NCBI RefSeq assembly: GCF_000021725.1
Contig: NC_012115.1
Location: 390,501 to 454,500, forward strand
Direction of reading: 5' to 3'
Length of the DNA: 64,000 bases
Source of the DNA: Nautilia profundicola AmH
GTDB taxonomy: Bacteria; Campylobacterota; Campylobacteria; Campylobacterales; Nautiliaceae
Positions within the stretch are counted from its first letter, which is position 1. Each line of letters opens with the position of its first letter. Positions 1 through 64,000 of the stretch are shown piece by piece. Both the position numbers and the translations under genes were made by a program. The notes under the pieces are model-generated. The model did no database searches. It saw nothing but the letters and a program-made list of their open reading frames with translations, and had not been told where the DNA came from.

Positions 1-1355
1 CTGACGACATACTCGAAAAAGTAATCTCAGAGGCGCTTAAAAGTTTTGATATGAAATACGGAGGTATGAAAGGAGCTCCGAAATTCCCTATGGAGAGCAG
101 TCTGGATCTTTTGATCGACGTGTATGAATTAAGCGGTAATGCTCATGTTTTGGATCTTTTAAATATTACGTTTGAAAAAATGGCAAAAGGAGGGATTTTT
201 GATCAGGTAGAAGGCGGATTTTACAGATATTCGACCGACGCAAAATGGGAAGTGCCTCATTTTGAAAAGATGCTTTACAACAACGCAAACCTTCCGTATG
301 AGTATTTAAGAATGTATGAAATTACCGAAAATCCTCTTTACAGGGAAGCGGCTTTCAGAAGTCTTGATGAAATGATCAAAAGATACAGGGATGAAAATTT
401 CCTTTTTTTCAGTGCGAGCAATGCGGAGAGTGAAGGAAAAGAGGGGGCGTATTTCGTCTATACGTACGAGGAGGTTAAAAATGCGTTTAAAAATCTTGAA
501 AACGCCCAAGAGCTTATGGAATATTTCGGTATTAAAAAATACGGTAATTTCAATTCTAAAAACAACCCGACTTTAAACGGAGAAAAACCCGAAAATTACA
601 AAAAAGCGTTAAAAATTCTGCGCGAAATCAGAAGCAAAAGGGAGTTTCCTTTTATAGACACCAAAAAAATAACGGCATGGAACGCAATGATGGTAAGCGC
701 CCTTTTAAAAGCGGGGTGCTTGGATGAAAAGTATAAAACAGAAGGCTTTAAAACACTTGATGAGTTAATTGAAAAAATGTATATAAACAATACGCTTTAT
801 CACTCCTACAACAAAAACGAAAACGCCAAAACAAAAGCTCTTCTTGAAGATTACGCATATCTTGTAAATGCTTTAATTGATGCATATGAGCAAAGCTTTG
901 ATGAAAATTATCTGTATTTTGCAAAAGATCTGATTAATGATGCTAAAGAGAAGTTTTATAAAAACAGATGGTATATGAACTCGTCAAAAGATATAGAAGC
1001 GGATTTCAGTGACAGCGCTTATGCTTCATCGTTAAGTGTTTTGGCGGTTGATTATATCAGACTTGCAACGCTTACGTATGATATCGGTTTGTTTGAAAAG
1101 GGAAAAGAAATTATTGACTCGGGAAGTTATTTTATCCAGAAATATCCTCTTTATTATCCGACAATAACCAAGGCGTATTTTATGCAACATTACGGTACAT
1201 ATGTAATAAGTATGAGTGAACCTGAATGTGTAAATTGGGAATATCCGTATATTGAAATTAAAAAGGGTGAAAATTATGAGCTTTGCAGTGTTGAAAAATG
1301 CATTATAAAAACTGATAAATTAAATAAAATCAAAGATATTATCAAAAAAAGATAA
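1..1355 (+). CDS. YyaL/SSP411-type thioredoxin-domain protein, 3' part (5' end outside window)
   Basis: The frame is open to the left edge (codons in phase from base 3), so this is the C-terminal part of a larger protein; the usual N-terminal thioredoxin-like domain lies outside the window. What remains matches the alpha/alpha-barrel (six-hairpin glycosidase-like) part of the YyaL/spermatogenesis-associated protein 20 family (COG1331): GAPKFP just after the edge, a GGIFDQVEGGFYRYS-type segment and VPHFEKMLYNN. The family's function is poorly known; a role in redox or carbohydrate chemistry is only suggested by fold. The gene ends 66 bases before the convergent superoxide reductase gene, and a 13-base palindromic repeat lies in the gap. 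Family assignment is secure, function is not. Confidence 0.85.
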   Translation, partial: DDILEKVISEALKSFDMKYGGMKGAPKFPMESSLDLLIDVYELSGNAHVLDLLNITFEKMAKGGIFDQVEGGFYRYSTDAKWEVPHFEKMLYNNANLPYEYLRMYEITENPLYREAAFRSLDEMIKRYRDENFLFFSASNAESEGKEGAYFVYTYEEVKNAFKNLENAQELMEYFGIKKYGNFNSKNNPTLNGEKPENYKKALKILREIRSKREFPFIDTKKITAWNAMMVSALLKAGCLDEKYKTEGFKTLDELIEKMYINNTLYHSYNKNENAKTKALLEDYAYLVNALIDAYEQSFDENYLYFAKDLINDAKEKFYKNRWYMNSSKDIEADFSDSAYASSLSVLAVDYIRLATLTYDIGLFEKGKEIIDSGSYFIQKYPLYYPTITKAYFMQHYGTYVISMSEPECVNWEYPYIEIKKGENYELCSVEKCIIKTDKLNKIKDIIKKR

Positions 1356-1375
1356 TTTCTTTGATTATAGACTAA

Positions 1376-1388
1376 AGTGACAGACACT
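1376..1388. repeat. 13-base palindromic dispersed repeat, copy 1
   Basis: AGTGACAGACACT: four-base arms AGTG/CACT around five bases. It lies 21 bases after the YyaL-type stop codon, between convergent genes. One of seven copies in the window. Confidence 0.75.
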
Positions 1389-1420
1389 ATTGTTGTTTTT
1401 AAAAAACAAAAGAGAGGGAA

Positions 1421-1885
1421 TTAAAGATTAATTGTATATTCCCAGATCCCATGTTTGTTACATCCTTCTCTTGCAGTCAATTTTTTAACACCGTCAAGTT
1501 TAACTTTGTATGCTACGTATCCCATAGCTTTGCCCGGTTCAAAAAGTGTTCTTGCCACAAGTTTAGCGTCCGCATCAAGTTCGATAAAATCAATCCAGTG
1601 AGCTTCGCTGCTTGGATGGATGATACCTTCCTGACCTATAGTGATTTCAACTAATGTGTATCCTTTTGCGTCTTTTTTGCCTATTTTAATTTCAGGTGTG
1701 TGTTTAAGTTCACCTTTTGTAGGGTTTTTTGCATCTTTTGTATATCTATTTCTATTATAGATTTTTTCTCTGTATTTTCCGTAAGGATTTACTTCATCAT
1801 TTTCATTTTTACTTGCCATTACCGGTGTAACAGCTGCAGCCATTAATCCTAACGCTCCGATTTTTAGTGCTTCTCTTCTTTTCAT
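1421..1885 (-). CDS. Superoxide reductase (neelaredoxin type) with Tat signal peptide
   Basis: Reduces superoxide to hydrogen peroxide without making oxygen, a defence typical of anaerobes and microaerophiles. All five ligands of the family's Fe(His)4Cys centre are recognisable: H62 (in LKHTPEI), H90 and H96 (in HPSSEAHW), C142 and H145 (in CNKHGIWE). The desulforedoxin-type centre I domain is absent, so this is the short class. The N-terminus MKRREALKIG followed by an alanine-rich hydrophobic stretch to about residue 25 is a twin-arginine export signal, so the enzyme probably works folded in the periplasm. The gene is monocistronic, convergent with its left neighbour, with the permease gene downstream of luxS lying to its right. 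Many family members are cytoplasmic, so the Tat signal is notable. Confidence 0.9.
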   Translation of the reverse strand: MKRREALKIGALGLMAAAVTPVMASKNENDEVNPYGKYREKIYNRNRYTKDAKNPTKGELKHTPEIKIGKKDAKGYTLVEITIGQEGIIHPSSEAHWIDFIELDADAKLVARTLFEPGKAMGYVAYKVKLDGVKKLTAREGCNKHGIWEYTINL

Positions 1886-1939
1886 GTTTAGTCCTTTAAG
1901 AGTCTTTTTATCGTATTTTAACGGAAAAAAATTATTAAG

Positions 1940-3034
1940 TCAAATAAATTTGTAAAAAATAACTAAAATTAATAGATAAGATAGAAAAAAATAAGGGATT
2001 GAATACTTATGAAACTCTATATAAACTTTGGGGTTTTTTAAAAATCTAAGGGCTATAATATTTGCCAAAGAACCAATTAAAAGGCCGTTTCCGGCAATAT
2101 CAACACCATAAGCTATTGCAGTGTAATTATTGGAGAAATTACTCATAAAAATTGCTGCAGGAACATTAGAAATTATTTGCGATAGTATTATACTTATATT
2201 AAATACATTGTAAAAATCCATATTGATACTGGTCATAATGTTTTTTACGATGCTAAAATTGCTAAGCATACCGAAATCTATAAACATTATAATAAATGTT
2301 AATATTAAAAAATAGTCGAATTTTAAAAGAATTTTTTTATAACCGCTAAAAAGATAAAAAAGAATGATCACCAATAATGCATATCTTACATATGAATACT
2401 CTAAGGACACAATAAAAATAACAAACAGCAATAATGAAGATATAAACAAAAATTTATCGGTATTTGTATGCTCTTTGATATTTATTTCTAAAGGTTTTTT
2501 GGGAAAAGAAAAAAATATAAACGTAATAAGCAATATAATACTCGGTAAAAAAACAATACTCATTTTTTGAATAAAATTTATTACACTTATATCCATCTGT
2601 CTAAATAAAAAAATATTCTGAGGATTTCCGAAAGGAGTAAGAGTGCTTCCTACATTAACAGCTATTGCTTCAAAAATGACAAGTTTGGTTAAGTCGTTTT
2701 TAATTTGTGTTGAAAACGCTAATGTTAAAGGAACCATAATAAAAAGAGTTATATCATTTGTTAAGAACATGGATAAGAACGCACTAAGCATAATAAAAGC
2801 AAAAGCAAGAGTTCTTTCATTTTTAAAGCTTTTAATGCTTTTTACCGCAAAAAGATCAAATATGTTTGAAAGTTTTAAAGCTGTTGTTATAAGTAATAGG
2901 GTACTTAGTGCTCTTATCGTACTCCAGTCTATATAAGAATTGATTTCCGATAATGACGGTTTTTCCTGGAAAAATAAAATAACAAAAAGGAAAAGAAAAG
3001 TAAAAAAAAGCCACTCTTTTTTTAAAAGTTTCAT
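1940..3034 (-). CDS. SLC13/ArsB/NhaD-superfamily membrane permease
   Basis: A polytopic inner-membrane protein of 364 residues with about ten hydrophobic segments. Two re-entrant-type motifs of the ion transporter superfamily are visible: FLTNDITLFIMVP near residues 90-103 and GSTLTPFGNPQN near 128-139 (the usual form is G-x-x-x-T-P-x-G-N-P). This places it among ArsB/NhaD/citrate-type permeases, but the substrate (anion, arsenite, or sodium in exchange for protons) cannot be read from sequence. Its ATG overlaps the luxS stop by four bases, so it is translated with luxS. The length is somewhat short for the superfamily (usually 400 or more). Confidence 0.75.
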   Translation of the reverse strand: MKLLKKEWLFFTFLFLFVILFFQEKPSLSEINSYIDWSTIRALSTLLLITTALKLSNIFDLFAVKSIKSFKNERTLAFAFIMLSAFLSMFLTNDITLFIMVPLTLAFSTQIKNDLTKLVIFEAIAVNVGSTLTPFGNPQNIFLFRQMDISVINFIQKMSIVFLPSIILLITFIFFSFPKKPLEINIKEHTNTDKFLFISSLLLFVIFIVSLEYSYVRYALLVIILFYLFSGYKKILLKFDYFLILTFIIMFIDFGMLSNFSIVKNIMTSINMDFYNVFNISIILSQIISNVPAAIFMSNFSNNYTAIAYGVDIAGNGLLIGSLANIIALRFLKNPKVYIEFHKYSIPYFFLSYLLILVIFYKFI

Positions 3035-3564
3035 TTTCCTAAAATTTTAACCTTTGAAGTGTCTACATTGCATTCATTCGGAATGTTTTCAGGGTTTAGT
3101 GCTAGAGCTTCGTTATCCATTATAACAATTTCGTTGTTTAATATATGTTCAGCGACTTTTTTGGCGCCGTCGAGCGAATGCATATAGCAGCTTCCACACT
3201 GATATACGTTTGCTTCAGGGATCGTGTCAGTTTCAAGTACGTTTTGCATAGATTTTTTCCACGCTTCGATTACTTCTTCGTCTTCAGGTTCGCCAATTAC
3301 ACTCATATAAAACCCTGTACGGCATCCCATAGGTGAAATATCGATTATTTCGTAATTACTGAGATTATCTCTCATATATCCGGCAAAAAGATGCTCAAGC
3401 GTGTGCATTGCCCTTTCGTCGATAATCTCTTCATTTGGTTTTGCAAATCTTACGTCGTATACCGTAATGATATCTCCGTTTGGCGTTTTTACGTGTTTGG
3501 CTACCCTTAGGCCAGGACTTGGCATTTTAACGTGGTCAACCAAAAAACTGTCTAACATTGGCAT
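3031..3564 (-). CDS. luxS: S-ribosylhomocysteine lyase LuxS
   Basis: Cleaves S-ribosylhomocysteine to homocysteine and DPD, the precursor of autoinducer-2, in the activated methyl cycle. The metal site is intact: H54 and H58 in the HTLEHLFAG motif and C126 in QCGSCYMHS; the catalytic pair is E57 and C81 (in MGCRTGFYMS). The length of 177 residues is slightly longer than the usual 155-170. The start has a clean AAGGAG ribosome binding site five bases before ATG. It is the first gene of a two-gene unit with the permease. MetE and MetK elsewhere in the window complete the same homocysteine/methionine/SAM cycle. Confidence 0.96.
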   Translation of the reverse strand: MPMLDSFLVDHVKMPSPGLRVAKHVKTPNGDIITVYDVRFAKPNEEIIDERAMHTLEHLFAGYMRDNLSNYEIIDISPMGCRTGFYMSVIGEPEDEEVIEAWKKSMQNVLETDTIPEANVYQCGSCYMHSLDGAKKVAEHILNNEIVIMDNEALALNPENIPNECNVDTSKVKILGK

Positions 3565-3581
3565 TTTTACTCCTTGAATTT

Positions 3582-3686
3582 GGTGTGTTTATTATTAGTG
3601 TATTAGTGATGTAAAATGGTTGTTGATCACTGTCTATTTCAACATCCAAATAACCAGTATAGCAATAACTAATATACCGGTACACT
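3582..3686. repeat. Fold-back spacer of imperfect 7-8 base units
   Basis: In the divergent luxS/rpsB spacer a left arm rich in TTAGTG units (3582-3610) faces a right arm of the complementary type, with AATAACC, AATAACT and AATATACC units (3645-3686). The same unit family occurs near 6.3, 14.6, 19.0 and 48.0 kb. No coding potential was seen. Confidence 0.55.
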
Positions 3687-3712
3687 TTTTTGTTTGCAAT
3701 TATACATCATTT

Positions 3713-3833
3713 TTGATAAAATTCCGTTTCTAGTTCTCACCTCTTTATTCCTTGGTAGGGTTGCACCGTTTGGTGTTAAAGAAGAGGGAGGCTAAACCCG
3801 AACCAAAAAAAACAAATAATTCAAGGAGAAAAC
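3713..3833 (+). promoter_or_regulatory. rpsB promoter and structured 5' leader with possible pseudoknot
   Basis: A GATAAAAT box at about 3713-3720 can serve as a -10 element. In the following leader CCTCTT (3740-3745) can pair with AAGAGG (3782-3787), enclosing a small perfect hairpin CACC-GTTT-GGTG (3764-3775). GGGTT (3758-3762), inside that outer stem, can pair with AACCC (3795-3799), outside it, giving an H-type pseudoknot; GGT just before and ACC just after can lengthen it. In E. coli the rpsB-tsf mRNA leader is structured and repressed by protein S2; an analogous autoregulatory site here is inference. The Shine-Dalgarno AAGGAG follows five bases before the ATG. Confidence 0.5.
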
Positions 3834-4673
3834 ATGCCGTGTAATGTAACAATGAAAGACTTATTAGAGTGTGGTGTACACTTCGGTCACCAAAAGAGAA
3901 GATGGAACCCAAAAATGAAAAAATACATTTTTGGTGTAAGAAAAAACATTTATATTATCGACCTTCAAAAAACGCTAAGACATATCAAATATGCTTACAA
4001 TGTAGTTAAAAACGCTGCTGAAGAAGGGAAAACTATACTTTTCGTAGGTACTAAAAAACAAGCAATCGATGCAATTAAAGAACATGCAGAAAGATGTGGT
4101 ATGCCTTATGTAAACCATAGATGGCTTGGTGGTATGCTTACAAACTTCAAAACTATTCAAAAATCAATCAGAAAACTTGAAATCATTGAAAAAATGGAAG
4201 AAACTGGACAAATCAACCTTTTAACTAAAAAAGAAAGATTAATCCTTGCAAGAAGAAAAGCTAAACTTGAAAAATTCATCGGCGGTATCAGACATATGAA
4301 AACTATCCCTGATATGCTTTTCATTATAGATACTGTAAAAGAAAAAATCGCTGTTGGTGAAGCTAATAAACTTGGTCTTCCGATCGTAGCTCCTGTAGAT
4401 ACAAACTGTGACCCTGATTTAATCGATGTTCCAATCCCAGGAAACGACGATGCAATCAGAAGTGTAAATCTTTTCTGTAAAACAATTGCTGACGCTATCA
4501 TTGAAGGTAAAGAATTGGCGGCTAAAGAGGAAGAAGGTGAAGTAGAACCTATTACTCAAGAAGAAATCGCTGAAGAAGTAAAAGAAATTAAAGAAGAAGC
4601 TAAAGCTGAAGAAAAAACTGAAGAAGAAATCAAAGCTGAAACTGAAGAAATCAAAAAAGCTGAGGAGGCGTAA
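3834..4673 (+). CDS. rpsB: 30S ribosomal protein S2
   Basis: Primary S2 protein of the small ribosomal subunit, binding 16S rRNA late in assembly and needed for S1 attachment. The N-terminus contains the family block [16 protein letters not shown] and the N-terminal half matches S2 throughout ([23 protein letters not shown]). After about residue 230 comes an extension rich in Glu, Lys and Ala, about 50 residues long, low complexity and probably disordered; S2 is commonly about 240-260 residues, so this tail makes it long (279). The gene is followed after one base by tsf, the classic pair, and is preceded by a structured leader. Confidence 0.97.
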
Positions 4674-4674
4674 T

Positions 4675-5598
4675 ATGGCTAACATTACTGCAGCAATGGT
4701 AAAGGCGCTTAGAGAAAAAACTGGTGCCGGAATGATGGATTGTAAAAAAGCTCTTGTAGAAGCTGAAGGTAACGAAGAAAAAGCGGTTGAGATCCTAAGA
4801 AAAAAAGGTCTTGCGAAAGCTGCTAAAAAAGCTGACAGAAATGCTGCTGAAGGTAGAGTTGAAATTTATATCAGCGACGATTACAAAAAAGGAAGTATCG
4901 CAGAAGTTAACTGTGAGACTGACTTCGTTGCTAAAACTGACGAATTTATCGAATTCGTTAGCGAAACTGTAAAAACTATCAATGTAAACGACATCGCTGA
5001 CACTGAAGCTCTAAACAAAGCTCCGTTCGGTGCCGGAACATTTGAAGAAGAACTTAAAGTTAAAATCGCTAAAATCGGTGAAAACATCGTAGTTAGAAGA
5101 ATCGGAACTATTAAAGCTCCTGAAAACGGAATCGTAAACGGATACATCCATGCAGGCGGAAAAGTTGGTGTACTTGTAGCGGCTGCATGTGACAGCGAAA
5201 AAACTTGCGAAGCTATCAAAGATACTTTAAGAGATATCGCAATGCACATTGCTGCAATGAAACCTCAGTACCTAAACCCTGAAGCGGTACCGGCTGACGT
5301 TATCGAAAAAGAAAAAGAAATTGCAAAAGCTCAACTTCTAAAAGAAGGTAAGCCTGAGCAGGTAATCGATAAAATCATCCCTGGTAAAATTAAAAGATTC
5401 TACAGCGACGTATGTGTTACAGAGCAGGAATACGTAAAAGCAGAGAAAAAAGAAACTGTTGCTGAAGCTCTTAGCAAAGCGGCAAAAGCTGCTGGCGGAG
5501 AAGCTAAACTTGTTGACTTTATCAGATTCGAAGTTGGTGAAGGTTTAGTTAAAAACGCATGCAACATGGCGGATGAAGTAGCGGCGGCTCTTTCTTAA
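4675..5598 (+). CDS. tsf: Elongation factor Ts
   Basis: Guanine nucleotide exchange factor that regenerates EF-Tu-GTP. The N-terminal UBA-like domain is typical (REKTGAGMMDCKKAL at residues 13-27), followed by the conserved TDFVAKTDEF segment that contacts EF-Tu. The length of 307 residues is within the family range. It is translated from the rpsB message: the rpsB stop and tsf ATG are one base apart, and the ribosome binding site GGAGG lies within the last rpsB codons. A large repeat-filled spacer follows; I see no convincing hairpin terminator just after the stop. Confidence 0.97.
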   Translation: MANITAAMVKALREKTGAGMMDCKKALVEAEGNEEKAVEILRKKGLAKAAKKADRNAAEGRVEIYISDDYKKGSIAEVNCETDFVAKTDEFIEFVSETVKTINVNDIADTEALNKAPFGAGTFEEELKVKIAKIGENIVVRRIGTIKAPENGIVNGYIHAGGKVGVLVAAACDSEKTCEAIKDTLRDIAMHIAAMKPQYLNPEAVPADVIEKEKEIAKAQLLKEGKPEQVIDKIIPGKIKRFYSDVCVTEQEYVKAEKKETVAEALSKAAKAAGGEAKLVDFIRFEVGEGLVKNACNMADEVAAALS

Positions 5599-5627
5599 TC
5601 CCCGCTTCTTTTTATGTTTAAAATAAA

Positions 5628-5640
5628 AGTGTCAGGCACT
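5628..5640. repeat. 13-base palindromic dispersed repeat, copy 2
   Basis: AGTGTCAGGCACT, 29 bases after the tsf stop codon; same AGTG-N5-CACT frame as the other copies. Confidence 0.75.
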
Positions 5641-5842
5641 AAATGAAAGAGTAGAGAAAGGGTTATAAGGAAAAGATAAGGGAGAAAGGAAAAAACAATT
5701 GGTAAGATGAGAATGAGATAAGGTTAAATGAAAAAATGTGGCAATGGAAAATTGAAAATTTTGAAAATAGAGAAATAACTTATTATAATAAAGATTAAGA
5801 TTAATTTATTCAATTTAAAAGCTTATCGTTTCGCACATGTAT

Positions 5843-5855
5843 AGTGACAGACACT
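5843..5855. repeat. 13-base palindromic dispersed repeat, copy 3
   Basis: AGTGACAGACACT, upstream of the heptamer array; identical to copies 1 and 6. Confidence 0.75.
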
Positions 5856-5920
5856 GATGTATTTTTAATATTAATTAGTTATTTTGAGTCTTAAATTGTA
5901 AACAGCCGTCAATCAATAAC

Positions 5921-6150
5921 CATTGACCATTGACCATTGACCATTGACCATTGACCATTGACCATTGACCATTGACCATTGACCATTGACCATTGACCAT
6001 TGACCATTGACCATTGACCATTGACCATTGACCATTGACCATTGACCATTGACCATTGACCATTGACCATTGACCATTGACCATTGACCATTGACCATTG
6101 ACCATTGACCATTGACCATTGACCATTGACCATTGACCATTGACCATTGA
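5921..6150. repeat. Perfect 7-base tandem array, about 32.9 units
   Basis: The unit CATTGAC (TGGTCAA on the other strand) repeats without a visible error for 230 bases: 32 full copies plus six bases. Because 7 is not a multiple of 3, three units give seven codons; the minus strand is open in all three frames (reading MVNGQWS over and over), whereas the plus strand meets TGA in every frame. The array is bracketed by copies 3 and 4 of the 13-base palindrome, copy 4 only two bases away. Perfection over this length implies recent expansion or active homogenisation, so unit number is likely to differ between strains. Confidence 0.97.
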
Positions 6151-6152
6151 AT

Positions 6153-6165
6153 AGTGCCAGACACT
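6153..6165. repeat. 13-base palindromic dispersed repeat, copy 4
   Basis: AGTGCCAGACACT, starting two bases after the last unit of the heptamer array. Confidence 0.75.
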
Positions 6166-6353
6166 TATATTTGAGTAATTAATACACTTGTTAGCAAATA
6201 AATATACAAATAACAAATACACAAATAATTAATTAACATTACATCAAATATACCAGTGACTAATTAAGTGTAAAACCAAACTTATCTATTTAACAACTTC
6301 ACAACTTAGCCAACTTCAATAACCAATTACCAATAACAACTTTGAACTTTTGC

Positions 6354-6359
6354 TATAAT
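6354..6359 (+). promoter_or_regulatory. -10 element of the ABC ATPase-fliR unit
   Basis: TATAAT preceded by TTTTGC (extended -10 type), 18 bases before the ATG at 6378. No convincing -35 hexamer is seen, which is common for sigma-70 promoters in Campylobacterota. Confidence 0.6.
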
Positions 6360-6377
6360 TTCTAAAAAAAGGCCGTT

Positions 6378-7025
6378 ATGCTTAAAGCTGTAAATCTAAC
6401 ACATTCTTTCGATTATTTATTGTTTGAAGATGTTAACATTGAATTAAAGCCTACTGAAAAAATAGCAATAGTCGGAAGCAGCGGAAGCGGTAAATCAACA
6501 CTTTTACATATACTTTCCACTTTTTTACATCCACAAAGTGGAAAAGTTTTTATAAATAACAAAAATATATATTCATTAAAAGAAAAAGAGTTAATAGCGA
6601 TAAGAAAAAAAGAAATAGGTATAATTTTCCAGTTTCATTATCTTTTTAATACATTTACTGCGCTTGAAAACCTGCAGGCCGCTGCATTAATCAGTGGTGA
6701 AGAGATTGATTATAATCTGCTTGAAAGGCTTGGTATCAAAGATGTTATTCATCAAAATATCCAAACACTCTCAGGCGGACAGCAGCAACGTGTGAGCATT
6801 GCAAGAGTTTTGACTAAAAGACCTAAAATAATTTTTGCCGACGAACCTACCGGAAATCTTGATAAGCAAAATGCTTATGAAGTAATAGAAGTCTTAAAAG
6901 AGTACTGTGATGAAAACAATGCCGGACTGATAACTGTTACGCATGATATGGATATAGCGAAAAAATTTGACAAAGTATATGAACTAAAAAATAAAAAACT
7001 GGTAGAAATAAATGGAGATAATTAA
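6378..7025 (+). CDS. ABC transporter ATP-binding protein, LolD/MacB-type
   Basis: A single nucleotide-binding domain of 215 residues: Walker [10 protein letters not shown] at 33-41, Q-loop in IIFQFHYLF, signature [13 protein letters not shown], Walker B IIFADEP and the H-loop TVTHD. The subfamily resembles LolD/FtsE/MacB ATPases, which couple to FtsX-like permeases; LolD energises release of lipoproteins toward the outer membrane. No permease gene is adjacent, so the partner must be encoded elsewhere, and lolD is not certain. The same ATPase lies between tsf and fliR in C. jejuni. Its 3' end overlaps fliR by 14 bases. Confidence 0.85.
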
Positions 7026-7779
7026 TTATCTAACACCTGTAAATGTTGTAACATATCTTCTGCTTTTTGTAAGAATCAGTTCATTTTTGGCTTTTATGCC
7101 GTTTTTTAATTATACGGCGATTCCTATGAATGTAAAGGCGGCATTTGCTTTTTGGCTTTCAATTCTCCTTTTTCCTATTACGCCCAAATTTGCTTATGAA
7201 ATTAATATCGCAACTGTTTTACTAAGCGTATTAAATGAAGTTGCTTTTGCTTTTTTTGTCGGAATGGCATTACAGATGGTTTTTGATGTTTTAAAATATG
7301 CGGGTGAGCAAATAAGTTTTGTTATGGGGTTTACGCTTGCCAATGTAATGGATCCGAATGCGGGAGTGCAGACGACAATAATTTCACAGTTTTTTACTTG
7401 GGTGGCAGTTATGATGTTTTTAAGTTTCGGTGGTGATCATTTGGAGATTATGTTTTTGGATAAAACATTTGCAATGCTGCCTTTTGGAGAATTCTTCAGT
7501 TATCATAATGTTTATGAATATTTCATAACATATATGAGCAAATATTTTTTATTAGGTATAGCCATGGCCTTTCCGATTATAGCAATTTCACTAATGGGTG
7601 ATATAATTTTCGGAATGATAATGAAAACAATGCCGCAGTTTAACCTTCTCGTAGTCGGATTTCCAATTAAAATTACTATTTCTTTTATGGTTTTAATTGC
7701 GATAATCGCTTCTTTGATGCAGTTATTTTCTAATGAAATACTTCAAGTCTTCGGCGCGTTACTTAGATTTATCGGCTAA
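7012..7779 (+). CDS. fliR: Flagellar type III export gate protein FliR
   Basis: Inner-membrane component of the flagellar export gate, forming the core with FliP and FliQ. At 255 residues it has the family length and about six hydrophobic segments; the segments LLLFVRISSFLAFMPFF at the N-terminus and the central VMGFTLANVMDPNAGVQTT (family form GFxxAxxxDPxxG) are characteristic. The start lies inside the preceding ATPase gene, so translation is coupled. The 3' end overlaps the convergent PLD gene by 11 bases. Confidence 0.93.
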   Translation: MEIINYLTPVNVVTYLLLFVRISSFLAFMPFFNYTAIPMNVKAAFAFWLSILLFPITPKFAYEINIATVLLSVLNEVAFAFFVGMALQMVFDVLKYAGEQISFVMGFTLANVMDPNAGVQTTIISQFFTWVAVMMFLSFGGDHLEIMFLDKTFAMLPFGEFFSYHNVYEYFITYMSKYFLLGIAMAFPIIAISLMGDIIFGMIMKTMPQFNLLVVGFPIKITISFMVLIAIIASLMQLFSNEILQVFGALLRFIG

Positions 7780-8290
7780 GCCTGTAATTGGTTGCAACAA
7801 TCCTTAAATGATTAAAAAAGTTATCAAACTGTTTGATTATATAATTTTCATAATTTATCATAATATATTCATAGTTTTTATAAAAAGCACTATATGAATA
7901 ATTTGCACTGCCCGTTATTACCGTTTTATCATCGACTATGGCCAATTTTACATGCATTTTCGCTTTGTTTCCGTCTTTGTATTTTTTTCCTGTCAGTAAA
8001 TAAATGTGAAAATTTTTAAGGACGGCAAGTCTTGGAATAACTGAATATTTGTATTTTGCTTCTTTCTTATCTGCTATGATATATATTCTAACACCGTGTT
8101 TTGCCGCAATTTTAAGTGCACGTGCGAGTTTTTTATTTGTAAATGTGTACATAACTATTTTTATCTCTTTTTTGGCATGTGTAAAGAGATTATAAAGTCT
8201 TGTTTCAGCTATTTTTCCATCATGAGGCATAAAATAAATTTCAGATGAAAACAGTAGCGTTGCGGCCAATAAAAAAAGTATTTTTTTCAA
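7769..8290 (-). CDS. Exported phospholipase D-family nuclease (Nuc-like), TTG start
   Basis: A short single-motif PLD protein of the Nuc type (173 residues); such enzymes act as dimers and usually cleave DNA or RNA phosphodiesters. The catalytic HxK(x)4D motif is at H113/K115/D120, followed by GSANYS. I chose a TTG at 8290: it has AGGA six bases upstream and opens a good signal peptide (KKILFLLAATLLFSS), suggesting a periplasmic or membrane-anchored enzyme. The longer ATG version (from 8338) would read through the promoter of the divergent neighbour and is unlikely. In H. pylori a membrane-bound nuclease (HP0323) also lies beside the acidic-protein/gmk locus. Possible roles are DNA uptake or nucleotide scavenging. 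Confidence 0.8.
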   Translation of the reverse strand: MKKILFLLAATLLFSSEIYFMPHDGKIAETRLYNLFTHAKKEIKIVMYTFTNKKLARALKIAAKHGVRIYIIADKKEAKYKYSVIPRLAVLKNFHIYLLTGKKYKDGNKAKMHVKLAIVDDKTVITGSANYSYSAFYKNYEYIMINYENYIIKQFDNFFNHLRIVATNYRLSR

Positions 8291-8307
8291 ATCTCTTCCT
8301 TTTTTAC

Positions 8308-8319
8308 TATAATTATAAT
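8308..8319 (+). promoter_or_regulatory. Tandem -10 boxes before the acidic protein gene
   Basis: Two adjacent TATAAT hexamers (8308-8313 and 8314-8319) precede the ATG at 8337, in the short gap between the divergent PLD and acidic-protein genes. Confidence 0.55.
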
Positions 8320-8336
8320 AAAAAACGGGGTTGGCC

Positions 8337-9995
8337 ATGAAAATTCTTCTAATTACTTCAAATGCGACAATAGAAAAACTTTTTGTTTTAAGTGCGGAAA
8401 AAAAGGGTGACGAAGTTATTATAGGAACCGCTGAAAATATTCCTGAGGGAACATTTGATGCTGTTTTTGTTGATAAAGATCTTTACAGCGACGAACTGTT
8501 TGAGAATTTAAAGATGCTTTTTCCTGATGCTAAGTTTGTTTTAATTGTTTCAAAAAATGATGAAAAAATCGTCGGATTTAATGATTATCTTACAAAACCG
8601 TTTTTGCCGACGGATTTAATGGAACTTTTGGAAAAACTGCCTAATATGAAAGACAATGAACAAAATATTGAAGAAGAAGATATTGATATTGAAAGCTTTG
8701 AAGACTTAAAAGACTTGGATATTGATATGGAGGATTCGTCGGATATTGAAAGCTTAGACGAACTTGATGATTTAGAAGACGATTTGGATTTTGATTTGGA
8801 GGAAGATATTTTAGACTCTGAGCTTGAGGAAAAAATAAATGAAGAACCATCAGAAGTGAATACGGATGAAAAAGAAGAAAACATAGATATTGAAGATATG
8901 TTTGAAGATTTGGAAAGTGAAGAGGATCTGAAAAACCTTGATGTAAGAGATGAGTTCGTTGCGGGTGATGAAGATGATTTTGAAATTAGTGAAGAAGAAT
9001 TAGAAGGTGAAGCACCTGATGATGATATTGAAGAAAGCTTCGAATTAGATGAGAAGGAACTTGTAGATAGTGAAGAAAAAGAAGAGAATTTAGACGAAGA
9101 GCTTTTAAATGAGATTGAAGCAAATACACAATCAGAAGAAAGCGGAATGGAAGATATAAACAATGAAGCGGTTGTAGAAGAAGAAAAAGTAGAAGAACTT
9201 GATGAAGTGATCCAAGAACCTCAAGAACCTGAAGAAGAAATTTTGGAATCTATTGAGGAACCTGCTGAAGAAATAAATGAAGATTTTGATTTAGATGATT
9301 TAATTCAAGAAGAACAAAATCAAGAAAATATAGAAGAAAGTATTGATCAGCCGGTTGAAACAATCGAAGAATTACCTGAAGAAGTAGAAGAAGTTAAAAA
9401 TAATGAAGATATGGTAGAAAATAATTTAGAAGAATTGCTGGAAACTTCCGAACAATTATCTGAAGAACCAGAGGAAGTTAACATTCAAGAAACAGAAGAT
9501 GAACATGAAAACTTAGAAGAGTTTGATTTGGAAGAGATCGGGAATGAGACCGAACCGATAGAAGAAAAAATAGAAGAAGTTAGTGAAGAACCTCAAGAAT
9601 CTCAAGAATCTGAAAAAGAAATTTTAGAATCAGTTGATGAAACAGTTGAAGAAAATATGAATGTTGATGAAGCGAATATTGAAGAAATAGAAGATTTAGA
9701 TGAAGAATTGACAAATTTAGATGAAAGTCAATTGGCTGAAGTTTTAGGTGAGGAAGTGCCTCAGGAAGAAAATGAAGAAAATATTGATAATTTAGAAGAA
9801 ATTAATGAAGAAAGTGTTGAAGAAATTAATATAGATGATAAAATTCCGGAAATTCAAGAAGCTCATGAATTGGAAAATATTATTAAAGAACCTACAATGG
9901 AAGAAAAAACGCTTGGAAGCGTACTGAACATTAACTGGGAAGAGCTTAAAAAAGCAAAAGCAAAAGTTACAATTACAATAGATTTCGGAGATTGA
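8337..9995 (+). CDS. Highly acidic protein with N-terminal receiver-like domain
   Basis: About 552 residues in three parts. Residues 1-100 resemble a CheY-type receiver: a beta-strand MKILLIT, an aspartate at D46 in AVFVDKD and the conserved K87-P-F, but the acidic pair at the end of strand 1 is missing, so phosphorylation is doubtful. Residues about 105-525 are dominated by Glu and Asp with little predicted fold. The last 30 residues form a distinct non-acidic tail (TLGSVLNINWEELKKAKAK). I took ATG 8337 rather than TTG 8331 because GGGG sits six bases before it. The position between fliR and gmk matches Cj1178c (highly acidic protein) and HP0322 (poly-E-rich protein). Function unknown; the fliR neighbourhood hints at motility. 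Confidence 0.8.
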   Translation: MKILLITSNATIEKLFVLSAEKKGDEVIIGTAENIPEGTFDAVFVDKDLYSDELFENLKMLFPDAKFVLIVSKNDEKIVGFNDYLTKPFLPTDLMELLEKLPNMKDNEQNIEEEDIDIESFEDLKDLDIDMEDSSDIESLDELDDLEDDLDFDLEEDILDSELEEKINEEPSEVNTDEKEENIDIEDMFEDLESEEDLKNLDVRDEFVAGDEDDFEISEEELEGEAPDDDIEESFELDEKELVDSEEKEENLDEELLNEIEANTQSEESGMEDINNEAVVEEEKVEELDEVIQEPQEPEEEILESIEEPAEEINEDFDLDDLIQEEQNQENIEESIDQPVETIEELPEEVEEVKNNEDMVENNLEELLETSEQLSEEPEEVNIQETEDEHENLEEFDLEEIGNETEPIEEKIEEVSEEPQESQESEKEILESVDETVEENMNVDEANIEEIEDLDEELTNLDESQLAEVLGEEVPQEENEENIDNLEEINEESVEEINIDDKIPEIQEAHELENIIKEPTMEEKTLGSVLNINWEELKKAKAKVTITIDFGD

Positions 9996-9996
9996 T

Positions 9997-10623
9997 ATGA
10001 ATGGAAAAAATGGAAGCATTTTAGTTATTTCGGGTCCGAGCGGCAGCGGTAAGACGTCTTTGGCGAGAGTTGTATGCGAGGAGCTCGGGGATAAGGCGTA
10101 TTTCAGTATTTCGAGCACTACGCGCCCTATCAGAGAAGGTGAAAAAGACGGAGTTGATTATTTCTTTTTAACAAAAGAAGAATTTATAAAAGACATTGAA
10201 GACGGATATTTCCTTGAGTGGGCCGAGGTTCACGGAAATTTTTACGGTACAAGTAAAAGACAGATAGACGCGGCGCTGAAAAAAGGCCAAATCGTGTTTC
10301 TTGACATAGACGTCCAGGGGTATGAACTTGTAAAAAAAGCGTACCCGGATATTACGACAGGAATTTTTGTAACCACTCCGAATCAGGAAGTTTTAAAACA
10401 GAGGCTTCTTAAAAGAGGTACGGAAACGGAAGAGTCGCTTAGAGTCAGAATGTTTAACGCAATACGTGAAATGCAAAAAATTGACGAATACGATTATCTG
10501 CTGATAAACGATGATTTTGACGAAGCAAAAGAGCTTTTAAGAAGCGTTGCTATTGCGAGTTTAATTAAAAGAAGCAAATATAATATTGAAGAATTTATAA
10601 ATGAATGGAAAGGAAGTAAATGA
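9997..10623 (+). CDS. gmk: Guanylate kinase
   Basis: Phosphorylates GMP to GDP with ATP, needed for GTP, dGTP and (p)ppGpp supply. The P-loop GPSGSGKT is at residues 13-20, followed by the GMP-binding [18 protein letters not shown] block. The length of 208 residues is standard. It begins one base after the acidic protein stop codon and its stop overlaps the argS ATG by four bases, so all three are one transcription unit. Confidence 0.97.
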
Positions 10624-12218
10624 AACAAAAAGTTGCCGGGAAGTTTAAAGACCACTTAGGGGAACTGCCTCCGTTATCAAAACCGAAAAACAAAGATTTC
10701 GGACATTTTGCGGTTCCTATTTTCAAATATGCAAAAATGAACAAACAAAACCCGCAGGAGTTTGCGGCTGCTTTATGCGACGCACTCGGAAACTGTGAGG
10801 AATTTGAAAAAGTTGAAGCCGTTAGCGGGTTTGTGAATATTACACTTAGTGACAGTTTTTTAAACGAATTTGCAAACAAAGTATTAAGTGAAAAAGAAAA
10901 TTTCGCCAAAGGAAGCGGCAAAGAGAGAATATTGCTTGAATATATTTCGGCAAATCCTACTGGTCCTCTGCATATAGGACATGCAAGGGGAGCCGTATTC
11001 GGTGATGCGATCGCAAGAATCGGAAGACACATCGGATATGACGTAGTGACCGAATACTATGTAAACGACGCCGGGCGTCAGATAACGCTTCTCGGGCTTT
11101 CCGTATATCTTGCGGCAAGAGAGATTCTTGGGCTTGACGTTAAATGGCCCGAAGAATACTACAGAGGCGAATATATAAAAGACCTGGCCGCAGAAGCTAT
11201 AAAAGAATTCGGAGAGGATTACTTTAAAGCGGAAATTGACGCGGAAAATTTCAATGACGATAAGCTCAATATGTGGGCAAAAGATAAAATGCTAAACCTT
11301 ATAAAAGAAGATATCAAAGCCCTAAACGTTACGCCTTTTGATAACTGGGTGAGCGAAAAAGAACTTTATAAACACTGGGATGAGGTAAGGGCGATACTTG
11401 AAAAAAACGGAGCACTTTATGAAAAAGACGGTAAAGTATGGCTCAAATCCAGCGAATACAAAGACGAAAAAGACAGAGTCGTAGTAAGAGAAGACGGAAG
11501 ACCTACATACCTTGCTGGGGATATAATTTACCACTGGGATAAATTCAAAAGAAATTACGACAGATACATAAATATCTGGGGAGCCGACCATCACGGCTAT
11601 ATCGCAAGGGTAAAAGCGGCTATTAAATTTTTGGGATTTGATCCTGAAAAACTCGAAATACTGCTTTCACAGATGGTAAAACTCCTAAAAGGCGGAGAGC
11701 CTTACAAAATGAGTAAACGTGCCGGTAATTTTATACTTGTAAGCGATGTTGTAAAAGATGTGGGAGCGGATGCTTTAAGGTTTGTGTTTTTAACCAAAAA
11801 AGCGGATACTCACCTTGAATTTGACGTGGATGAGCTAAACCGTCAGGATTCAAGCAACCCGGCATATTATATAAACTACGCACACGCAAGAATTAAATCT
11901 ATTTTCAGAAACAAAGAGATGAATCTTGAAGATACCGTAAACATTCAGTTAAAAGATCTAAGCAAAGACGAAAAAGATTTAGTTTTCTTAGCGCTTCAGT
12001 TTCCGTATGTGTTGGAAGAGGCGTTTATAAACAGAGAGCCTCACAGACTTACGAACTATCTGTATGAACTTGCAAGCGAGTTTCACAGTTTCTATAATAA
12101 AAATAAAGTAATAGGAAGCGAAAAAGAAGAAGTAAGACTTAAAATATTGGCAGTTGTTGCAAGTATTATTAAACTCGGACTCTCACTTTTAGGAATTGAA
12201 GCAAAAGAGAGAATGTAG
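10620..12218 (+). CDS. argS: Arginyl-tRNA synthetase
   Basis: Class I synthetase charging tRNA-Arg. The HIGH signature is at residues 118-121 (in [14 protein letters not shown]) and KMSKRAGNF serves as the KMSKS loop; the N-terminal additional domain (about 1-90) and the anticodon-binding C-terminal domain are present, 532 residues in all. It overlaps gmk by four bases. In C. jejuni and H. pylori a tatA gene lies between gmk and argS; here it is absent. Confidence 0.97.
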
Positions 12219-12238
12219 AAAGTGAAAAGTGAAGCGTT

Positions 12239-12667
12239 ATGAAAGCGATGATTAGCGAATGTATGCTGGGAAGAGCCTGCAGGTATGACGGCAAGTCAAA
12301 ACCTCTTCCTGATGAAGTTATAAACAGACTAAAAGAAAAATATGAGCTGATTCCTTTTTGTCCCGAGGCGTTTTCACTTCCGACTCCACGTCCCCCGGCA
12401 AGATTTATAGGTGATAAAATCATTGACATAAACGGAGTGGATAAAACGGATGCCTTTTTTAAAGGTGCGAATGAAGCGCTTAGAATCTGTAAAGAGCTAA
12501 ATATTAAAATATTCATAGGTAAAGAAAAATCTCCAAGCTGCGGGGTTAAAAAAACAAGTGCTTACGTAAACGGCTGTGAGTGTAAGTGTGATGCACCGGG
12601 TCTTACAAGCAGGATATTAAAAGAAGAGGGGATAGAGCTTATTAGTGAGTGGGATTTAATCTCTTAA
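12239..12667 (+). CDS. DUF523 family protein (YbbK-like)
   Basis: A 142-residue member of DUF523/COG1683, a cysteine-rich family of unknown function. Typical features are the N-terminal SECMLGRACRYDG, the central CPEAFSLPTPRPPAR block and SPSCGV, plus a C-terminal CECKC. Several cysteines suggest metal or Fe-S binding but this is unproven. The start codon follows a pair of AAAGTGA heptamer units that fill the gap after argS, so the ribosome binding site is poor (GAAG); ATG 12248 is an alternative start. Its 3' end overlaps the convergent rsfS by 12 bases. Confidence 0.8.
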   Translation: MKAMISECMLGRACRYDGKSKPLPDEVINRLKEKYELIPFCPEAFSLPTPRPPARFIGDKIIDINGVDKTDAFFKGANEALRICKELNIKIFIGKEKSPSCGVKKTSAYVNGCECKCDAPGLTSRILKEEGIELISEWDLIS

Positions 12668-12982
12668 TCTGTTTTTAATTTCCTCTAAAAATCTGTCCAT
12701 CTGATATTTTGCTCTGTATTCTTCACTCATTAGATGTATTAACATATCTCCTAAATCTATTACCGTCCAGTCGTCGCTGGAATCAACGCCTAAAAACGTT
12801 TCACCCATAGGTTTCAGTGTCTTTTTAAGATGGTCAAGCAGCGCCTGAGCGTGTTTATCCGCCATTGTTGTAGCAACTATTACATAATCTACAAAATAAT
12901 CTTTATCTTTTAAATCATAATCCATTACATCGATAGCTTTTTTTTCTTCCAAAAGCTCTTTAATTTTTGCAATTCTGTCCAT
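12656..12982 (-). CDS. rsfS: Ribosomal silencing factor RsfS
   Basis: Binds ribosomal protein uL14 and blocks subunit joining, lowering translation in starvation. A 108-residue DUF143/Iojap-type protein with the typical AIDVMDYDLKDKDYFVDYVIVAT segment and a central SSDDWTVIDLGDMLIHLM (family form W-x-x-x-D). It overlaps nadD by 23 bases, an arrangement shared by Campylobacter and many bacteria. Confidence 0.93.
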   Translation of the reverse strand: MDRIAKIKELLEEKKAIDVMDYDLKDKDYFVDYVIVATTMADKHAQALLDHLKKTLKPMGETFLGVDSSDDWTVIDLGDMLIHLMSEEYRAKYQMDRFLEEIKNRLRD

Positions 12983-13496
12983 AGAACTCCTTTATTTCTT
13001 TTTCTATAACTTTGGGAAGATATTCAAATTTACAGTTTCTGATTTCAGTGGAACTTATAGGAATATCAACGTCCAAAACTTTTTTGATATTATATTTACT
13101 TAAAAGGTTTTTATCAACTGTGCCTCTTTTTGCTACGATAAATTCGACTTTTTTCAAAATATCATTAATTCTGTGCCATTTATCAAGTGTATGCAGGTTG
13201 TCACTTCCAATTATGAAATAATCTGGTTTAAAGTGTTCTATAGTTTCAATGGAATATACCGGTTTTTTTTGGGATATTTCAAAATCGCTGACTTCAACGT
13301 TTTTAAAATCTTTAAAAATTTCTTTAAGCCATTTGAGCCTAAGCTCAGGGGGTGCTGAAAATGAATGTTTAAGCGGGTTTAAGTAGTTCGGCATTATAAT
13401 GATTTTATCAATTCCAGATTCAAGAGCTTTTTTTGCTATTTCAATATGGCCGAGATGTGGCGGATCGAAACTTCCTCCGAAAATTGCAGTTTTCAC
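12960..13496 (-). CDS. nadD: Nicotinate-nucleotide adenylyltransferase NadD
   Basis: Adenylates nicotinate mononucleotide to deamido-NAD in NAD synthesis. The nucleotidyltransferase motif GGSFDPPHLGH lies at residues 7-17 and the C-terminal ISSTEIR (family form ISST-x-IR) is present. At 178 residues it is at the short end of the family. It is first in a two-gene unit with rsfS and divergent from gap; the spacer of about 57 bases carries the gap promoter. Confidence 0.94.
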   Translation of the reverse strand: MKTAIFGGSFDPPHLGHIEIAKKALESGIDKIIIMPNYLNPLKHSFSAPPELRLKWLKEIFKDFKNVEVSDFEISQKKPVYSIETIEHFKPDYFIIGSDNLHTLDKWHRINDILKKVEFIVAKRGTVDKNLLSKYNIKKVLDVDIPISSTEIRNCKFEYLPKVIEKEIKEFYGQNCKN

Positions 13497-13521
13497 CTAT
13501 AACCTTTTTTTCAAATTGTAC

Positions 13522-13527
13522 TATAAT
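13522..13527 (+). promoter_or_regulatory. -10 element of gap
   Basis: TATAAT 26 bases before the gap ATG (13554); ACT precedes it and the upstream region is T-rich, without a clear -35. Confidence 0.6.
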
Positions 13528-13553
13528 TACGAAAATTTATTAAAAGGCTTGTG

Positions 13554-14528
13554 ATGAAAATAGCTATTAACGGGCTTGGCAGAATAGGTAGAAATATTTT
13601 AAGAGCGGCACTTAATAAAAATGTCGAAATTGTGGCGATTAACGATATTATGGATATTGATCTTGCCGCATATCTTCTTAGATTTGACACAATAAGAGGA
13701 AGTTTGGATGTAGAAATAATAGGTGATGATATTCTTAAAATAGGGGATTATTTTATAACTTATACGACTTTTTCATCTCCGAAAGATACACGCTTTAATG
13801 AAGCGGATGTAGTGTTTGAATGCAGCGGTAAGTTTTTAACAAGCGATGAGGTAAAACATCATATCAAGGGAAATGTCAAAAAAGTAATTATTTCAGCTCC
13901 TGCTAATGATGACACACCTACATACGTACTTGGGGTAAACCATAAAGAATACAAAGGTGAGAGTATTATTTCAAACGCTTCATGTACCACAAACTGTCTC
14001 GCCCCGATAGCTAAAATAATAGATGAAACCTACGGTATTCAAAAAGGGTTTATGACTACGATTCATAGTTACACAATGGATCAGAAACTGCTTGACGCAC
14101 CGAATTACAGGGATATAAGACGCTCACGTGCCGCGGCCGAAAATATTATACCTACATTTACCGGAGCCGCAAAAGCTATTTATAAAGTACTTCCGAATCT
14201 TAAAGGAAAACTTGACGGAAGAAGTGTCAGGGTTCCTGTGGCGAACGTGTCGCTTATGGATCTGGTACTTGAGCTAAATAAGGATGTTACTGCAGAAGAT
14301 ATAAACGAACTTCTTGAGTTTCATGCCAAAACGGATCTTAAAGGCATACTTGAAATTGATTATGAGTATAAAGTCAGCAGTGATATTAATTCAAACCCGG
14401 CGAGTTCTATAGTGGCATGTGATCTTACACAAGCCAACGGCAATCTTGTAAAAATATTTTCATGGTATGACAATGAGTGGGGATACTCAAACAGAATGAT
14501 TGAAATGGCGCAATATATATTAAAATAA
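13554..14528 (+). CDS. gap: Glyceraldehyde-3-phosphate dehydrogenase, type I
   Basis: Interconverts glyceraldehyde-3-phosphate and 1,3-bisphosphoglycerate; in an autotroph it would probably run mainly toward sugar synthesis. The Rossmann GLGRIGRN is at residues 7-14, D32 at the end of strand 2 favours NAD, and the catalytic C144 is in SNASCTTNC. I chose ATG 13554 over GTG 13551 because AAGG lies six bases before it; the product is 324 residues. It is followed, after a repeat spacer with its own promoter, by pgk, tpiA and fabI, the same order as in C. jejuni. Confidence 0.96.
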   Translation: MKIAINGLGRIGRNILRAALNKNVEIVAINDIMDIDLAAYLLRFDTIRGSLDVEIIGDDILKIGDYFITYTTFSSPKDTRFNEADVVFECSGKFLTSDEVKHHIKGNVKKVIISAPANDDTPTYVLGVNHKEYKGESIISNASCTTNCLAPIAKIIDETYGIQKGFMTTIHSYTMDQKLLDAPNYRDIRRSRAAAENIIPTFTGAAKAIYKVLPNLKGKLDGRSVRVPVANVSLMDLVLELNKDVTAEDINELLEFHAKTDLKGILEIDYEYKVSSDINSNPASSIVACDLTQANGNLVKIFSWYDNEWGYSNRMIEMAQYILK

Positions 14529-14547
14529 AAAAAAGTTATAATGAATG

Positions 14548-14684
14548 GTTAACTGGTTATTAGTAATTGGTGTATTGGTATATGTTACTCAAAATTCCGG
14601 CAATCTCAAAAACTTAATTTCCTCATCAATATTTTTCTAATCACCAATATACCAGTAACAAGTACACTAATATACTAATTAACC
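14548..14684. repeat. Fold-back spacer of imperfect 7-8 base units between gap and pgk
   Basis: A left arm built of units such as TTAACTGG, TTATTAG, TAATTGG and TGTATTGG (14548-14586) faces a right arm of complementary units (14641-14684, with ACCAATAT, ACTAATAT and AATTAACC). The outer ends GGTTAA and TTAACC are exact complements. The fold lies between the gap stop and the pgk promoter and might terminate or process the gap message. Confidence 0.6.
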
Positions 14685-14710
14685 TTAACAACCATACCAA
14701 ACTAATATGC

Positions 14711-14716
14711 TATAAT
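14711..14716 (+). promoter_or_regulatory. -10 element of pgk
   Basis: TATAAT preceded by ATGC (extended -10 form), 19 bases before the pgk ATG at 14736. It makes pgk-tpiA-fabI at least partly independent of gap. Confidence 0.6.
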
Positions 14717-14735
14717 TTTGCTAAAAAGGAGAAGT

Positions 14736-15928
14736 ATGAAGATAAACTCGCCTAAAGATTTGGATTTTAAGCCTGGGAGTTCTGTTTTTTTAAGGTGTGA
14801 TTTTAATGTTCCCCTTGATGAATTCGGAAATATTACGGATGACAGACGTATAAGAATGGCTCTTCCGACAATCAAATATCTTCTTGATAACGAATGTAAA
14901 ATTGTTATAGCTTCTCACCTTGGGCGCCCTAAAGGTGAATTTGATGAAAAATACTCTTTAAAACCTGTAGCAAAAAGACTTTCTCACTTATTGAAACAAG
15001 ACGTAATAATGGCTAAAGATGTAGTGGGACCTGATGCCAAGGAAAAGGCTTCTAAACTTCAAAACGGAGAAATATTACTGCTTGAAAACGTAAGGTTCGA
15101 CCCGAGAGAAACTAAAAACGATGAAGGGTTTGCAAAAGAACTGAGCGAATTCGGAGAATTTTATATCAACGACGCATTTGGTGTTTCTCACAGAGCACAC
15201 GCAAGTGTGGAAGCAATTACAAGGTTTTATGACAATGAACATAAAGCGGCAGGATTTTTGCTTCTTAAAGAAATTAATTTCTTTTATAAACTTCTTGAAA
15301 ACCCGGTACGACCTTTTGTAGCAGTTGTAGGCGGGAGTAAAGTAAGCGGTAAACTTCAGGCATTAATTAATCTTCTTCCGAAAGTGGATAAAATAATTAT
15401 CGGTGGAGGAATGGCTTTTACGTTTCTTAAAGCTATGGGATACAATGTGGGTAATTCACTTGTTGAAGACGAGCTTATAGACGAAGCTCTAAAAATCATG
15501 GCCGAAGCAAAAAGACTCGGGGTTAAATTTTACCTGCCTGTGGATATTGTGATTGCCGATAAATTTGCAGAAGACGCAATGGTGAAATATGTTACGGCTC
15601 AGGAAATTCCCGACGGATGGATGGGACTTGATATAGGACCTGCAAGTGTGAGACTTTTCGGTGAAGTTTTATGGGATGCCCAGACTATCCTTTGGAACGG
15701 TCCTATGGGAGTTTTTGAAATGGATAAATTCAGCAGAGGTACGTTTAAAATTTCGCATGAAATTGCAAGAAGTCACGGTATCAAAGTAGTGGGCGGTGGT
15801 GACACGGCCGATGCGGTTCAAAGAGCCGGAGACGATGAGGAAATGACGTTTATTTCTACAGGCGGAGGAGCGAGTTTAGAGCTTCTTGAAGGTAAAAAAC
15901 TGCCGGGTATCGCAGCATTGGAGATAAA

Positions 15929-15932
<4 letters not shown>
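14736..15932 (+). CDS. pgk: Phosphoglycerate kinase
   Basis: Transfers phosphate between 1,3-bisphosphoglycerate and ADP. The N-terminal LRCDFNVP motif, SHLGRPKG, and the C-terminal nucleotide-binding GGGDTADAV and [11 protein letters not shown] blocks are all present; about 398 residues. ATG 14736 was chosen because AAGGAG precedes it by five bases; the longer TTG version would start inside the promoter. Its stop overlaps the tpiA ATG (ATGA type). Confidence 0.97.
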
Positions 15933-17402
<1,470 letters not shown>

Positions 17403-17403
<1 letters not shown>

Positions 17404-17425
17404 ACGGGGATATTCCCGTTTTTTT
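17403..17425 (+). terminator. Rho-independent terminator after fabI
   Basis: AACGGG (17403-17408) pairs with CCCGTT (17415-17420) across a six-base loop, followed by a run of T. Confidence 0.9.
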
Positions 17426-17433
17426 AATGAATA

Positions 17434-17446
17434 AGTGTCAGGCACT
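17434..17446. repeat. 13-base palindromic dispersed repeat, copy 5
   Basis: AGTGTCAGGCACT, just after the fabI terminator; identical to copy 2. Confidence 0.75.
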
Positions 17447-17722
17447 ATGAAGGAATGTTTTTTTATATCTTTGCGAATATTTATACTATAAATAAATGAT
17501 TGTAAAAAAAATAATATGAAATTGGCAGGATATAAAGGCGCAATAACATTAAAATAAATAAACATGGAAAATTAAAGATAAGTCTCTTTAATATATGTAA
17601 TATTAATGAAAAATAAATGTACGTATTCCCTTAAATACACAAAAAATAAAAAATTTACAAGTAAAAATGTAACAAAATATTGATTTTTTTAGAAAAAAAG
17701 CACAAAAATAACACTAAAAAAT

Positions 17723-17751
17723 TTGATTTTTAAATTTTTTGACGATATAAT
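17723..17751 (+). promoter_or_regulatory. Porin promoter with both -35 and -10
   Basis: TTGATT (17723-17728), a 17-base spacer and TATAAT (17746-17751): a near-consensus sigma-70 promoter, unusual for this genome, where most promoters show only a -10. This fits very high expression of a major outer-membrane protein. Confidence 0.75.
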
Positions 17752-17785
17752 TGTGAGGTAAAAATTAAAAAACAAAGGAGAGAGA

Positions 17786-18898
17786 ATGCTAAAAAAACTA
17801 TCTTTAGCAGCTTTAATAGCAATGGGTTCAATGAGTGTAGCAAGCGCTACTCCTCTAACAGAAGCAATCAAAGGTGTTGATCTAAGCGGAATGATCAGAG
17901 TTAGATTTTATAACTATGCACCAAAAGACGAAAATACAGTAAATAGATGGAGAACAAGTTCTGACTTCAAATTCACTATTCCTGTAAGCGAAGAATTAAA
18001 AGTTGTTTACAAACTTGGAGTTGAAGGTAACGTTTATGCTGATGATAATGATGCACTTGACGGTACAAACATCAATCCAAATCCTGCAGAAAACCTTGTT
18101 TTCTTAAAATATTCAGCTAACGGTGTTAACGTAATCGCTGGTAAAATCCCTGTAGCAACTTCTGTAACTGGAAGCGGACACGGTGAAGCACACGGTGCTG
18201 GTGCAATTGCAACTTTCAAAGCAAGTGATAACGTAACATTAGCTGGTGCATGGATTAATGCATTAGGAAGTGTTGACCAAATTCCTGATAATACACTTGG
18301 AAATGATATTTATGCTGTAGCAGCATTATTTAATGTAGATATGGTAAAAGGTAATGTATGGTATTATCATGCAACAAATGCAATTAAAAACCTTTATACT
18401 GTAAGCGTAGACGTAACTCCTGTAGAAAACGTTGACGTACATGCTGATTATGCAGCTGGAAAAGGTGATGAAGATGGTGCTAAAACTAAAAACTACTTCA
18501 ACGTATCAGCTAAATATACTCAAGATGCATTCTGTGTAAAAGTTGGTTATGCTAAAACTGACAAAGATGATGGTATTGTTGTATTAGATAATGATTCACC
18601 AATCGCAGCAGTATTACCAGTTGAACAAAGATATGCAATCGCAAACGATATTGACACTTCTGCGTTCTATGCAAAAGCTGGATACAACGTAGACGCTAAA
18701 ACAAACGTATACGTAGCATATGCAGGTGTTAACGACAAATCTGAAGACAATGCAGATTCAACTGAAGTTGTTGTAGGTGGAAGCTACAAATACAGCAAAA
18801 AAATGAAATTTTCAGCTTTATACTCAATCTTTAACGATAAATCAGCTGATAACGAAGATCAAAACGAATTAAAAGTTGAAGCTAAATACAGCTTCTAA
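17786..18898 (+). CDS. Outer-membrane porin (major outer membrane protein type)
   Basis: A 370-residue protein with a Sec signal peptide (cleavage probably after SVASA near residue 22), then LSGMIRVRFYNY and alternating polar/aromatic strands ending in a C-terminal Phe, as expected for a beta-barrel recognised by BamA. It resembles the Campylobacterota major porin family in signal, length and terminal strand; I cannot assign pore specificity. Codon choice looks optimised, and it has its own strong promoter, AAAGGAGAG ribosome binding site and terminator, consistent with a major surface protein. Confidence 0.85.
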   Translation: MLKKLSLAALIAMGSMSVASATPLTEAIKGVDLSGMIRVRFYNYAPKDENTVNRWRTSSDFKFTIPVSEELKVVYKLGVEGNVYADDNDALDGTNINPNPAENLVFLKYSANGVNVIAGKIPVATSVTGSGHGEAHGAGAIATFKASDNVTLAGAWINALGSVDQIPDNTLGNDIYAVAALFNVDMVKGNVWYYHATNAIKNLYTVSVDVTPVENVDVHADYAAGKGDEDGAKTKNYFNVSAKYTQDAFCVKVGYAKTDKDDGIVVLDNDSPIAAVLPVEQRYAIANDIDTSAFYAKAGYNVDAKTNVYVAYAGVNDKSEDNADSTEVVVGGSYKYSKKMKFSALYSIFNDKSADNEDQNELKVEAKYSF

Positions 18899-18906
18899 TC
18901 TCTCTT

Positions 18907-18925
18907 GGGCTTTTGCCCTTTTTAT
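18907..18925 (+). terminator. Rho-independent terminator after the porin gene
   Basis: GGGC-TTTT-GCCC hairpin (18907-18918) followed by TTTTTATT. Confidence 0.9.
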
Positions 18926-18935
18926 TATTTAAAAT

Positions 18936-18948
18936 AGTGACAGACACT
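18936..18948. repeat. 13-base palindromic dispersed repeat, copy 6
   Basis: AGTGACAGACACT, immediately after the porin terminator. Confidence 0.75.
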
Positions 18949-19053
18949 AAGATTGATTTATTGATTATTAAGTTTTTTAGATTGTTAAATGATATACCGA
19001 TTTAAAAAACTATAATAACCTTAATAACTCGGCAACTTTAATATTATCATATT

Positions 19054-19088
19054 CCTAATAACCAATATACTAATTAACTAATAAACTA
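19054..19088. repeat. 7-base unit repeat at the 3' end of the crp-like gene
   Basis: AATAACC, AATATACT, AATTAACT and AATAAACT units in the convergent porin/regulator spacer; same family as the right arms at 3.65 and 14.65 kb. Confidence 0.5.
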
Positions 19089-19093
19089 CTTAC

Positions 19094-19729
19094 TCAAGTT
19101 ATATATTCTTTTAACTTTTCATAATCGGTAACTTTTATGGACTTTTCGCAGTAGCATATAATGCCTTCGTTTTTTAGTTTGGAAAGGATTCTACTGAGAG
19201 TTTCAGCACTCATACCGAGTTCTTTTGCGAGAAGGTATTTTTTCTTTCTTACAAATTTTTGAGGGAAATTGAGGAGTGTATATATTACTCTTTTGGTAGC
19301 GTCGAATTTTTGGAGTTTATTAAATTCAAGTTCCTGCATGATTTGATTACTGAGCATTTTAATGATTCTATCGCTAAAAGGCGGATTTGATATATGCTTT
19401 TGAAATTTGGAGTAGTCAATTTTAATTATTTGTGACTCACTTTCACTAATCGCGCTAAGGCAGTACGGTCTGTTTTGTATTTGGGAGATTAGTCCGAAAA
19501 TATCACCGCATCCGAATTGGTTTTTAGGAATTACATTTCCTTTGAGATCTACATCATACATTAAAACCTGTCCGTATATTATTCCGTAGAAATATTTGTC
19601 TTTTTCACCTTCGTAAAAGATAATTTCTTGTTTATTATATGTTTTAATAGTTGTGTAGTTTGATATTTCTTTTAGCTGTTCGTCATCTATATTAAAAAAG
19701 AGGGAGATTTTTTTAAGTTTACTAATCAC
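19094..19729 (-). CDS. Crp/Fnr-family transcription regulator
   Basis: A 211-residue regulator: an N-terminal cyclic-nucleotide-binding-like beta-barrel (about 10-115), a long dimer helix, and a C-terminal winged helix with the helix-turn-helix AKELGMSAETLSRILSKLKNEGII. The N-terminal cysteine cluster of oxygen-sensing FNR is absent and I do not see a clear cAMP-binding set, so the signal is unknown. The ATG shares one base with the hom stop, making it the last gene of a minus-strand operon. C. jejuni encodes a comparable small family. Confidence 0.85.
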   Translation of the reverse strand: MISKLKKISLFFNIDDEQLKEISNYTTIKTYNKQEIIFYEGEKDKYFYGIIYGQVLMYDVDLKGNVIPKNQFGCGDIFGLISQIQNRPYCLSAISESESQIIKIDYSKFQKHISNPPFSDRIIKMLSNQIMQELEFNKLQKFDATKRVIYTLLNFPQKFVRKKKYLLAKELGMSAETLSRILSKLKNEGIICYCEKSIKVTDYEKLKEYIT

Positions 19730-20982
19730 TATCCCTCAATCCTGATAAAATTAATTGGTTTTATAACAAAATCAAAGTTTTCGATTTCACTGATGGCTTT
19801 TTTTACGTCTTTTTCAAGAGATTTGTGAGTTGAAAAGAGAAGTTTTACATAGCCGTTTTTAGGTTTTTGAAGGAAACTTTCTATTGATATGTTGTTTTTT
19901 GCAAGTGTGTTGGCTATTTTTTCAAGAACACCAAGTTTATCATTAACGGCAATTCTCAGATAATATTTAGTTTCAATTTCATCACTTGTTTTAAGTCTTA
20001 CTTTTTCACTTTCAAGCGGTTTTTTATATCCGAGCATCGGATTTACGTTTCCTCTTGCTATTTCGATAATATCGCTTATAACAGCACTTGCTGTAGCGTC
20101 TCCTCCGGCTCCCGGCCCGTAATACATTGTCTCACCCACAACATCACCTATAACGCTTACCGCATTCATAACTCCGTCGACTTTTGCAATCATTTGAGAG
20201 TTTTTAATTAGTGTAGGGTGGACTCTTAATTCTATTTCGTTTCCTATTTTTTTAGCAATTCCGAGAAGTTTTATTTCATAACCGAATTCTTTTGCAAATT
20301 CTATGTCTGTAAGATTGATGTTTTCAATACCTTCAATTAAAATATCTTCAGGTTTTGCGTCAATATTGTATGCAATGCTCGCAAGTATTAACAGCTTATG
20401 TGCTGCATCGAATCCGCCTACGTCAAAAGTAGGATCAGCTTCTGCGTATCCAAGTTCCTGAGCTTCTTTAAGCACTTCTGCGTAGTCTCTTCCTTTTTTC
20501 ATTTCAGTTAGTATATAGTTACAAGTACCGTTAATAATACCTTTTATTTCCTGAATATGATTAGCGCTTAGCCCATCTCTTAACGCTTTAATTATAGGAA
20601 TTCCACCTGCGACACTTGCTTCGTATTCAAAAGGCGTATTTGCGATAGACTGAAGTTCAAATCTATGATAAGCAAGAAGCGCTTTATTTGCCGTTACTAC
20701 GGCTTTATTATGTTTAAGTGCATCTTTTACCACTTCATAAGCTTCATCTACTCCACCCATAAGCTCAACTACAATATCAATTTCAGGATCTCTTGTTATT
20801 TCTTTATAATCAGTCGTAAGATGGATATTTACGTCTCTTTTTTTATTTAAATTTCTAACCACACCGCTTTTTACGATAATCTCTTTCCCGGCTCTGGCTC
20901 TAATTAAATCTCTGTTTTTTTGAAGGTTTTTTACTACGCTTAATCCTACAGTTCCGACTCCAACTATTCCTATTTTAACCAT
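19729..20982 (-). CDS. hom: Homoserine dehydrogenase
   Basis: Reduces aspartate semialdehyde to homoserine on the way to threonine and methionine. The N-terminal Rossmann [10 protein letters not shown], the catalytic-domain [16 protein letters not shown] and [11 protein letters not shown] blocks and a C-terminal ACT domain (about 345-417, a likely threonine-sensing site) are present. At 417 residues it has the standard monofunctional length. It overlaps the upstream aminotransferase by eight bases and the downstream regulator by one. Confidence 0.95.
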
Positions 20983-22186
20983 TGCTTTCCTTTAATTCTT
21001 TTAAAAATCCCTTGATGTTTTTAGCCGCCTGACGAATTCTTTTTTCGTTTTCGATAAGTGCTATTCTTACGTATTCGTCGCCGTATGCTCCAAAACCGAT
21101 TCCGGGGCTTACCGCAATATGTGCTTCTGTTAAAAGTCTTTTTGAAAATTCAAGGCTTCCGAGATGTCTTGCGCATTCAGGTATTCTTGCCCATACAAAC
21201 ATACTTGCGGTCGGTTTTTCAATCTCCCACCCAGCATTTGCAAAACTTTCAATTAATACGTCACGCCTTTGTCTGTAAGTTTCTACTATGTCTTTTACCA
21301 AATGCTGATAATCCCTTAGCGCAACGGTAGCCGCTACCTGAATAGGAGTAAACATTCCGTAATCGATCCATGATTTATATTTTTGAAGGGCACCTACAAG
21401 CACCGGATTTCCTACGATAAATCCGACTCTCCATCCCGCCATATTGTAGCTTTTTGAAAGTGTAAAGCTCTCAACCGCCACTTCTTTAGCGCCTTTTGCT
21501 TCAAAAATACTTGGAGTTTTATATCCGTCAAACGTAATATCAGCATATGCGATATCGCTGATTATGTATAGTCCTTCTTCTTTTGCGAAATCGACGGCAC
21601 GCTGATAGAACTCTTTTGTAACTGTTACGGTTGTGGGATTGTGAGGGAAGTTTAATACCAAAAATTTAGGTTTTGGCACTGCTTCAATCATAGCAAGTTT
21701 AAGCTGCTCGAAAAATTCGTCTTCTTTAAGTTCGTACTTTTCGTTGTATTTAAGCTCCACTTTTCTTACACTTGCACCCGCAAGCATAAATGCATATGAA
21801 TGGATTGGATATGTTGGATCCGGAACAATCGCTACATCACCAACGTTCGTAATTGCCTGTGTTAAATGAACGTATCCTTCTTTGCTTCCCATTGTTACTA
21901 CGGCTTCAGTTTCCGGATTTAGAGAAACATTATATCGTCTTGCATACCAGTTGCAGATTGCCTCTCTTAATTTATATATCCCTTTGCTTACGGAGTATCG
22001 ATGATTTTTCGGTTTTTGTGCCGCTTCTATCAATTTGTCTACGATAGGTTTAGGAGTAGGGCCGTCAGGATTACCCATTGAAAAGTCTATGATGTCTTCT
22101 CCTGCACGTCTTGCCTGTAATTTTAGCTCGTTAATTACAGCGAAAATATAATTAGGTAATCTTTCTATTCTTTCAAAATGGTTCAT
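20975..22186 (-). CDS. Class I PLP aminotransferase (AlaC / LL-DAP aminotransferase type)
   Basis: A fold-type I aminotransferase of 403 residues. The N-terminus ([15 protein letters not shown]), NPDGPTP, the NFPHNPT loop, the PLP lysine in [12 protein letters not shown], and a substrate arginine in [13 protein letters not shown] place it in the AlaC/DapL-like subgroup. The next gene, hom, suggests a role in the aspartate family, but alanine or diaminopimelate chemistry is equally possible from sequence. The pair is conserved in Campylobacter (Cj0149c-Cj0150c). Confidence 0.85.
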
Positions 22187-22953
22187 TTGATTCCTTTAAT
22201 AAATATTCCTCTTTTAAAATTCTCTTTGGAAAACGTATCGGTTATTTTAATATATGCACATTCTGGCGGGATGTTTAAATATACGGTGTTTTGAGAATTT
22301 TCTTTTGAAATTATATTTAAAATATTTAGATTTTTGTCAAAAAACACAATATAAGGATACCAATTATCAAGTTTTGATGAATAAACTATTACTTTATTAA
22401 ATCCGTTAGGATCCAGCCAGTAAATACCTTTGGCATTTAATAATTTTATTTTTTTGTTTACAATTTTTAAAGTGTCGATATGTTCATTTTCGCAATCAAT
22501 TGTATAAATATAACTTCCGTTTTTATTGATAGATATTACATTGCACCCTTTTTGTTCGATTGATTTGCTGAAAAGCAGGGGGTCAATATAATGAGTGGAT
22601 TTCATTTCGAGTGTAATCGTATAGTTGCCGTTTTTTGTGATTTTAGTAGGATAAAAATAATAATACCCTAATGATTTCAGAGTTGAATAAAGTGTTTTTG
22701 TATTAAAGATAGGATTGTTGTTTGTAAAAATAAATGTAGGATGAATCAATTTGGGTTTATCAAAGAATATATCGAGTAAACCATTGTTTTGTAAATATTC
22801 AAGTGTTTTTGTTAATGATTTTTCATTTAATATTGGTTTTAAAAGCTCATAATATGTATTAAATTTATCTTCTCCTATTAAATTTTTAATAGTTTGAGAA
22901 TTGTTAGCAAAAAGAAAAATACAAGCAACAATTATAAAGATAACTTTTTTCAT
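22183..22953 (-). CDS. Exported protein of unknown function (Cj0151c-like position)
   Basis: 256 residues with a Sec signal peptide ([17 protein letters not shown]). I do not recognise a catalytic domain. The body is rich in Asn, Ile, Lys and Tyr, and looks mostly beta; two cysteines (in KGCNVI and DCENEH) could form a disulfide. Both ends overlap neighbours by four bases, between a RodZ-like gene and the aminotransferase; a hypothetical exported protein holds the same place in C. jejuni. A cell-envelope role is inference from the neighbour. Confidence 0.75.
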
Positions 22954-23768
22954 TTTTCATACCTGTTAGGTTTTTTTAAATATTCGACTTTTCCGTTTTT
23001 AAATAAAATTCTTGTAATTTTTTTAGTTTCAGGTGTTATAGTCTGGTTACCGTAATTGATGGTTATATTGCCATGACCGAATTTTACGTACCAGTTAGCT
23101 CCAATTAAAGTTTTCGGATTGCTTGTTAAATATTCCACTGTTTTATTGGTGTCAAGATTTATTGCTTTAAACCATACTCTTTCATTTGGGTAAATTTCAA
23201 CTGTTTTAGGTGCTATAGTTTTAGTGTTTTGGCTATTTTTTGTGTTATTAATGACTGCTTTTTCTTGGGGAGTTGTTTTTTTACTTACTGTTTGGTGAGA
23301 TGATTCGGGCATGGAAATATTCTGTTTATTGTTTTCAAGTTTTGTTTCGGGAGCAGTTTCTGTAATGTTTTCGTCAGTATTAGGAGGCATAAATGCGGTT
23401 TTGTTAATTTCGTTTAAATTCTCTTTTTCTACTGATCCGTATTTGTTATATAAAAGATAAGCACCCAAAGAAAAAAGTATGACCGCTAAGATAAAAAGTA
23501 ATAATGTGTTGTGTTTTTTGGGTTCTTCAAGTTCTATTTCGCTATTTTGAGTATGAGTGTGGTTAGTTGCTTCGTTATATTCTTCAATTAATTCACTTAA
23601 ATCAACGTTAAATTCTTTTTCTATAATTCTTATAAATCCTAAAAATTTAACTCTTTGTATTTTTTCAAACTCTTTATTTTTAATGTATCTGAGGGATATA
23701 GGTGAAATTCTTGTGCGTTTGTTTATTATTTCAATAGAGTATTGTTCAAAAAAATCATTTGCATTCAT
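22950..23768 (-). CDS. RodZ-like membrane protein with N-terminal helix-turn-helix
   Basis: About 272 residues: a cytoplasmic HTH-like domain (1-60), a single transmembrane helix (LLLFILAVILFSLGAYLLY, about residues 90-110), a Thr/Asn/Lys-rich linker, and a C-terminal periplasmic beta domain. This is the layout of RodZ, which links MreB to the cell wall machinery, though the sequence is divergent. I chose ATG 23768 because AGGA lies six bases before it; an ATG at 23783 gives a longer product but has no site. It overlaps rlmB by 14 bases. Confidence 0.7.
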   Translation of the reverse strand: MNANDFFEQYSIEIINKRTRISPISLRYIKNKEFEKIQRVKFLGFIRIIEKEFNVDLSELIEEYNEATNHTHTQNSEIELEEPKKHNTLLLFILAVILFSLGAYLLYNKYGSVEKENLNEINKTAFMPPNTDENITETAPETKLENNKQNISMPESSHQTVSKKTTPQEKAVINNTKNSQNTKTIAPKTVEIYPNERVWFKAINLDTNKTVEYLTSNPKTLIGANWYVKFGHGNITINYGNQTITPETKKITRILFKNGKVEYLKKPNRYEK

Positions 23769-24420
23769 TTGTAATCCTATCAATTAGTATTCCTGCTGCA
23801 ACTGATACATTTAGAGAATCAAAACCGTTTTTCATTTCGATACTTAAAATTTTATCAAGTTTTTCTTTTACTTTTTTCTTTAAACCTTCACCCTCATTCC
23901 CTAATATTAGTGCAAGTTTATCGGCTTCTATTTTGCATTCTCCTCCCATGTCGGCACCTGCTATTATATAACCTTTTGTTTTTAATATATTGATTAAATC
24001 TAAAATGTTATGATAAGTTAATATTTTCATATCAAGAGCGGCGCCCGCACTGGTTCTGATAACCTGAGGCCATTTTAATTCTTTGATTCCAGTGATAATT
24101 AGTAAATCAACGCCTAAAGCGTAAGCGGTTCTTGTAATGGCTCCGATATTTCCCATATCCGTAACACCGTCTAATATAACGATTTTATTACCTGTAATTT
24201 CCCATTCCCCCGGAGTGAAATCAATTTTTGCAAAATATCCCTGATGATTCCCGTTTCTGCTGATTTTTTGAGCTGTTTTGTTGTCTATGAAATTTATTTT
24301 GAATTGCTTCAGTTTATTTAATTCTTTTTTATCTAATTTTTTTGCTATAAGAAGTTCTTTAACAATATTCCCGTGTTTTTGAATTATATATTCTACTACT
24401 CTTTTTCCGTATACTATCAT
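23755..24420 (-). CDS. rlmB: TrmH-family 23S rRNA 2'-O-methyltransferase (RlmB-like)
   Basis: A SPOUT methyltransferase of 221 residues. The N-terminal substrate-binding region is short; the catalytic domain carries the three knot motifs: NIGAITRTAYALGVD, LILGNEGEGL and LNVSVAAGILI. RlmB methylates G2251 in the peptidyl transferase loop; other TrmH members modify tRNA, so the target is inference. First gene of the minus-strand run down to the Crp-like regulator. Confidence 0.85.
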   Translation of the reverse strand: MIVYGKRVVEYIIQKHGNIVKELLIAKKLDKKELNKLKQFKINFIDNKTAQKISRNGNHQGYFAKIDFTPGEWEITGNKIVILDGVTDMGNIGAITRTAYALGVDLLIITGIKELKWPQVIRTSAGAALDMKILTYHNILDLINILKTKGYIIAGADMGGECKIEADKLALILGNEGEGLKKKVKEKLDKILSIEMKNGFDSLNVSVAAGILIDRITNECK

Positions 24421-24440
24421 AGTGATATTTTACCATAATT

Positions 24441-24566
24441 AAGAAGTGAAAAGTGAATAATCAAAAGTTAAAAATGAAAGAAAGTTATTAAAGTTATTGA
24501 AGTTATTGAAGGTTAAAATACATAAACCTAAACAACATTAAAAACTTCAAAACTTAATAACTTTAA
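24441..24566. repeat. Fold-back spacer of 7- and 9-base units upstream of rlmB
   Basis: AAGTGAA-type heptamers (24441-24480), then three 9-base units AAGTTATTA/AAGTTATTG (24482-24513), then complementary units AACTTC/AACTTAATAACTTT (24541-24566). No gene seen. It lies between metK (minus strand, 3' end 24571) and the next minus-strand gene upstream only in the sense of coordinates: transcription of metK ends into it. Confidence 0.55.
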
Positions 24567-24570
24567 ATTT

Positions 24571-25719
24571 CTATTTAAGTCCTAAAAAATCTTTGATTTC
24601 TTCCACTTTATTCAGTTTTTCCCAAGAAAATTCTTCTCTACCGAAATGTCCGTAAGCCGCTGTGTTTTTGTAAATCGGTTTTAAAAGATCAAGTGAATCG
24701 ATAATACCTTTAGGTGTAAGGTTGAATATCTTTCTTACCGCATCTTCGATTTTTCTTTCATCTACTTTTGCAGTTCCGTGAGAATCCACATAAATACTTA
24801 CAGGCTCAACAACACCGATTGCGTATGCGATTTGTACGGTGATTTTATCAGCCGCACCTGCAGCTACAAGGTTTTTAGCTACGTGTCTTGCCGCATAAGC
24901 GCCGCTTCTGTCGACTTTTGTAGGATCTTTTCCACTGAAAGCTCCTCCGCCGTGAGGTGCCGCTCCTCCGTATGTATCAACGATAATTTTTCTACCTGTA
25001 AGACCCGCATCTCCCTGAGGTCCGCCGATAACGAATTTTCCAGTAGGGTTGATAAAGTACTCAACGTTTTTACTTAGCATATTTGCCGGAATTACTTTTT
25101 TGATAACTTCTTCGATAACCGCTTCTTTGATTTCCGAATAGTTGATATCAGGTTCGTGCTGTGTTGAAACTACTACTTTTTCAACGCTTACAGGTTTACC
25201 GTCTACGTATTTTACGCTTACCTGTGCTTTACCGTCAGGTCTTAGCCAAGGGATAATTGCTTCTTTTCTTGCAACCGATAATCTTTTAGTCAGTTTATGA
25301 GCAAGCATAATTGGAAGCGGCATAAGTTCAGGTGTTTCCGTACATGCGTAACCGAACATCATTCCCTGGTCACCCGCACCGATTTCTTCTCCTCTTTCAA
25401 CTCCCTGTCTGATATCCGGGCTCTGTTCTCCGATTCCGTTTAAAACTCCCGCAGTTCTGTAATCAAATCCGTATCTTGCGTCTGTATATCCGATTTCTCT
25501 TACAACTTCCCTTGCTATTTCCTGCATTGGAGCATAAGTTATAGTTTTTAGCTCTCCCGCTATTACACAAAACCCGTTGCTAAGAAGCGTCTCACATGCT
25601 ACTTTTGCGTTTTTGTCTCTTTCTATAATATAATCGAGTATTGCATCGCTGATTTGGTCCGCCATTTTATCAGGGTGACCTTCTGTTACCGATTCACTTG
25701 AAAAAAGATATTCTCTCAT
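24571..25719 (-). CDS. metK: S-adenosylmethionine synthetase
   Basis: Makes SAM from methionine and ATP. Motifs: [16 protein letters not shown] at the N-terminus, [12 protein letters not shown] (the flexible gate), and the glycine-rich ATP loop [22 protein letters not shown], given here in two parts ([11 protein letters not shown] and [11 protein letters not shown]). Length 382 is typical. CAAGGAGATTTT precedes the ATG. Together with LuxS and MetE this supplies the methyl cycle. I saw no SAM riboswitch in the upstream 100 bases, which are filled by repeats. Confidence 0.97.
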
Positions 25720-25750
25720 AACAAAATCTCCTTGAGAATTTTTAATTAGA

Positions 25751-25756
25751 AGTATA
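25751..25756 (-). promoter_or_regulatory. Candidate -10 element of metK
   Basis: On the minus strand ATGC-TATACT lies about 32 bases before the metK ATG, just downstream of a repeat fold. Confidence 0.45.
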
Positions 25757-25768
25757 GCATAAAATATT

Positions 25769-25848
25769 AAGTGTAAAGTTAAAAGTTAAAAGTGAAAAAT
25801 TACTGTTTTATAAACCGTTTTACACTTTTCACTTTTCATTTTTCACTT
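25769..25848. repeat. Fold-back pair of heptamer arms upstream of metK
   Basis: Left arm (25769-25802) of AAAGTTA/AAAGTGA heptamers; right arm (25821-25848) of CACTTTT/CATTTTT heptamers, its rough complement, separated by 18 bases. The right arm includes the stop codon and last codons of the 87-residue protein (25829-25831 is its TGA), so the fold sits exactly where transcription of that gene should end. Confidence 0.65.
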
Positions 25849-26092
25849 GTTTCAGGCATTCTTTAGAGGCTTTTCTTATAAAGTTTAACACTTCCGGCGA
25901 GGCGGAATTGTAGCTGAAATAGTGATATGTGAATCTGTCTGTTATTTTATCGTAAACACATTCGCAGTAATCGTATTTGTGAGTTTGTAGATTTGAATTT
26001 TGCATACAATCATGAATAAATTTGAATTTGAAATCAAGTGGATAATAAAAAGAAAAAGCAAAAAGGGGTAAAAAAAGCAGGAGCTTTTTCAT
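25829..26092 (-). CDS. Small exported cysteine-rich protein, unknown function
   Basis: 87 residues with a signal peptide (KKLLLFLPLFAFSF). The mature part has four cysteines (C29, C43, C45, C80), with YCECVYDKITDRFTYHY in the middle, so two disulfides or metal binding in the periplasm are possible. Its ATG shares one base with the metE stop, so it is co-translated with metE, but a functional link is not evident. The last five residues are encoded by a heptamer repeat (KNEK then stop), which suggests that the original C-terminus was replaced. Confidence 0.65.
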   Translation of the reverse strand: MKKLLLFLPLFAFSFYYPLDFKFKFIHDCMQNSNLQTHKYDYCECVYDKITDRFTYHYFSYNSASPEVLNFIRKASKECLKQVKNEK

Positions 26093-28347
26093 TATTTAAG
26101 TTTAGCTCTTACTTCTTTTGCAGCTTTTACCATGTTTTCAAGGCTTGGTTTAACTTCTTCCCATTTTCTTGTTTTAAGACCGCAGTCAGGGTTAACCCAT
26201 ACTTTCTCTGCAGGTAATACTTCAAGGATAGCTTCGATCTGTTCTACCATCTCTTCAGTGCTTGGGATTCTCGGGCTGTGGATATCGTAAACACCAGGTC
26301 CGATTTCACCTTTGTATCCTCTTTCTTTAAAGATTTTAAGTAGGCTGTTGTCGCTTCTTGCGTTTTCAATTGAGATAACGTCAGCGTCCATATCTTCAAT
26401 AGCGTCCATAATGTCGCTGAATTCAGAATAACACATATGAGTGTGGATCTGAGTTTCAGGTTTTACGCTGCTTGTTGTAATTCTGAAGCTCGTAATAGCC
26501 CAGTCTTCATATTCAGCTCTTTTTTCGTTTCTAAGCGGATAACCTTCTCTAAGTGCCGCTTCGTCAACCTGGATAACTTTAATTCCTGCAGCTTCAAGAG
26601 CTTCAACTTCGTCTCTGATTGCGATAGCCATTTGATAAGCAGTTGTTCTTTTGCTTTGATCATCTCTAACAAATGACCAGTTAAGCATTGTAACAGGACC
26701 TGTTAGCATTCCTTTCATAGGTCTGTCTGTTAGGCTTTGAGCGTATACAGTCCATTCAACAGTCATATCTTTAGGTCTGCTTACGTCTCCGAAAATTAGA
26801 GGTGGTTTAACACATCTACTACCGTAACTTTGAACCCATCCGTTTTGTGAAAACGCAACACCTTTAAGCTGCTCACCGAAGTATTCAACCATGTCGTTTC
26901 TTTCGAACTCACCGTGTACAAGTACGTCGATGTCGATTGCTTCTTGATATTCAACAAGGTCTTTAATCATTGCTTTGATTTGAGTTTTATATTCTTCTTC
27001 ACTAATTACACCGTTTTTATAGTCTCTTCTAAGTTTTCTTAGTTCAGGTGTCTGTGGGAACGAACCGATTGTTGTTGTAGGAAGGATAGGGTATTTTAGG
27101 TTTTCGTGCTGTAGTTTGATTCTCTCTTCAAACGGAACGCTTCTGTGTTTGTCTTTGTCAGTAAGGTTAGAAACTCTATCTTTAACTACAGGATCGTGGA
27201 TTTTGTCGCTTGTTTTTCTTGTAGCGATTGCGATTTTATTACCTTCAAGAACTTCTTTTTCGTATTCGTTAAGTTCTTCACCTCTGAAAAGTTTTTCGAT
27301 TACTCTGATTTCATCAAGTTTTTCAAGAGCGTATGAAATCCAAGATTTGATGTCCTCATCCATTTTTGTTTCGTATTTAAGAGTGTACGGTACGTGTAAT
27401 AATGAACAGCTGCTTCCTACCATGATTTTGTCAGCGTCGTATGTTTCAGCGATACCTTTTAGGAATTCTACTGATTTTTCGATGTCGTTAACCCATACGT
27501 TTCTACCGTTAACGATACCGATACCTACGATTTTACCCGCATCCGCAAGAGCTTTAATACTGTTTTCGCTTCCCGCTACGAAATCTAAAAACATACCTTT
27601 AATAGGAGTAGTCGCAAGTACTTCGTTTGCTTCGTTTGAATGTTCAAAGTATGTAGCTACGAAAATATCTGCAAGTCCGCCGAGTTTATCGTAAACTTTT
27701 TTAAGTGTTTCAAGATCTTTTTTTGTAGGGTTAGTTACGAAATAAGGTTCGTCTAACTGAATAGTATTTACACCTAACGCTTTGATTTGAGCGATTAAAT
27801 CTTCATATACAGGGATCAGTTTTTCGATAATTTCATCTTCGCTTCCGTTTACGATTTTTGAAAGTTTAACGAATGTAATAGGTCCTACGAAGTTAACTTT
27901 TGCATTGATTCCAAGTTCTTTCGCTTCAGCAAGTTCGATTTTGATTTTGTCAATACTTGCTTTGAAATCCATATTAACGTCAAGTTCAGGAACGATGTAG
28001 TGGTAGTTTGTGTTGAACCATTTTGTCATTTCCATCGCTTTGTGGTTTGCGTCACCTCTTGCGATTGCGAAATATCTGTCCATGCAGTTGTCGATATCTT
28101 TGTATCTCTCAGGAATAGCGTTAAGCATAGTCATGGCATCGATCATGTTGTCATAAAAACTGAAGTCGTTTACACTGATTAGATCAATTCCAGCGTTTTT
28201 CTGATAAGTCCAGTGTCTTTTTCTTAGTTCTGATGCGGTTTTTTGAAGTTCCTGCTGAGTAGATTTACCAGCCCAGTAGCTTTCAAGCGCTTTTTTAAGT
28301 TCTCTTTGTTCACCGATTCTTGGGAACCCGATAACGTAAGTAGCCAT
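26092..28347 (-). CDS. metE: Cobalamin-independent methionine synthase
   Basis: Transfers the methyl group of 5-methyltetrahydropteroyl-tri-glutamate to homocysteine. At 751 residues it has both barrels. The zinc site in the C-terminal barrel is recognisable: His and Cys in HTHMCYSEF, Glu in ISIENARSD and Cys in VNPDCGLKTRKW. It closes the cycle with luxS and metK. A -10 box lies close upstream, leaving a leader of only about 15-20 bases, too short for a riboswitch. Confidence 0.97.
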   Translation of the reverse strand: MATYVIGFPRIGEQRELKKALESYWAGKSTQQELQKTASELRKRHWTYQKNAGIDLISVNDFSFYDNMIDAMTMLNAIPERYKDIDNCMDRYFAIARGDANHKAMEMTKWFNTNYHYIVPELDVNMDFKASIDKIKIELAEAKELGINAKVNFVGPITFVKLSKIVNGSEDEIIEKLIPVYEDLIAQIKALGVNTIQLDEPYFVTNPTKKDLETLKKVYDKLGGLADIFVATYFEHSNEANEVLATTPIKGMFLDFVAGSENSIKALADAGKIVGIGIVNGRNVWVNDIEKSVEFLKGIAETYDADKIMVGSSCSLLHVPYTLKYETKMDEDIKSWISYALEKLDEIRVIEKLFRGEELNEYEKEVLEGNKIAIATRKTSDKIHDPVVKDRVSNLTDKDKHRSVPFEERIKLQHENLKYPILPTTTIGSFPQTPELRKLRRDYKNGVISEEEYKTQIKAMIKDLVEYQEAIDIDVLVHGEFERNDMVEYFGEQLKGVAFSQNGWVQSYGSRCVKPPLIFGDVSRPKDMTVEWTVYAQSLTDRPMKGMLTGPVTMLNWSFVRDDQSKRTTAYQMAIAIRDEVEALEAAGIKVIQVDEAALREGYPLRNEKRAEYEDWAITSFRITTSSVKPETQIHTHMCYSEFSDIMDAIEDMDADVISIENARSDNSLLKIFKERGYKGEIGPGVYDIHSPRIPSTEEMVEQIEAILEVLPAEKVWVNPDCGLKTRKWEEVKPSLENMVKAAKEVRAKLK

Positions 28348-28368
28348 TAGTGTCCTTTTTTAAGCGGA

Positions 28369-28374
28369 ATTATA
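28369..28374 (-). promoter_or_regulatory. -10 element of metE
   Basis: Minus-strand ATGC-TATAAT 22 bases before the metE ATG; the region just upstream, where a -35 would be, is made of octamer repeats. Confidence 0.6.
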
Positions 28375-28375
28375 G

Positions 28376-28445
28376 CATAAAAAAGTAGTTAAGTTGTGAA
28401 GTAGTTAAGTTGTGAAGTTATAATTATTTTCACAACTTAATTACT
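28376..28445 (-). terminator. Repeat-derived hairpin terminator between the 28.4-29.5 kb gene and metE
   Basis: On the minus strand AGTAATTAAGTTGTGAA (28445-28429) can pair with TTCACAACTTAACTACT, present twice in tandem (28416-28400 and 28400-28384), 16 of 17 pairs; the second copy runs straight into CTTTTTTATG. The fold starts at the stop codon of the upstream gene (28441-28443). The arms are octamer units AGTTGTGA/AGTAGTTA of the family also found at 53.8, 56.9 and 58.8 kb. Confidence 0.7.
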
Positions 28446-29517
28446 CAACCTGTTTAAAAGCTCCGTCAATAATTCTGTAAAGCTGGGTTTTGTAGTTTAT
28501 TTGATTATTAAAAATATAAATATTAAAATCACTCATATAAAACTCGTCTTCTTCATTTTGCTTATTATATATTTTGTTTGCAAATATACATGATGCGTAA
28601 TTAAGCCAATTGTATTTTATGTCTGAACTTAAAAGGTTTGCATATTCGTTTATAGTCATAGGAGGATTAATTATCGAATTTGCAATAAGAAGTTTTTCAA
28701 TATCCGCAGGCTGCGTTAGAATTATCATTAAAGGATCATATCCTATTTGAGGAGTCAGGGTTAATTTCGTTGTTATTTCTTTTTGCGTAATAGTCGAAAG
28801 CACCTGAGCTGTTTTACCTGCACTTGTATTAAAAATAATAAAAGAATTATTTAAGTCTTGATAATTAATATTAGGAAATCTATATATATTATTTAAATAT
28901 GTAAGATTTTTTTCATAATTTAAAAGTTTTTGCGAAAGCATTGTGTTATCAGTTATTACGTCAGTTTTGTCATCTATAAATGAAGTTAAGGCATCAAGCT
29001 GAGATTTAAAATCTATGGATCCGAAATATAAGTTTTCCGCTGTTATATTTGTTTCGTTTTTGTTGATAAGAGGAAAATAAAATGTTTTATTATAATCTTT
29101 AAATTCATTTAATTTACTTGTATCCGTAGTAAAATATATTATGTCTTTTGCCTTAATATCAGACAAATTTGTATCTATGTCATAAAGAGAAATATTATAA
29201 TCTATTCCTTTTTGTGCAAGATATGCATTCAAAGAATTCATAAGTGACGGAATAAATTTAAAAAATCTGTTTTTATTGATTACTACCGCTAATTCCACGT
29301 GGGTGTTAAGTGAAATATATGAATCATTAAAATCTGTTTCACTTGTCACCGGTTTATAAGTATTGTTTTGTTCATTGTGATAAGCTGTATTATTTGAATC
29401 AAGTATTATTGTTTTGTTTTGAACGGAATTGTTTGATTCTTCAATAGGAATTTCAAAATTCAATGTTTCAGCATTTACGATTAATATCGTAAATATTAAA
29501 ATTACAAGTTTCTTCAT
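28441..29517 (-). CDS. Exported protein, unknown function, possibly periplasmic-binding-like fold
   Basis: 358 residues with a signal peptide (MKKLVILIFTILIVNAET). After an Asn/Thr/Ser-rich linker (about 20-70) comes a domain that alternates hydrophobic strands and helices (IIYFTTDTSK, TFYFPLINKN, FIIFNTSAGKTAQVLSTI), with phrases recalling type 1 periplasmic binding proteins such as LpoA/LppC; I cannot confirm this. It overlaps the uracil-DNA glycosylase gene by four bases and ends in the repeat terminator. Confidence 0.7.
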   Translation of the reverse strand: MKKLVILIFTILIVNAETLNFEIPIEESNNSVQNKTIILDSNNTAYHNEQNNTYKPVTSETDFNDSYISLNTHVELAVVINKNRFFKFIPSLMNSLNAYLAQKGIDYNISLYDIDTNLSDIKAKDIIYFTTDTSKLNEFKDYNKTFYFPLINKNETNITAENLYFGSIDFKSQLDALTSFIDDKTDVITDNTMLSQKLLNYEKNLTYLNNIYRFPNINYQDLNNSFIIFNTSAGKTAQVLSTITQKEITTKLTLTPQIGYDPLMIILTQPADIEKLLIANSIINPPMTINEYANLLSSDIKYNWLNYASCIFANKIYNKQNEEDEFYMSDFNIYIFNNQINYKTQLYRIIDGAFKQVE

Positions 29518-30158
29518 AGCATACTCTTTATTAATAGGAAATCTTTATAAGCTTCTTTTTTAGCCGAAGGATTTCTAAGTAAAAAACTCGGATGAAATGT
29601 AGGAATCACTTTTTTCTCCTTGAATTCAAATATTTGTCCTCTTACTTTACTAATCGGCATATCGGTATTCATTAAATACATAAAAGCCGTTTTACCAAGG
29701 CAAACAAGGATTTTCGGATTTATTATATCAATTTGTTTTAACAAATACGGTTTACAAGTTTCGGCTTCTTCAATTGTCGGTACTCTGTTGTTTGGCGGGC
29801 GGCATTTTACTATATTTGCTATATATACGTCTTCTCGTGTCAATTCCAATACGTTAAGTATTATTTTTGTTAAAAGTTTGCCGGCTCTACCTACAAACGG
29901 TCTTCCTGTTTTGTCTTCTTCCGCACCCGGTCCTTCGCCTATAAACATAAGATCCGCATTTGGATTTCCTTCACCAAAAACAACATGAGTACGTGTTTTA
30001 CTCAAATCACACAGTGTACAATTAAGACATATTTTTTCAAGCTCGTCAAGTTCTTTTGGCATATTTATTTTACTTTCATCCGAATGAAAGCCTTCAAAAT
30101 ACTCTACACCCGCGGTTTTTAAATCATACAGGTATTTCAGTTTCATTAAGTTTTTCAT
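29514..30158 (-). CDS. Uracil-DNA glycosylase, family 4 (Fe-S type)
   Basis: Removes uracil from DNA after cytosine deamination. Family 4 features: CLNCTLCDL (two cluster cysteines), GEGPGAEEDKTGRPFVGRAG (the uracil pocket, with GEGPGAEED in place of the GQDPYH of family 1), a further cysteine pair (NIVKCRPPNNR and AETCKPYL), and FHPSFLLRN near the C-terminus (family form HPS). 214 residues. The start overlaps the end of the MscS gene by 35 bases, with GAGG close before it. Heat increases deamination, so such enzymes suit thermophiles, but they are widespread. Confidence 0.9.
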   Translation of the reverse strand: MKNLMKLKYLYDLKTAGVEYFEGFHSDESKINMPKELDELEKICLNCTLCDLSKTRTHVVFGEGNPNADLMFIGEGPGAEEDKTGRPFVGRAGKLLTKIILNVLELTREDVYIANIVKCRPPNNRVPTIEEAETCKPYLLKQIDIINPKILVCLGKTAFMYLMNTDMPISKVRGQIFEFKEKKVIPTFHPSFLLRNPSAKKEAYKDFLLIKSML

Positions 30159-31611
30159 TTTCCTCTTTCTTTACGATTGTATATGTCGGATACGCTATTT
30201 TGATATCTTCTTCGTTATTAAAAGCTTCGATAATTTCAGCTGAAATATTACTTCTTAAATTAAGCGGTGTATAGTTATTTAAATACCAACAACTGATTCT
30301 AATACCGTTTTCTTCAATAAACGTATAAATTCTCGGTTCGACATTGGCATTTCTTATATGATACGCCGATTTTAGTTTTTGAAGCCTTCTTTTAGTTATA
30401 TCGGTGTAACCTTTAGAATATTTGCTTACAATTTCTTTAGCTAAATAAACGGCTTTTTTATAATTAGAGTCGAAAGTTATTGTTATATCAATTCCATCCC
30501 ATACCGTTGACATTCCATGGTGGGTATAATTAAACACAGGGTTTGTAAAAATTACGTTGTTTGGGATAAATACGATTCTTCCGGCTCTTCTATTGTATAA
30601 GTATGTAGTAAGTGTAACGTCTTCATAAACAACGATTCTTGTCATAGTTATATCTATTACATCTCCTACAATTCTAACCTGGCCGTTTTGAAGATATATT
30701 TTTATTCTGTCTCCGACTTTGAAGTTACCGCTGGTCATTATTACAAACCATCCGAAAATATTCATAAACCAGTCTTTCATTGCAATTGCGATACCGGCGG
30801 ACGCAAACCCAACGATTGTAATTAAATAAGTAGCATTATTAATATAAAAAAACGAAATAATTATAAGTATTACCGTTGCATTTATGAAGTTTAATATTTT
30901 ATTTGTCAAATAAAACGATTCTTCTTTAACATATCGTCTTACGGCAAATTTTATAATCATAAAAATAAAAATACTAATAGCGATAGAAATGATTAGTGAA
31001 ATAAGTTTGTTTATTTCTTTTTGAATTTCTTTTTTTACTTTTTGTTTATAAATTTTAGATTCGGCTTCGAGTGTTTTTAGTTTTGTTTTATAAATGTTAT
31101 TAATCATTATGAAATCTTGGATTGCCTGTTTTAGCTCGGGGGATTCAATGTTTAATTTTTTGTTTATTTCTTGAAGTTCTTGTAATAATTTTAATGTGTT
31201 TTTAAAATATTCGTAGGTTTTTATGTTTTCGTTTACAACATTGTCCACTTCTTTTTCATAGTTTAACGCACTGAAAATTTGAAAAGGGTTATTGACTTCG
31301 GGCGGTTTTGGAAGTTCTTTTATTTTTATAAGGGTTGTGAAAATGTTTCTGTTTTTACTTAACAGTTCAAGTTCTGTTTTAAGTCTTTCAAGTTTATCTT
31401 TGTATCTTCTTGGATTTCTTTGTGCGAGTTTTTCAAGGGAGTAAATTTTGTTTTGTAGCTTTTTGTAATTAAGATAAGACTGATAGTTTATAAAAAACTC
31501 GTCTTTTTTTAAAAAATCCGATATTTCATTAAATCTTTGTTTTAGAATAGTCGTATTTGTTTCATTGGCGAATAATGATAAGAAAAACAGTAAAACAACT
31601 ATTATTCTCAT
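30124..31611 (-). CDS. MscS-family mechanosensitive channel
   Basis: 495 residues: a signal peptide, a long periplasmic alpha-helical region (about 20-190, heptad-like), transmembrane segments (about 195-280), the pore helix region GFASAGIAIAMKDWFMNIFGWF, and a C-terminal beta/alpha-beta domain of the MscS vestibule. It should open on osmotic down-shock. The long N-terminal extension is of the MscK/YbdG-like kind and matches the Cj1007c position next to aroB. It overlaps aroB by four bases. Confidence 0.88.
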   Translation of the reverse strand: MRIIVVLLFFLSLFANETNTTILKQRFNEISDFLKKDEFFINYQSYLNYKKLQNKIYSLEKLAQRNPRRYKDKLERLKTELELLSKNRNIFTTLIKIKELPKPPEVNNPFQIFSALNYEKEVDNVVNENIKTYEYFKNTLKLLQELQEINKKLNIESPELKQAIQDFIMINNIYKTKLKTLEAESKIYKQKVKKEIQKEINKLISLIISIAISIFIFMIIKFAVRRYVKEESFYLTNKILNFINATVILIIISFFYINNATYLITIVGFASAGIAIAMKDWFMNIFGWFVIMTSGNFKVGDRIKIYLQNGQVRIVGDVIDITMTRIVVYEDVTLTTYLYNRRAGRIVFIPNNVIFTNPVFNYTHHGMSTVWDGIDITITFDSNYKKAVYLAKEIVSKYSKGYTDITKRRLQKLKSAYHIRNANVEPRIYTFIEENGIRISCWYLNNYTPLNLRSNISAEIIEAFNNEEDIKIAYPTYTIVKKEENEKLNETEIPV

Positions 31612-32633
31612 TTAGCAAACTTTTTCAAAACTTTAATAATAGTAGGTTTGTCTATGTTTTCAACGATTTTATATTTTCCGATGCTTTCTGGGATAATGAA
31701 TTTTATTTTATTATCAAGTGTTTTTTTGTCCGCAAAGAAATGTTCGTAAAATTCTTCCACGTCTTTGATTTTATATGATGTCGGCAAACCTTCTTTTTCA
31801 AGCAGTTTTTTAATTCTTTCGGCTTCTTCTTCGCTTAAATAACCTAATTCTTTCGATAGTTCGTTTGCCATAACCATACCTATTGCGACAGCTTCACCGT
31901 GTAGGTATGTTTTGTAGTTTGTAAGATTTTCTATTACGTGTCCGAATGTGTGTCCGTAGTTCAATACGCTTCTGATTCCTTTTTCTTTTTCGTCTTGGTT
32001 TACAACCCATGCTTTAAGCTCAACAGATCTTTTTATAATCTCTTCGATTGAAAGGGCTTCTTTTTCAAGATTTTCGAAATACTCCTCATCAAACATTACC
32101 GCCATTTTAATAACTTCCGCCATTCCCGCGGCAAATTCCCTTTTTGGCAGGGTGGATAAAAAGTGTGTGTCGATATATACTGCTTCAGGCTGGTAAAATG
32201 CACCGATTAAATTTTTACCGTATTTGTTGTTGATTCCGGTTTTCCCGCCTACAGAACTGTCAACCATCGAAAGCAGGGTGGTAGGTATCTGTATGAAATC
32301 TATACCTCTTAAAAATATAGATGCCGCAAATCCGCTCATATCTCCTATAACACCGCCTCCGAATGCAATTACGAGGCTGTTTCTGTCGTATTTTGCGTCA
32401 AACATTCTATCGAGTGCGTATGTTATGTATTCCATGGTTTTATATTCTTCTCCATCCGGAAGGGTTATGATTTTGAGCTCTTTTGCTTTTAACTTGTTGA
32501 GTAAATAGTTTAGATGATATCCCGCAACCGTAGGATTTGTAATTATTGCCACTTTTTTATTTATTGTTATTTCAGGGAGTTTGTCTATTAATATATCATA
32601 TGATTTGGTCGGTGTTGTTATGTTTACTTTCAT
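31608..32633 (-). CDS. aroB: 3-dehydroquinate synthase
   Basis: Second step of the shikimate pathway: cyclises DAHP to dehydroquinate using NAD and a metal. The nucleotide-binding GGGVIGDMSGFAASI and the active-site block TTLLSMVDSSVGGKTGIN are present, as are metal-ligand candidates (Glu in AAGMAEVIK, His in LNYGHTFGH and LHGEAVAIGM). 341 residues, normal length. It lies eight bases after the TrkA-C gene and four bases into mscS. Confidence 0.96.
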   Translation of the reverse strand: MKVNITTPTKSYDILIDKLPEITINKKVAIITNPTVAGYHLNYLLNKLKAKELKIITLPDGEEYKTMEYITYALDRMFDAKYDRNSLVIAFGGGVIGDMSGFAASIFLRGIDFIQIPTTLLSMVDSSVGGKTGINNKYGKNLIGAFYQPEAVYIDTHFLSTLPKREFAAGMAEVIKMAVMFDEEYFENLEKEALSIEEIIKRSVELKAWVVNQDEKEKGIRSVLNYGHTFGHVIENLTNYKTYLHGEAVAIGMVMANELSKELGYLSEEEAERIKKLLEKEGLPTSYKIKDVEEFYEHFFADKKTLDNKIKFIIPESIGKYKIVENIDKPTIIKVLKKFAK

Positions 32634-32641
32634 TCTATTCC

Positions 32642-34030
32642 TTATTTAACAGGTATTAAAAATTGATTGAATTTATTTAAAAACAGATATGAATATTCCA
32701 TTTTCGGATTAATAATCTGCCAGATTTTCGGTACCGGCTTTTTGGTAAACGGTGTGATTACACACTGGTTGTCTTCTTTATTCAGTTCAAAAATCGGATT
32801 GTCTTTCGTTTTTTCAATATGCACATCTTTGAAGTTAAAAAGTTTAGCGAAATTTGTTAAATATTCTATTAATTCCGTATGTTTGTTTTCAGGATCTCCG
32901 TCAATAAACGTTAAAGGTTTGTTTAACTGAAATGATAGGTCAAATATTACCGAAGCTATTGGTTTTATCTCATTTTCTTGGATTAATACTTTAATGCCTT
33001 TACATTTTTTGATTGATTCTTCACCTTTTTTAAAAATAGGAAGTTTCAAATCATAATACAAATGAGAATATTTAAAGAAGAAGTCGTTGTTTGTAACAAT
33101 AAGGCCGATATTGAATATTTTAGCATCTTTTTTTAAACATTCACTATAAGAAGTTTCATAATAATCGCTTGATATTTCAATGTTTTCGAATTTGTATAAT
33201 TTATATATTTGATTGTTTATTGAAGGGTTGATTATTTTAATTATAAGTTTTTTATTTTTAAGCTTTCTATGTAAATATAGGGCTGATTTCAAAAGGGCGG
33301 AAATTTCTTTTTGTTCCATGTTTTTCATATCAAGCAGAAGATAAATGTTTTGCCCGTACGGTTGAGGAAACGCACCAATGTTTTTTTTAATTTTGTTAAA
33401 CAAATCTTTTAAAGCTTCCGGCTGACCTATTAAAAGTAATTTGTCGTTTGGAAGTATCATTGTGTTTTCATTAATAAGTCTGAGCTCATTGTTTCTGTAT
33501 ATTGCTGCTACTCTTGCTTCGTCGTTTTGCAGTTTATTCGGGTGTGAATATACGAAAGGCGAGTGAGGAGGTACTTCAACTTCAAGTATTTCTCCGATTC
33601 CAAGTCCTATATCCCTCGCAAATAGAGGAACACCGGGTAAGAAATCTATTACTTTATTGGTTAAAAGTTCCGGAATATCAATGATTTCTATGTTGTTTTG
33701 CTGAGGTATGTCAAAATCAAGCCAAAATTTCACAAACAGAATAGGCACTTTTTTATCAAGTGAATTTTTTAGTATAAACTCCGCTTCTTTTTTGTTTTTC
33801 ACAAAAATTATAATTTTATTCAAATCTCTGTGGAGAATGTTTTTATATAATTCATATGCATAAAAATTTATTTTATAAAAATATAAATTTTCTTTTTCAT
33901 TAAAACCGTTTTTAATTTCGTCTTCTTCATAAATAATATGAAATTCGCCTAAATTTAAAAAATTATCAGATATTTTTTGAATTAAAAGAGTCGCTTCTTG
34001 GCATCCTGCAAATATTAAAATTTTATTCAA
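32642..34030 (-). CDS. TrkA-C (RCK_C) domain protein of the COG3400 type
   Basis: 462 residues, soluble. An N-terminal Rossmann-like part (1-130) begins MNKILIFAGCQEA, but lacks the full glycine-rich nucleotide motif; a TrkA-C-like segment follows around 145-215 (GLGIGEILEVEVPPHSPFV to NDKLLLIGQPE); the C-terminal half (215-462) is unassigned. RCK_C domains usually gate potassium channels and transporters by ligand binding, yet there is no membrane segment here and no channel gene beside it. Linkage to aroB and tgt is shared with Campylobacter relatives. The ligand and partner are unknown. Confidence 0.75.
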   Translation of the reverse strand: MNKILIFAGCQEATLLIQKISDNFLNLGEFHIIYEEDEIKNGFNEKENLYFYKINFYAYELYKNILHRDLNKIIIFVKNKKEAEFILKNSLDKKVPILFVKFWLDFDIPQQNNIEIIDIPELLTNKVIDFLPGVPLFARDIGLGIGEILEVEVPPHSPFVYSHPNKLQNDEARVAAIYRNNELRLINENTMILPNDKLLLIGQPEALKDLFNKIKKNIGAFPQPYGQNIYLLLDMKNMEQKEISALLKSALYLHRKLKNKKLIIKIINPSINNQIYKLYKFENIEISSDYYETSYSECLKKDAKIFNIGLIVTNNDFFFKYSHLYYDLKLPIFKKGEESIKKCKGIKVLIQENEIKPIASVIFDLSFQLNKPLTFIDGDPENKHTELIEYLTNFAKLFNFKDVHIEKTKDNPIFELNKEDNQCVITPFTKKPVPKIWQIINPKMEYSYLFLNKFNQFLIPVK

Positions 34031-34070
34031 GCAGTTCCTTTTGTTAAAATTTCATAAAATTATATCATAC

Positions 34071-36319
<2,249 letters not shown>

Positions 36320-37168
36320 TTATGTCCTATATTTCATTGGCAGCTGTTTAAATTCTATACCTTTTTTAACACTTTTAACTTTTCCGTTTTCATCAATGAT
36401 GAATGTAACGTCTTTTTCTGCTCCCATGTTGTCGGTTGAGAGAATGTCAAGTATTATTTCATTGTTTTTAATTGAAACTTTAATAGGTTTTTCGTCCATA
36501 CCTAAATCAATGATTTTAGCCCAAACTGTTTTATTGTCTAAAGTTTTATATGCAATAATTACATTTTCACTGTCGCTTTGGGTCGTTCCGATTATTAATA
36601 TCCCGTTTTTATATGGTTTTATATATTTTACATCGTCCATATATGGAGTGGAAAGAGTTATTTTTTTATTGTCATTACTGTAAATTACAATGTCGGAGTT
36701 GTTGTTAGGAGTGTATTCCGTAACAGCTACGTATGTTTTACCGTTAATAATAGCAAAGTCTCTTGCTAAGTTATATGCTTTTCCGTAATAAGATGTTTTA
36801 ATTAAATTACCTTTTAAATCGTACTGAAGAAGCGCTACTTTGTTTTTTTTCTGATCATAGCCTAAGATATACAATTTATCACCAATTACCTGCGATTTTA
36901 TAGGGTCAAGTAAAATAGGAGTTGTTTTTTTCCACACAAGATTATAATTTTTGTCCAATTTATAAATATCGGCACCATTTGGAGCGGGAATAACGAAAAT
37001 ATATCCGTTTTCCGCTTTCATTAAGGCGCTTTCACTTACACCGTATTTATCAAGCAAATCTATACTTTTAAAACTTAAACTTTTAGTGTTTTGCTGTGTA
37101 GAAGTGGCACATCCGGTAAATAACGCTAAACCTAAACCGATCAGGGGTATAAATATAATTTTTTTCAT
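36320..37168 (-). CDS. Lipoprotein, probably beta-propeller-like, unknown function
   Basis: 282 residues with a lipobox (ALFTGC, lipidated Cys about residue 19). The body shows repeated short strands with YKLDKNYNLVWKK, LLQYDLKGNLIK, NGKTYVAVTE and NGILIIGTTQ, suggesting a beta-propeller-like fold with about four or five blades. Membrane anchored, periplasmic. Eleven bases after rsmD and directly before the PilZ gene, so it is part of that operon; no function can be named. Confidence 0.7.
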   Translation of the reverse strand: MKKIIFIPLIGLGLALFTGCATSTQQNTKSLSFKSIDLLDKYGVSESALMKAENGYIFVIPAPNGADIYKLDKNYNLVWKKTTPILLDPIKSQVIGDKLYILGYDQKKNKVALLQYDLKGNLIKTSYYGKAYNLARDFAIINGKTYVAVTEYTPNNNSDIVIYSNDNKKITLSTPYMDDVKYIKPYKNGILIIGTTQSDSENVIIAYKTLDNKTVWAKIIDLGMDEKPIKVSIKNNEIILDILSTDNMGAEKDVTFIIDENGKVKSVKKGIEFKQLPMKYRT

Positions 37169-37179
37169 TGTTTTTCCTT

Positions 37180-37758
37180 TTATTCGTAGTATGTTACGGA
37201 GCTTTTTCCGAACTTTCTTGTTTTTATTTTTTTATAAAGTCCCAATTCTTCAGGGAAGTCATAATCACTTTGGTGTTCAATTAAAACTTTTTCCACATTG
37301 TTTTTTGGGAGCTGTTTGATTAAATGCTGAACTTTTTCATAAATATCCTCATATCCTTCTCTAATTGCAAAAGGAGGGTCAAAATAAAAAAACGCCCTGT
37401 CTTTATCTCTTTTTAGTTTTTCAATTACGTCCCATACAGTTTCAAAACTGTCTCCGAGGATAATTTCACATTTTTCAGGATCCATTGAGTCGATATTCTT
37501 TTTAAGAACCCTTGCCGCTTCAGGGTCTTTTTCTAAAAAGTAGGCTTTTTTAGCACCTCTGCTGATAGCTTCAAGGCCTATGCTTCCGACTCCGCTAAAC
37601 ATTTCAACCCATGTCGAATCCGGTACTTCCCATTGAAGTGTGTTAAAAACGCTTTCTTTTAAAATGTTTTTAGTACTTCTTGTTACTTCTTTGTCTCCCA
37701 TATATAATTTTTTCCCTCTGTATTTTCCACCTATGATTTTTATATTACTTTTTTCCAT
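37180..37758 (-). CDS. rsmD: 16S rRNA guanine-N2-methyltransferase RsmD
   Basis: Methylates G966 of 16S rRNA. IIGGKYRGKKL at the N-terminus, the SAM loop EMFSGVGSIGLEAISRGA and the catalytic FYFDPPFA (family form DPPY/F) are present; about 192 residues. Two ATG codons stand in tandem; the second (37758) was taken, the first (37761) adds only one Met. It overlaps the preceding 96-residue gene by about 14 bases. Confidence 0.92.
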   Translation of the reverse strand: MEKSNIKIIGGKYRGKKLYMGDKEVTRSTKNILKESVFNTLQWEVPDSTWVEMFSGVGSIGLEAISRGAKKAYFLEKDPEAARVLKKNIDSMDPEKCEIILGDSFETVWDVIEKLKRDKDRAFFYFDPPFAIREGYEDIYEKVQHLIKQLPKNNVEKVLIEHQSDYDFPEELGLYKKIKTRKFGKSSVTYYE

Positions 37759-38035
37759 CATAATCCTTTAATATTTCTAATAATTCTTTTCTAAACTGTT
37801 CAAATGCTTTGTCAAGTTTTTCTTCGAGTGTTGTTTCTTTTACCGGTTGTTTTTTTTCAAGTTCCATAAATAGTGTTGTTTTGGTAAAAGGTTTTTTAAT
37901 ATCTTTTCCTATCAAAATGCCGTCTATTTCCGGATTGTCTGTAATAACAATTCCGTTACTGCTTAAATTGTCTTTTAAAAAATATTCTAAAGTATATTGT
38001 AAAAGCGGTGAGTCGCAGATTACTTTATATTGCAT
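37745..38035 (-). CDS. Conserved small protein upstream of rsmD, unknown function
   Basis: 96 residues, soluble: an alpha/beta N-terminal part (QYKVICDSPLLQYTLEYFL, then GIVITDNPEIDGILIG) and a C-terminal charged amphipathic helix (LEEKLDKAFEQFRKELLEIL) that could be a coiled coil. I do not recognise a family. It begins the operon with rsmD, the lipoprotein and PilZ, opposite the flagellar cap operon, a position where Campylobacter also has a hypothetical gene. Confidence 0.65.
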   Translation of the reverse strand: MQYKVICDSPLLQYTLEYFLKDNLSSNGIVITDNPEIDGILIGKDIKKPFTKTTLFMELEKKQPVKETTLEEKLDKAFEQFRKELLEILKDYDGKK

Positions 38036-38138
38036 TTAAAACCTTTGATATTTTATGGAATGTATTGTATTACATGTAAATTATTTTATAATTAAATATA
38101 ATTGTTTTTTGTTTACATTAAGAATTCTATCAAAAAAT

Positions 38139-38165
38139 TAAACTTTTTAATATTTTTGACGATAT
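38139..38165 (+). promoter_or_regulatory. Candidate FliA (sigma-28) promoter of the flaG-fliD-fliS operon
   Basis: TAAA (38139-38142), 15 bases, then GACGATAT (38158-38165). This resembles the TAAA-N15-GCGATAA pattern of Campylobacterota FliA promoters, with CGATAT as reported for C. jejuni. The ATG of flaG is 28 bases downstream. The GACGATAT stretch also occurs in the porin promoter, so the call is not certain. Confidence 0.55.
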
Positions 38166-38192
38166 TTATGCAGATTAAATAAGGGGTTTGCA

Positions 38193-38573
38193 ATGGACGT
38201 TTTTAGCAATATAAAAAACGTGACTCAAAAGGCACAAAATTTGGATAATATTACAACTCAAAACAGTACTAAACATGCACAAATAGAAAAAGTCAACAAA
38301 TTATCAAGTGAACAACAAAACATCCTTGATAAACAGGATACGGAGAAATTAAAAAAAGAGTTGCAAAAATTAACAGAAGAGCTTAATAAAGCTTTAAATC
38401 CTTTAAACACTACTCTTAAATTTCAATTTAACGATAAAATAGAAGAATTAATGGTAAAAGTAGTGGATACGAAAGATAATAGGGTTATTAGGGAATATCC
38501 ACCAAAAGAAGCTCTTGAACTAATGGAAAAAATGAGAGAGATAGTAGGATTATTATTTGATAAGAAAGGGTAA
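38193..38573 (+). CDS. flaG: FlaG family flagellar protein
   Basis: 126 residues with a Gln/Lys-rich variable N-terminus and a conserved FlaG domain: LNKALNPLNTTLKFQFNDK and KVVDTKDNRVIREYPPKEAL. FlaG affects filament length and is usually found upstream of fliD, as here (two-base gap). Probable FliA-dependent promoter just upstream. Confidence 0.9.
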   Translation: MDVFSNIKNVTQKAQNLDNITTQNSTKHAQIEKVNKLSSEQQNILDKQDTEKLKKELQKLTEELNKALNPLNTTLKFQFNDKIEELMVKVVDTKDNRVIREYPPKEALELMEKMREIVGLLFDKKG

Positions 38574-38575
38574 AA

Positions 38576-40282
38576 ATGGCTGATATTGGAACACTCTCTT
38601 CTTTGGGAATAGGAAGCGGAGTATTAAATTATGACTTAATCGACAAATTAAAACAAGCAGATGAAGATGCAATGGTTAAACCGTTGGAAGACAAGCTTGA
38701 TTTATTAAAGAAAAAAGAAAGCGCTCTTTCACAGTTTATTACAATAGGTTCAACCGTAAAAACAGATATTTTAGATTTAGCCGACGGGTCATTATTTGCG
38801 AAAGTTTCAACAAGTGTAAATGGAAGTAGTGTAAACGTGACCGCAAATGACGGGGTTGAACCTCAAACGTTTGATATAAATGTATCGCAGCTTGCTGAAA
38901 ATGATGTATTTCAATCAAACGGTTTTGCATCAACCGATAGTATTATAAACAACAGCGGAAGTGATTTGACATTATCTATCGGTGTAGGTGGGGTAGAGAC
39001 TACTTTTTCATTAAAAGCGGGTGGAACTCTTGAAGATTTAAAAGAAGCAATAAACAATGCTAATGCAGGAGTTACTGCATCAATCATTGATACGGGAATA
39101 GGGGATAATCCTTATAAACTTGTTTTAAAAGCAAACAATACGGGAGAAGACAATTATATTCAGTTTAATTATTCCGGACTTGATGATTTAGGTTTTAATG
39201 CCACTAATTATTCATCTGTAGCATACTCTTCAGATACTGATCTTGTAAATAACAGCGGTACGGATCAAACATTTAAAATTACGGTAAACGGTACCGAATA
39301 CAGTATGAATGTAGCAGACGGTACAACAGTCAGCGACTTTATAGATGCTTTAAATAGCGGAGAATTAAAAGACAGTGAAGGTAATTCGTTAAAATTAAAC
39401 GCCTCATACAATAATGAGACCGGAGCTATAAATTTTGGAATTCAGGCAATCGGTGATATTTCAATTGATGACACCGGACTTACTACCGATATTAATAACA
39501 ATACTGACTTTACAAATGCAAACAGACTACAAACAGCGCAAGATGCTGTATTTACGTATAACGGCGTTGAAGTGCAAAGAGCGTCCAATACGGTAGAAGA
39601 TTTAATAACTGGTGTTACGATAAATCTTGAGAGTGAAGGAGAATCGACTGTATCCATTACTTCTAATGTGGATGATATGGTTGATGCCATTAAAAAATTT
39701 GTTGCGGATTACAATGCTATGATTTCAAATCTGCAAAGTTTAACAGCATATGATAAAGATACCGGAAATGTAGGTCTTTTCCAGGGTGATAGTGATTTTA
39801 CTATGTTAAGCAGCAGATTCAGTAACGACTTATTCGGTGTTGTGATGTCCAATAAAACTACATCATACGATTTAAACGGTAATGAATTTACTATGAATAC
39901 AATATTTACTGCTGCGGATGTAGGTTTCAGTATGGATAAGACCGGTATGATCAGCTTTGATGAAGACAAATTCCGCGAAGCTTACAATAAAGATTCGGAT
40001 CTTACTAACAGATTATTTGGAAGTATGTTTACGAATCTTAAAACCGATTTTGAGACAACCATAACAGGCGATAATTCTAATCTTAATTTACTTGACAGGG
40101 AAATTAAAGATGAAGAAGATAGATATCAGGACAGAATTGACGCAATGAATAAATATCTTGAAACAAAGTATGAAATTATGGCAAAACAGTTTGCGGCATA
40201 TGATGAAATGATTAATAAATTTAATACACAAAGCCAAATAATTCAACAGACAATTGATCAAGCAATTGCTGCAAAAAAATAA
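38576..40282 (+). CDS. fliD: Flagellar cap protein FliD
   Basis: Forms the pentameric cap that folds flagellin at the filament tip. N-terminal D0 region LSSLGIGSGVLNYDLIDKLK and C-terminal D0 helix with heptads (QFAAYDEMINKFNTQSQII) are typical; the central 400 residues contain the FliD_N and FliD_C domains and Ser/Thr/Asn-rich surface segments. 568 residues, within the family range for Campylobacterota (640-690 is common, so slightly short). Exported through the flagellar type III gate (FliR is in this window). Confidence 0.94.
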   Translation: MADIGTLSSLGIGSGVLNYDLIDKLKQADEDAMVKPLEDKLDLLKKKESALSQFITIGSTVKTDILDLADGSLFAKVSTSVNGSSVNVTANDGVEPQTFDINVSQLAENDVFQSNGFASTDSIINNSGSDLTLSIGVGGVETTFSLKAGGTLEDLKEAINNANAGVTASIIDTGIGDNPYKLVLKANNTGEDNYIQFNYSGLDDLGFNATNYSSVAYSSDTDLVNNSGTDQTFKITVNGTEYSMNVADGTTVSDFIDALNSGELKDSEGNSLKLNASYNNETGAINFGIQAIGDISIDDTGLTTDINNNTDFTNANRLQTAQDAVFTYNGVEVQRASNTVEDLITGVTINLESEGESTVSITSNVDDMVDAIKKFVADYNAMISNLQSLTAYDKDTGNVGLFQGDSDFTMLSSRFSNDLFGVVMSNKTTSYDLNGNEFTMNTIFTAADVGFSMDKTGMISFDEDKFREAYNKDSDLTNRLFGSMFTNLKTDFETTITGDNSNLNLLDREIKDEEDRYQDRIDAMNKYLETKYEIMAKQFAAYDEMINKFNTQSQIIQQTIDQAIAAKK

Positions 40283-40292
40283 AGGATGGTAA

Positions 40293-40667
40293 ATGACATA
40301 TAACAAAGCTTTAAATAGTTATAATCAAATGAATGTAAATATCGATAGACCTGAAAAGCTTATTCTAATGCTTTATGAAGGAGCATTAAGGTTTGCAAAT
40401 TTTGCAAAAAAAGCTATAAATGAAGGAAATATAGAGGATAAAGTCAAATATATTATTAAAACTTCAAATATATTTATAGAGCTAATAAATTCTCTTGATT
40501 TTGAAAAAGGCGGAGATATTTCTTATTATTTAAACGGCTTGTATGCATATCAGCTTGAGTTGCTTGCAAAAGCAAACTTGGAAAATGAAACAAAATATCT
40601 TGATGATGTTATCAGAGTGTTAAAAGGGTTAATAGAAGCGTGGAAAGAAGAAACAGGAATTAATTAA
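40293..40667 (+). CDS. fliS: Flagellin export chaperone FliS
   Basis: Binds the C-terminal helix of flagellin in the cytoplasm and prevents early polymerisation. 124 residues, four-helix bundle; the family segments PEKLILMLYEGALRFANFA and LINSLDFEKGGDISYYLNGLYAYQ are clear. Ten bases after fliD in the same operon. Confidence 0.95.
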   Translation: MTYNKALNSYNQMNVNIDRPEKLILMLYEGALRFANFAKKAINEGNIEDKVKYIIKTSNIFIELINSLDFEKGGDISYYLNGLYAYQLELLAKANLENETKYLDDVIRVLKGLIEAWKEETGIN

Positions 40668-40696
40668 TATCTGAAATACAAAAACGGAGAAAATAA

Positions 40697-40948
40697 TTGA
40701 AAAGTTATTTAAATGAATTGAAAGTTGCTGTTATCAACAAAGATTTGAAAAAACTTGAACAGGTTGTACAGATGCAGCCTGTTTTTGATACTATGGATGA
40801 AGCCATGGAAATCCAGGCTTTTATGCAGCAGGCTATAGATCTTTTACAGGATGAAAAAAACAGACTCACAAAAGAGATGCAGAAAATTAAAAATCTACAA
40901 AAATTTAATAACGAACAATCCAAAGAAACATTTAATTTTAAAGCATAA
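40697..40948 (+). CDS. Small helical protein after fliS, FliT-like position; TTG start
   Basis: 83 residues, predicted as two or three helices with a long charged C-terminal helix (LLQDEKNRLTKEMQKIKNLQKF). It starts at TTG 40697, supported by GGAG seven bases before it. It is the last gene of the flagellar cap operon, and C. jejuni also has a small gene (Cj0550) after fliS. Similar size and place to FliT, the FliD chaperone, suggest a chaperone role, but no sequence motif proves it. Confidence 0.7.
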   Translation: MKSYLNELKVAVINKDLKKLEQVVQMQPVFDTMDEAMEIQAFMQQAIDLLQDEKNRLTKEMQKIKNLQKFNNEQSKETFNFKA

Positions 40949-40970
40949 AGCCAAAAGAGGCTTTAAAAAA
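40947..40970. terminator. Hairpin between convergent genes
   Basis: AAAGCC (40947-40952) pairs with GGCTTT (40959-40964). It lies between the end of the flagellar operon and the end of the DUF302 gene. A-run and T-rich flanks allow use from the minus strand (TATGCTTTAAAA follows); the plus-strand T-run is short. Confidence 0.6.
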
Positions 40971-41469
40971 TAGAGTATCTGAAGTGTACGAAGCCTAAAA
41001 TATGCTGGATGTCTCTTACTACGTTTTCCATGATTTTAGCTTCTTTGGTTCCGCTAAGCATTCTTGTAAGAAGATATCCATTCATTAAAGAAATCTTAAC
41101 AATGCCTTTTGAATCTTCATAAACAGCTATACTTAAAGGCATTTTAACCGCCATAAATTTTGTATCGTCGTCACTTAACATTTTACCCGCATATTTAGCA
41201 TTGCAAAATTTAATAATTGCTACTTTTCCGACATCAGGGCCTCCGTATTTTTTAATTTCTTCTTCTTGATTTATTACGGTTACAACGTGCCAGCCCGGTG
41301 TTTTTGATATTCTGTCGGTAATTATATTTACGGTTTTTTCAAAAGAATAAGGGCTTACAACCTGTTTAAAAAGCATATTTTGTGCTGAAAATTTAAAGAA
41401 CAAAGGTACAGCAAACAGTGCTATTACTAAACCTATAATTAATCCGCCTAAAAAACTTCTTTTATTCAT
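40963..41469 (-). CDS. DUF302 family protein with N-terminal membrane anchor
   Basis: 168 residues: a single hydrophobic anchor (LGGLIIGLVIALFAVPLFF), then a DUF302-like domain (FEKTVNIITDRISKTPGWHVV, the central block KVAIIKFCNAKYAGKML, and PLSIAVYEDSKGIVKISLMN). DUF302 proteins are common in sulfur and hydrogen oxidisers; the biochemical role is unknown. It starts directly after the TDT permease stop, so the two are co-expressed. Confidence 0.8.
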   Translation of the reverse strand: MNKRSFLGGLIIGLVIALFAVPLFFKFSAQNMLFKQVVSPYSFEKTVNIITDRISKTPGWHVVTVINQEEEIKKYGGPDVGKVAIIKFCNAKYAGKMLSDDDTKFMAVKMPLSIAVYEDSKGIVKISLMNGYLLTRMLSGTKEAKIMENVVRDIQHILGFVHFRYSIF

Positions 41470-42432
41470 TTATTCCTCCTCCGGTATACAAATTTTGTGA
41501 TTATTTATTGCAATAAAAGTTTTGTAAGTTACATATGCCACAAGCAGTGTAGTTACGGCTAATAAAAATAATGCTCCGTAATATGTTAAGTTTGTGTCAT
41601 AAGCAGAATCCATAAGTATTGTTGCAATTGTAAGTGCCGCCATAGGGAAAGTGTATGCCCACCAAGAAATAAAAAACTGCAGTTTAATAAACTGTCTGAA
41701 CATTGTTAGCAGTAGTACAAAAATAAACAGTGCAATAAAATATAAAAAAAGACTGTCCGTATCAATAAGACCGAAAGTTATCCTAAAATAACTAATAAAT
41801 CCGACGGCCGGCGGTGCAATTAATATAAAAAATGTCGGAAGAAGTCTTTTTCCTAAAGGATTGTGGAAAATCATTCTGTAAATAACGATTGTAAATAAGA
41901 CCAACCAGAAGAAAATACCAATTGCGTAAAAGAAAATATTTACCATTTCAGGCTGTGCGTCAACACCAACGACGGGAATTAGAACATTACCCACAATAGG
42001 TATAAACCATGCAGGGTTTATATGTCCCACTTCAAATTTATGCTCGATCCAGAATTTCATCACTTTGTAGGTAAAAAATAGATGAAGCGGTGCACCGACC
42101 CACCAAAAAATGATTGAAACACTTGGAGCATAATCGTAATATGCAATCGAAATAAGTAGAAAACTTATAGATATTGCAGCGGCAAAAGAACTTTTAACTG
42201 GGTGGTTGAATTCTTTTTTTACCGCTTCCGGATATTTTATCCATTTAAAAATGTAGGTCATAAATACGACAAAAAATAAAATAGTATCTAATAGCAGTAA
42301 AACTTTGTAAATTGCTTCAAAATAGTTGATATTTAGAAAATGCCACGCTTTAGCAAATGCTATAGTGAGCCCTGAAAGTCCCATAATTACTGCAAAAAGC
42401 TGTACAGGGAAAAATTCCAAACTACGCTTCAT
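41470..42432 (-). CDS. TDT/SLAC1-family transporter (TehA-like)
   Basis: 320 residues with about ten transmembrane helices, matching the tellurite-resistance/C4-dicarboxylate (SLAC1, TehA) family: FFPVQLFAVIMGLSGLTIAFAKAWHF near the start (given in two parts here: FFPVQLFAVIMG and LSGLTIAF) and WFIPIVGNVLIPVVG in the middle. Members move small anions such as malate, chloride or sulfite; the substrate cannot be decided. Adjacent DUF302 and the divergent rhodanese gene make a sulfur-linked role thinkable. Confidence 0.82.
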   Translation of the reverse strand: MKRSLEFFPVQLFAVIMGLSGLTIAFAKAWHFLNINYFEAIYKVLLLLDTILFFVVFMTYIFKWIKYPEAVKKEFNHPVKSSFAAAISISFLLISIAYYDYAPSVSIIFWWVGAPLHLFFTYKVMKFWIEHKFEVGHINPAWFIPIVGNVLIPVVGVDAQPEMVNIFFYAIGIFFWLVLFTIVIYRMIFHNPLGKRLLPTFFILIAPPAVGFISYFRITFGLIDTDSLFLYFIALFIFVLLLTMFRQFIKLQFFISWWAYTFPMAALTIATILMDSAYDTNLTYYGALFLLAVTTLLVAYVTYKTFIAINNHKICIPEEE

Positions 42433-42529
42433 TTTTACCTCCTTTAAAATGCTTAAAAGTATAAATCTATAAGATTAAATTATTATTAATATAAGTTAAA
42501 ATTATATTATCAAAATTAATGTAATTTTA

Positions 42530-42559
42530 TTGACAAATTAATTCAAAATGAATTATAAT
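42530..42559 (+). promoter_or_regulatory. Promoter of the rhodanese gene
   Basis: TTGACA (42530-42535), an 18-base spacer and TATAAT (42554-42559): both hexamers are perfect consensus, 41 bases before the ATG at 42601. One of only two strong two-box promoters seen here. Confidence 0.75.
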
Positions 42560-42600
42560 TTGAGCGTAAGAAAATGAACACTCATTCAAAAGGAGAGAAA

Positions 42601-43071
42601 ATGAAAAAACTACTTGTATCTTTAGGACTTGGAGCAATGCTTGCAACAAGTGCTTTTGCACTATCTGGACCAATGGCTCACATATTCAAAGCTGAAGTTA
42701 AAGCTAATGCAAAGTATGTAAAATACATTACACCTCAACAATTAAAAAAATGGATGGATGAAGACAAAGACTTCACTGTTTTAGATGTAAGAGAACCTGC
42801 TGAAACTGCAGCTGGTACTGTTGACTGGATTGAACTTGAAAAAATTCCAAGAGGTTTAGTTGATGTAAAAGCGGCAGTTGGGTACTTAAAACCAAACAAT
42901 ACATATGTTGTAATTTGTAAAACAGGTGGACGTGCGACACTTGCAGGCGCAAAACTTGTAAAACAATACGGATTTAAACATGTATATGTACTAAAAGGCG
43001 GTATGGTAGGTTGGATGAAAGCCGGATATACTGTTGTAAATAAATTAGGAAAATTTAAAGCGGCACAATAA
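42601..43071 (+). CDS. Exported rhodanese-domain protein
   Basis: 156 residues when started at ATG 42601, which has AAAGGAG five bases upstream and gives a clean signal peptide (MKKLLVSLGLGAMLATSAFA); the upstream ATG 42574 would add a hydrophilic extension before it. The rhodanese domain spans about 45-145 with the active-site loop CKTGGRA carrying the catalytic Cys; periplasmic sulfurtransferase or sulfide/thiosulfate handling is likely. Strong consensus promoter and a terminator suggest a single, highly expressed gene. Confidence 0.88.
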   Translation: MKKLLVSLGLGAMLATSAFALSGPMAHIFKAEVKANAKYVKYITPQQLKKWMDEDKDFTVLDVREPAETAAGTVDWIELEKIPRGLVDVKAAVGYLKPNNTYVVICKTGGRATLAGAKLVKQYGFKHVYVLKGGMVGWMKAGYTVVNKLGKFKAAQ

Positions 43072-43084
43072 GCCGCTTTTTATT
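43057..43084. terminator. Bidirectional terminator between rhodanese and ispE
   Basis: AAAGCGGC (43057-43064) pairs with GCCGCTTT (43072-43079), followed by T residues on the plus strand; flanking A residues give a T-run on the minus strand too. The rhodanese stop codon lies in the loop. Confidence 0.85.
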
Positions 43085-43817
43085 TCACTCTGAAAAAACT
43101 GCTTCCGCTTCCCGTAAAAAATCCCTTATCCATATATTTATATAAATCAGGATAAAGACTAAGTGCCGGTTGAAACAGATCGTTTAATTCAGTAGGTGAA
43201 TAATTGTTTAAAAGCTCCAGTGAATCTTTCTTATCAAAATCCGTATCTTTCGGATTGAAAAATCTTTCTTTATATTCCCTGTAAACATCAGGTGTGGAAC
43301 ATTCGAGAGGAGGAGTGAAAACTTCTATGTTTAAAAGATCTTCATCATATTTTTCTACAATATCACCTCTGCCGTATACATTGGCACTGTCATAATCATA
43401 TATGAAAAACGGTACATCGCTACCGATTTTTTTACCGATTTCAGCCAGCTCTTTTTTTGATAAGTTAAGCCCGCTCATTTCATTTACGAGTCGTAAAAAG
43501 GCTGCCGCATCACTGCTGCCTCCGCCGAGCCCTGCCATTTCCGGGATGTTTTTATGAATTCTGATCTCTTTTCCTATAAACCATTTTTTAATATCAGGAT
43601 AAGCTCTTGTAAGTTCTATATATGATCTAAATACACTGTTGTCTCTAAGCGCACAGTTTATATCACCTATAATATTGAATTTTTCACCTTCTACTATTTC
43701 TATTTCGTCATATAAATTTTCTACTTTCATAAATCTTGATTTTATTAAATGATAAAACCCGTCGTGTCCTACTATTTTTAAAAAAATATTGACTTTAGCA
43801 TGTGCTTTTATTTTCAT
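43080..43817 (-). CDS. ispE: 4-diphosphocytidyl-2-C-methyl-D-erythritol kinase
   Basis: Fourth step of the MEP route to isoprenoids. GHMP-kinase fold: N-terminal AHAKVNIFLKI, the ATP loop PEMAGLGGGSSDAAAF and a C-terminal GFFTGSGSSFF (motif 3). 245 residues, at the short end of the family, typical of Campylobacterota. The ATG shares one base with the csrA stop. Order uvrD-truB-csrA-ispE is as in C. jejuni (Cj1101-Cj1104). Confidence 0.95.
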   Translation of the reverse strand: MKIKAHAKVNIFLKIVGHDGFYHLIKSRFMKVENLYDEIEIVEGEKFNIIGDINCALRDNSVFRSYIELTRAYPDIKKWFIGKEIRIHKNIPEMAGLGGGSSDAAAFLRLVNEMSGLNLSKKELAEIGKKIGSDVPFFIYDYDSANVYGRGDIVEKYDEDLLNIEVFTPPLECSTPDVYREYKERFFNPKDTDFDKKDSLELLNNYSPTELNDLFQPALSLYPDLYKYMDKGFFTGSGSSFFRVK

Positions 43818-44050
43818 TAATTCCCTTTGAATATGTCGGATATATTTTTTAAAACAGTTATATCCACTTCTTTTGCGGCTTTTTTGTTCTCTTGTGTAAT
43901 TTGCTCTATTAATTCGCTTCTTAATATAGGTATGTTTTTAGGTGCGTCTATTCCGATTTTTACCTGGTTTTTATCGACTGAAACAATGGTTATTTCAATA
44001 TCGTCGCCGATTTTTATTTTTTCGTTTATCTTCCTTGATATTACTAACAT
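43817..44050 (-). CDS. csrA: Carbon storage regulator CsrA
   Basis: RNA-binding post-transcriptional regulator; in Campylobacter it represses flagellin translation and is counteracted by FliW. The N-terminal [22 protein letters not shown] and RSELIEQI near residue 45-52 are the family core; GIDAP stands where the conserved G-V-x-AP turn is expected. 77 residues. Overlaps truB by seven bases. Confidence 0.95.
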
Positions 44051-44928
44051 AACTCAATCCTATTTAATATGTATGATACTTTTTCGTCTTGTATTTCTAT
44101 AATAGCAAAAAATCTGTCGAATTTTACATAATATTGTCCGTTTTTTTTAATTTTAAAATCATTTGCATTTAATTTTCTGCCTAAAATAAGATTTTCAATA
44201 TCTCCGAGATAAACATTTTCGTCTAAATCAAGGTACTCTGTGGGATTTAAAAGTTTTTCACACTCATAATGAAACTTGCCTTCATTAACCCTTTCAAGAT
44301 ATGTAAGGGCACCATCAACACCTAACTTTTTTGCTATGTCAAAACCGAGGCTTCTTATGTAGGTACCTTCGCTGACACTTGCTTTAAATGTAATAAAAGG
44401 ATGAGAGTAATTTATAAGTTCTATATCAAATATCTCTATATCAATCTCTTTTTCCAAATATACGTTTTGAGATATATTATTCTCAATTCTCAATTCTGCA
44501 TTCTCAATTAAATTGTAGGCTCTTTGGCCGTTTATTCTTTTAGCACTGTATTTGGGTGGGAGCTGCTTTTGTTTTCCCAAGAACTCTTTTAGCGTGTTAA
44601 TAATCAGATCTTTTTCAAAAGGATCAATTTGTGTAATGGTTTCAATTTTTTCTATATCAAGGGAAGGGGAGTATGCCCCGAGCATCAGTGTGGCTATATA
44701 TGTTTTGGGAGTTTTTTTAAGAAATCTGAAGAGTCTGGTATACTGTCCGCTCGCAATTATAAGACACCCGCAGGCAAACGGATCAAGTGTTCCCGAAAAT
44801 CCCATTTTTTTAATGCCGTATTTTCGTTTAAGCTGGTTTAAAAACTTATTTGAACTGACAAATATCGGCTTGTTTGCTACAAACAGTATGTTTTTACAAT
44901 TCTCCATTCTCAATTCTTCATTCTCCAT
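44044..44928 (-). CDS. truB: tRNA pseudouridine-55 synthase TruB, carrying repeat-derived segments
   Basis: Makes pseudouridine 55 in the T-loop of tRNAs. The catalytic aspartate is in [28 protein letters not shown] is the family block that follows. Two stretches are coded by the GAGAATT-type heptamer: residues 1-10 ([10 protein letters not shown]) and about 140-150 (ENAELRIEN), the second lying in the linker between catalytic blocks and adding some ten residues relative to typical TruB. The N-terminal extension may or may not be translated: Met8 (44907) is another start. 294 residues, and otherwise normal. Confidence 0.92.
44479..44509 (-). repeat. Heptamer block inside truB coding sequence
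   Basis: ATTCTCA-ATTCTCA-ATTCTGC-ATTCTCA-ATT on the plus strand, in frame within truB and sense-oriented as GAGAATT units. Confidence 0.8.
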
Positions 44929-44929
44929 T
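44899..44929 (-). repeat. Heptamer block forming the truB start
   Basis: ATTCTCC-ATTCTCA-ATTCTTC-ATTCTCC-ATT on the plus strand; read on the minus strand it contains the start codon(s) and first ten codons of truB. Confidence 0.8.
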
Positions 44930-44954
44930 GTAACATTTTACATTTTCCATTGAC

Positions 44955-46952
44955 TTACGCTTTTTCCACAAAATCGCTTAAAATTTCCCTTATGTTATGA
45001 CCGAAGTCGATTTTGAGTTTTGTTTTGTTTCCGGCTTTGTTAATGCCGAGGATTCTTCCCGTTCCGAATACTTTGTGTTTTACAAGTCCTCCGACTTTAA
45101 ACATTCCTCCGCTTGGCGCTTCTTTGAGGTTGACTCGCTCGCCTTTTATAAGTCCAGCTTCTGTCAGGAATCTACTTTTTGAAACCCTGCTTCTTTGTCC
45201 TCTTATATATCTGCTTTCGACATATGAGAGGGTGAGTTCTTTTTTCGCCCTTGTAATGGCGACATACGCAAGGCGTCTTTCTTCTTCGATGTCGGCTTCG
45301 TTAAGAGGGAAAAACCCTTCTTCCATACCTATTACAAAAAGATGTTCGAATTCAAGCCCTTTGCTTGCATGGATTGTCATTACGTTTATCATTTCATCGG
45401 TAATTTTATCCTGGTCGCTCTCAAGCGAAAGTTCGTTTAAAAACTCCCTTAAATTCAGATCTTTTCTTTCATGCATCATACCGTAGAACTCTTCTACGTT
45501 TCTTCTTTTGTCTTCGTCTTTGTAGCTTGTACTAAGCTCCAGTGTTTTTTCAATTGCTTCCGGCAGCTCTTCAATCGGAAGCGAGCTTAAAAACTCTATT
45601 GTTTTTTCAAGATCTTTGAGTGTTTTGGCGGCTTTTTTGCTTAAAAACGATAAATCATCCTCTTTTATAAATTCAAGGAAAGATTTATTGCCTTTGGCTT
45701 CTTCAAGTTTTAAAATAGTGGTTTTTCCTATTCCTCTTTTCGGTTTGTTTATTATTCGTTTGAATGAATAATCGTCATTAGGGTTTACAAATACCCTTAA
45801 ATAACTGATTAGATCTTTTATCTCTTCTCTTTCATAGAACCTCATACCTCCTACAAGCTTGTAGGTAATACCGTGTGTTCTAAGACCGTCTTCTATTGAA
45901 CGTGAAAGGGCGTTGATTCTGTAAAGCACGGCTATTTCTTTAGGGTTTACGCCTCTGTCTATTAAATTTTTGATTCTTTTGGCAATAGCTTCAGCTTCGG
46001 CCATTTCATTATAGCTTTTTAGTAATTCAATTTCTTTGCCGTCTCCAAGAGCCGATTTTAATTTTTTATCATATCTCATTTTATTAAAACTTATAAGCGA
46101 ATTTGCCGCTTTTAAAATCTGATTGGTAGAGCGGTAGTTTGTTTCGAGTTTTATAACTTTGGCATCGAAATCTTTTTCAAAATTTAAAATGTTTTTATGA
46201 TTTGCGCCCCTGAATCCGTAAATAGACTGGTCATCGTCACCCACAACACAGATATTATTGTGTGTACGGCACAGTTTTTTCAGTAGAAGCAGCTGTATTT
46301 CGTTGGTGTCCTGATATTCGTCAACCATAATGTATTGGTATTTGTCCGAAATTTCTCTGCATAAATCATCGTTTTCGTTTAATATTGTATATGTCAAAAG
46401 CAGAAGGTCGTCAAAATCAACAAGATTGTTTTCAAGCAGGTATTTTTGGTATTTGTCGTATATGTGGGCTAATTTTTTGTATGTAGTATCTTTTGCGAGT
46501 GAAAATACTTCATCTGCATTTAAAAAAGAGTTTTTGTATTTACTTATTTCCTTGCTTACAAAAGACATTGGCAGATCGGTTGATATCGATTTTAAAATTT
46601 TTTTCTGGTCGTCACTGTCTATTATTACAAATGTGTTTTTTCTGTTTATTAAATGTATATAAAGTTTTAAAAACATAAGTCCGAATTTGTGAAAAGTGCT
46701 GAGAAGCGGTGGATGGGCCGCATTGTTGTCTATCATTCTAAGAGCACGTTCACGCATTTCGCTTGCCGCTTTATTGGTGAAAGTCAGCGTCAGTGTGTTT
46801 GAAGGATCAATGCCGAGGCTTAATAGATAAGCAAGTCTTGTTGTAATTGTTTTGGTTTTACCACTTCCCGCTCCCGCCAATATTAAAAGTGCACCGTCAA
46901 TATGTGTTGCCGCTTCTTTTTGTGCATCGTTTAATTCATTTAAAAAGTCCAT
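44955..46952 (-). CDS. uvrD: UvrD/Rep/PcrA-type superfamily 1 DNA helicase
   Basis: 3'-5' DNA helicase for repair and replication restart. 665 residues with all main motifs: Q-motif LNDAQKEAA, Walker A LAGAGSGKTKTI, motif II VDEYQDTN, motif III GDDDQSIYGFRGA, motif V MTIHASKGLEFEHLF and motif VI VAITRAKKEL. The C-terminal end (about 630-665) has a GGLVKHKVFGTGRI Tudor-like segment seen in PcrA. Gap of 26 bases to truB. Rep, UvrD and PcrA cannot be told apart with certainty here. Confidence 0.93.
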   Translation of the reverse strand: MDFLNELNDAQKEAATHIDGALLILAGAGSGKTKTITTRLAYLLSLGIDPSNTLTLTFTNKAASEMRERALRMIDNNAAHPPLLSTFHKFGLMFLKLYIHLINRKNTFVIIDSDDQKKILKSISTDLPMSFVSKEISKYKNSFLNADEVFSLAKDTTYKKLAHIYDKYQKYLLENNLVDFDDLLLLTYTILNENDDLCREISDKYQYIMVDEYQDTNEIQLLLLKKLCRTHNNICVVGDDDQSIYGFRGANHKNILNFEKDFDAKVIKLETNYRSTNQILKAANSLISFNKMRYDKKLKSALGDGKEIELLKSYNEMAEAEAIAKRIKNLIDRGVNPKEIAVLYRINALSRSIEDGLRTHGITYKLVGGMRFYEREEIKDLISYLRVFVNPNDDYSFKRIINKPKRGIGKTTILKLEEAKGNKSFLEFIKEDDLSFLSKKAAKTLKDLEKTIEFLSSLPIEELPEAIEKTLELSTSYKDEDKRRNVEEFYGMMHERKDLNLREFLNELSLESDQDKITDEMINVMTIHASKGLEFEHLFVIGMEEGFFPLNEADIEEERRLAYVAITRAKKELTLSYVESRYIRGQRSRVSKSRFLTEAGLIKGERVNLKEAPSGGMFKVGGLVKHKVFGTGRILGINKAGNKTKLKIDFGHNIREILSDFVEKA

Positions 46953-47029
46953 TTTCCCGCTTTTTTATATTTATTATACCAAAAGTGCTAAAAATTTTAT
47001 ATATAATTAATTTTTAACATTTGTTTTGC

Positions 47030-47048
47030 TATAATTTTTAGTTATAAT
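47030..47048 (+). promoter_or_regulatory. Two -10 boxes upstream of the LysR gene
   Basis: TATAAT at 47030-47035 (preceded by TTGC, extended type) and again at 47043-47048; ATG is at 47078. Confidence 0.55.
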
Positions 47049-47077
47049 TCTCATTAATAAATTTTAAGAGGAGAAAA

Positions 47078-47947
47078 ATGGTAATAAAATACCTTGATAA
47101 AATATATACATTTCTTGTAATTAACAGAGAAAGCAGCTTTTCAAAAGCAAGTAAAGCTCTTGGTATTTCTCAACCTGCAGTAACTCAGCAAATTAGAATT
47201 CTTGAAGATTATCTCGGGGTTAGTCTTTTTGAACGTAAAAAAAACGGTGTAATCTTAACTAAAGAAGGACAGACGTTTTTAATTTACGCAAAAGAATTTG
47301 AAAAGTTTTTAAGCGGATTTGAAAAAAAACTTGAAGAGTTCAGAAATGCCGATACTCCGTTTTTAATCGGAGCAAGTCCTACTGTTGGGAATTACAATTT
47401 ACCTGAATGTATTAAATATTTTAAAAGTCTGATCAATCGTGAAATTAACCTGGTAATAAAAAATAACGATGCACTTTTTGAAGATGTGGAGAAAAAAGCC
47501 GTTGATATGGCTTTTGTAACCAAAAAGAAAAACAACGGTTTAAATTATGTAGAGTGGATTGATGATGAGCTGGTGGTGTTTTCAAACAAACCTCTTCCAC
47601 CGAGTATAGAACTTGAGGATTTGAAAAATTATAAAATGATATGCCGTGAGCCAGATTCTTCAACAAGGGAATTTATTAAAAAAGCTTTTGAAGAATTTGA
47701 ATTTGCCTGTGATACTTTAAACGTAATTAGTGTGGTACATAATTCTACCGCACTTAAATATACCGTTATGAGTTCAAGCGAGCAGGTTGTTTCAATTATT
47801 TCTAAAATGGTAATAAAAGACGAACTTAGAGACAAAAAACTGTTTATGTCAAAAATTAAAGGAATGAATCTTAAAAGAAAAACATATATAGTATATAAAG
47901 ATAAAAATAAAGATATTGAAGCTATACTTAATTTTGTAAAAAGTTAA
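47078..47947 (+). CDS. LysR-family transcription regulator
   Basis: 289 residues: winged helix at 1-60 (SFSKASKALGISQPAVTQQIRILEDYLGV, given here in parts: SFSKASKALGISQ and PAVTQQIRILEDYLGV), linker helix, and a two-lobed co-inducer domain (about 90-289). Effector not predictable. Neither neighbour is an evident target: uvrD diverges on the left, and the pepF unit converges on the right. AGAGGAGAAAA precedes the ATG. Confidence 0.9.
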   Translation: MVIKYLDKIYTFLVINRESSFSKASKALGISQPAVTQQIRILEDYLGVSLFERKKNGVILTKEGQTFLIYAKEFEKFLSGFEKKLEEFRNADTPFLIGASPTVGNYNLPECIKYFKSLINREINLVIKNNDALFEDVEKKAVDMAFVTKKKNNGLNYVEWIDDELVVFSNKPLPPSIELEDLKNYKMICREPDSSTREFIKKAFEEFEFACDTLNVISVVHNSTALKYTVMSSSEQVVSIISKMVIKDELRDKKLFMSKIKGMNLKRKTYIVYKDKNKDIEAILNFVKS

Positions 47948-47987
47948 TAAATCGGTTAAAGTAAATTAGGATTATTGAGACTGATGA

Positions 47988-48130
47988 AGGTTAATTAGTA
48001 CATCGTTGGTTGTAATGATTGGTGTCTTTATACATTTTATATGTTTAAATATTCTTTTTTGCTGAACTTTCAGCTTTTGCTTTATTCTTTGTCTGTATTA
48101 AACAAATCTTTAATTTTAGTGTCTGTCACA
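47988..48130. other. Repeat-type spacer after the LysR gene
   Basis: The 275-base convergent spacer 47948-48222 has TTAATTAG/TTGGTTG/TGATTGG-type units (about 47988-48024), a weak hairpin GCTGA-ACTT-TCAGC (48061-48074) followed by TTTTGCTTT that may end the LysR message, and palindrome copy 7. No gene or RNA recognised. Confidence 0.5.
48118..48130. repeat. 13-base palindromic dispersed repeat, copy 7 (one arm imperfect)
   Basis: AGTGTCTGTCACA: same family in the opposite orientation; the last base differs from the perfect arm. Confidence 0.65.
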
Positions 48131-48222
48131 TTAATAGGGCAGCGAGCTGATATATAACTAAACTGATTAGAAAGTAATACGTTTGGAAGGGAGATAGAGT
48201 GCTTCCCCTCTAATAGATTAAA

Positions 48223-48639
48223 TTATTCTTTTATAAATTTCTTGTTTCTTGGATTCATAGCAAATGGGTTTTTAGGTTTTTCTTCTTTCGGCAGGGTAGC
48301 CGCAGCGTTAATGAAAAGAGGCACCTCATCCTGAGTTATCTGTATAATGTTTGCGATTGGTACCGTTACAACACTTCCTATGTTTTCTTCTCCGAATCCG
48401 GCTTCGAATATAAAATTGTCATCAAGTATATGAGCGCTTTGCAATGTGTAGTTTGCAATGGCGAAAATTATTACGTCTGTAAACTGTTTTGTGATATGTT
48501 CCGGAAGCTCAGGGTTAAAGTTAATCGCCGGAAGATGAGCCAGAATTGAAAAAGGCTCGTCCCTTTCAAGCAGGATCATTAAAATATCTTTGGCGTGCTG
48601 TTCTTTAAGTTCTCTAAAATAGGGTAGGTTCACTATCAT
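48223..48639 (-). CDS. Small soluble protein of unknown function after pepF
   Basis: 138 residues, no signal or membrane segment. NLPYFRELKEQHAKDILMILLE forms a first helix; then beta-strand-rich NFIFEAGFGEENIGSVVTVPIANIIQI, and a Lys/Pro-rich, probably loose tail. The order helix-strands with F-x-AxFG, VPIA and an unstructured C-terminal tail recalls the SspB ClpXP adaptor fold, but this is a weak likeness. Its start lies 26 bases inside the pepF end, so it is coupled to pepF. Confidence 0.6.
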   Translation of the reverse strand: MIVNLPYFRELKEQHAKDILMILLERDEPFSILAHLPAINFNPELPEHITKQFTDVIIFAIANYTLQSAHILDDNFIFEAGFGEENIGSVVTVPIANIIQITQDEVPLFINAAATLPKEEKPKNPFAMNPRNKKFIKE

Positions 48640-50362
48640 TTGTTTCCTTTAATTCTTTAAATTCATTTAATAAATCCCTAACAGCCCCGATACCGTTTTG
48701 CCAGAAGTTTTCATCTTCTATATCGACTCCGAACATTTCAAGCTGTTTTTTAGGAGGAAGGCTGCCTCCCTGGGATAGAAATTCTATATATTTTTCTTCA
48801 AAGTTTTCAAAACCGTTTTTGTACAACTTGTAAAGTGTTAGCACCAACAGTTGTGCGTATGAATATGAATAACAGTAAAACGGAGAATGTATAAAGTGAG
48901 GAATATAACTCCACCAAATCTCATAATTTTGTGTAAGAATTACACTTTCACCAAACATTTTTTGGTTTTCTTCCATCCATATTTTGTTGTAATCCTGAGG
49001 TTTGAGTTCATCAGCCGCGTGAACTCTTCTTTCAAAGTTTGTAAATACGATCTGTCTGAAAAGTGTAGCGAAAATATCTTCGAGTTTCCCGGCGTATATT
49101 TCCATAAGCTCGTTTTTCGGGAGCGATTTTTTGAGCTCTTCAAAAAGCAGCATTTCTGCAAAAATACTTGCGGTTTCCGCAGTTGTAAGAGGAGTATCCT
49201 GATTTAGGTATCCTACGTCTTTTGCAAGATATTGATGTATTGCGTGACCGAGTTCATGTGCGAGTGTAAATATATCTCTTCTTTGGTTTGTGTAATTCAA
49301 TAACACATACGGATGGGCGTGAGGTGTAGCCGAATGAGAAAAAGCTCCTCCTCTTTTACCCTGTTTAGGGTATACGTCTATCCAGTTTTCATCAAATGCT
49401 TTTTTTGCGATTTCATAAAATTTGTCCGAGAAGTTTTTAAAAGCGTTAAGGACGGTTTCTTTTGCTTCTTCAAAAGGTATTTCTTCTTGTTTGTCGGTAA
49501 GTTTAATAGGTGCGTATCTGTCATAATCAAACAGCTGATCGTATCCTAAAATCTCTTTTTTAAGATTATAATATTCTTCTACTAAATAGGTGTTTTCGTT
49601 TACGGTTTTTACAAGTGCGTCAACACTTTTTTTGGTAACTTTATTGCTTAGGTGTCTCGGCTCTTCCACGTTATCGTATCCTCTGATATCAATAAAATCG
49701 ATTTTCCAGTCTTTTTTAACCTGATTGTATATGTATGCAAAAAGATCCTGATGAGGTTTGAGTCCGAGTGTGAGAGACACCTGCGCTTTTTTTCTTTCGT
49801 TTCTGTCGGATGAATAGAGTTTGCTGAGTACTTCTTCTTCGCTCAGTTTTTCACCTTTGAAAAAGAATGAAAGTCTGCTTATGTGCTCGTCAAAAAGTCT
49901 TGAAAACGCACTGCCGCTTGTGAGGTCTTTTTTCATTAATATTTTTTCTTCTTTTTCACTCAGTTTATAAGGAGCTTCTTCTTGGAGGTGAATTAAATAA
50001 TATTTATAAACACCGGCATTATCGATAAACTGTTGTTGTTTGTCAATCGGAAGGTATATAAATTCAAGTTCGAACCAAATCAGGTGTTCTTCCGCTTTGT
50101 TTGCAATTTCCTGAAATTTGGCAAGAATACTTCCCTTGCTTGTATCGGTTGCAAATTCAAGATATGCGTAAGTCAGGCTTCTTCCGATATTTTCCCAAAT
50201 TTCTTCGTATTCTTTAAGTACATTTAAAAATTCGTCCGGAGTTAATGTATAAAGTCTGCTTTTATAGTTTTTTTCAAATTCTATTGCTTTAAATTCAGCC
50301 TGTTTTAAAAATTCCTCAGCTTCAGTGAGAGAACTGAATAGCGGTGTTAAATCCCAAGTCAT
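48614..50362 (-). CDS. pepF: Oligoendopeptidase F (M3 metallopeptidase)
   Basis: Cytoplasmic zinc peptidase degrading medium-length peptides. The zinc motif HELGHAIHQ is near residue 370, with the third ligand in ETASIFAEML downstream (Glu), as in M3B peptidases. 582 residues, normal. Preceded after 12 bases by the class IV aminotransferase-like gene. C. jejuni has pepF (Cj1099) beside the uvrD/truB block as well. Confidence 0.93.
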   Translation of the reverse strand: MTWDLTPLFSSLTEAEEFLKQAEFKAIEFEKNYKSRLYTLTPDEFLNVLKEYEEIWENIGRSLTYAYLEFATDTSKGSILAKFQEIANKAEEHLIWFELEFIYLPIDKQQQFIDNAGVYKYYLIHLQEEAPYKLSEKEEKILMKKDLTSGSAFSRLFDEHISRLSFFFKGEKLSEEEVLSKLYSSDRNERKKAQVSLTLGLKPHQDLFAYIYNQVKKDWKIDFIDIRGYDNVEEPRHLSNKVTKKSVDALVKTVNENTYLVEEYYNLKKEILGYDQLFDYDRYAPIKLTDKQEEIPFEEAKETVLNAFKNFSDKFYEIAKKAFDENWIDVYPKQGKRGGAFSHSATPHAHPYVLLNYTNQRRDIFTLAHELGHAIHQYLAKDVGYLNQDTPLTTAETASIFAEMLLFEELKKSLPKNELMEIYAGKLEDIFATLFRQIVFTNFERRVHAADELKPQDYNKIWMEENQKMFGESVILTQNYEIWWSYIPHFIHSPFYCYSYSYAQLLVLTLYKLYKNGFENFEEKYIEFLSQGGSLPPKKQLEMFGVDIEDENFWQNGIGAVRDLLNEFKELKETNDSEPTLF

Positions 50363-50374
50363 TTATACCCTTTT

Positions 50375-50932
50375 TTATACAATTATATCAAAATCATCTA
50401 TTACAAAAAACCCTAAAACTGCGTTAATCATTGCAATTTTTGAAAATGAATTAAGATCTTTTACGTTTATATCAGCGGGTGTGATTTTGTTTTTTATTAA
50501 AAGCTCTTCCCTTTTTGTGCCTTTAAGAAGAGGGGTTTTAGGGGTGATCCACTTTTTACCGTCAAAAAAAGCGAGATTTGAGATTGTTGTGTCCGTTACA
50601 AGAGAGTCTTTGATTATTATTACTTCGTCAAAGCCTTCAGGCTTTAAACTGTTTAAATCTTTTCTGTCGGCATACTTATATGAATAGTCTATATCTGAAT
50701 ACACGACTTTAAACTTTTTAAATTCTCTTTTTTTCAGCTCAAAATATTCAATATTTTCTATATCTTCAGAATATGTGACCCTTACTCTTTTATTCGGTTT
50801 TATTTCAATGTAATCTTTTAAATCAAGCGGTTTTGAATTAAAAAAATCATATCTTGTTTTATTCATTCGCTTGTTGTGAAGATCTAAGTTTTCAATTATA
50901 TCAGTTATTAAAACTGTTTCAATAAACCTCAT
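50375..50932 (-). CDS. Aminodeoxychorismate lyase-like (class IV aminotransferase fold), short
   Basis: 185 residues. The C-terminal part reads like PabC/branched-chain transaminase enzymes: SLVTDTTISNLAFFDGKKWITPKTPLLKGTKREELL (quoted in parts: DTTISNLAFFDGKKW and TPKTPLLKGTKREELL) corresponds to E-x-x-x-SN-F and TP-x-L-x-GxxR. The usual length is about 270, and part of the N-terminal lobe is missing; the fold-type IV lysine is not clearly placed by eye, though K47 or K88 are candidates. With pabB at 53.7 kb, a role in folate p-aminobenzoate synthesis is likely but inferred. Confidence 0.7.
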   Translation of the reverse strand: MRFIETVLITDIIENLDLHNKRMNKTRYDFFNSKPLDLKDYIEIKPNKRVRVTYSEDIENIEYFELKKREFKKFKVVYSDIDYSYKYADRKDLNSLKPEGFDEVIIIKDSLVTDTTISNLAFFDGKKWITPKTPLLKGTKREELLIKNKITPADINVKDLNSFSKIAMINAVLGFFVIDDFDIIV

Positions 50933-50991
50933 TTTAACTCCATTGATTAAAATTTATACAATTATTTTTGATTTTAATATTTTAACTTGGT

Positions 50992-50997
50992 TATAAT
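50992..50997 (+). promoter_or_regulatory. -10 element of glnA
   Basis: TATAAT 28 bases before the glnA ATG; no -35 evident, T-rich upstream. Confidence 0.55.
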
Positions 50998-51024
50998 TAT
51001 TTCAAATTTTTAAAAGGAGAGCAA

Positions 51025-52467
51025 ATGACTGCAAAAGAATTCTTACAAGAATGTAGAGAAAAAGAGATTGAATTTATTGATTTTAGATTTACTGATATTA
51101 AAGGGGTATGGCATCACGTAACATATGATATCGATGCTATGGATGAAGAAGTACTTGCAAACGGAATTCCATTTGACGGTAGTTCAATTCCTGCATGGCA
51201 GCCGATTAACGAATCTGATATGATTTTAAAACCTGACTTTGAAATAGGAACTCACTTCGTAGATCCTTTCACAGCTGATCCAACAATGGTAGTATTCTGT
51301 GACGTTTACAACACTGACGGAACTCCGTATGAAAAATGTCCAAGAAGCATCGCTAAAAAAGCGCTTAAATATATGGATGAACTTGGGATCGGTGACGTTG
51401 CATATTTCGGACCTGAAAACGAATTTTTCGTATTTGACAACGTTGTAATCAGAGACGATATCAACTCTCAATGTTATGAAGTTGATTCAAGCGAAGGTGT
51501 ATGGAACGATTACGCAGACTGGGGAGATGAACTAAACATCGGACACAGACCGAGAACTAAAGGCGGATACTTCCCTGTAGCTCCAACTGATACAATGGTT
51601 GATTTAAGAGCTGAAATGGTAAAAGTACTTAAAGAGGTAGGTCTTGAAACATTCGTTGTTCACCACGAAGTTGCTCAGGCTCAGGGTGAAATCGGTGTTA
51701 AATTCGGAACACTTGTAGAAGCTGCCGACAACGTTCAAAAACTTAAATACGTAGTAAAAATGGTAGCTCACCTAAACGGTAAAACAGCTACATTCATGCC
51801 AAAACCATTATACGGTGACAACGGTAACGGAATGCATACTCACCAGTCAATCTGGAAAGACGGTAAAAATATGTTCTACGATCCAAACGGATACGCAAAC
51901 CTAAGCGATGTTGCTAAAAAATACATTGCAGGTGTATTTGCTCACGCTGATGCTGTAGCTGCATTTACAAACGCGTCAATGAACTCTTACAAAAGACTTC
52001 AGCCAGGATTTGAAGCTCCAAACATTTTAGCATACAGCGCTAAAAACAGAAGTGCAAGCTGTAGAATTCCGTTCGGTGCGGGTGAAAAATCTGTAAGAAC
52101 TGAGTTCAGATTCCCTGATTCAACTGCAAACCCTTATTTAGCGTTTACTGTAATGCTACTTGCAGGGCTTGACGGAATTAAAAACAACCTTGAAATTTAT
52201 GAAGCGGCTAAAGAACCGTTAAACGAAGATCTTTTCGAACTTACTCTTGATGAAATTAAAGAAAGAGGAATCAGAACGCTTCCTGCTACACTCAGAGAAG
52301 CTATTTATGCTGTTGAAGATGAATTAAAAGATCCAAACAGCTTCCTAAAACCTGTATTAACAGATGAATTTATCAAAACATACATCGATTACAAATACGA
52401 AACAGAAATTATCCCTGTTGAAGGAAGACCGCATCCGTATGAATTTATAACTTCATACTCTTGCTAA
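51025..52467 (+). CDS. glnA: Glutamine synthetase, type I
   Basis: Makes glutamine from glutamate, ammonia and ATP. 480 residues with the FDGSSI loop, the metal-site glutamates in ENEFFVFD and [27 protein letters not shown], and NRSASCRIP. The adenylylation tyrosine of enterobacterial enzymes (in NLYDLPPE) is replaced by F404 (in [11 protein letters not shown]), so regulation by GlnE is not expected. The type is GSI-beta-like in length. AAAGGAGAGC precedes the ATG. Confidence 0.96.
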
Positions 52468-52503
52468 TTTTTCAAAATTTTCTCCCCCTTTTTCTTTTTG
52501 TGA

Positions 52504-52509
52504 TATAAT
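52504..52509 (+). promoter_or_regulatory. -10 element of the double-receiver GGDEF gene
   Basis: TATAAT preceded by TGTGA, 22 bases before the ATG. Confidence 0.5.
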
Positions 52510-52531
52510 AATCCGTTTAAAAGGGGGTTTT

Positions 52532-53734
52532 ATGAAAATTTTAATTGTAGAAGATAGTGAAATCTACAGGAAACTCTTAAAAAAAAATATTGATAAATAT
52601 CTTGTTTTTGCAAGATGCGATATTGTAAAAAACTTTGAAGAATTGAAAAAGTTACAAAACCTTCAAGAATACGATCTTTTTTTATGTGATTATTTGCTTC
52701 CGGACTCTATAAATGCTGAACATATTAAATATATTTTAAAGTTTTCTTCAAATATAATTGTTATGACTCAGTTTGAAAAAGAATTTATTAATTCTGATTT
52801 AGAAGAAAAAGTAATAGATTTTATCGTAAAAGATGATTTTCATACTATAGATTATCTGATAAGATTTATAAAACATTTATATAGAAACAGACAAGTTAAA
52901 GTTTTAATAGTGGACAAAGATAAAAATATTTTAGATTTAGAAAAACGTATATTAAATAAAATCAATATAAACGTCATCCAAGCACAAGACGGGTTAGAAG
53001 CGCTTGAAAAACTTAAAACAAACAGTATAGATTTGATTCTTACAGATTTAATTATGCCGAAAATGGACGGCCAAGAACTTCTTTTGGCTGTGCGTGAAAA
53101 ATATAATATGACTGAACTACCTGTAATTGTGTTGTCTTCAGATACACAAACAGATAAATTTTTGAAAACTCTTAAATTGGGAGCAAATGATTTTTTAGGC
53201 AAACCTTTTTTAAAAGAAGAGCTGATATTAAGGGTTAATAATTTATTAGAGATTTGTGAAAATATAAAAAAAGTAAAAAGGCAGCTTCAAATTGATCCTT
53301 TGACCGGTGCTTATAATAGGATGTTTTTAGAAGGTAGTTTGGAAAATATTTTTAATATAAATGAAAAGAAATCTATCGTAATGATTGATATTGATCATTT
53401 TAAAAAAATAAATGATACATATGGACATCAAATAGGTGATGAAATTTTGATACATTTCGTAAACACCATTAAAAACACAATAAGAAAATCGGACTTGCTT
53501 ATTAGATACGGAGGAGAAGAGTTTATGCTTTATATGCCCGATACTACAAAAGAAGAAGCTATGATTGTAATGTATAAGATAAGAAAAAACCTCAGACCTT
53601 GTAATGGTATAAAATATTCTTTCTCCGCCGGAATAGCAGATGAAGGCGAAACACTTGCGGAAATGGTAAAAATTGCCGATAGAAGGCTTTATAAAGCAAA
53701 ATATGAAGGAAGAAATAAAATAATAGCTAATTAG
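52532..53734 (+). CDS. Response regulator with two receiver domains and GGDEF diguanylate cyclase output
   Basis: 400 residues. REC1 about 1-115, with phospho-acceptor D53 (LCDYLLPD) and K100; REC2 about 121-240, with D172 (LTDLIMPKMDG) and K224; GGDEF about 255-400 with active GGEEF at 327-331. An RxxD inhibition site (R318-D321) lies five residues before it, so product inhibition is likely. The architecture resembles PleD. REC1 has normal acidic residues (E7, D8), so both receivers may be phosphorylated. No histidine kinase gene is adjacent. Convergent with pabB, overlapping by eight bases. Confidence 0.92.
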   Translation: MKILIVEDSEIYRKLLKKNIDKYLVFARCDIVKNFEELKKLQNLQEYDLFLCDYLLPDSINAEHIKYILKFSSNIIVMTQFEKEFINSDLEEKVIDFIVKDDFHTIDYLIRFIKHLYRNRQVKVLIVDKDKNILDLEKRILNKININVIQAQDGLEALEKLKTNSIDLILTDLIMPKMDGQELLLAVREKYNMTELPVIVLSSDTQTDKFLKTLKLGANDFLGKPFLKEELILRVNNLLEICENIKKVKRQLQIDPLTGAYNRMFLEGSLENIFNINEKKSIVMIDIDHFKKINDTYGHQIGDEILIHFVNTIKNTIRKSDLLIRYGGEEFMLYMPDTTKEEAMIVMYKIRKNLRPCNGIKYSFSAGIADEGETLAEMVKIADRRLYKAKYEGRNKIIAN

Positions 53735-54686
53735 GTATATATACTTTTTTTATCAATTCATCATATTCGTCTTTAATATTACTGTCTATTGTAATTCCTC
53801 CTCCGCTTTTATAGATGTAGTTGTAAACTTGTGAAGTGGATAAGTGGTGAAGTTGTGAAGGTGTGTTGTTAGGATTTTCTATGTATCTTATTATTACGGC
53901 ACTGTCAAGAAAGGTTTTTTCATCGGTAATACCGAATATTCCCGTATAAAAACCTCTTTCATAATTCTCCGCTTTTTTTATTATTTCTACGGTTTTTTTC
54001 TTTGGAGTTCCCGTAATTGAACCGGCAGGAAGCATCTGTTTTATAAGTTCAAGCCAGTTATAGTGCCAATTGTTGGGAAGGGTTGCTTCTATTTCACTGC
54101 TTACTTGCAGCAGTTCTTTGTCACCTGCTTTAATTTTATCAATAAATCGGAATTTGTTTACTTTTACGTTGTATCCTATAATTCCCAAATCGTTTCTTAA
54201 AAGATCCACCACCATCGTATGTTCGGCCATTTCTTTAATGTTTGAAAGTATTTTTTCTTTCGCATTTGGGATTGAAGCGTCGATTGTCCCTTTCATTGGA
54301 TATGTGGATATTTTGTTGTTTTGTATTTTGACAAACCTCTCAGGGGAAAAGCAGACGAACTTGTTTTTGAAATAGAGCTTAAACTGTGCGTTTGATGATG
54401 AAAAAATTTCTAACAAGTCGCAGTTTGTTTCGATCTTTGTAGGGAATGTTAAATTTAAAAGGTATGTGTTTCCTTTTTTTATTTCTTCGATAATAAATTC
54501 AAACGCATTTTGATATCGCTTAAAAGGTATTGGCTTTTTATTTAATATTTTACATTTTTTATTGTTTTTAAAATTATGATTGGAAAAAGAAGGAAAAGAA
54601 AAATATACTTCTTTTAATTTATCAACTTCCTCAATATAACTGTTTCCGTCAAAATCGATTAAAAAGAACTTTAAATTTTTTATCAT
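53727..54686 (-). CDS. pabB: Aminodeoxychorismate synthase component I (PabB-like), with octamer insertion
   Basis: Converts chorismate to aminodeoxychorismate with an amidotransferase partner. Chorismate-binding fold of 319 residues: EHTMVVDLLRNDLG, PAGSITGTPKKKTVEII and YERGFYTGIFGI are characteristic. It lacks the N-terminal domain of larger PabB/TrpE. Residues about 275-288 (in NTPSQLHHLSTSQVYN) are encoded by five 8-base units at 53823-53862, between a strand ending in IIRYIE and the conserved SGGGITIDS, in place of a short turn; so the repeat was tolerated in a surface loop. It lies three bases after pyrB. Confidence 0.87.
   Translation of the reverse strand: MIKNLKFFLIDFDGNSYIEEVDKLKEVYFSFPSFSNHNFKNNKKCKILNKKPIPFKRYQNAFEFIIEEIKKGNTYLLNLTFPTKIETNCDLLEIFSSSNAQFKLYFKNKFVCFSPERFVKIQNNKISTYPMKGTIDASIPNAKEKILSNIKEMAEHTMVVDLLRNDLGIIGYNVKVNKFRFIDKIKAGDKELLQVSSEIEATLPNNWHYNWLELIKQMLPAGSITGTPKKKTVEIIKKAENYERGFYTGIFGITDEKTFLDSAVIIRYIENPNNTPSQLHHLSTSQVYNYIYKSGGGITIDSNIKDEYDELIKKVYIPN
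53823..53862 (-). repeat. Octamer block inside pabB coding sequence
   Basis: GTAAACTT-GTGAAGTG-GATAAGTG-GTGAAGTT-GTGAAGGT: five 8-base units, same family as 28.4 and 56.9 kb; 40 bases are not a multiple of three, so frame was restored by flanking change or insertion size. Confidence 0.8.
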
Positions 54687-54689
54687 ATG

Positions 54690-55571
54690 TTATTTCGAAT
54701 CACCTAAAAGATGTTTTAATATTGCCATTCTGACAGCTACACCGTTTTTTACCTGTTCTAAAACGAGACATCTTTCATCATCCATTATTTCATCGTCAAG
54801 GTCAATGTTTCTATGTACAGGACCGGGATGCATAACAAAAATATCTTTGTTTCCTATTAATTTTTTGGTAACTTTGAAGTTTTGCGCGTAATCCTGAAGT
54901 GAAGAAAAAGTCGGATTTTTATGTCTTTCAGTCTGGGTTCTCAGACTTATTACGGCATCTGCAAAATCTATGGCTTCTTTTAGACTGTTTGTAGTAGGGA
55001 AATGAGTTTGAGGTAAAAACTGAGGAGGCCCTACAAGCAGTACTTTTGCTCCGAATCTTGTAAAAAGTTCAATATCGCTGTTTGCAACACGTGAGTTTCT
55101 TATATCTCCGATAATGGCTATTTTTTTACCTTCTAAACTGCCCCATTTCTGCATAAGTGTAAAAAGATCTAAAAGCCCCTGCGTAGGGTGCTGATGTGCC
55201 CCGTCTCCTGCGTTTATAATAGAGCATTTTACGTATTTTGAAAGAATTTTAGGCACTCCCGCACGGTTGTGTCTTACAATGATTGCGTCAGGTCCCATTG
55301 CGTCAAGGTTTGCAGCCGTGTCAAAAAGCGTTTCGCCTTTGCTGGTCGAACTTCTTGCAACATCAAGATTGACAACGTCGGCTCCCAGTCTTTTAGCCGC
55401 TATTTCAAAACTGCTTCTTGTTCTTGTGGAGTTTTCGAAAAATATATTGATAATAAGTTTTCCGTTTAAGTCGTCTCTTTTTTTAAAATCCAAGAAATTT
55501 TTTGCGTATGAGAAGATTTGTAATATCTCTTCTTTACTTAAATCCGCAGTATGGGTTAAATGTTTTGACAT
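54690..55571 (-). CDS. pyrB: Aspartate carbamoyltransferase, catalytic chain
   Basis: First committed step of pyrimidine synthesis. The carbamoyl phosphate site [25 protein letters not shown] and [10 protein letters not shown] are present. 293 residues. No regulatory chain (pyrI) is adjacent, as in other Campylobacterota. Divergent from the 32-codon membrane peptide gene; followed by pabB. Confidence 0.96.
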
Positions 55572-55586
55572 TTAATTCCTTTTTTG

Positions 55587-55592
55587 TATAAT
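55587..55592 (+). promoter_or_regulatory. -10 element of the small membrane peptide gene
   Basis: TATAAT (with TTTTG before it), 32 bases before the ATG at 55624. Confidence 0.55.
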
Positions 55593-55623
55593 TTTACTAT
55601 ATTTCAAAAAAAAAGGAGAAAAA

Positions 55624-55722
55624 ATGGGATTCGGAACAATCTTAGCGGCTTCATTTATTACAACATTTGCTTTCATAGGGTTAGTATATTACTTCATGAT
55701 GAATGCAGGAGCTGAAGCTTAA
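55624..55722 (+). CDS. 32-residue single-span membrane peptide
   Basis: Starts at ATG 55624 after AAAAGGAG with five-base spacing, and has its own -10 box. The product, MGFGTILAASFITTFAFIG followed by LVYYFMMNAGAEA, is a single hydrophobic helix (about residues 4-25) with a short polar tail. Its codons, ribosome binding site and promoter look like those of real genes, while it is too short for usual ORF calling. Such peptides often are small subunits of respiratory or transport complexes (CydX, KdpF-like), but no family is recognised. The stop overlaps the convergent cmoB end by four bases. Confidence 0.7.
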   Translation: MGFGTILAASFITTFAFIGLVYYFMMNAGAEA

Positions 55723-56621
55723 TTTTTAAGCTTTAAATAAACTCTTAAAGGTGGAGGATAGCCTTCCACTGTTTTCGTTAAATCTTCATTTAAGAAATTG
55801 TTTAAACTTTCGCCTTCTATCCAGTCTGTTTTGCGTTGTTCTTCTAAATCTGTATAACGCTTTCCTATAAATTTAACGTCTTTAAATTTAGCTTTTTCTA
55901 TCCAATTGTAAAGCGCTTTTAATGTAGGTATAAAATATACGTTTTTCATTTTTTGATATCTGACAGGGCATAGGGCTATTTCTTCATCACCTTCAATTAT
56001 TAACGTATCAAGAATAACTTCTCCCCCAGGGTTTAATCCTGCTTTTAATTCTTTAAGCATAGTTATCGGGTCGGGTCTGTGGTAAAGAACACCAAGGCAG
56101 AAGATTGTATCGAATTTTTTATCGTAAAAAGGTATATGCTCGACTCCAAGGAGTTTGTATTCGATATCGCTTTTAATAAAATTGTTTATAAATTCGAATT
56201 GCAGGTTGAAAAGTGCACTCGGATCGAATCCCGTAATGCTTTTCGGATTCATTTCAAGCATTCTGAACATATAATACCCGTTGTTACATCCTACGTCTAA
56301 AACATCTTTGTTTTCAAGATTTATGTGAGGTTTGATTATATTCCATTTGATAAAACTTCTCCATTCAGTGTCTATAAAGAGGTCGTTTATTTTAAAAGGG
56401 CCTTTTCTCCATGGTTTTAGCATTTTAGCTATTTGTTCTATTTCTTTTAATTTTTCTTTATTTTCATCAAGAGTTATTTCTATTATGTCATTTAATTTGA
56501 CATTTTTAACATTTAATTGTTTATTTTCTATTTGCCATTGAACAATTTTTTCATAGATTGGTTTTATGTTTTTCCATTCAAACCATTTTTGACGCTCTTT
56601 TAAAACTTTGTTTATATCCAT
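55719..56621 (-). CDS. cmoB: tRNA U34 carboxymethyltransferase CmoB
   Basis: Transfers a carboxymethyl group from carboxy-SAM to 5-hydroxyuridine 34 of tRNAs. RKGPFKINDLFIDTEWRS is the family N-terminal block; the SAM loop is VLDVGCNNGYYMFRML; VEHIPFYDKKFDTIFCLGVLYHR, quoted as VEHIPFYDKKFD and TIFCLGVLYHR, is also typical. 300 residues. No cmoA in the window. Confidence 0.93.
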   Translation of the reverse strand: MDINKVLKERQKWFEWKNIKPIYEKIVQWQIENKQLNVKNVKLNDIIEITLDENKEKLKEIEQIAKMLKPWRKGPFKINDLFIDTEWRSFIKWNIIKPHINLENKDVLDVGCNNGYYMFRMLEMNPKSITGFDPSALFNLQFEFINNFIKSDIEYKLLGVEHIPFYDKKFDTIFCLGVLYHRPDPITMLKELKAGLNPGGEVILDTLIIEGDEEIALCPVRYQKMKNVYFIPTLKALYNWIEKAKFKDVKFIGKRYTDLEEQRKTDWIEGESLNNFLNEDLTKTVEGYPPPLRVYLKLKN

Positions 56622-56636
56622 TTTCTCCCTTTATTT

Positions 56637-56668
56637 CCTTCACCACTTACCAATTTCACTACTTATCC
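56637..56668. repeat. 8-base unit repeat, left side of the small lipoprotein gene
   Basis: CTTCACCA/CTTACCAA/TTTCACTA/CTTATCC-type units; complement of the block at 56923-56962 on the other side of the lipoprotein gene. Confidence 0.6.
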
Positions 56669-56677
56669 ATTTATTTA

Positions 56678-56890
56678 TCAGTTACAGTCCAGACAAACAG
56701 GCGGCAGTTCTTTTTTGTCTTTTTTAGAATCGAAATTATACACGTTATTGTCACATTTTTCATGATATACGCCGTAATAATCATAATATTCATGACATTC
56801 AGGATAATATTTAAGTGAAACGCCTTTTTTATTAACACAACCGATAAAAAAAAGTGGTATGATAATTAATAAGAATTTTAAATATTTCAT
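56678..56890 (-). CDS. Small lipoprotein, unknown function
   Basis: 70 residues with a lipobox (FFIGC, lipidated Cys about residue 18). The mature part is rich in Tyr and Cys (ECHEYYDYYGVYHEKCDN, then PVCLDCN) with four further cysteines, suggesting disulfides or metal or haem contact. The gene is alone and is flanked by inverted octamer repeat blocks. No family recognised. Confidence 0.6.
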   Translation of the reverse strand: MKYLKFLLIIIPLFFIGCVNKKGVSLKYYPECHEYYDYYGVYHEKCDNNVYNFDSKKDKKELPPVCLDCN

Positions 56891-56922
56891 AAAAGGCCTT
56901 TTTGTTAAATTATATCTAAAAA

Positions 56923-56962
56923 GTAGTTAAGTGGTGAAGTGGATAAGTTGTGAAGTTGTGAA
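56923..56962. repeat. Five octamer units before the M20 peptidase gene
   Basis: AGTAGTTA-AGTGGTGA-AGTGGATA-AGTTGTGA-AGTTGTGA. Followed by AGG and a purine-rich stretch up to the ATG at 57003. Confidence 0.8.
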
Positions 56963-57002
56963 GGAAAGAAGTTAAGAAAAGAAAAAGATAAAAAGGAAAA
57001 AG

Positions 57003-58190
57003 ATGAAAGAAGTATTGGATATTTTTAAAAAAATTACAAAAATACCTCACTGCAGCGGTAATACCGAGGAACTTAAAAATTTTATTATTGAGTGGGTTAA
57101 CAAAAGCGGATATCAATATAAAATTGATAAGGCAGGAAATATTTTAGCTTATAAAAACGAACCTGTTTTGGCATTTCAGAGTCACTATGACATGGTGTGC
57201 GTAGGTAAGGCTCCCAATATAAAAATAATAGAAGAAAACGGATGGCTTAGAGCCGAAAACTCATCTTTGGGTGCTGATAACGGAATAGGTGTAGCGATTA
57301 TGCTTTATTTAATGCAAAAATATGACAATTTGGAATTTTTGTTTACAAATGATGAGGAAATAGGTCTTATCGGTGCTTTTAATCTGGAGCTTGATATTAA
57401 AAGCAAATATCTTTTAAACCTCGACAGTGAAGATGAAAATATATATATCGGATGTGCGGGAGGCGTTGATGTAAAAGTTGAGTATCCTATAGAATACGAA
57501 AAATTTACAGGATTTTGTGCGGATGTTAAAATTGAAAATCTTCCGGGAGGTCACAGTGGTGTTGATATAGATAAGGATATTCCGAATGCTATAGTGGAAC
57601 TGATCGGCAGAGTAAAAAATATATGTTCTATTAAAGGAGGGGAGAGAAGAAATTCTATTCCAGCCAATGCTTATGCAAAAGTTAATTTTGCAAGTGAAAA
57701 AGGAAAAGAAGTTAAAATAATCGCAAAAGATTATCTTGAGTTTTTAAAAAAACTGCCTCACGGTGTGCTTGAATACGATTTTGAGTTTCAGGTTGTCAGT
57801 AAATCTGTAAATTTTGCAATGGTGGATAATGAAAATATTATTTTAAGTCTTCGCGCCAATTCAAATGAAAAACTGTATGAAGTTAAAGAATATATAAAAC
57901 AAAAATGTGCGGGAGCCAAGACAGAGTTTGAAGGGGAATATCCTGCATGGAAGCCCGAAGTGAGCGAACTTGCAAAAATTTTAAAAGAAATTATGAATAC
58001 CGAGTATAAAGTTATACACGCAGGTCTTGAGTGTGCGGTATTGAAAAACAAATTTCCGAATGTATCCATGGCTTCGATAGGTCCGGTGATAGAAAATCCG
58101 CATTCCGTAAACGAAAGGGTAAAAATCGATTCTGTAAAAAAAATATTTTTTGCAATAATAGAGCTAATAGAAAGGATGAATAATGAGTGA
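57003..58190 (+). CDS. M20 family metallopeptidase (aminoacyl-histidine dipeptidase-like)
   Basis: 395 residues, M20C-like. VLAFQSHYDMVCVG carries the first zinc histidine and aspartate, SLGADNGIGVAIM the bridging aspartate, and FTNDEEIGLIGA the catalytic glutamate pair; a later glutamate/histidine pair is in GLECAVL and NPHSVNERV. It is shorter than typical PepD (about 480), through a smaller lid domain. Substrate is probably dipeptides. The ATG follows an octamer-repeat block and a purine-rich ribosome binding site (AAAGGA). Its stop overlaps the carbonic anhydrase by eight bases. Confidence 0.85.
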   Translation: MKEVLDIFKKITKIPHCSGNTEELKNFIIEWVNKSGYQYKIDKAGNILAYKNEPVLAFQSHYDMVCVGKAPNIKIIEENGWLRAENSSLGADNGIGVAIMLYLMQKYDNLEFLFTNDEEIGLIGAFNLELDIKSKYLLNLDSEDENIYIGCAGGVDVKVEYPIEYEKFTGFCADVKIENLPGGHSGVDIDKDIPNAIVELIGRVKNICSIKGGERRNSIPANAYAKVNFASEKGKEVKIIAKDYLEFLKKLPHGVLEYDFEFQVVSKSVNFAMVDNENIILSLRANSNEKLYEVKEYIKQKCAGAKTEFEGEYPAWKPEVSELAKILKEIMNTEYKVIHAGLECAVLKNKFPNVSMASIGPVIENPHSVNERVKIDSVKKIFFAIIELIERMNNE

Positions 58191-58803
58191 GAAACTGTTT
58201 AAAGGGGTTTTGAATTTTAAAAAAGAGGATTTTGAAGCACACAAAGATCTTTTTCAGGAATTAAAAGAGGGTCAGCAGCCACACACATTTTATGTAGGCT
58301 GCAGTGATAGCAGAATTGTTCCGAATTTAATTACAAAAACAATGCCGGGGGAAGTGTTTGTAGTAAGAAATATTGCAAATATAGTACCGCCTTTTGAAAT
58401 AAACGACGGAACGTATAAATGTACTGCTTCGATTCTTGAATACGCGGTAAAATATCTTGAAGTTGAAAATATACTTGTTTGCGGACATAGCAACTGCGGC
58501 GGATTAAAAGCGCTTTTTTATCCTGCTGAAAAACTTGAAAAACTGCCTATGGTTAAAAAATGGCTTGAAATAATTGACGATGTAAAAAAAGCGGTGATTC
58601 ATATACAGGATCCAAAACTCAGAGAGTGGGAAGTGGAACAGTTAAATGTTGTGAAACAGCTTGATAATCTAATGACATATCCGTTTGTAAAAGAAAGAGT
58701 ACAAGAGGGTAAACTGAATCTGATAGGATGGTATTACATTATAGAAACGGGCGAAGTGTATAATTACAATAAAGAAAAAAATATTTTTGAGCTAATCAAT
58801 TAA
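58183..58803 (+). CDS. Beta-class carbonic anhydrase
   Basis: Interconverts CO2 and bicarbonate, useful to an autotroph. The zinc ligands are Cys in GCSDSR, and His and Cys in VCGHSNCGG; the Asp-Arg dyad is in CSDSR. 206 residues, cytoplasmic (no signal). Coupled to the M20 peptidase by an eight-base overlap. Confidence 0.95.
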   Translation: MSEKLFKGVLNFKKEDFEAHKDLFQELKEGQQPHTFYVGCSDSRIVPNLITKTMPGEVFVVRNIANIVPPFEINDGTYKCTASILEYAVKYLEVENILVCGHSNCGGLKALFYPAEKLEKLPMVKKWLEIIDDVKKAVIHIQDPKLREWEVEQLNVVKQLDNLMTYPFVKERVQEGKLNLIGWYYIIETGEVYNYNKEKNIFELIN

Positions 58804-58806
58804 AGC

Positions 58807-58898
58807 AGATAAGTAGTTTACCTACCCAACCAGCCATATGTGAAGTGGCAAAGAAAATTAAAATTTTTCTAATCTTCACAACTTCATAACTTACTTAT
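58807..58898. repeat. Fold-back spacer between convergent carbonic anhydrase and amidase genes
   Basis: Left part with GATAAGTAGTT and TGAAGTGG units (58807-58848), right part with CTTCACAA/CTTCATAA/CTTACTTAT units (58874-58898), which overlaps the amidase stop codon (58895-58897). Probably serves both ends as a transcript end. Confidence 0.55.
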
Positions 58899-60220
58899 GG
58901 ATTTTTTCTAAAATAGTTTTCGATTCCTTCCGCTATTCCTTTGGCGAGCAGTCTCTGATATTTTGATGTAAACAGTCTTGATGATTCTATTGGATTTGTT
59001 AAATATCCCGTTTCTATTAATATTGCAGGCATTTGTGTTCCTACAAGAACCCAAAAAGGTGCAGGTCTTACGCCGTTATCCCTTACATAATTGTATTTTG
59101 TTTTAAGGGAGCTTAGCATTCCTTGTTGTATGTCGATAGCGAGTTTGTTGGAATCTATCATTCTGTCTCTGTTGAGAAAATTAAGAATTACTCTTTGATC
59201 CAAGTAATTGAGCCCTTTAATTTCTTTATTTTCGAGTCTTGCCACGGCTATGGCTCTTTCGTTTCTTGTCGGAGAAAGAAAATATGTTTCTATTCCGTGA
59301 ATCCTGCGGTTGTGTTTTGGTGCTATATTGCAGTGTATGGATATAAACAAGTCAGCCTTTTTTAGGTTTGCGAAATGAGTTCTTTTTTTAAGGGGGATAA
59401 AATAATCGCTGTTTCTTGTCAAATAAACGGTATAACCTTTTTTTGTTAAATAATTTTTCAGATATTTTGAAATTTGTAAAACCGCTATTTTTTCATATCT
59501 GTTTTTAATGCCGACTCCACCTGCGTCTTTACCTCCGTGTCCCGGGTCGATTACGATTACTTTGCTTTTCGGTTTGTAGGCTTTTGGTTTTTGAGCCAAT
59601 ACACTTTTTATTGTGTGTTTTTTCGGTGAGTTTACCGTGATGGTTAAAATATGATTTTTTAGTGTATATCTTATGGTGAATTTGTTTTTTGAATAATATA
59701 CGATTCTGACTGTTTTTTTATTAAACTGTGCTATTTTTAAATATATTCCGTTATTTAATTTTTTGGATATGGCTTTATGTATAATGGCATTAGGTAGGTC
59801 TATGATTTTTTTATAAATTTTGGTTTTTATTGTAAAAAACCTGATGTTGTTATTTGGGATTTTCAGTTTTAAAGGATTGTAAGAATATATTTTTATATAT
59901 TTTGAAAATTTTTCATGTTTATTTGACGGTGTTATATCCGGTTTGGCTTTTGAAGTGTTTATTTTAGTTTTCAGTTTTTGTTTTTTTGTAAGTTTGGAAA
60001 GTTTTTGTTTATAATCGGAGACGTTAAACTTTAAAAACTCTCCACATTCAACAAGACCTTTTAATGCTTTTATTTCATTTTGTTTATCGTTGTCTAATAT
60101 TGCCGAAATATATTGTTGCTGAAATTTATAATAATCCTTGTAAGCCGAGTTTATTGATGATTTATTACAAACTGAAGCAAATAAGAAAGAAGCGAAAAGT
60201 AATAAAATAAATTTTTTCAT
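58895..60220 (-). CDS. N-acetylmuramoyl-L-alanine amidase (Amidase_3)
   Basis: 441 residues: signal peptide (MKKFILLLFASFLFA), an N-terminal region (about 20-220) with an AMIN-like beta part (NNNIRFFTIKTKIY, FTIRYTLKNHILTITV), and a zinc amidase domain. Ligands: His in IDPGHGGKDAGG, Glu in NRYEKIAVL, His in FISIHCNIAP; catalytic Glu in ILIETGYLTN. Cleaves the peptide from MurNAc during daughter-cell separation. It shares one base with the NMO stop. Same order as Cj1269c-Cj1272c. Confidence 0.92.
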   Translation of the reverse strand: MKKFILLLFASFLFASVCNKSSINSAYKDYYKFQQQYISAILDNDKQNEIKALKGLVECGEFLKFNVSDYKQKLSKLTKKQKLKTKINTSKAKPDITPSNKHEKFSKYIKIYSYNPLKLKIPNNNIRFFTIKTKIYKKIIDLPNAIIHKAISKKLNNGIYLKIAQFNKKTVRIVYYSKNKFTIRYTLKNHILTITVNSPKKHTIKSVLAQKPKAYKPKSKVIVIDPGHGGKDAGGVGIKNRYEKIAVLQISKYLKNYLTKKGYTVYLTRNSDYFIPLKKRTHFANLKKADLFISIHCNIAPKHNRRIHGIETYFLSPTRNERAIAVARLENKEIKGLNYLDQRVILNFLNRDRMIDSNKLAIDIQQGMLSSLKTKYNYVRDNGVRPAPFWVLVGTQMPAILIETGYLTNPIESSRLFTSKYQRLLAKGIAEGIENYFRKNP

Positions 60221-61305
60221 TACTCTCCGATCAGCTCTTTCATTAGTTCTTCAACACTTAGGAGTTTATCCGCTTTGTAAGCGTAAGCACCGCTGAAATA
60301 AAGTCCGAGTTCCTCATCACCCAAATAAGCGTCCGCTAATCTGTCTGCGATACAGTATCCCACTTTTCTTGCCTCTTCGCCTCTGTTACAAGGGAAAACA
60401 CAGTTTGAGATACATTTAATAACAGGTCCTTCTCTTTTTTCTACTTTTTCTATGAGTTTTGTTCTGATTCCTCTGGCCGGATATCCTACAGGTGATTTCA
60501 TAAGTACGATATCCTCTTTTTTTGCATTAAGAAGAATTTGTTTAAACTCATCACTTGCATCACATTCATGTGTTAGTGCGAATCTTGTTCCGAGCTGTAC
60601 TCCGTCGGCTCCAAGTTCCATAAATTTAACGATATCTTCATGGCTCCATATACCACCTGCGGCGATTACAGGAATGTTCGGATCCCATTTGTCAACTTCG
60701 GCTCTTACATCAGGAATAAGATGTTCAAGCTGATTTTCTTCTTTTAGACAGTCTTCGTATTTAAAGCCTTGATGACCACCGCTTAAAGGACCTTCAACAA
60801 TTACGGCATCCGGGATTCTACCGTATCTTTTTTCCCATCTTTTAGCGATTAGTTTAAAAGCTCTTCCGGTTGATACGATAGGCACAAGTGCCACATCAGG
60901 GAAGTCTTTTGTATATTCCGGCATATCCATTGGAAGTCCGGCACCAGTAATAATTATATCAACTCCCGCTTCACATGCGTCTTTTACCACTCTTCCGTAA
61001 TCGTTAATAGCATATAACACGTTACATCCAAGCGGTGCGTCGCTGCAAATTTTTCTCGCGTTTTCAACTATTTTAAAAAGTGCGTCACGGTTGTAAAATT
61101 CACTCTCTAAAAGAGGTCTTCCTTCAACAAGTTTTTTTGCATATTTCTTATCTTCGTAATAACCTGTTCCAACTGCACTGATTACACCGAGTCCTCCGTG
61201 TTTACTTACACTTCCGGCAAGTCTGTCCCAGCTTATGCCAAGGCCCATACCACCTTGTATAATAGGGTGTTTGATTGTATGTTTACCTATTTTTAGAGGT
61301 TTCAT
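60220..61305 (-). CDS. Nitronate monooxygenase-type FMN protein with C-terminal cysteine cluster
   Basis: 361 residues, 2-nitropropane dioxygenase/FabK-like TIM barrel: GGMGLGISWDRLAG at the N-terminus, the phosphate loop IPVIAAGGIW and GADGVQLGTRF, and His in SGGHQG. C298, C302, C306 and C318 (CX3CX3CX11C) near the C-terminus look like an Fe-S or metal site that typical nitronate monooxygenases lack. The real substrate is unknown. Overlaps tyrS and the amidase by one base each. Confidence 0.87.
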   Translation of the reverse strand: MKPLKIGKHTIKHPIIQGGMGLGISWDRLAGSVSKHGGLGVISAVGTGYYEDKKYAKKLVEGRPLLESEFYNRDALFKIVENARKICSDAPLGCNVLYAINDYGRVVKDACEAGVDIIITGAGLPMDMPEYTKDFPDVALVPIVSTGRAFKLIAKRWEKRYGRIPDAVIVEGPLSGGHQGFKYEDCLKEENQLEHLIPDVRAEVDKWDPNIPVIAAGGIWSHEDIVKFMELGADGVQLGTRFALTHECDASDEFKQILLNAKKEDIVLMKSPVGYPARGIRTKLIEKVEKREGPVIKCISNCVFPCNRGEEARKVGYCIADRLADAYLGDEELGLYFSGAYAYKADKLLSVEELMKELIGE

Positions 61306-62558
61306 TATTTTACCTTTACTTTTGCGAATTTTCTTTTTCCGATTTGAAGAATATACTCTTCACCGCTTTTTAATATTAGATTTTGATCATCAATTTTTTC
61401 CTGGTTTATTCTCACCGCTCCGCCTTTAATATGGCGTCTTGCTTCCGATTTGCTTGATGCAAGTTTAGTGTTTACGAGAGCATCCACTATATTTTGTTCG
61501 TCAAGTTCAAATTCTGGAATATCATCAGGAATCTGACCTTGTTTATGAACTTTATCGAAATGCTCTTTTGCTTTTATTCCGGCACCTTCGCCGTGGAATC
61601 TGTCGACTATTTCAATTGCAAGAGCTTCTTTAGCTATTTTAGGGTTCATTCCCTCTTTTACTTTTTGTTTAAGCTCTTCGATTTCTTTTAAAGACTTTTC
61701 GCTTAGAAGTTCATACCAGTCCCACATAAGTTCATCTGAAATTGAAAGTACTTTTGCAAAAATAGTATTCGGATCTTCCGTAATACCTATATAGTTCCCG
61801 AGTGATTTACTCATTTTATTAATTCCGTCAAGACCCACTAAAAGTGGCATCATAATAACGCTTTGTTCTTTTCCGACGTTGTATGTTTTTTGAAGTTGTC
61901 TTCCCATTAGAAGATTGAATTTCTGGTCAGTTCCGCCAATTTCTATATCGCTTTTCAGTGCAACGCTGTCATATCCTTGAAGCAGCGGATAAATAAACTC
62001 ACTAATTGCGATAGGTGTTTGGCTTTTGAATCTTTTTTCAAAATCGTCACGTTCGAGCATTCTTGCCACTGTATAAGTTGTTGTAAGTTCTACAATCCCT
62101 GCAGCTCCGAGCGCGTTTAACCATTTTGAGTTAAATACCACTTCAGTATTTTCCCTGTCTAAAATTTTAAATACCTGTTCTTTATATGTTTCTGCGTTTT
62201 TGGCTACTTCATCGGGCGTTAACATTTTTCTTGTAGCGCTTTTACCGCTCGGATCACCTATTTGAGCCGTAAAATCACCTATAAGAAACTGTACTGTCGC
62301 ACCGTATTTTTGAAATGTTTTAAGCTTTTGCAGCAATACCGTGTGACCTAAATGCAAATCCGGTGCGGTAGGGTCAAATCCCGCTTTGATTGTAAATCTC
62401 TCACCCGTTTGAAGATATTTGTTTATAAGGTTTTCGATATATTCCATTCCGATAATTTCACTGCTTCCTCTTTGGATTTCAGCCATTGCCTCTTCAAGTT
62501 TAGGATGTTTTTCCATACTCAGTTCTCCATTTTCAGTTTTCAGTTTTTTATTATCCAT
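61305..62558 (-). CDS. tyrS: Tyrosyl-tRNA synthetase, start within a heptamer repeat
   Basis: Class I synthetase for tRNA-Tyr. [14 protein letters not shown] holds the HIGH motif (HLGH) and [11 protein letters not shown] is the KMSKS loop; a C-terminal S4-like domain (about 350-417) is present. Two starts are possible: 62558 (AAGGA eight bases before, touching the spoT stop; 417 residues) and Met15 at 62516 (GGAG eight bases before; 403 residues, closer to the family). The first 14 codons are mostly repeat-coded, so the inner start may be the ancestral one. Confidence 0.94.
62512..62546 (-). repeat. Heptamer block at the tyrS start
   Basis: Sense strand: AAACTGA-AAACTGA-AAATGGA-GAACTGA-GTATGGA, five units; supplies the GGAG and the ATG of the inner start. 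Confidence 0.8.
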
Positions 62559-64000
62559 TATACGCGTCCTTTGCCGATATGAATTCTATAATATGATATT
62601 CATTTGCTATTTTTTGTTTTATATTATCGAAAAGTTTAGAATCAAATTCTATTTCAAGTTTGCAGTTGTTTGATTCTTTACCGAGATTGATAGAATGGAT
62701 AAATACACCGAGTCTGCTTAGGAAACTGACGAATTTTGCAAGTTCGCCTTTTTTATTTTGCAGGGTTACAACTAAAAAGTATCTGTTTTGAGTGTTTCTT
62801 ATCCATTCTACAAAAACGGCTTTGTCGATTTTCTTTTCGGCATTATTACAAAATCTGTGGTGAATTTCAACTTCTTTTTTCTTCAGAAGGCCTAAAATTT
62901 TATCTCCGAATTTCGGATGACAGCAGTAATTAAAACTGATATCGCTAATCTGTTTGTTTGTCAGAATACGTATGTTTCCGAATTCAAACTCTTTTAGGTT
63001 TATGTTTTTAAAATATAAAATATTTCTTTTTCTCATTGTTTTATAAAGTCTTTTGACAACGTCTTTTAAGAAATTTTTATCTTCTACGATTTTACTGATT
63101 GAGTCACACAGGTAATTGGCTTTAATCAAGGCTTTTAATTTAATTTCGTCTATATCGAAGATGCCTTTTAGTATAGCGATTGCCAGACGTCTGTTTATCT
63201 CTTTTTCTTTTTGTCGGCAGAGTTTTTTCTGTTCGTATTTCGCTTTACTTGTTTTAAGTGATTCAATCCAGCTACATCTCGGAATTACTTCGTTGCCTGT
63301 GACGATTCTTACAATGTCTCCCGTTTTTAGCGTGGTGAGTAATGTGGCTTTTTCTTTATTAATATATGCGCCAATTGCTTTATTTCCGATATCGGTATGA
63401 ATCATATATGCAAAATCAAGTGCCGTTGCTCCCCTTGGAAGGGTGAAAGTGTCGAATTTTGGAGAATACACTACAATATCTTCGCTAAACAGGTCGTTTT
63501 TGGCGAGTTCGTAAAAATCTTCAATATCTTCTTCAAATTTCATATCTTCCAGCCATTTGATATTCGGAAGGGCGGTATTTAGTTTATATTTCCAGTGTGC
63601 GGCGATTCCGAATTCCGCGTTTTTATCCATATCAAACGTTCTTATCTGTACTTCAATAATAGAGTTTCCGTCATAAACCGTGGTATGAAGTGTTTGGTAT
63701 CCGTTTTCTTTAGGAATGGCGATATAATCTTTAAACCTTGAAATTAAAGGTCTGAAATTAAGATGAACGACACCTAATGTTTCATAACATTCAATAGGTT
63801 CGTTTACTATTATTCTGACAGCCAAAAGATCTAAAATTTCCTCAATGGAAATGCCTTTTCTTTGCATTTTAAGAAATATGGAATAATAATGTTTTATCCT
63901 GCTTTTGACTTCAAAATCTTTAAGCCCTTCTTTTAACAGAAGTTTTTGTATTTTTTGAGTGAATTCGTTTAGTCTGAGTCTGAACTCTTCTTTGTGTTTT
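62551..64000 (-). CDS. spoT: RelA/SpoT (p)ppGpp synthetase/hydrolase, 3' part (N-terminus outside window)
   Basis: The frame is open to the right window edge; the N-terminal HD hydrolase domain lies outside. Present are the synthetase domain ([32 protein letters not shown]), a TGS domain ([21 protein letters not shown], given as [14 protein letters not shown] then ATALDFA), a helical region and a C-terminal ACT-like domain ([20 protein letters not shown]). Just inside the edge [19 protein letters not shown] matches the family's hinge before the synthetase. Campylobacterota carry one bifunctional enzyme, so spoT is the likely name. Its stop is adjacent to the tyrS start. Confidence 0.92.

Follow-up and report, generated by a model that had tools for sequence, protein, structure and literature searches.

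A perfect heptamer array ending beside a palindrome in the tsf-lolD spacer of Nautilia profundicola AmH, and its possible growth in place

INTRODUCTION

The genome of Nautilia profundicola AmH is described as closed, with 1,676,444 bp (CP001279), in the available text of the genome paper (PMC2628731). One of its intergenic spacers carries a 7-bp unit repeated about 33 times without error, and the array stops two bases from a short palindrome. How could such an array have arisen, and does the palindrome take part in fixing where it ends? The window analyzed here is the whole 64,000-nucleotide stretch surrounding this spacer, bases 390501 to 454500 of the forward strand; coordinates refer to the window unless given in kilobases or as genome positions.

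RESULTS

A perfect array between tsf and an ABC transporter gene

Tandem Repeats Finder placed the array (unit ACCATTG or CATTGAC) at 5919 to 6150 of the plus strand and described it as 232 bp of period 7, with 33.1 copies, 100% match, and zero indels, in agreement with an earlier note, made from the letters alone, that had reported an error-free CATTGAC run of about 33 units. The left neighbor is tsf, encoding elongation factor Ts (4675 to 5598, plus strand). The right neighbor encodes an ABC transporter ATP-binding protein (6378 to 7025, plus strand), the best NCBIfam match of which, LolD, scored below the cut-off. Three members of one palindrome family lie on the plus strand of this tsf-lolD spacer. 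P1 (AGTGTCAGGCACT, 5628 to 5640) is found 29 nt past the tsf stop codon and occupies the same place in G001, a genome of the same genus, and in G005. P2 (AGTGACAGACACT, 5843 to 5855) lies 63 nt to the left of the array, where the earlier note had rightly seen a palindrome but counted 66 bases. P3 (AGTGCCAGACACT, 6153 to 6165) begins after a gap of 2 nt at the 3′ end of the array, exactly as described there. The left edge of the array is marked by AGCCGTCAA (5904 to 5912, plus strand), a motif shared with a second array at 726 kb.

A TATAAT sequence at 6354 to 6359 on the plus strand, the probable −10 element of the right neighbor, belongs to a block conserved with G001. As it lies approximately 200 bp past the array, a direct promoter effect of the array is unlikely, and no effect on the neighboring gene is expected. 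The window gave zero Rfam matches at the gathering score, and membership of a known RNA family was accordingly discarded. In folding predictions the plus strand of the array remained unfolded, and the minus strand folded no better than its shuffles.

All three minus-strand frames are open across the array, with ORFs at 5875 to 6222 (SMVNGQW repeats in the ORF list), 5909 to 6133, and 5913 to 6164. This openness is explained by the unit itself, because a heptamer strand with no stop codon in 21 nt is open in every frame. A coding repeat was accordingly rejected, and we share the earlier opinion that any repetitive peptide would be a by-product.

Period 7 across the genome

Exact arrays with periods of 4 to 15 and a minimum length of 21 bp or of two periods plus 7 bp, whichever was greater, were sought in a sample of 490 kb from 29 genome stretches together with the window. 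All eight arrays found had a period of 7. The 490-kb sample held seven of them, compared with one array over the threshold in five order-2 Markov simulations of 490 kb each. The earlier description of the other spacers as carrying decayed units of 7 to 9 bases was partly right, in that short or degenerate 7-mer clusters are numerous; the exact arrays in this range are of period 7 only, and in the window Tandem Repeats Finder also returned imperfect arrays with periods of 12 to 23, as well as an exact array with 2.2 copies of a 16-bp unit, outside the 4-to-15 census.

A search for five TTG triplets spaced by 7 gave 88 matches genome-wide, all within three long arrays at 396 kb (the window array), 726 kb, and 1427 kb (the 1.43-Mb array), which comprise 33.1, 52.0, and 16.0 units of CATTGAC, GAATTGA, and GTTGATG, respectively. 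A 3.9-unit CATTGAC array was also identified at 244.5 kb, between AGTGACAGACACC and GTGCCTGACACC. Other heptamer arrays are thus present in the genome, the lack of which the earlier note would have counted against an active process. Five ATT or AAT triplets spaced by 7 yielded some 48 short or degenerate clusters, chosen by eye among the matches listed (100 places per list). The plus-strand ATT matches listed were 100 of 106; the other six lie beyond 1.2766 Mb and include a five-ATT match at 1505156, and one further array of several units is possible among them. This triplet census is blind to units without ATT, AAT, TTG, and CAA. The reversed-pattern control, with GTT at the same spacing of 7, gave 19 matches in the genome, 12 within the 1.43-Mb array and seven outside the approximately 601 kb of genome that was read, so that arrays away from palindromes are possible there.

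As a separate observation, two short exact arrays with the units AATGGAC and ATTTTCC lie 27 bp apart at genome positions 42504 to 42588 and are roughly inverted with respect to each other.

A family of imperfect palindromes at gene 3′ ends

The palindrome pattern RGTGNCAGNCACY occurs 66 times in the genome, compared with a single match for its reversed control. Six copies are in the window (starting at 1376, 5628, 5843, 6153, 17434, and 18936), against a mean of 0.28 for AGTG-N5-CACT in shuffled sequence, and those at 1376 to 1388, 17434 to 17446, and 18936 to 18948, all on the plus strand, have no array. Most of the 66 (57) fall outside ORFs of ≥60 amino acids. Mechanical mapping of ORFs and tRNA genes, which assigned both neighbors for 57 copies and gene-end orientation for 63, showed that 62 of the 66 are flanked by the 3′ end of one or both neighboring genes; for one copy, that before the RAYT-like gene described below, both neighbors have their 5′ ends toward it. 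Gene 3′ ends lie at a median distance of 46 nt, and values of 17 to 20 nt recur beside tRNA genes. Elsewhere in the genome 13 of the 66 adjoin a tRNA gene; a tRNA target at the array locus was rejected, the window containing zero tRNA genes. The bases that would pair at positions five and nine of the palindrome are A/A in 34 copies, C/A in 19, T/G in 11, C/G in one, A/G in one, and T/A in none, and the palindrome is therefore kept imperfect in this genome; T/A copies were found in relatives, two in G001 and one in G008.

Positional conservation was assessed from flank alignments of ≥200 bp with the palindromes within 60 bp of each other. The locus was shared with a palindrome of N. profundicola for 22 of the 28 copies in G001, 6 of 11 in G002 (57% complete), 7 of 12 in G008 (a member of another genus), 3 of 4 in G004, and 3 of 9 in the rest. 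This conservation argues for function and against recent mobility, and the family looks like a conserved protein site. The earlier idea that the palindromes mark insertions does not sit well with these positions, at gene 3′ ends and often retained in relatives; the left edge AGCCGTCAA common to two array loci is a point in favor of it.

As a repeated, extragenic, imperfect palindrome with 66 copies, the family shares a defining feature of REP sequences. It departs from them in that REP elements are mobile and differ in place, whereas the G001 copies mostly remain at the loci given above. GTAG was found within 8 nt of the 5′ foot of one palindrome and of the 3′ foot of two out of 66, and a CGTC tag as a REP mark was rejected, with 0 of 66 within 8 nt of the foot. 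A second exact copy within 600 bp, in whichever orientation, accompanies 7 of the 38 exact copies, an arrangement other than the doublets of REPINs. We found no earlier description of the family in the literature that could be searched, where the papers listed concern other subjects by their titles, and the available text of the genome paper (PMC2628731) contains no match to "palindrom".

Long arrays end 1 to 2 nt from a palindrome

The three long TTG-type arrays end 2, 1, and 1 nt 5′ of a AGTGNCAGNCACT palindrome, the 5′ side being defined on the strand with CAG in the middle. A short 3.3-unit array at 1127 kb (1.127 Mb) also ends 1 nt from a palindrome. For the 48 short or degenerate clusters, the nearest of the 66 palindromes is 1,212 bp away. 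Contact was thus seen in 3/3 long arrays versus 0/48 clusters picked by eye (Fisher P = 4.8e−5), and by a rough count that takes intergenic DNA as 5 to 10% of the genome, a chance contact would be expected for approximately 0.3 to 0.6% of arrays. Every long perfect array that could be placed adjoins a palindrome, while short runs of heptamers are scattered over many spacers; the earlier view that the palindromes belong to the story of the array is in this respect well founded.

The units vary by locus (CATTGAC, GAATTGA, GTTGATG, and AATCAAC), and with such differences the arrays are not direct copies of one another. Nor is a palindrome sufficient, as 62 of the 66 lack an exact array of ≥21 bp that comes within 12 nt of them on the 5′ side and the palindromes read in relatives stand without heptamer arrays. 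Beside array-less palindromes of the same genome there was no excess of 7-periodicity; an apparent slight excess was seen in G002 and G008. As single-stranded DNA the palindrome stem is weak, at about −2 kcal/mol. Sampled GC skew placed the origin near 50 to 100 kb and the terminus near 870 to 900 kb, from which a replication fork would meet the array and then the palindrome at 3/3 long arrays; at the short array at 1127 kb this order is reversed. The order at the long arrays would be compatible with fork stalling, to which it lends weak support.

The array loci in relatives

None of the 64 palindromes read in relatives (84 were found) had an exact heptamer array of ≥21 bp within 500 bp; in G005, a 3.4-unit array of period 8 lies 133 nt 3′ of one palindrome. 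The TTG pattern spaced by 7 is absent from G001 and G002. In G001, the tsf-lolD spacer retains P1 and contains degenerate AAT-type and ATTGACC-type heptamers with no array, and this, together with the perfection of the units in N. profundicola, supports the earlier proposal that the array is young. The G002 ortholog of the 1.43-Mb locus has the palindrome GGTGACAGACACC beside GGTTGAGGGTTAAT, approximately two degenerate heptamers rather than 16 units, and the corresponding G001 locus has no palindrome, no array, and a different neighbor. At the 726-kb locus, G001 has neither palindrome nor array; the locus was not found in G002, the assembly of which is 57% complete. These loci fit growth in place from seeds that already lay beside a palindrome.

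The shared left edge AGCCGTCAA is not predicted by local growth and speaks against a purely local origin. CGTCAA also precedes the array-less palindromes at genome positions 184336 and 363932, and the two observations together suggest that part of the family may have spread as one unit.

A RAYT-like gene near the array

A single gene in the genome matched Y1_Tnp, approximately 8 kb from the array. Its product scored 33.5 bits with PF01797 (cut-off, 23) and has HYH at residue 59 and YI..N at 118, motifs which we take to be the HUH and the catalytic Tyr of the Y1 transposase domain. With NCBIfam NF047646 (REP_Tyr_transpos) it scored 50.3 bits against a cut-off of 80, and on this basis it appears to be a relative below the level of membership. 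A copy of AGTGCCAGACACT lies 52 nt upstream of the start codon of this RAYT-like gene (genome 387942 to 388006), and a half-site, GTGACAG, is nearer to the start codon than the full palindrome.

Orthologs were identified in 16 of the 20 other Nautiliaceae searched, with 69 to 96% identity (17 of 21 including N. profundicola AmH itself). The link between RAYT and palindrome rests on the DNA upstream of this gene: of the 12 orthologs read, 4 (G000, G001, G002, and G004) are preceded by a palindrome that is complete or differs by one base, and 9 by the half-site GTGNCA or its complement, neither being found before the other three. In G012 (99% complete) there are three palindromes but the RAYT search gave no match, and G009 and G015 have the gene and no exact palindrome.

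Heptamer arrays and hairpins in other genomes

A scan of genome contigs identified CATTGAC arrays in at least 112 stretches from Bacteroidota, Chloroflexi, Cyanobacteria, Acidobacteria, and others. At 80 of these ≥112 loci, period 7 accounted for 61 of 86 other exact arrays (period 4 to 15, ≥3 units), with the query CATTGAC arrays left out of the count. Hairpins showed no excess at 279 array ends from the 112 loci listed, nearly all from other phyla (mean percentile, 0.463; 14 ends at or above 0.95 versus 14 expected). The idea that hairpins generally accompany heptamer arrays was consequently rejected: a hairpin is not necessary, and anchoring is at most a feature of this lineage. In Niastella vici, a CATTGAC array of approximately 91 exact units far exceeds that of N. 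profundicola.

Within the lineage, G008 carries a 6.7-unit TTGTGAG array, with a CCGCTTGCAAAGCGG hairpin at a distance of 9 nt. G023, of the same order and another family, contains dispersed composite elements with two hairpins with a TTC loop and two heptamer arrays, in the order GGGGCTTCGCCCC, a TTGGTCA/TTGGGCA array, a core of approximately 80 bp, ATCAGCTTCGCTGAT, and a second array with units of ACCCACT, GCTCACT, or TCTCACT. Among the 13 loci read, all of them from the plus-strand TTG matches listed, the core motif was exact in 10, variant in one, and absent in two. The units vary between copies at the same place, as though each array had formed afresh at a set position. The hairpin test on 22 array ends of this genome, the copies not being independent, gave P = 0.11. 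The RAYT-like gene of G023 (C1:1780300-1782100) has an inverted repeat, GGGGTCAGGGCTTGAATTTTGAA, on both flanks. This arrangement resembles the tyrosine transposases flanked by terminal inverted repeats in the available text of PMC3733652.

DISCUSSION

How the array could have formed

The reading that we tentatively prefer, and to which we give a little less than an even chance, is that of a young microsatellite grown in place by 7-nt slippage, with one end fixed by the palindrome and pausing at the palindrome probably provoking the slippage. The seed would be a few heptamer-like bases lying against a palindrome that was already there, and the motor would be repeated slippage of 7 nt during DNA synthesis. 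Acting as a hairpin or as the site of a bound protein, the palindrome would fix one end of the array. A polymerase pausing 1 to 2 nt before its foot would have freshly copied array units at the 3′ end, free to slip back by one unit, and such a pause probably provokes slippage. A bound protein would be a likelier obstacle than a hairpin, given the weakness of the stem alone, and it could perhaps be the RAYT-like protein. Slippage in steps of 7 nt would be the simplest motor, and the fixed end would need the palindrome.

A doubtful alternative is that a small mobile element (CGTCAA, heptamers, AT, and palindrome), perhaps scattered by the RAYT-like protein, has the array as its interior, the number and sequence of the heptamers having drifted later. 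It would account for AGCCGTCAA at the left edge of both the 396- and 726-kb arrays, for CGTCAA before the two array-less palindromes, and for the palindromes or near-palindromes that flank the arrays at 244.5, 396, 726, and 1127 kb on both sides, and the composite element dispersed in G023, of the same order, offers a parallel. However, most palindromes stay put between species (22/28 in G001 and 7/12 in another genus), the 1.43-Mb array has neither the left-edge motif nor a left palindrome, units differ between loci, and by eye no sequence shared by the G023 and Nautilia elements was seen.

That the array is an ordinary heptamer microsatellite, its contact with the palindrome a by-product of their common AT-rich spacers, we consider unlikely. 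Heptamer arrays are indeed common in many phyla without hairpins, heptameric repeats are over-represented in bacteria according to the available text of PMC4692102, and seven GTT-spaced matches fall outside the part of the genome read. Chance proximity is nevertheless a poor account of a contact of 1 to 2 nt in all three long TTG-type arrays, each with a chance of well under 1% by the rough count above, when no short or degenerate cluster comes within 1.2 kb of a palindrome.

It is improbable, in our estimation, that the RAYT-like protein nicks the DNA 1 to 2 nt from the palindrome foot and that the 3′ end is re-extended by 7-nt slippage before resealing. Perfect arrays would then grow outward from a fixed point made jointly by the palindrome family and the RAYT-like protein, and the hairpin-heptamer elements of G023 would be another product of a similar process.

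Selection of the array as a regulatory or phase-variation device for the ABC transporter gene is very improbable, and so is a minus-strand coding repeat: the array does lie upstream of that gene and its minus strand is open throughout, but the promoter-like block conserved with G001 is some 200 bp downstream, G001 has no array, and a stop-free heptamer strand would be open in all frames anyway. An array of 232 bp fits within one sequencing read of the era of the assembly. That the unit number is an artefact of assembly, as might be feared from a single published genome and the error-prone nature of perfect repeats, is hardly credible for three such arrays, each of a different sequence, in a genome for which the available text of PMC2628731 describes shotgun sequencing, small- and medium-insert libraries, the Celera Assembler, and closed gaps.

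Arrays that stop 1 to 2 nt short of a defined 13-bp site offer a place for testing slippage. The palindromes themselves, at gene 3′ ends and often kept across this family of vent bacteria, look functional.

Comparison with known repeat systems

In Nostoc, as Elhai and coworkers are said to have reported in 2008, small dispersed repeats occur in tandem heptamers, with elements inside heptamer arrays. The N. profundicola locus would resemble this reported arrangement in combining structured elements with tandem heptamers and would differ in that the palindrome is at the edge of the array, which stops there.

The palindrome family is akin to the REP/REPIN-RAYT systems, as far as the available texts of PMC3116915 and PMC3733652 describe them, in its tens of imperfect and mostly extragenic palindromes, their rarity between divergent genes, and the copy beside a single Y1/RAYT-like gene. 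Unlike those, it lacks a GTAG or CGTC tag at the foot, consists mostly of singlets, and is often conserved in place between species.

The TAACTGA direct repeats known from Beggiatoaceae, Cyanobacteria, and Bacteroidetes (PMC4679880, available text) are likewise intergenic heptamer arrays, of up to 43 copies, some of which are missing from the same spacer in close relatives, and their indels are mostly in steps of 7. They differ in having one dominant unit and in lying mostly near start codons in one species, and no palindrome contact is described for them in that text, unlike the N. profundicola arrays.

Comparable, too, are the bacterial heptameric repeats, the over-representation of which was reported in 2007, as cited in the available text of PMC4692102; examples given there are GGGAATC of Xanthomonas and GGGGA(C/T)T of Nostoc. 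Head-to-tail 7-nt units and a genome-wide preference for period 7 were found in N. profundicola also, and, as in those repeats, the arrays are intergenic, some are perfect, and their length differs between relatives. The end fixed at a genome-wide palindrome family and units that are not G-rich set them apart from the repeats of that source. Polymerase slippage is already on record there as an idea for heptamers, not tied in the available text to a fixed end point. Heptamer repeats in bacteria, with their preference for exactly seven bases, are known and unexplained; anchoring at a palindrome appears to be new within the available parts of the literature searched. Set among these systems, the array in the tsf-lolD spacer is a repeat of an ordinary type, but its setting is unusual and lends itself to testing.

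Follow-up and report, generated by a model that had tools for sequence, protein, structure and literature searches.

The pabB gene of Nautilia profundicola AmH contains an array of 8-base tandem units that is probably (about 0.72 by our estimate) a copy of a dispersed, lineage-specific repeat seated in a tolerated surface loop of the PabB protein. The array would derive from a changing pool of 7- and 8-base families that are copied to sites or overwrite them, gain and lose units, and are subject to selection. The strongest evidence is that relatives carry different repeat families in the same PabB loop. Positions below are those of the window, the whole stretch of 64,000 nucleotides that was analysed (positions 390,501 to 454,500 of contig NC_012115.1), unless a genome position is given.

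An octamer array in frame within pabB

The gene at 53727-54686 (minus strand) encodes a protein of 319 aa similar to aminodeoxychorismate synthase component I. The ORF has a Chorismate_bind domain (PF00425, E = 5.3e-57), and its nearest solved structures are PabB proteins, the best being 7pi1 (E = 3.7e-22). The array consists of five units, AACTTGTG AAGTGGAT AAGTGGTG AAGTTGTG AAGGTGTG, at 53826-53865 on the plus strand, antisense to pabB and in frame. An initial annotation of the window had reported five 8-base units at 53823-53862, and the five units are indeed present, with their place shifted by about 3 bases. It had also described the insertion as in frame, which is correct, as the array keeps the reading frame of pabB. 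A change of a single 8-base unit would break this frame. The period-8 signal in the loop was significant against dinucleotide shuffles (p < 0.001), and the unit of the family is AAGT[T/A/G]G[T/A/G][G/T]. The coding strand across the array reads as NNTPSQLHHLSTSQVYN, flanked by IIRYIE and YKSGGGIT. About 14 residues are thereby added between two conserved strands, and the expanded loop comprises 22 codons (residues ~271-292; 53811-53876, minus strand) between the strand ending in IIRYIE and the strand starting with KSGGGIT.

AlphaFold2, run with an alignment of only 31 rows, predicted PabB with a mean pLDDT of 89.7. The mean was 65 for residues 271-280 and 73 for residues 281-290, with residues 280-282 below 50. 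The insert sits between strands 268-270 and 288-298 of the model. The annotation had pointed to an exposed disordered loop as the thing to look for in such a model. The low confidence of the loop between confident strands suggests that the insert is exposed and probably flexible.

Different repeat families in the same loops of relatives

The annotation had regarded this position as normally a short turn. Among 45 PabBs from other Campylobacterota in which the loop could be recognised, its length is 8 aa (31 proteins), 9 aa (13) or 5 aa (1), indicating that the insertion is lineage-specific. No distant PabB was found that has the same loop and lacks the DNA repeat. Eight members of the Nautiliaceae, a deep-sea-vent family, have a loop of 7-10 aa with no periodicity.

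A significant 7- or 8-base tandem array occupies the loop in nine of the 19 readable Nautiliaceae genomes, and about six families are represented. This count includes the weak array of G004 (p = 0.01) and leaves out the long loops of G009 (p = 0.2) and G017 (20 aa, no periodicity), as well as G005, whose loop is masked in the stored data. N. profundicola (G000) and its congener G001 both have 22-aa loops made of octamers related to AAGTTGTG. The loop contains the heptamer GAGAATK in G002, the heptamer AGTNGTG in G008, the heptamer ATGWGAG next to the octamer ATGRGTNG in G011, and octamers of the ATGGGTTG kind in G019 and G020. The heptamer AAAATGN is found in G003 and, weakly, in G004, where it is read in the opposite direction. 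In several genomes, the family in the PabB loop also occurs at scattered sites elsewhere in that genome. G008 yielded 70 matches to AGTNGTG, its pabB being among the places hit, and the other genomes searched yielded none. GAGAATK is frequent in the genus to which the window belongs, G002 included. For ATGRGTNG, the congeners G005 and G017 of G011 gave 87 and 29 matches, respectively, and G011 itself only two, both in pabB.

With 600 arrays per genome or fewer landing uniformly, the PabB loop would be hit in eight of 18 relatives with a probability of about 1e-7 or lower, a value that rests on uniform landing and guessed array numbers. On a PabB tree that is weakly resolved over much of its extent, the long-loop state requires seven changes by parsimony, three of which are forced by well-supported branches. 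Clustering of the loop state on this tree was no different from that of shuffled labels.

Repeat turnover of this kind is also seen in loops of two other proteins, TruB and an SF1 helicase. A CAATTCT heptamer array at 44478-44510 (plus strand) lies antisense inside truB (44044-44928, minus strand) and encodes a 10-residue loop stretch. This loop has GAGAATT heptamers in G000 and G001, ATGGACA-type units in the same register in G002, and the CCAAGTT type in G015. The N-terminus of TruB also looks heptamer-derived. The SF1 helicase gene (L105 1774-3720, i.e. G000:C1:999273-1001219, minus strand) has two repeat-derived stretches, VENGKWKMENG from AAAATGG heptamers and ISSHLHDFTTSLL from octamers. 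The two loops differ from one relative to another. In the second, it is the repeat family that changes, with octamers in G000, octamer-like units in G005, a heptamer of opposite orientation in G001 and G009, and short turns in most other relatives.

These comparisons bear on how the arrays reached the loops. Conversion in place supposes that an ancestral Nautiliaceae PabB loop already held an array, which was homogenised in each lineage by inter-locus recombination, the short loops being later losses. This is a sub-version of our preferred reading without fresh entry, and the confidence placed in the two overlaps. The TruB arrays of G000/G001 and of G002 differ in unit and keep the same register, which favours replacement in place. 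The families are also alike (AAGTNGTG versus AGTNGTG; AAGTGGAT versus GAGTGGAT/GGGTGGAT), and the congeners G000 and G001 have PabB loops of equal length. However, the AAAATGN arrays run in opposed directions in G003 and G004, and the eight Nautiliaceae with short loops, which match the outgroups in this respect, are spread over several genera. Both observations favour independent entry, and the octamer of the G000 helicase loop corresponds to a heptamer of opposite orientation in G001. We consider conversion in place without fresh entry possible but less likely. Replacement in place and independent entry may both have taken place.

The octamer is dispersed, genus-specific and enriched in spacers

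The genome (1,676,444 bp) was searched with the pattern AAGTNGNNAAGTNGNNAAG, and the stretches around the matches were then read. There were 65 matches at about 27 sites and none with the reversed-pattern control, so that tandem units of 7-8 bases stand at many unlinked sites, as in short tandemly repeated repetitive (STRR) or dispersed short tandem repeat sequences. In two congeners the counts were 58 and 117; matches were almost absent from 58 other relatives. Among 191 units with all five fixed bases, variation was confined to positions 5, 7 and 8. Of the 28 arrays read in context, 25-26 were outside gene bodies, mostly in spacers. Two gene-body arrays are those of pabB and the SF1 helicase, and a third lies in the tail of a gene; the array at 1304287 overlaps an apparent ORF, the start of which is probably wrong. 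Because the genome is so densely coding (93.7%; PMC2628731), these coding hits are far fewer than expected from a uniform distribution.

Within the window, the annotation had located the same units at 28.4, 56.9 and 58.8 kb. The first two are clear arrays on the plus strand: a spacer array of the same family at 28383-28419, followed by a partial inverted copy (TTCACAACTTAATTACT), and an array between divergent genes at 56921-56963, which is missing from the orthologous G001 spacer. The third is weak, comprising a degenerate pair at 58803-58818 (plus strand) and two units on the opposite strand at 58877-58892, all within a spacer (58803-58892). Not listed by the annotation were an octamer pair in a spacer (6292-6307, minus strand) and an octamer stretch at ~56657-56672 (minus strand).

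The whole-genome distribution of the arrays backs the earlier proposal that the repeats are dispersed and filtered by selection. The accompanying claim that they spread as units could not be carried by one coding insertion alone. Arrays at sites common to G000 and G001 (~80% DNA identity) do differ by gaps of 8, 8, 16, 24 and 32 bases, among other changes, so whole units are gained and lost; new sites may have been reached by insertion or by conversion of another repeat family in place. Many array positions are conserved between G000 and G001. Seven array sites of G000 are absent in G001 and other sites carry a different family, such as the spacer at 295333, where G000 has octamers and G001 has heptamers of the sequence AACYATC. 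In 635 kb of G001 that were scanned, 32 period-7 and six period-8 arrays were detected (Markov control: 0 and 0). Pairs of filled and empty sites in comparison with G001, the flanks of which are only ~80% identical, showed neither a clean target-site duplication nor an exact junction; therefore, the insertion itself was not caught. Three-unit words common to separate loci were in marginal excess (5 versus 1.6 in shuffles, fraction 0.054).

The arrays could instead be functional cis elements, serving as sites for RNA- or DNA-binding proteins as proposed for TAACTGA repeats, with the pabB copy being stray or regulatory. By eye, spacer arrays often start within ~20 bases after the upstream stop codon and often end 24-47 bases ahead of the next start codon. 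Of 17 co-directional spacers, 12 have the array on the sense strand (hand count). The G-rich strand is on the presumed leading strand at 20 of 27 sites (p = 0.02), a bias confounded with gene direction. The conservation of many positions in G001 agrees with such a role, whereas the seven absent sites, the changes of family and the free degeneration of the units at three of eight positions do not, and we regard it as unlikely.

Two pairs of facing octamer arrays, 30-60 bp apart, could form a long imperfect hairpin (G000:C1:201803-201858 and 1362782-1362862). G001 lacks the 1362782 pair at the orthologous site and has a similar pair at 1531523. An RNA hairpin or terminator role of single arrays was set aside, as the units contain almost no C; a few octamer sites do have an inverted second array. 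When viral contigs were scanned with the pattern, 43 of them matched, mostly with unrelated octamers of other composition, so that no phage carrier is indicated.

Two long heptamer arrays are perfect: (ACCATTG)33 in a spacer at 5919-6150, and (GAGAATT)51 at G000:C1:725816-726172. Each has GCCGTCAAYCA before it and ATAGTGCCAGACACT after it. A 13-bp palindrome, AGTGYCNGRCACT, adjoins both arrays and is located at 5628, 5843, 6153, 17434, 18936 and 1376 of the window. It is genus-specific, with 19 exact sites in the genome itself and 10 in each congener (reversed control, 0), and nearly absent elsewhere. Its sites are in spacers, some close to tRNAs or gene ends. One may speculate, as a long shot, that a dedicated Nautiliaceae process, possibly tied to this palindrome, writes or converts 7- and 8-base arrays at many loci, switches family between species, re-enters the same loops and thereby diversifies surface loops of core enzymes.

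A further alternative is that slippage during replication acted locally in a permissive loop, without exchange between loci, in which case the arrays would be convergent microsatellites. According to Mrazek et al., as cited in PMC4679880, heptanucleotide repeats are the class found most abundantly in the majority of genomes, and slippage was their proposed origin. The whole-unit gains and losses at shared sites and the existence of perfect long arrays are compatible with it. However, adjacent identical octamers were depleted (0.038 versus 0.079 in shuffles; 1% of shuffles at or below), and identity of units two apart was enriched (0.150 versus 0.079; 0.2% of shuffles at or above), the reverse of what fresh slippage leaves. 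This tendency of the arrays towards alternation is what a 16-base working unit, or rapid loss of identical neighbours, would produce, and it argues against simple slippage by one unit as a complete explanation. The same degenerate words at the ~27 unlinked sites, absent from sister genera, also make slippage on its own improbable. Least plausible of all is selection of the loop for a function of PabB, such as the binding of a partner or stability at the temperature of vents, with the repetitive DNA incidental: the expansion is kept in many Nautiliaceae, but its sequence, length and repeat family all vary by species, the eight relatives with short loops do without it, and AlphaFold2 confidence is low there.

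Proposed turnover and relation to known repeats

According to our preferred reading, in which the pabB array is a copy of a dispersed repeat in a tolerated loop, Nautiliaceae genomes would hold a changing pool of 7- and 8-base families. Short arrays would be copied to many sites, or overwrite arrays already present, and would then gain or lose whole units; we infer that this copying runs between loci. Selection would remove most copies, leaving survivors in spacers and rarely inside genes, where arrays would persist only if the protein loop is free to vary. Stop codons and folding would both filter the in-gene survivors. In 10 of 15 octamer arrays, all three frames of the C-rich strand are open, and in 10 of 15 the G-rich strand is without any open frame. 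Both gene-body arrays are read in the C-rich direction; octamers would persist inside genes only in this direction, which is nearly free of stop codons. The PabB loop is probably neutral, with purifying selection as the likely filter.

The STRR heptamers of cyanobacteria are genome-wide, degenerate tandem arrays of 7 bases. They have been used for fingerprinting (PMC5088731). The present repeats differ from them in the octamer unit and the taxon. Turnover of a 'library' is familiar from eukaryote satellite DNA, where the dominant member of a pool of related short tandem families changes between lineages. Unlike such satellites, the repeats described here are bacterial and form dispersed arrays of 3-8 units, also inside enzymes.

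Direct repeats of the heptamer TAACTGA are known from Beggiatoaceae, some Cyanobacteria and Bacteroidetes (MacGregor 2015, PMC4679880). Like these, our repeats are dispersed short tandem arrays, mostly in spacers near starts, with a minority in ORFs in an orientation limited by stop codons. The TAACTGA repeats, however, are one near-invariant heptamer, whereas the unit here is an octamer degenerate at three positions and several families occur per taxon. In addition, most TAACTGA insertions into ORFs are at the termini of proteins or within hypothetical ones, whereas here loops of conserved enzymes are reused by different families. Rickettsia palindromic elements (RPEs) are also dispersed and inserted in frame in conserved genes in a manner compatible with protein structure (Ogata et al. 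2000, as reviewed in PMC10969869). RPEs are palindromic units of ~150 bp with a conserved peptide, in contrast to the ~40-bp tandem arrays found here, which have no inverted structure and no conserved peptide. The octamers contain almost no C and show no self-complementarity, and so differ from a palindromic unit or the terminal inverted repeat of a MITE. Target-site duplication is a feature of MITEs and is not required of RPEs.

A literature search found no report of these repeats in Nautiliales. The class of repeat is known; the novelty lies in an octamer that is degenerate and alternates, and in a single enzyme loop that different repeat families have reused across one bacterial family. Some bacteria are rich in dispersed short tandem repeats, the spread of which is unexplained. 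One enzyme loop with about six families constitutes a natural experiment in which the supply of repeats (the current stock of the genome) can be separated from the filter (the tolerance of the protein), and the PabB loop provides defined filled and empty sites for telling insertion, conversion and slippage apart. In Nautiliaceae, repeats probably enter genes time and again, or are swapped within them, and would persist only where the protein tolerates them.
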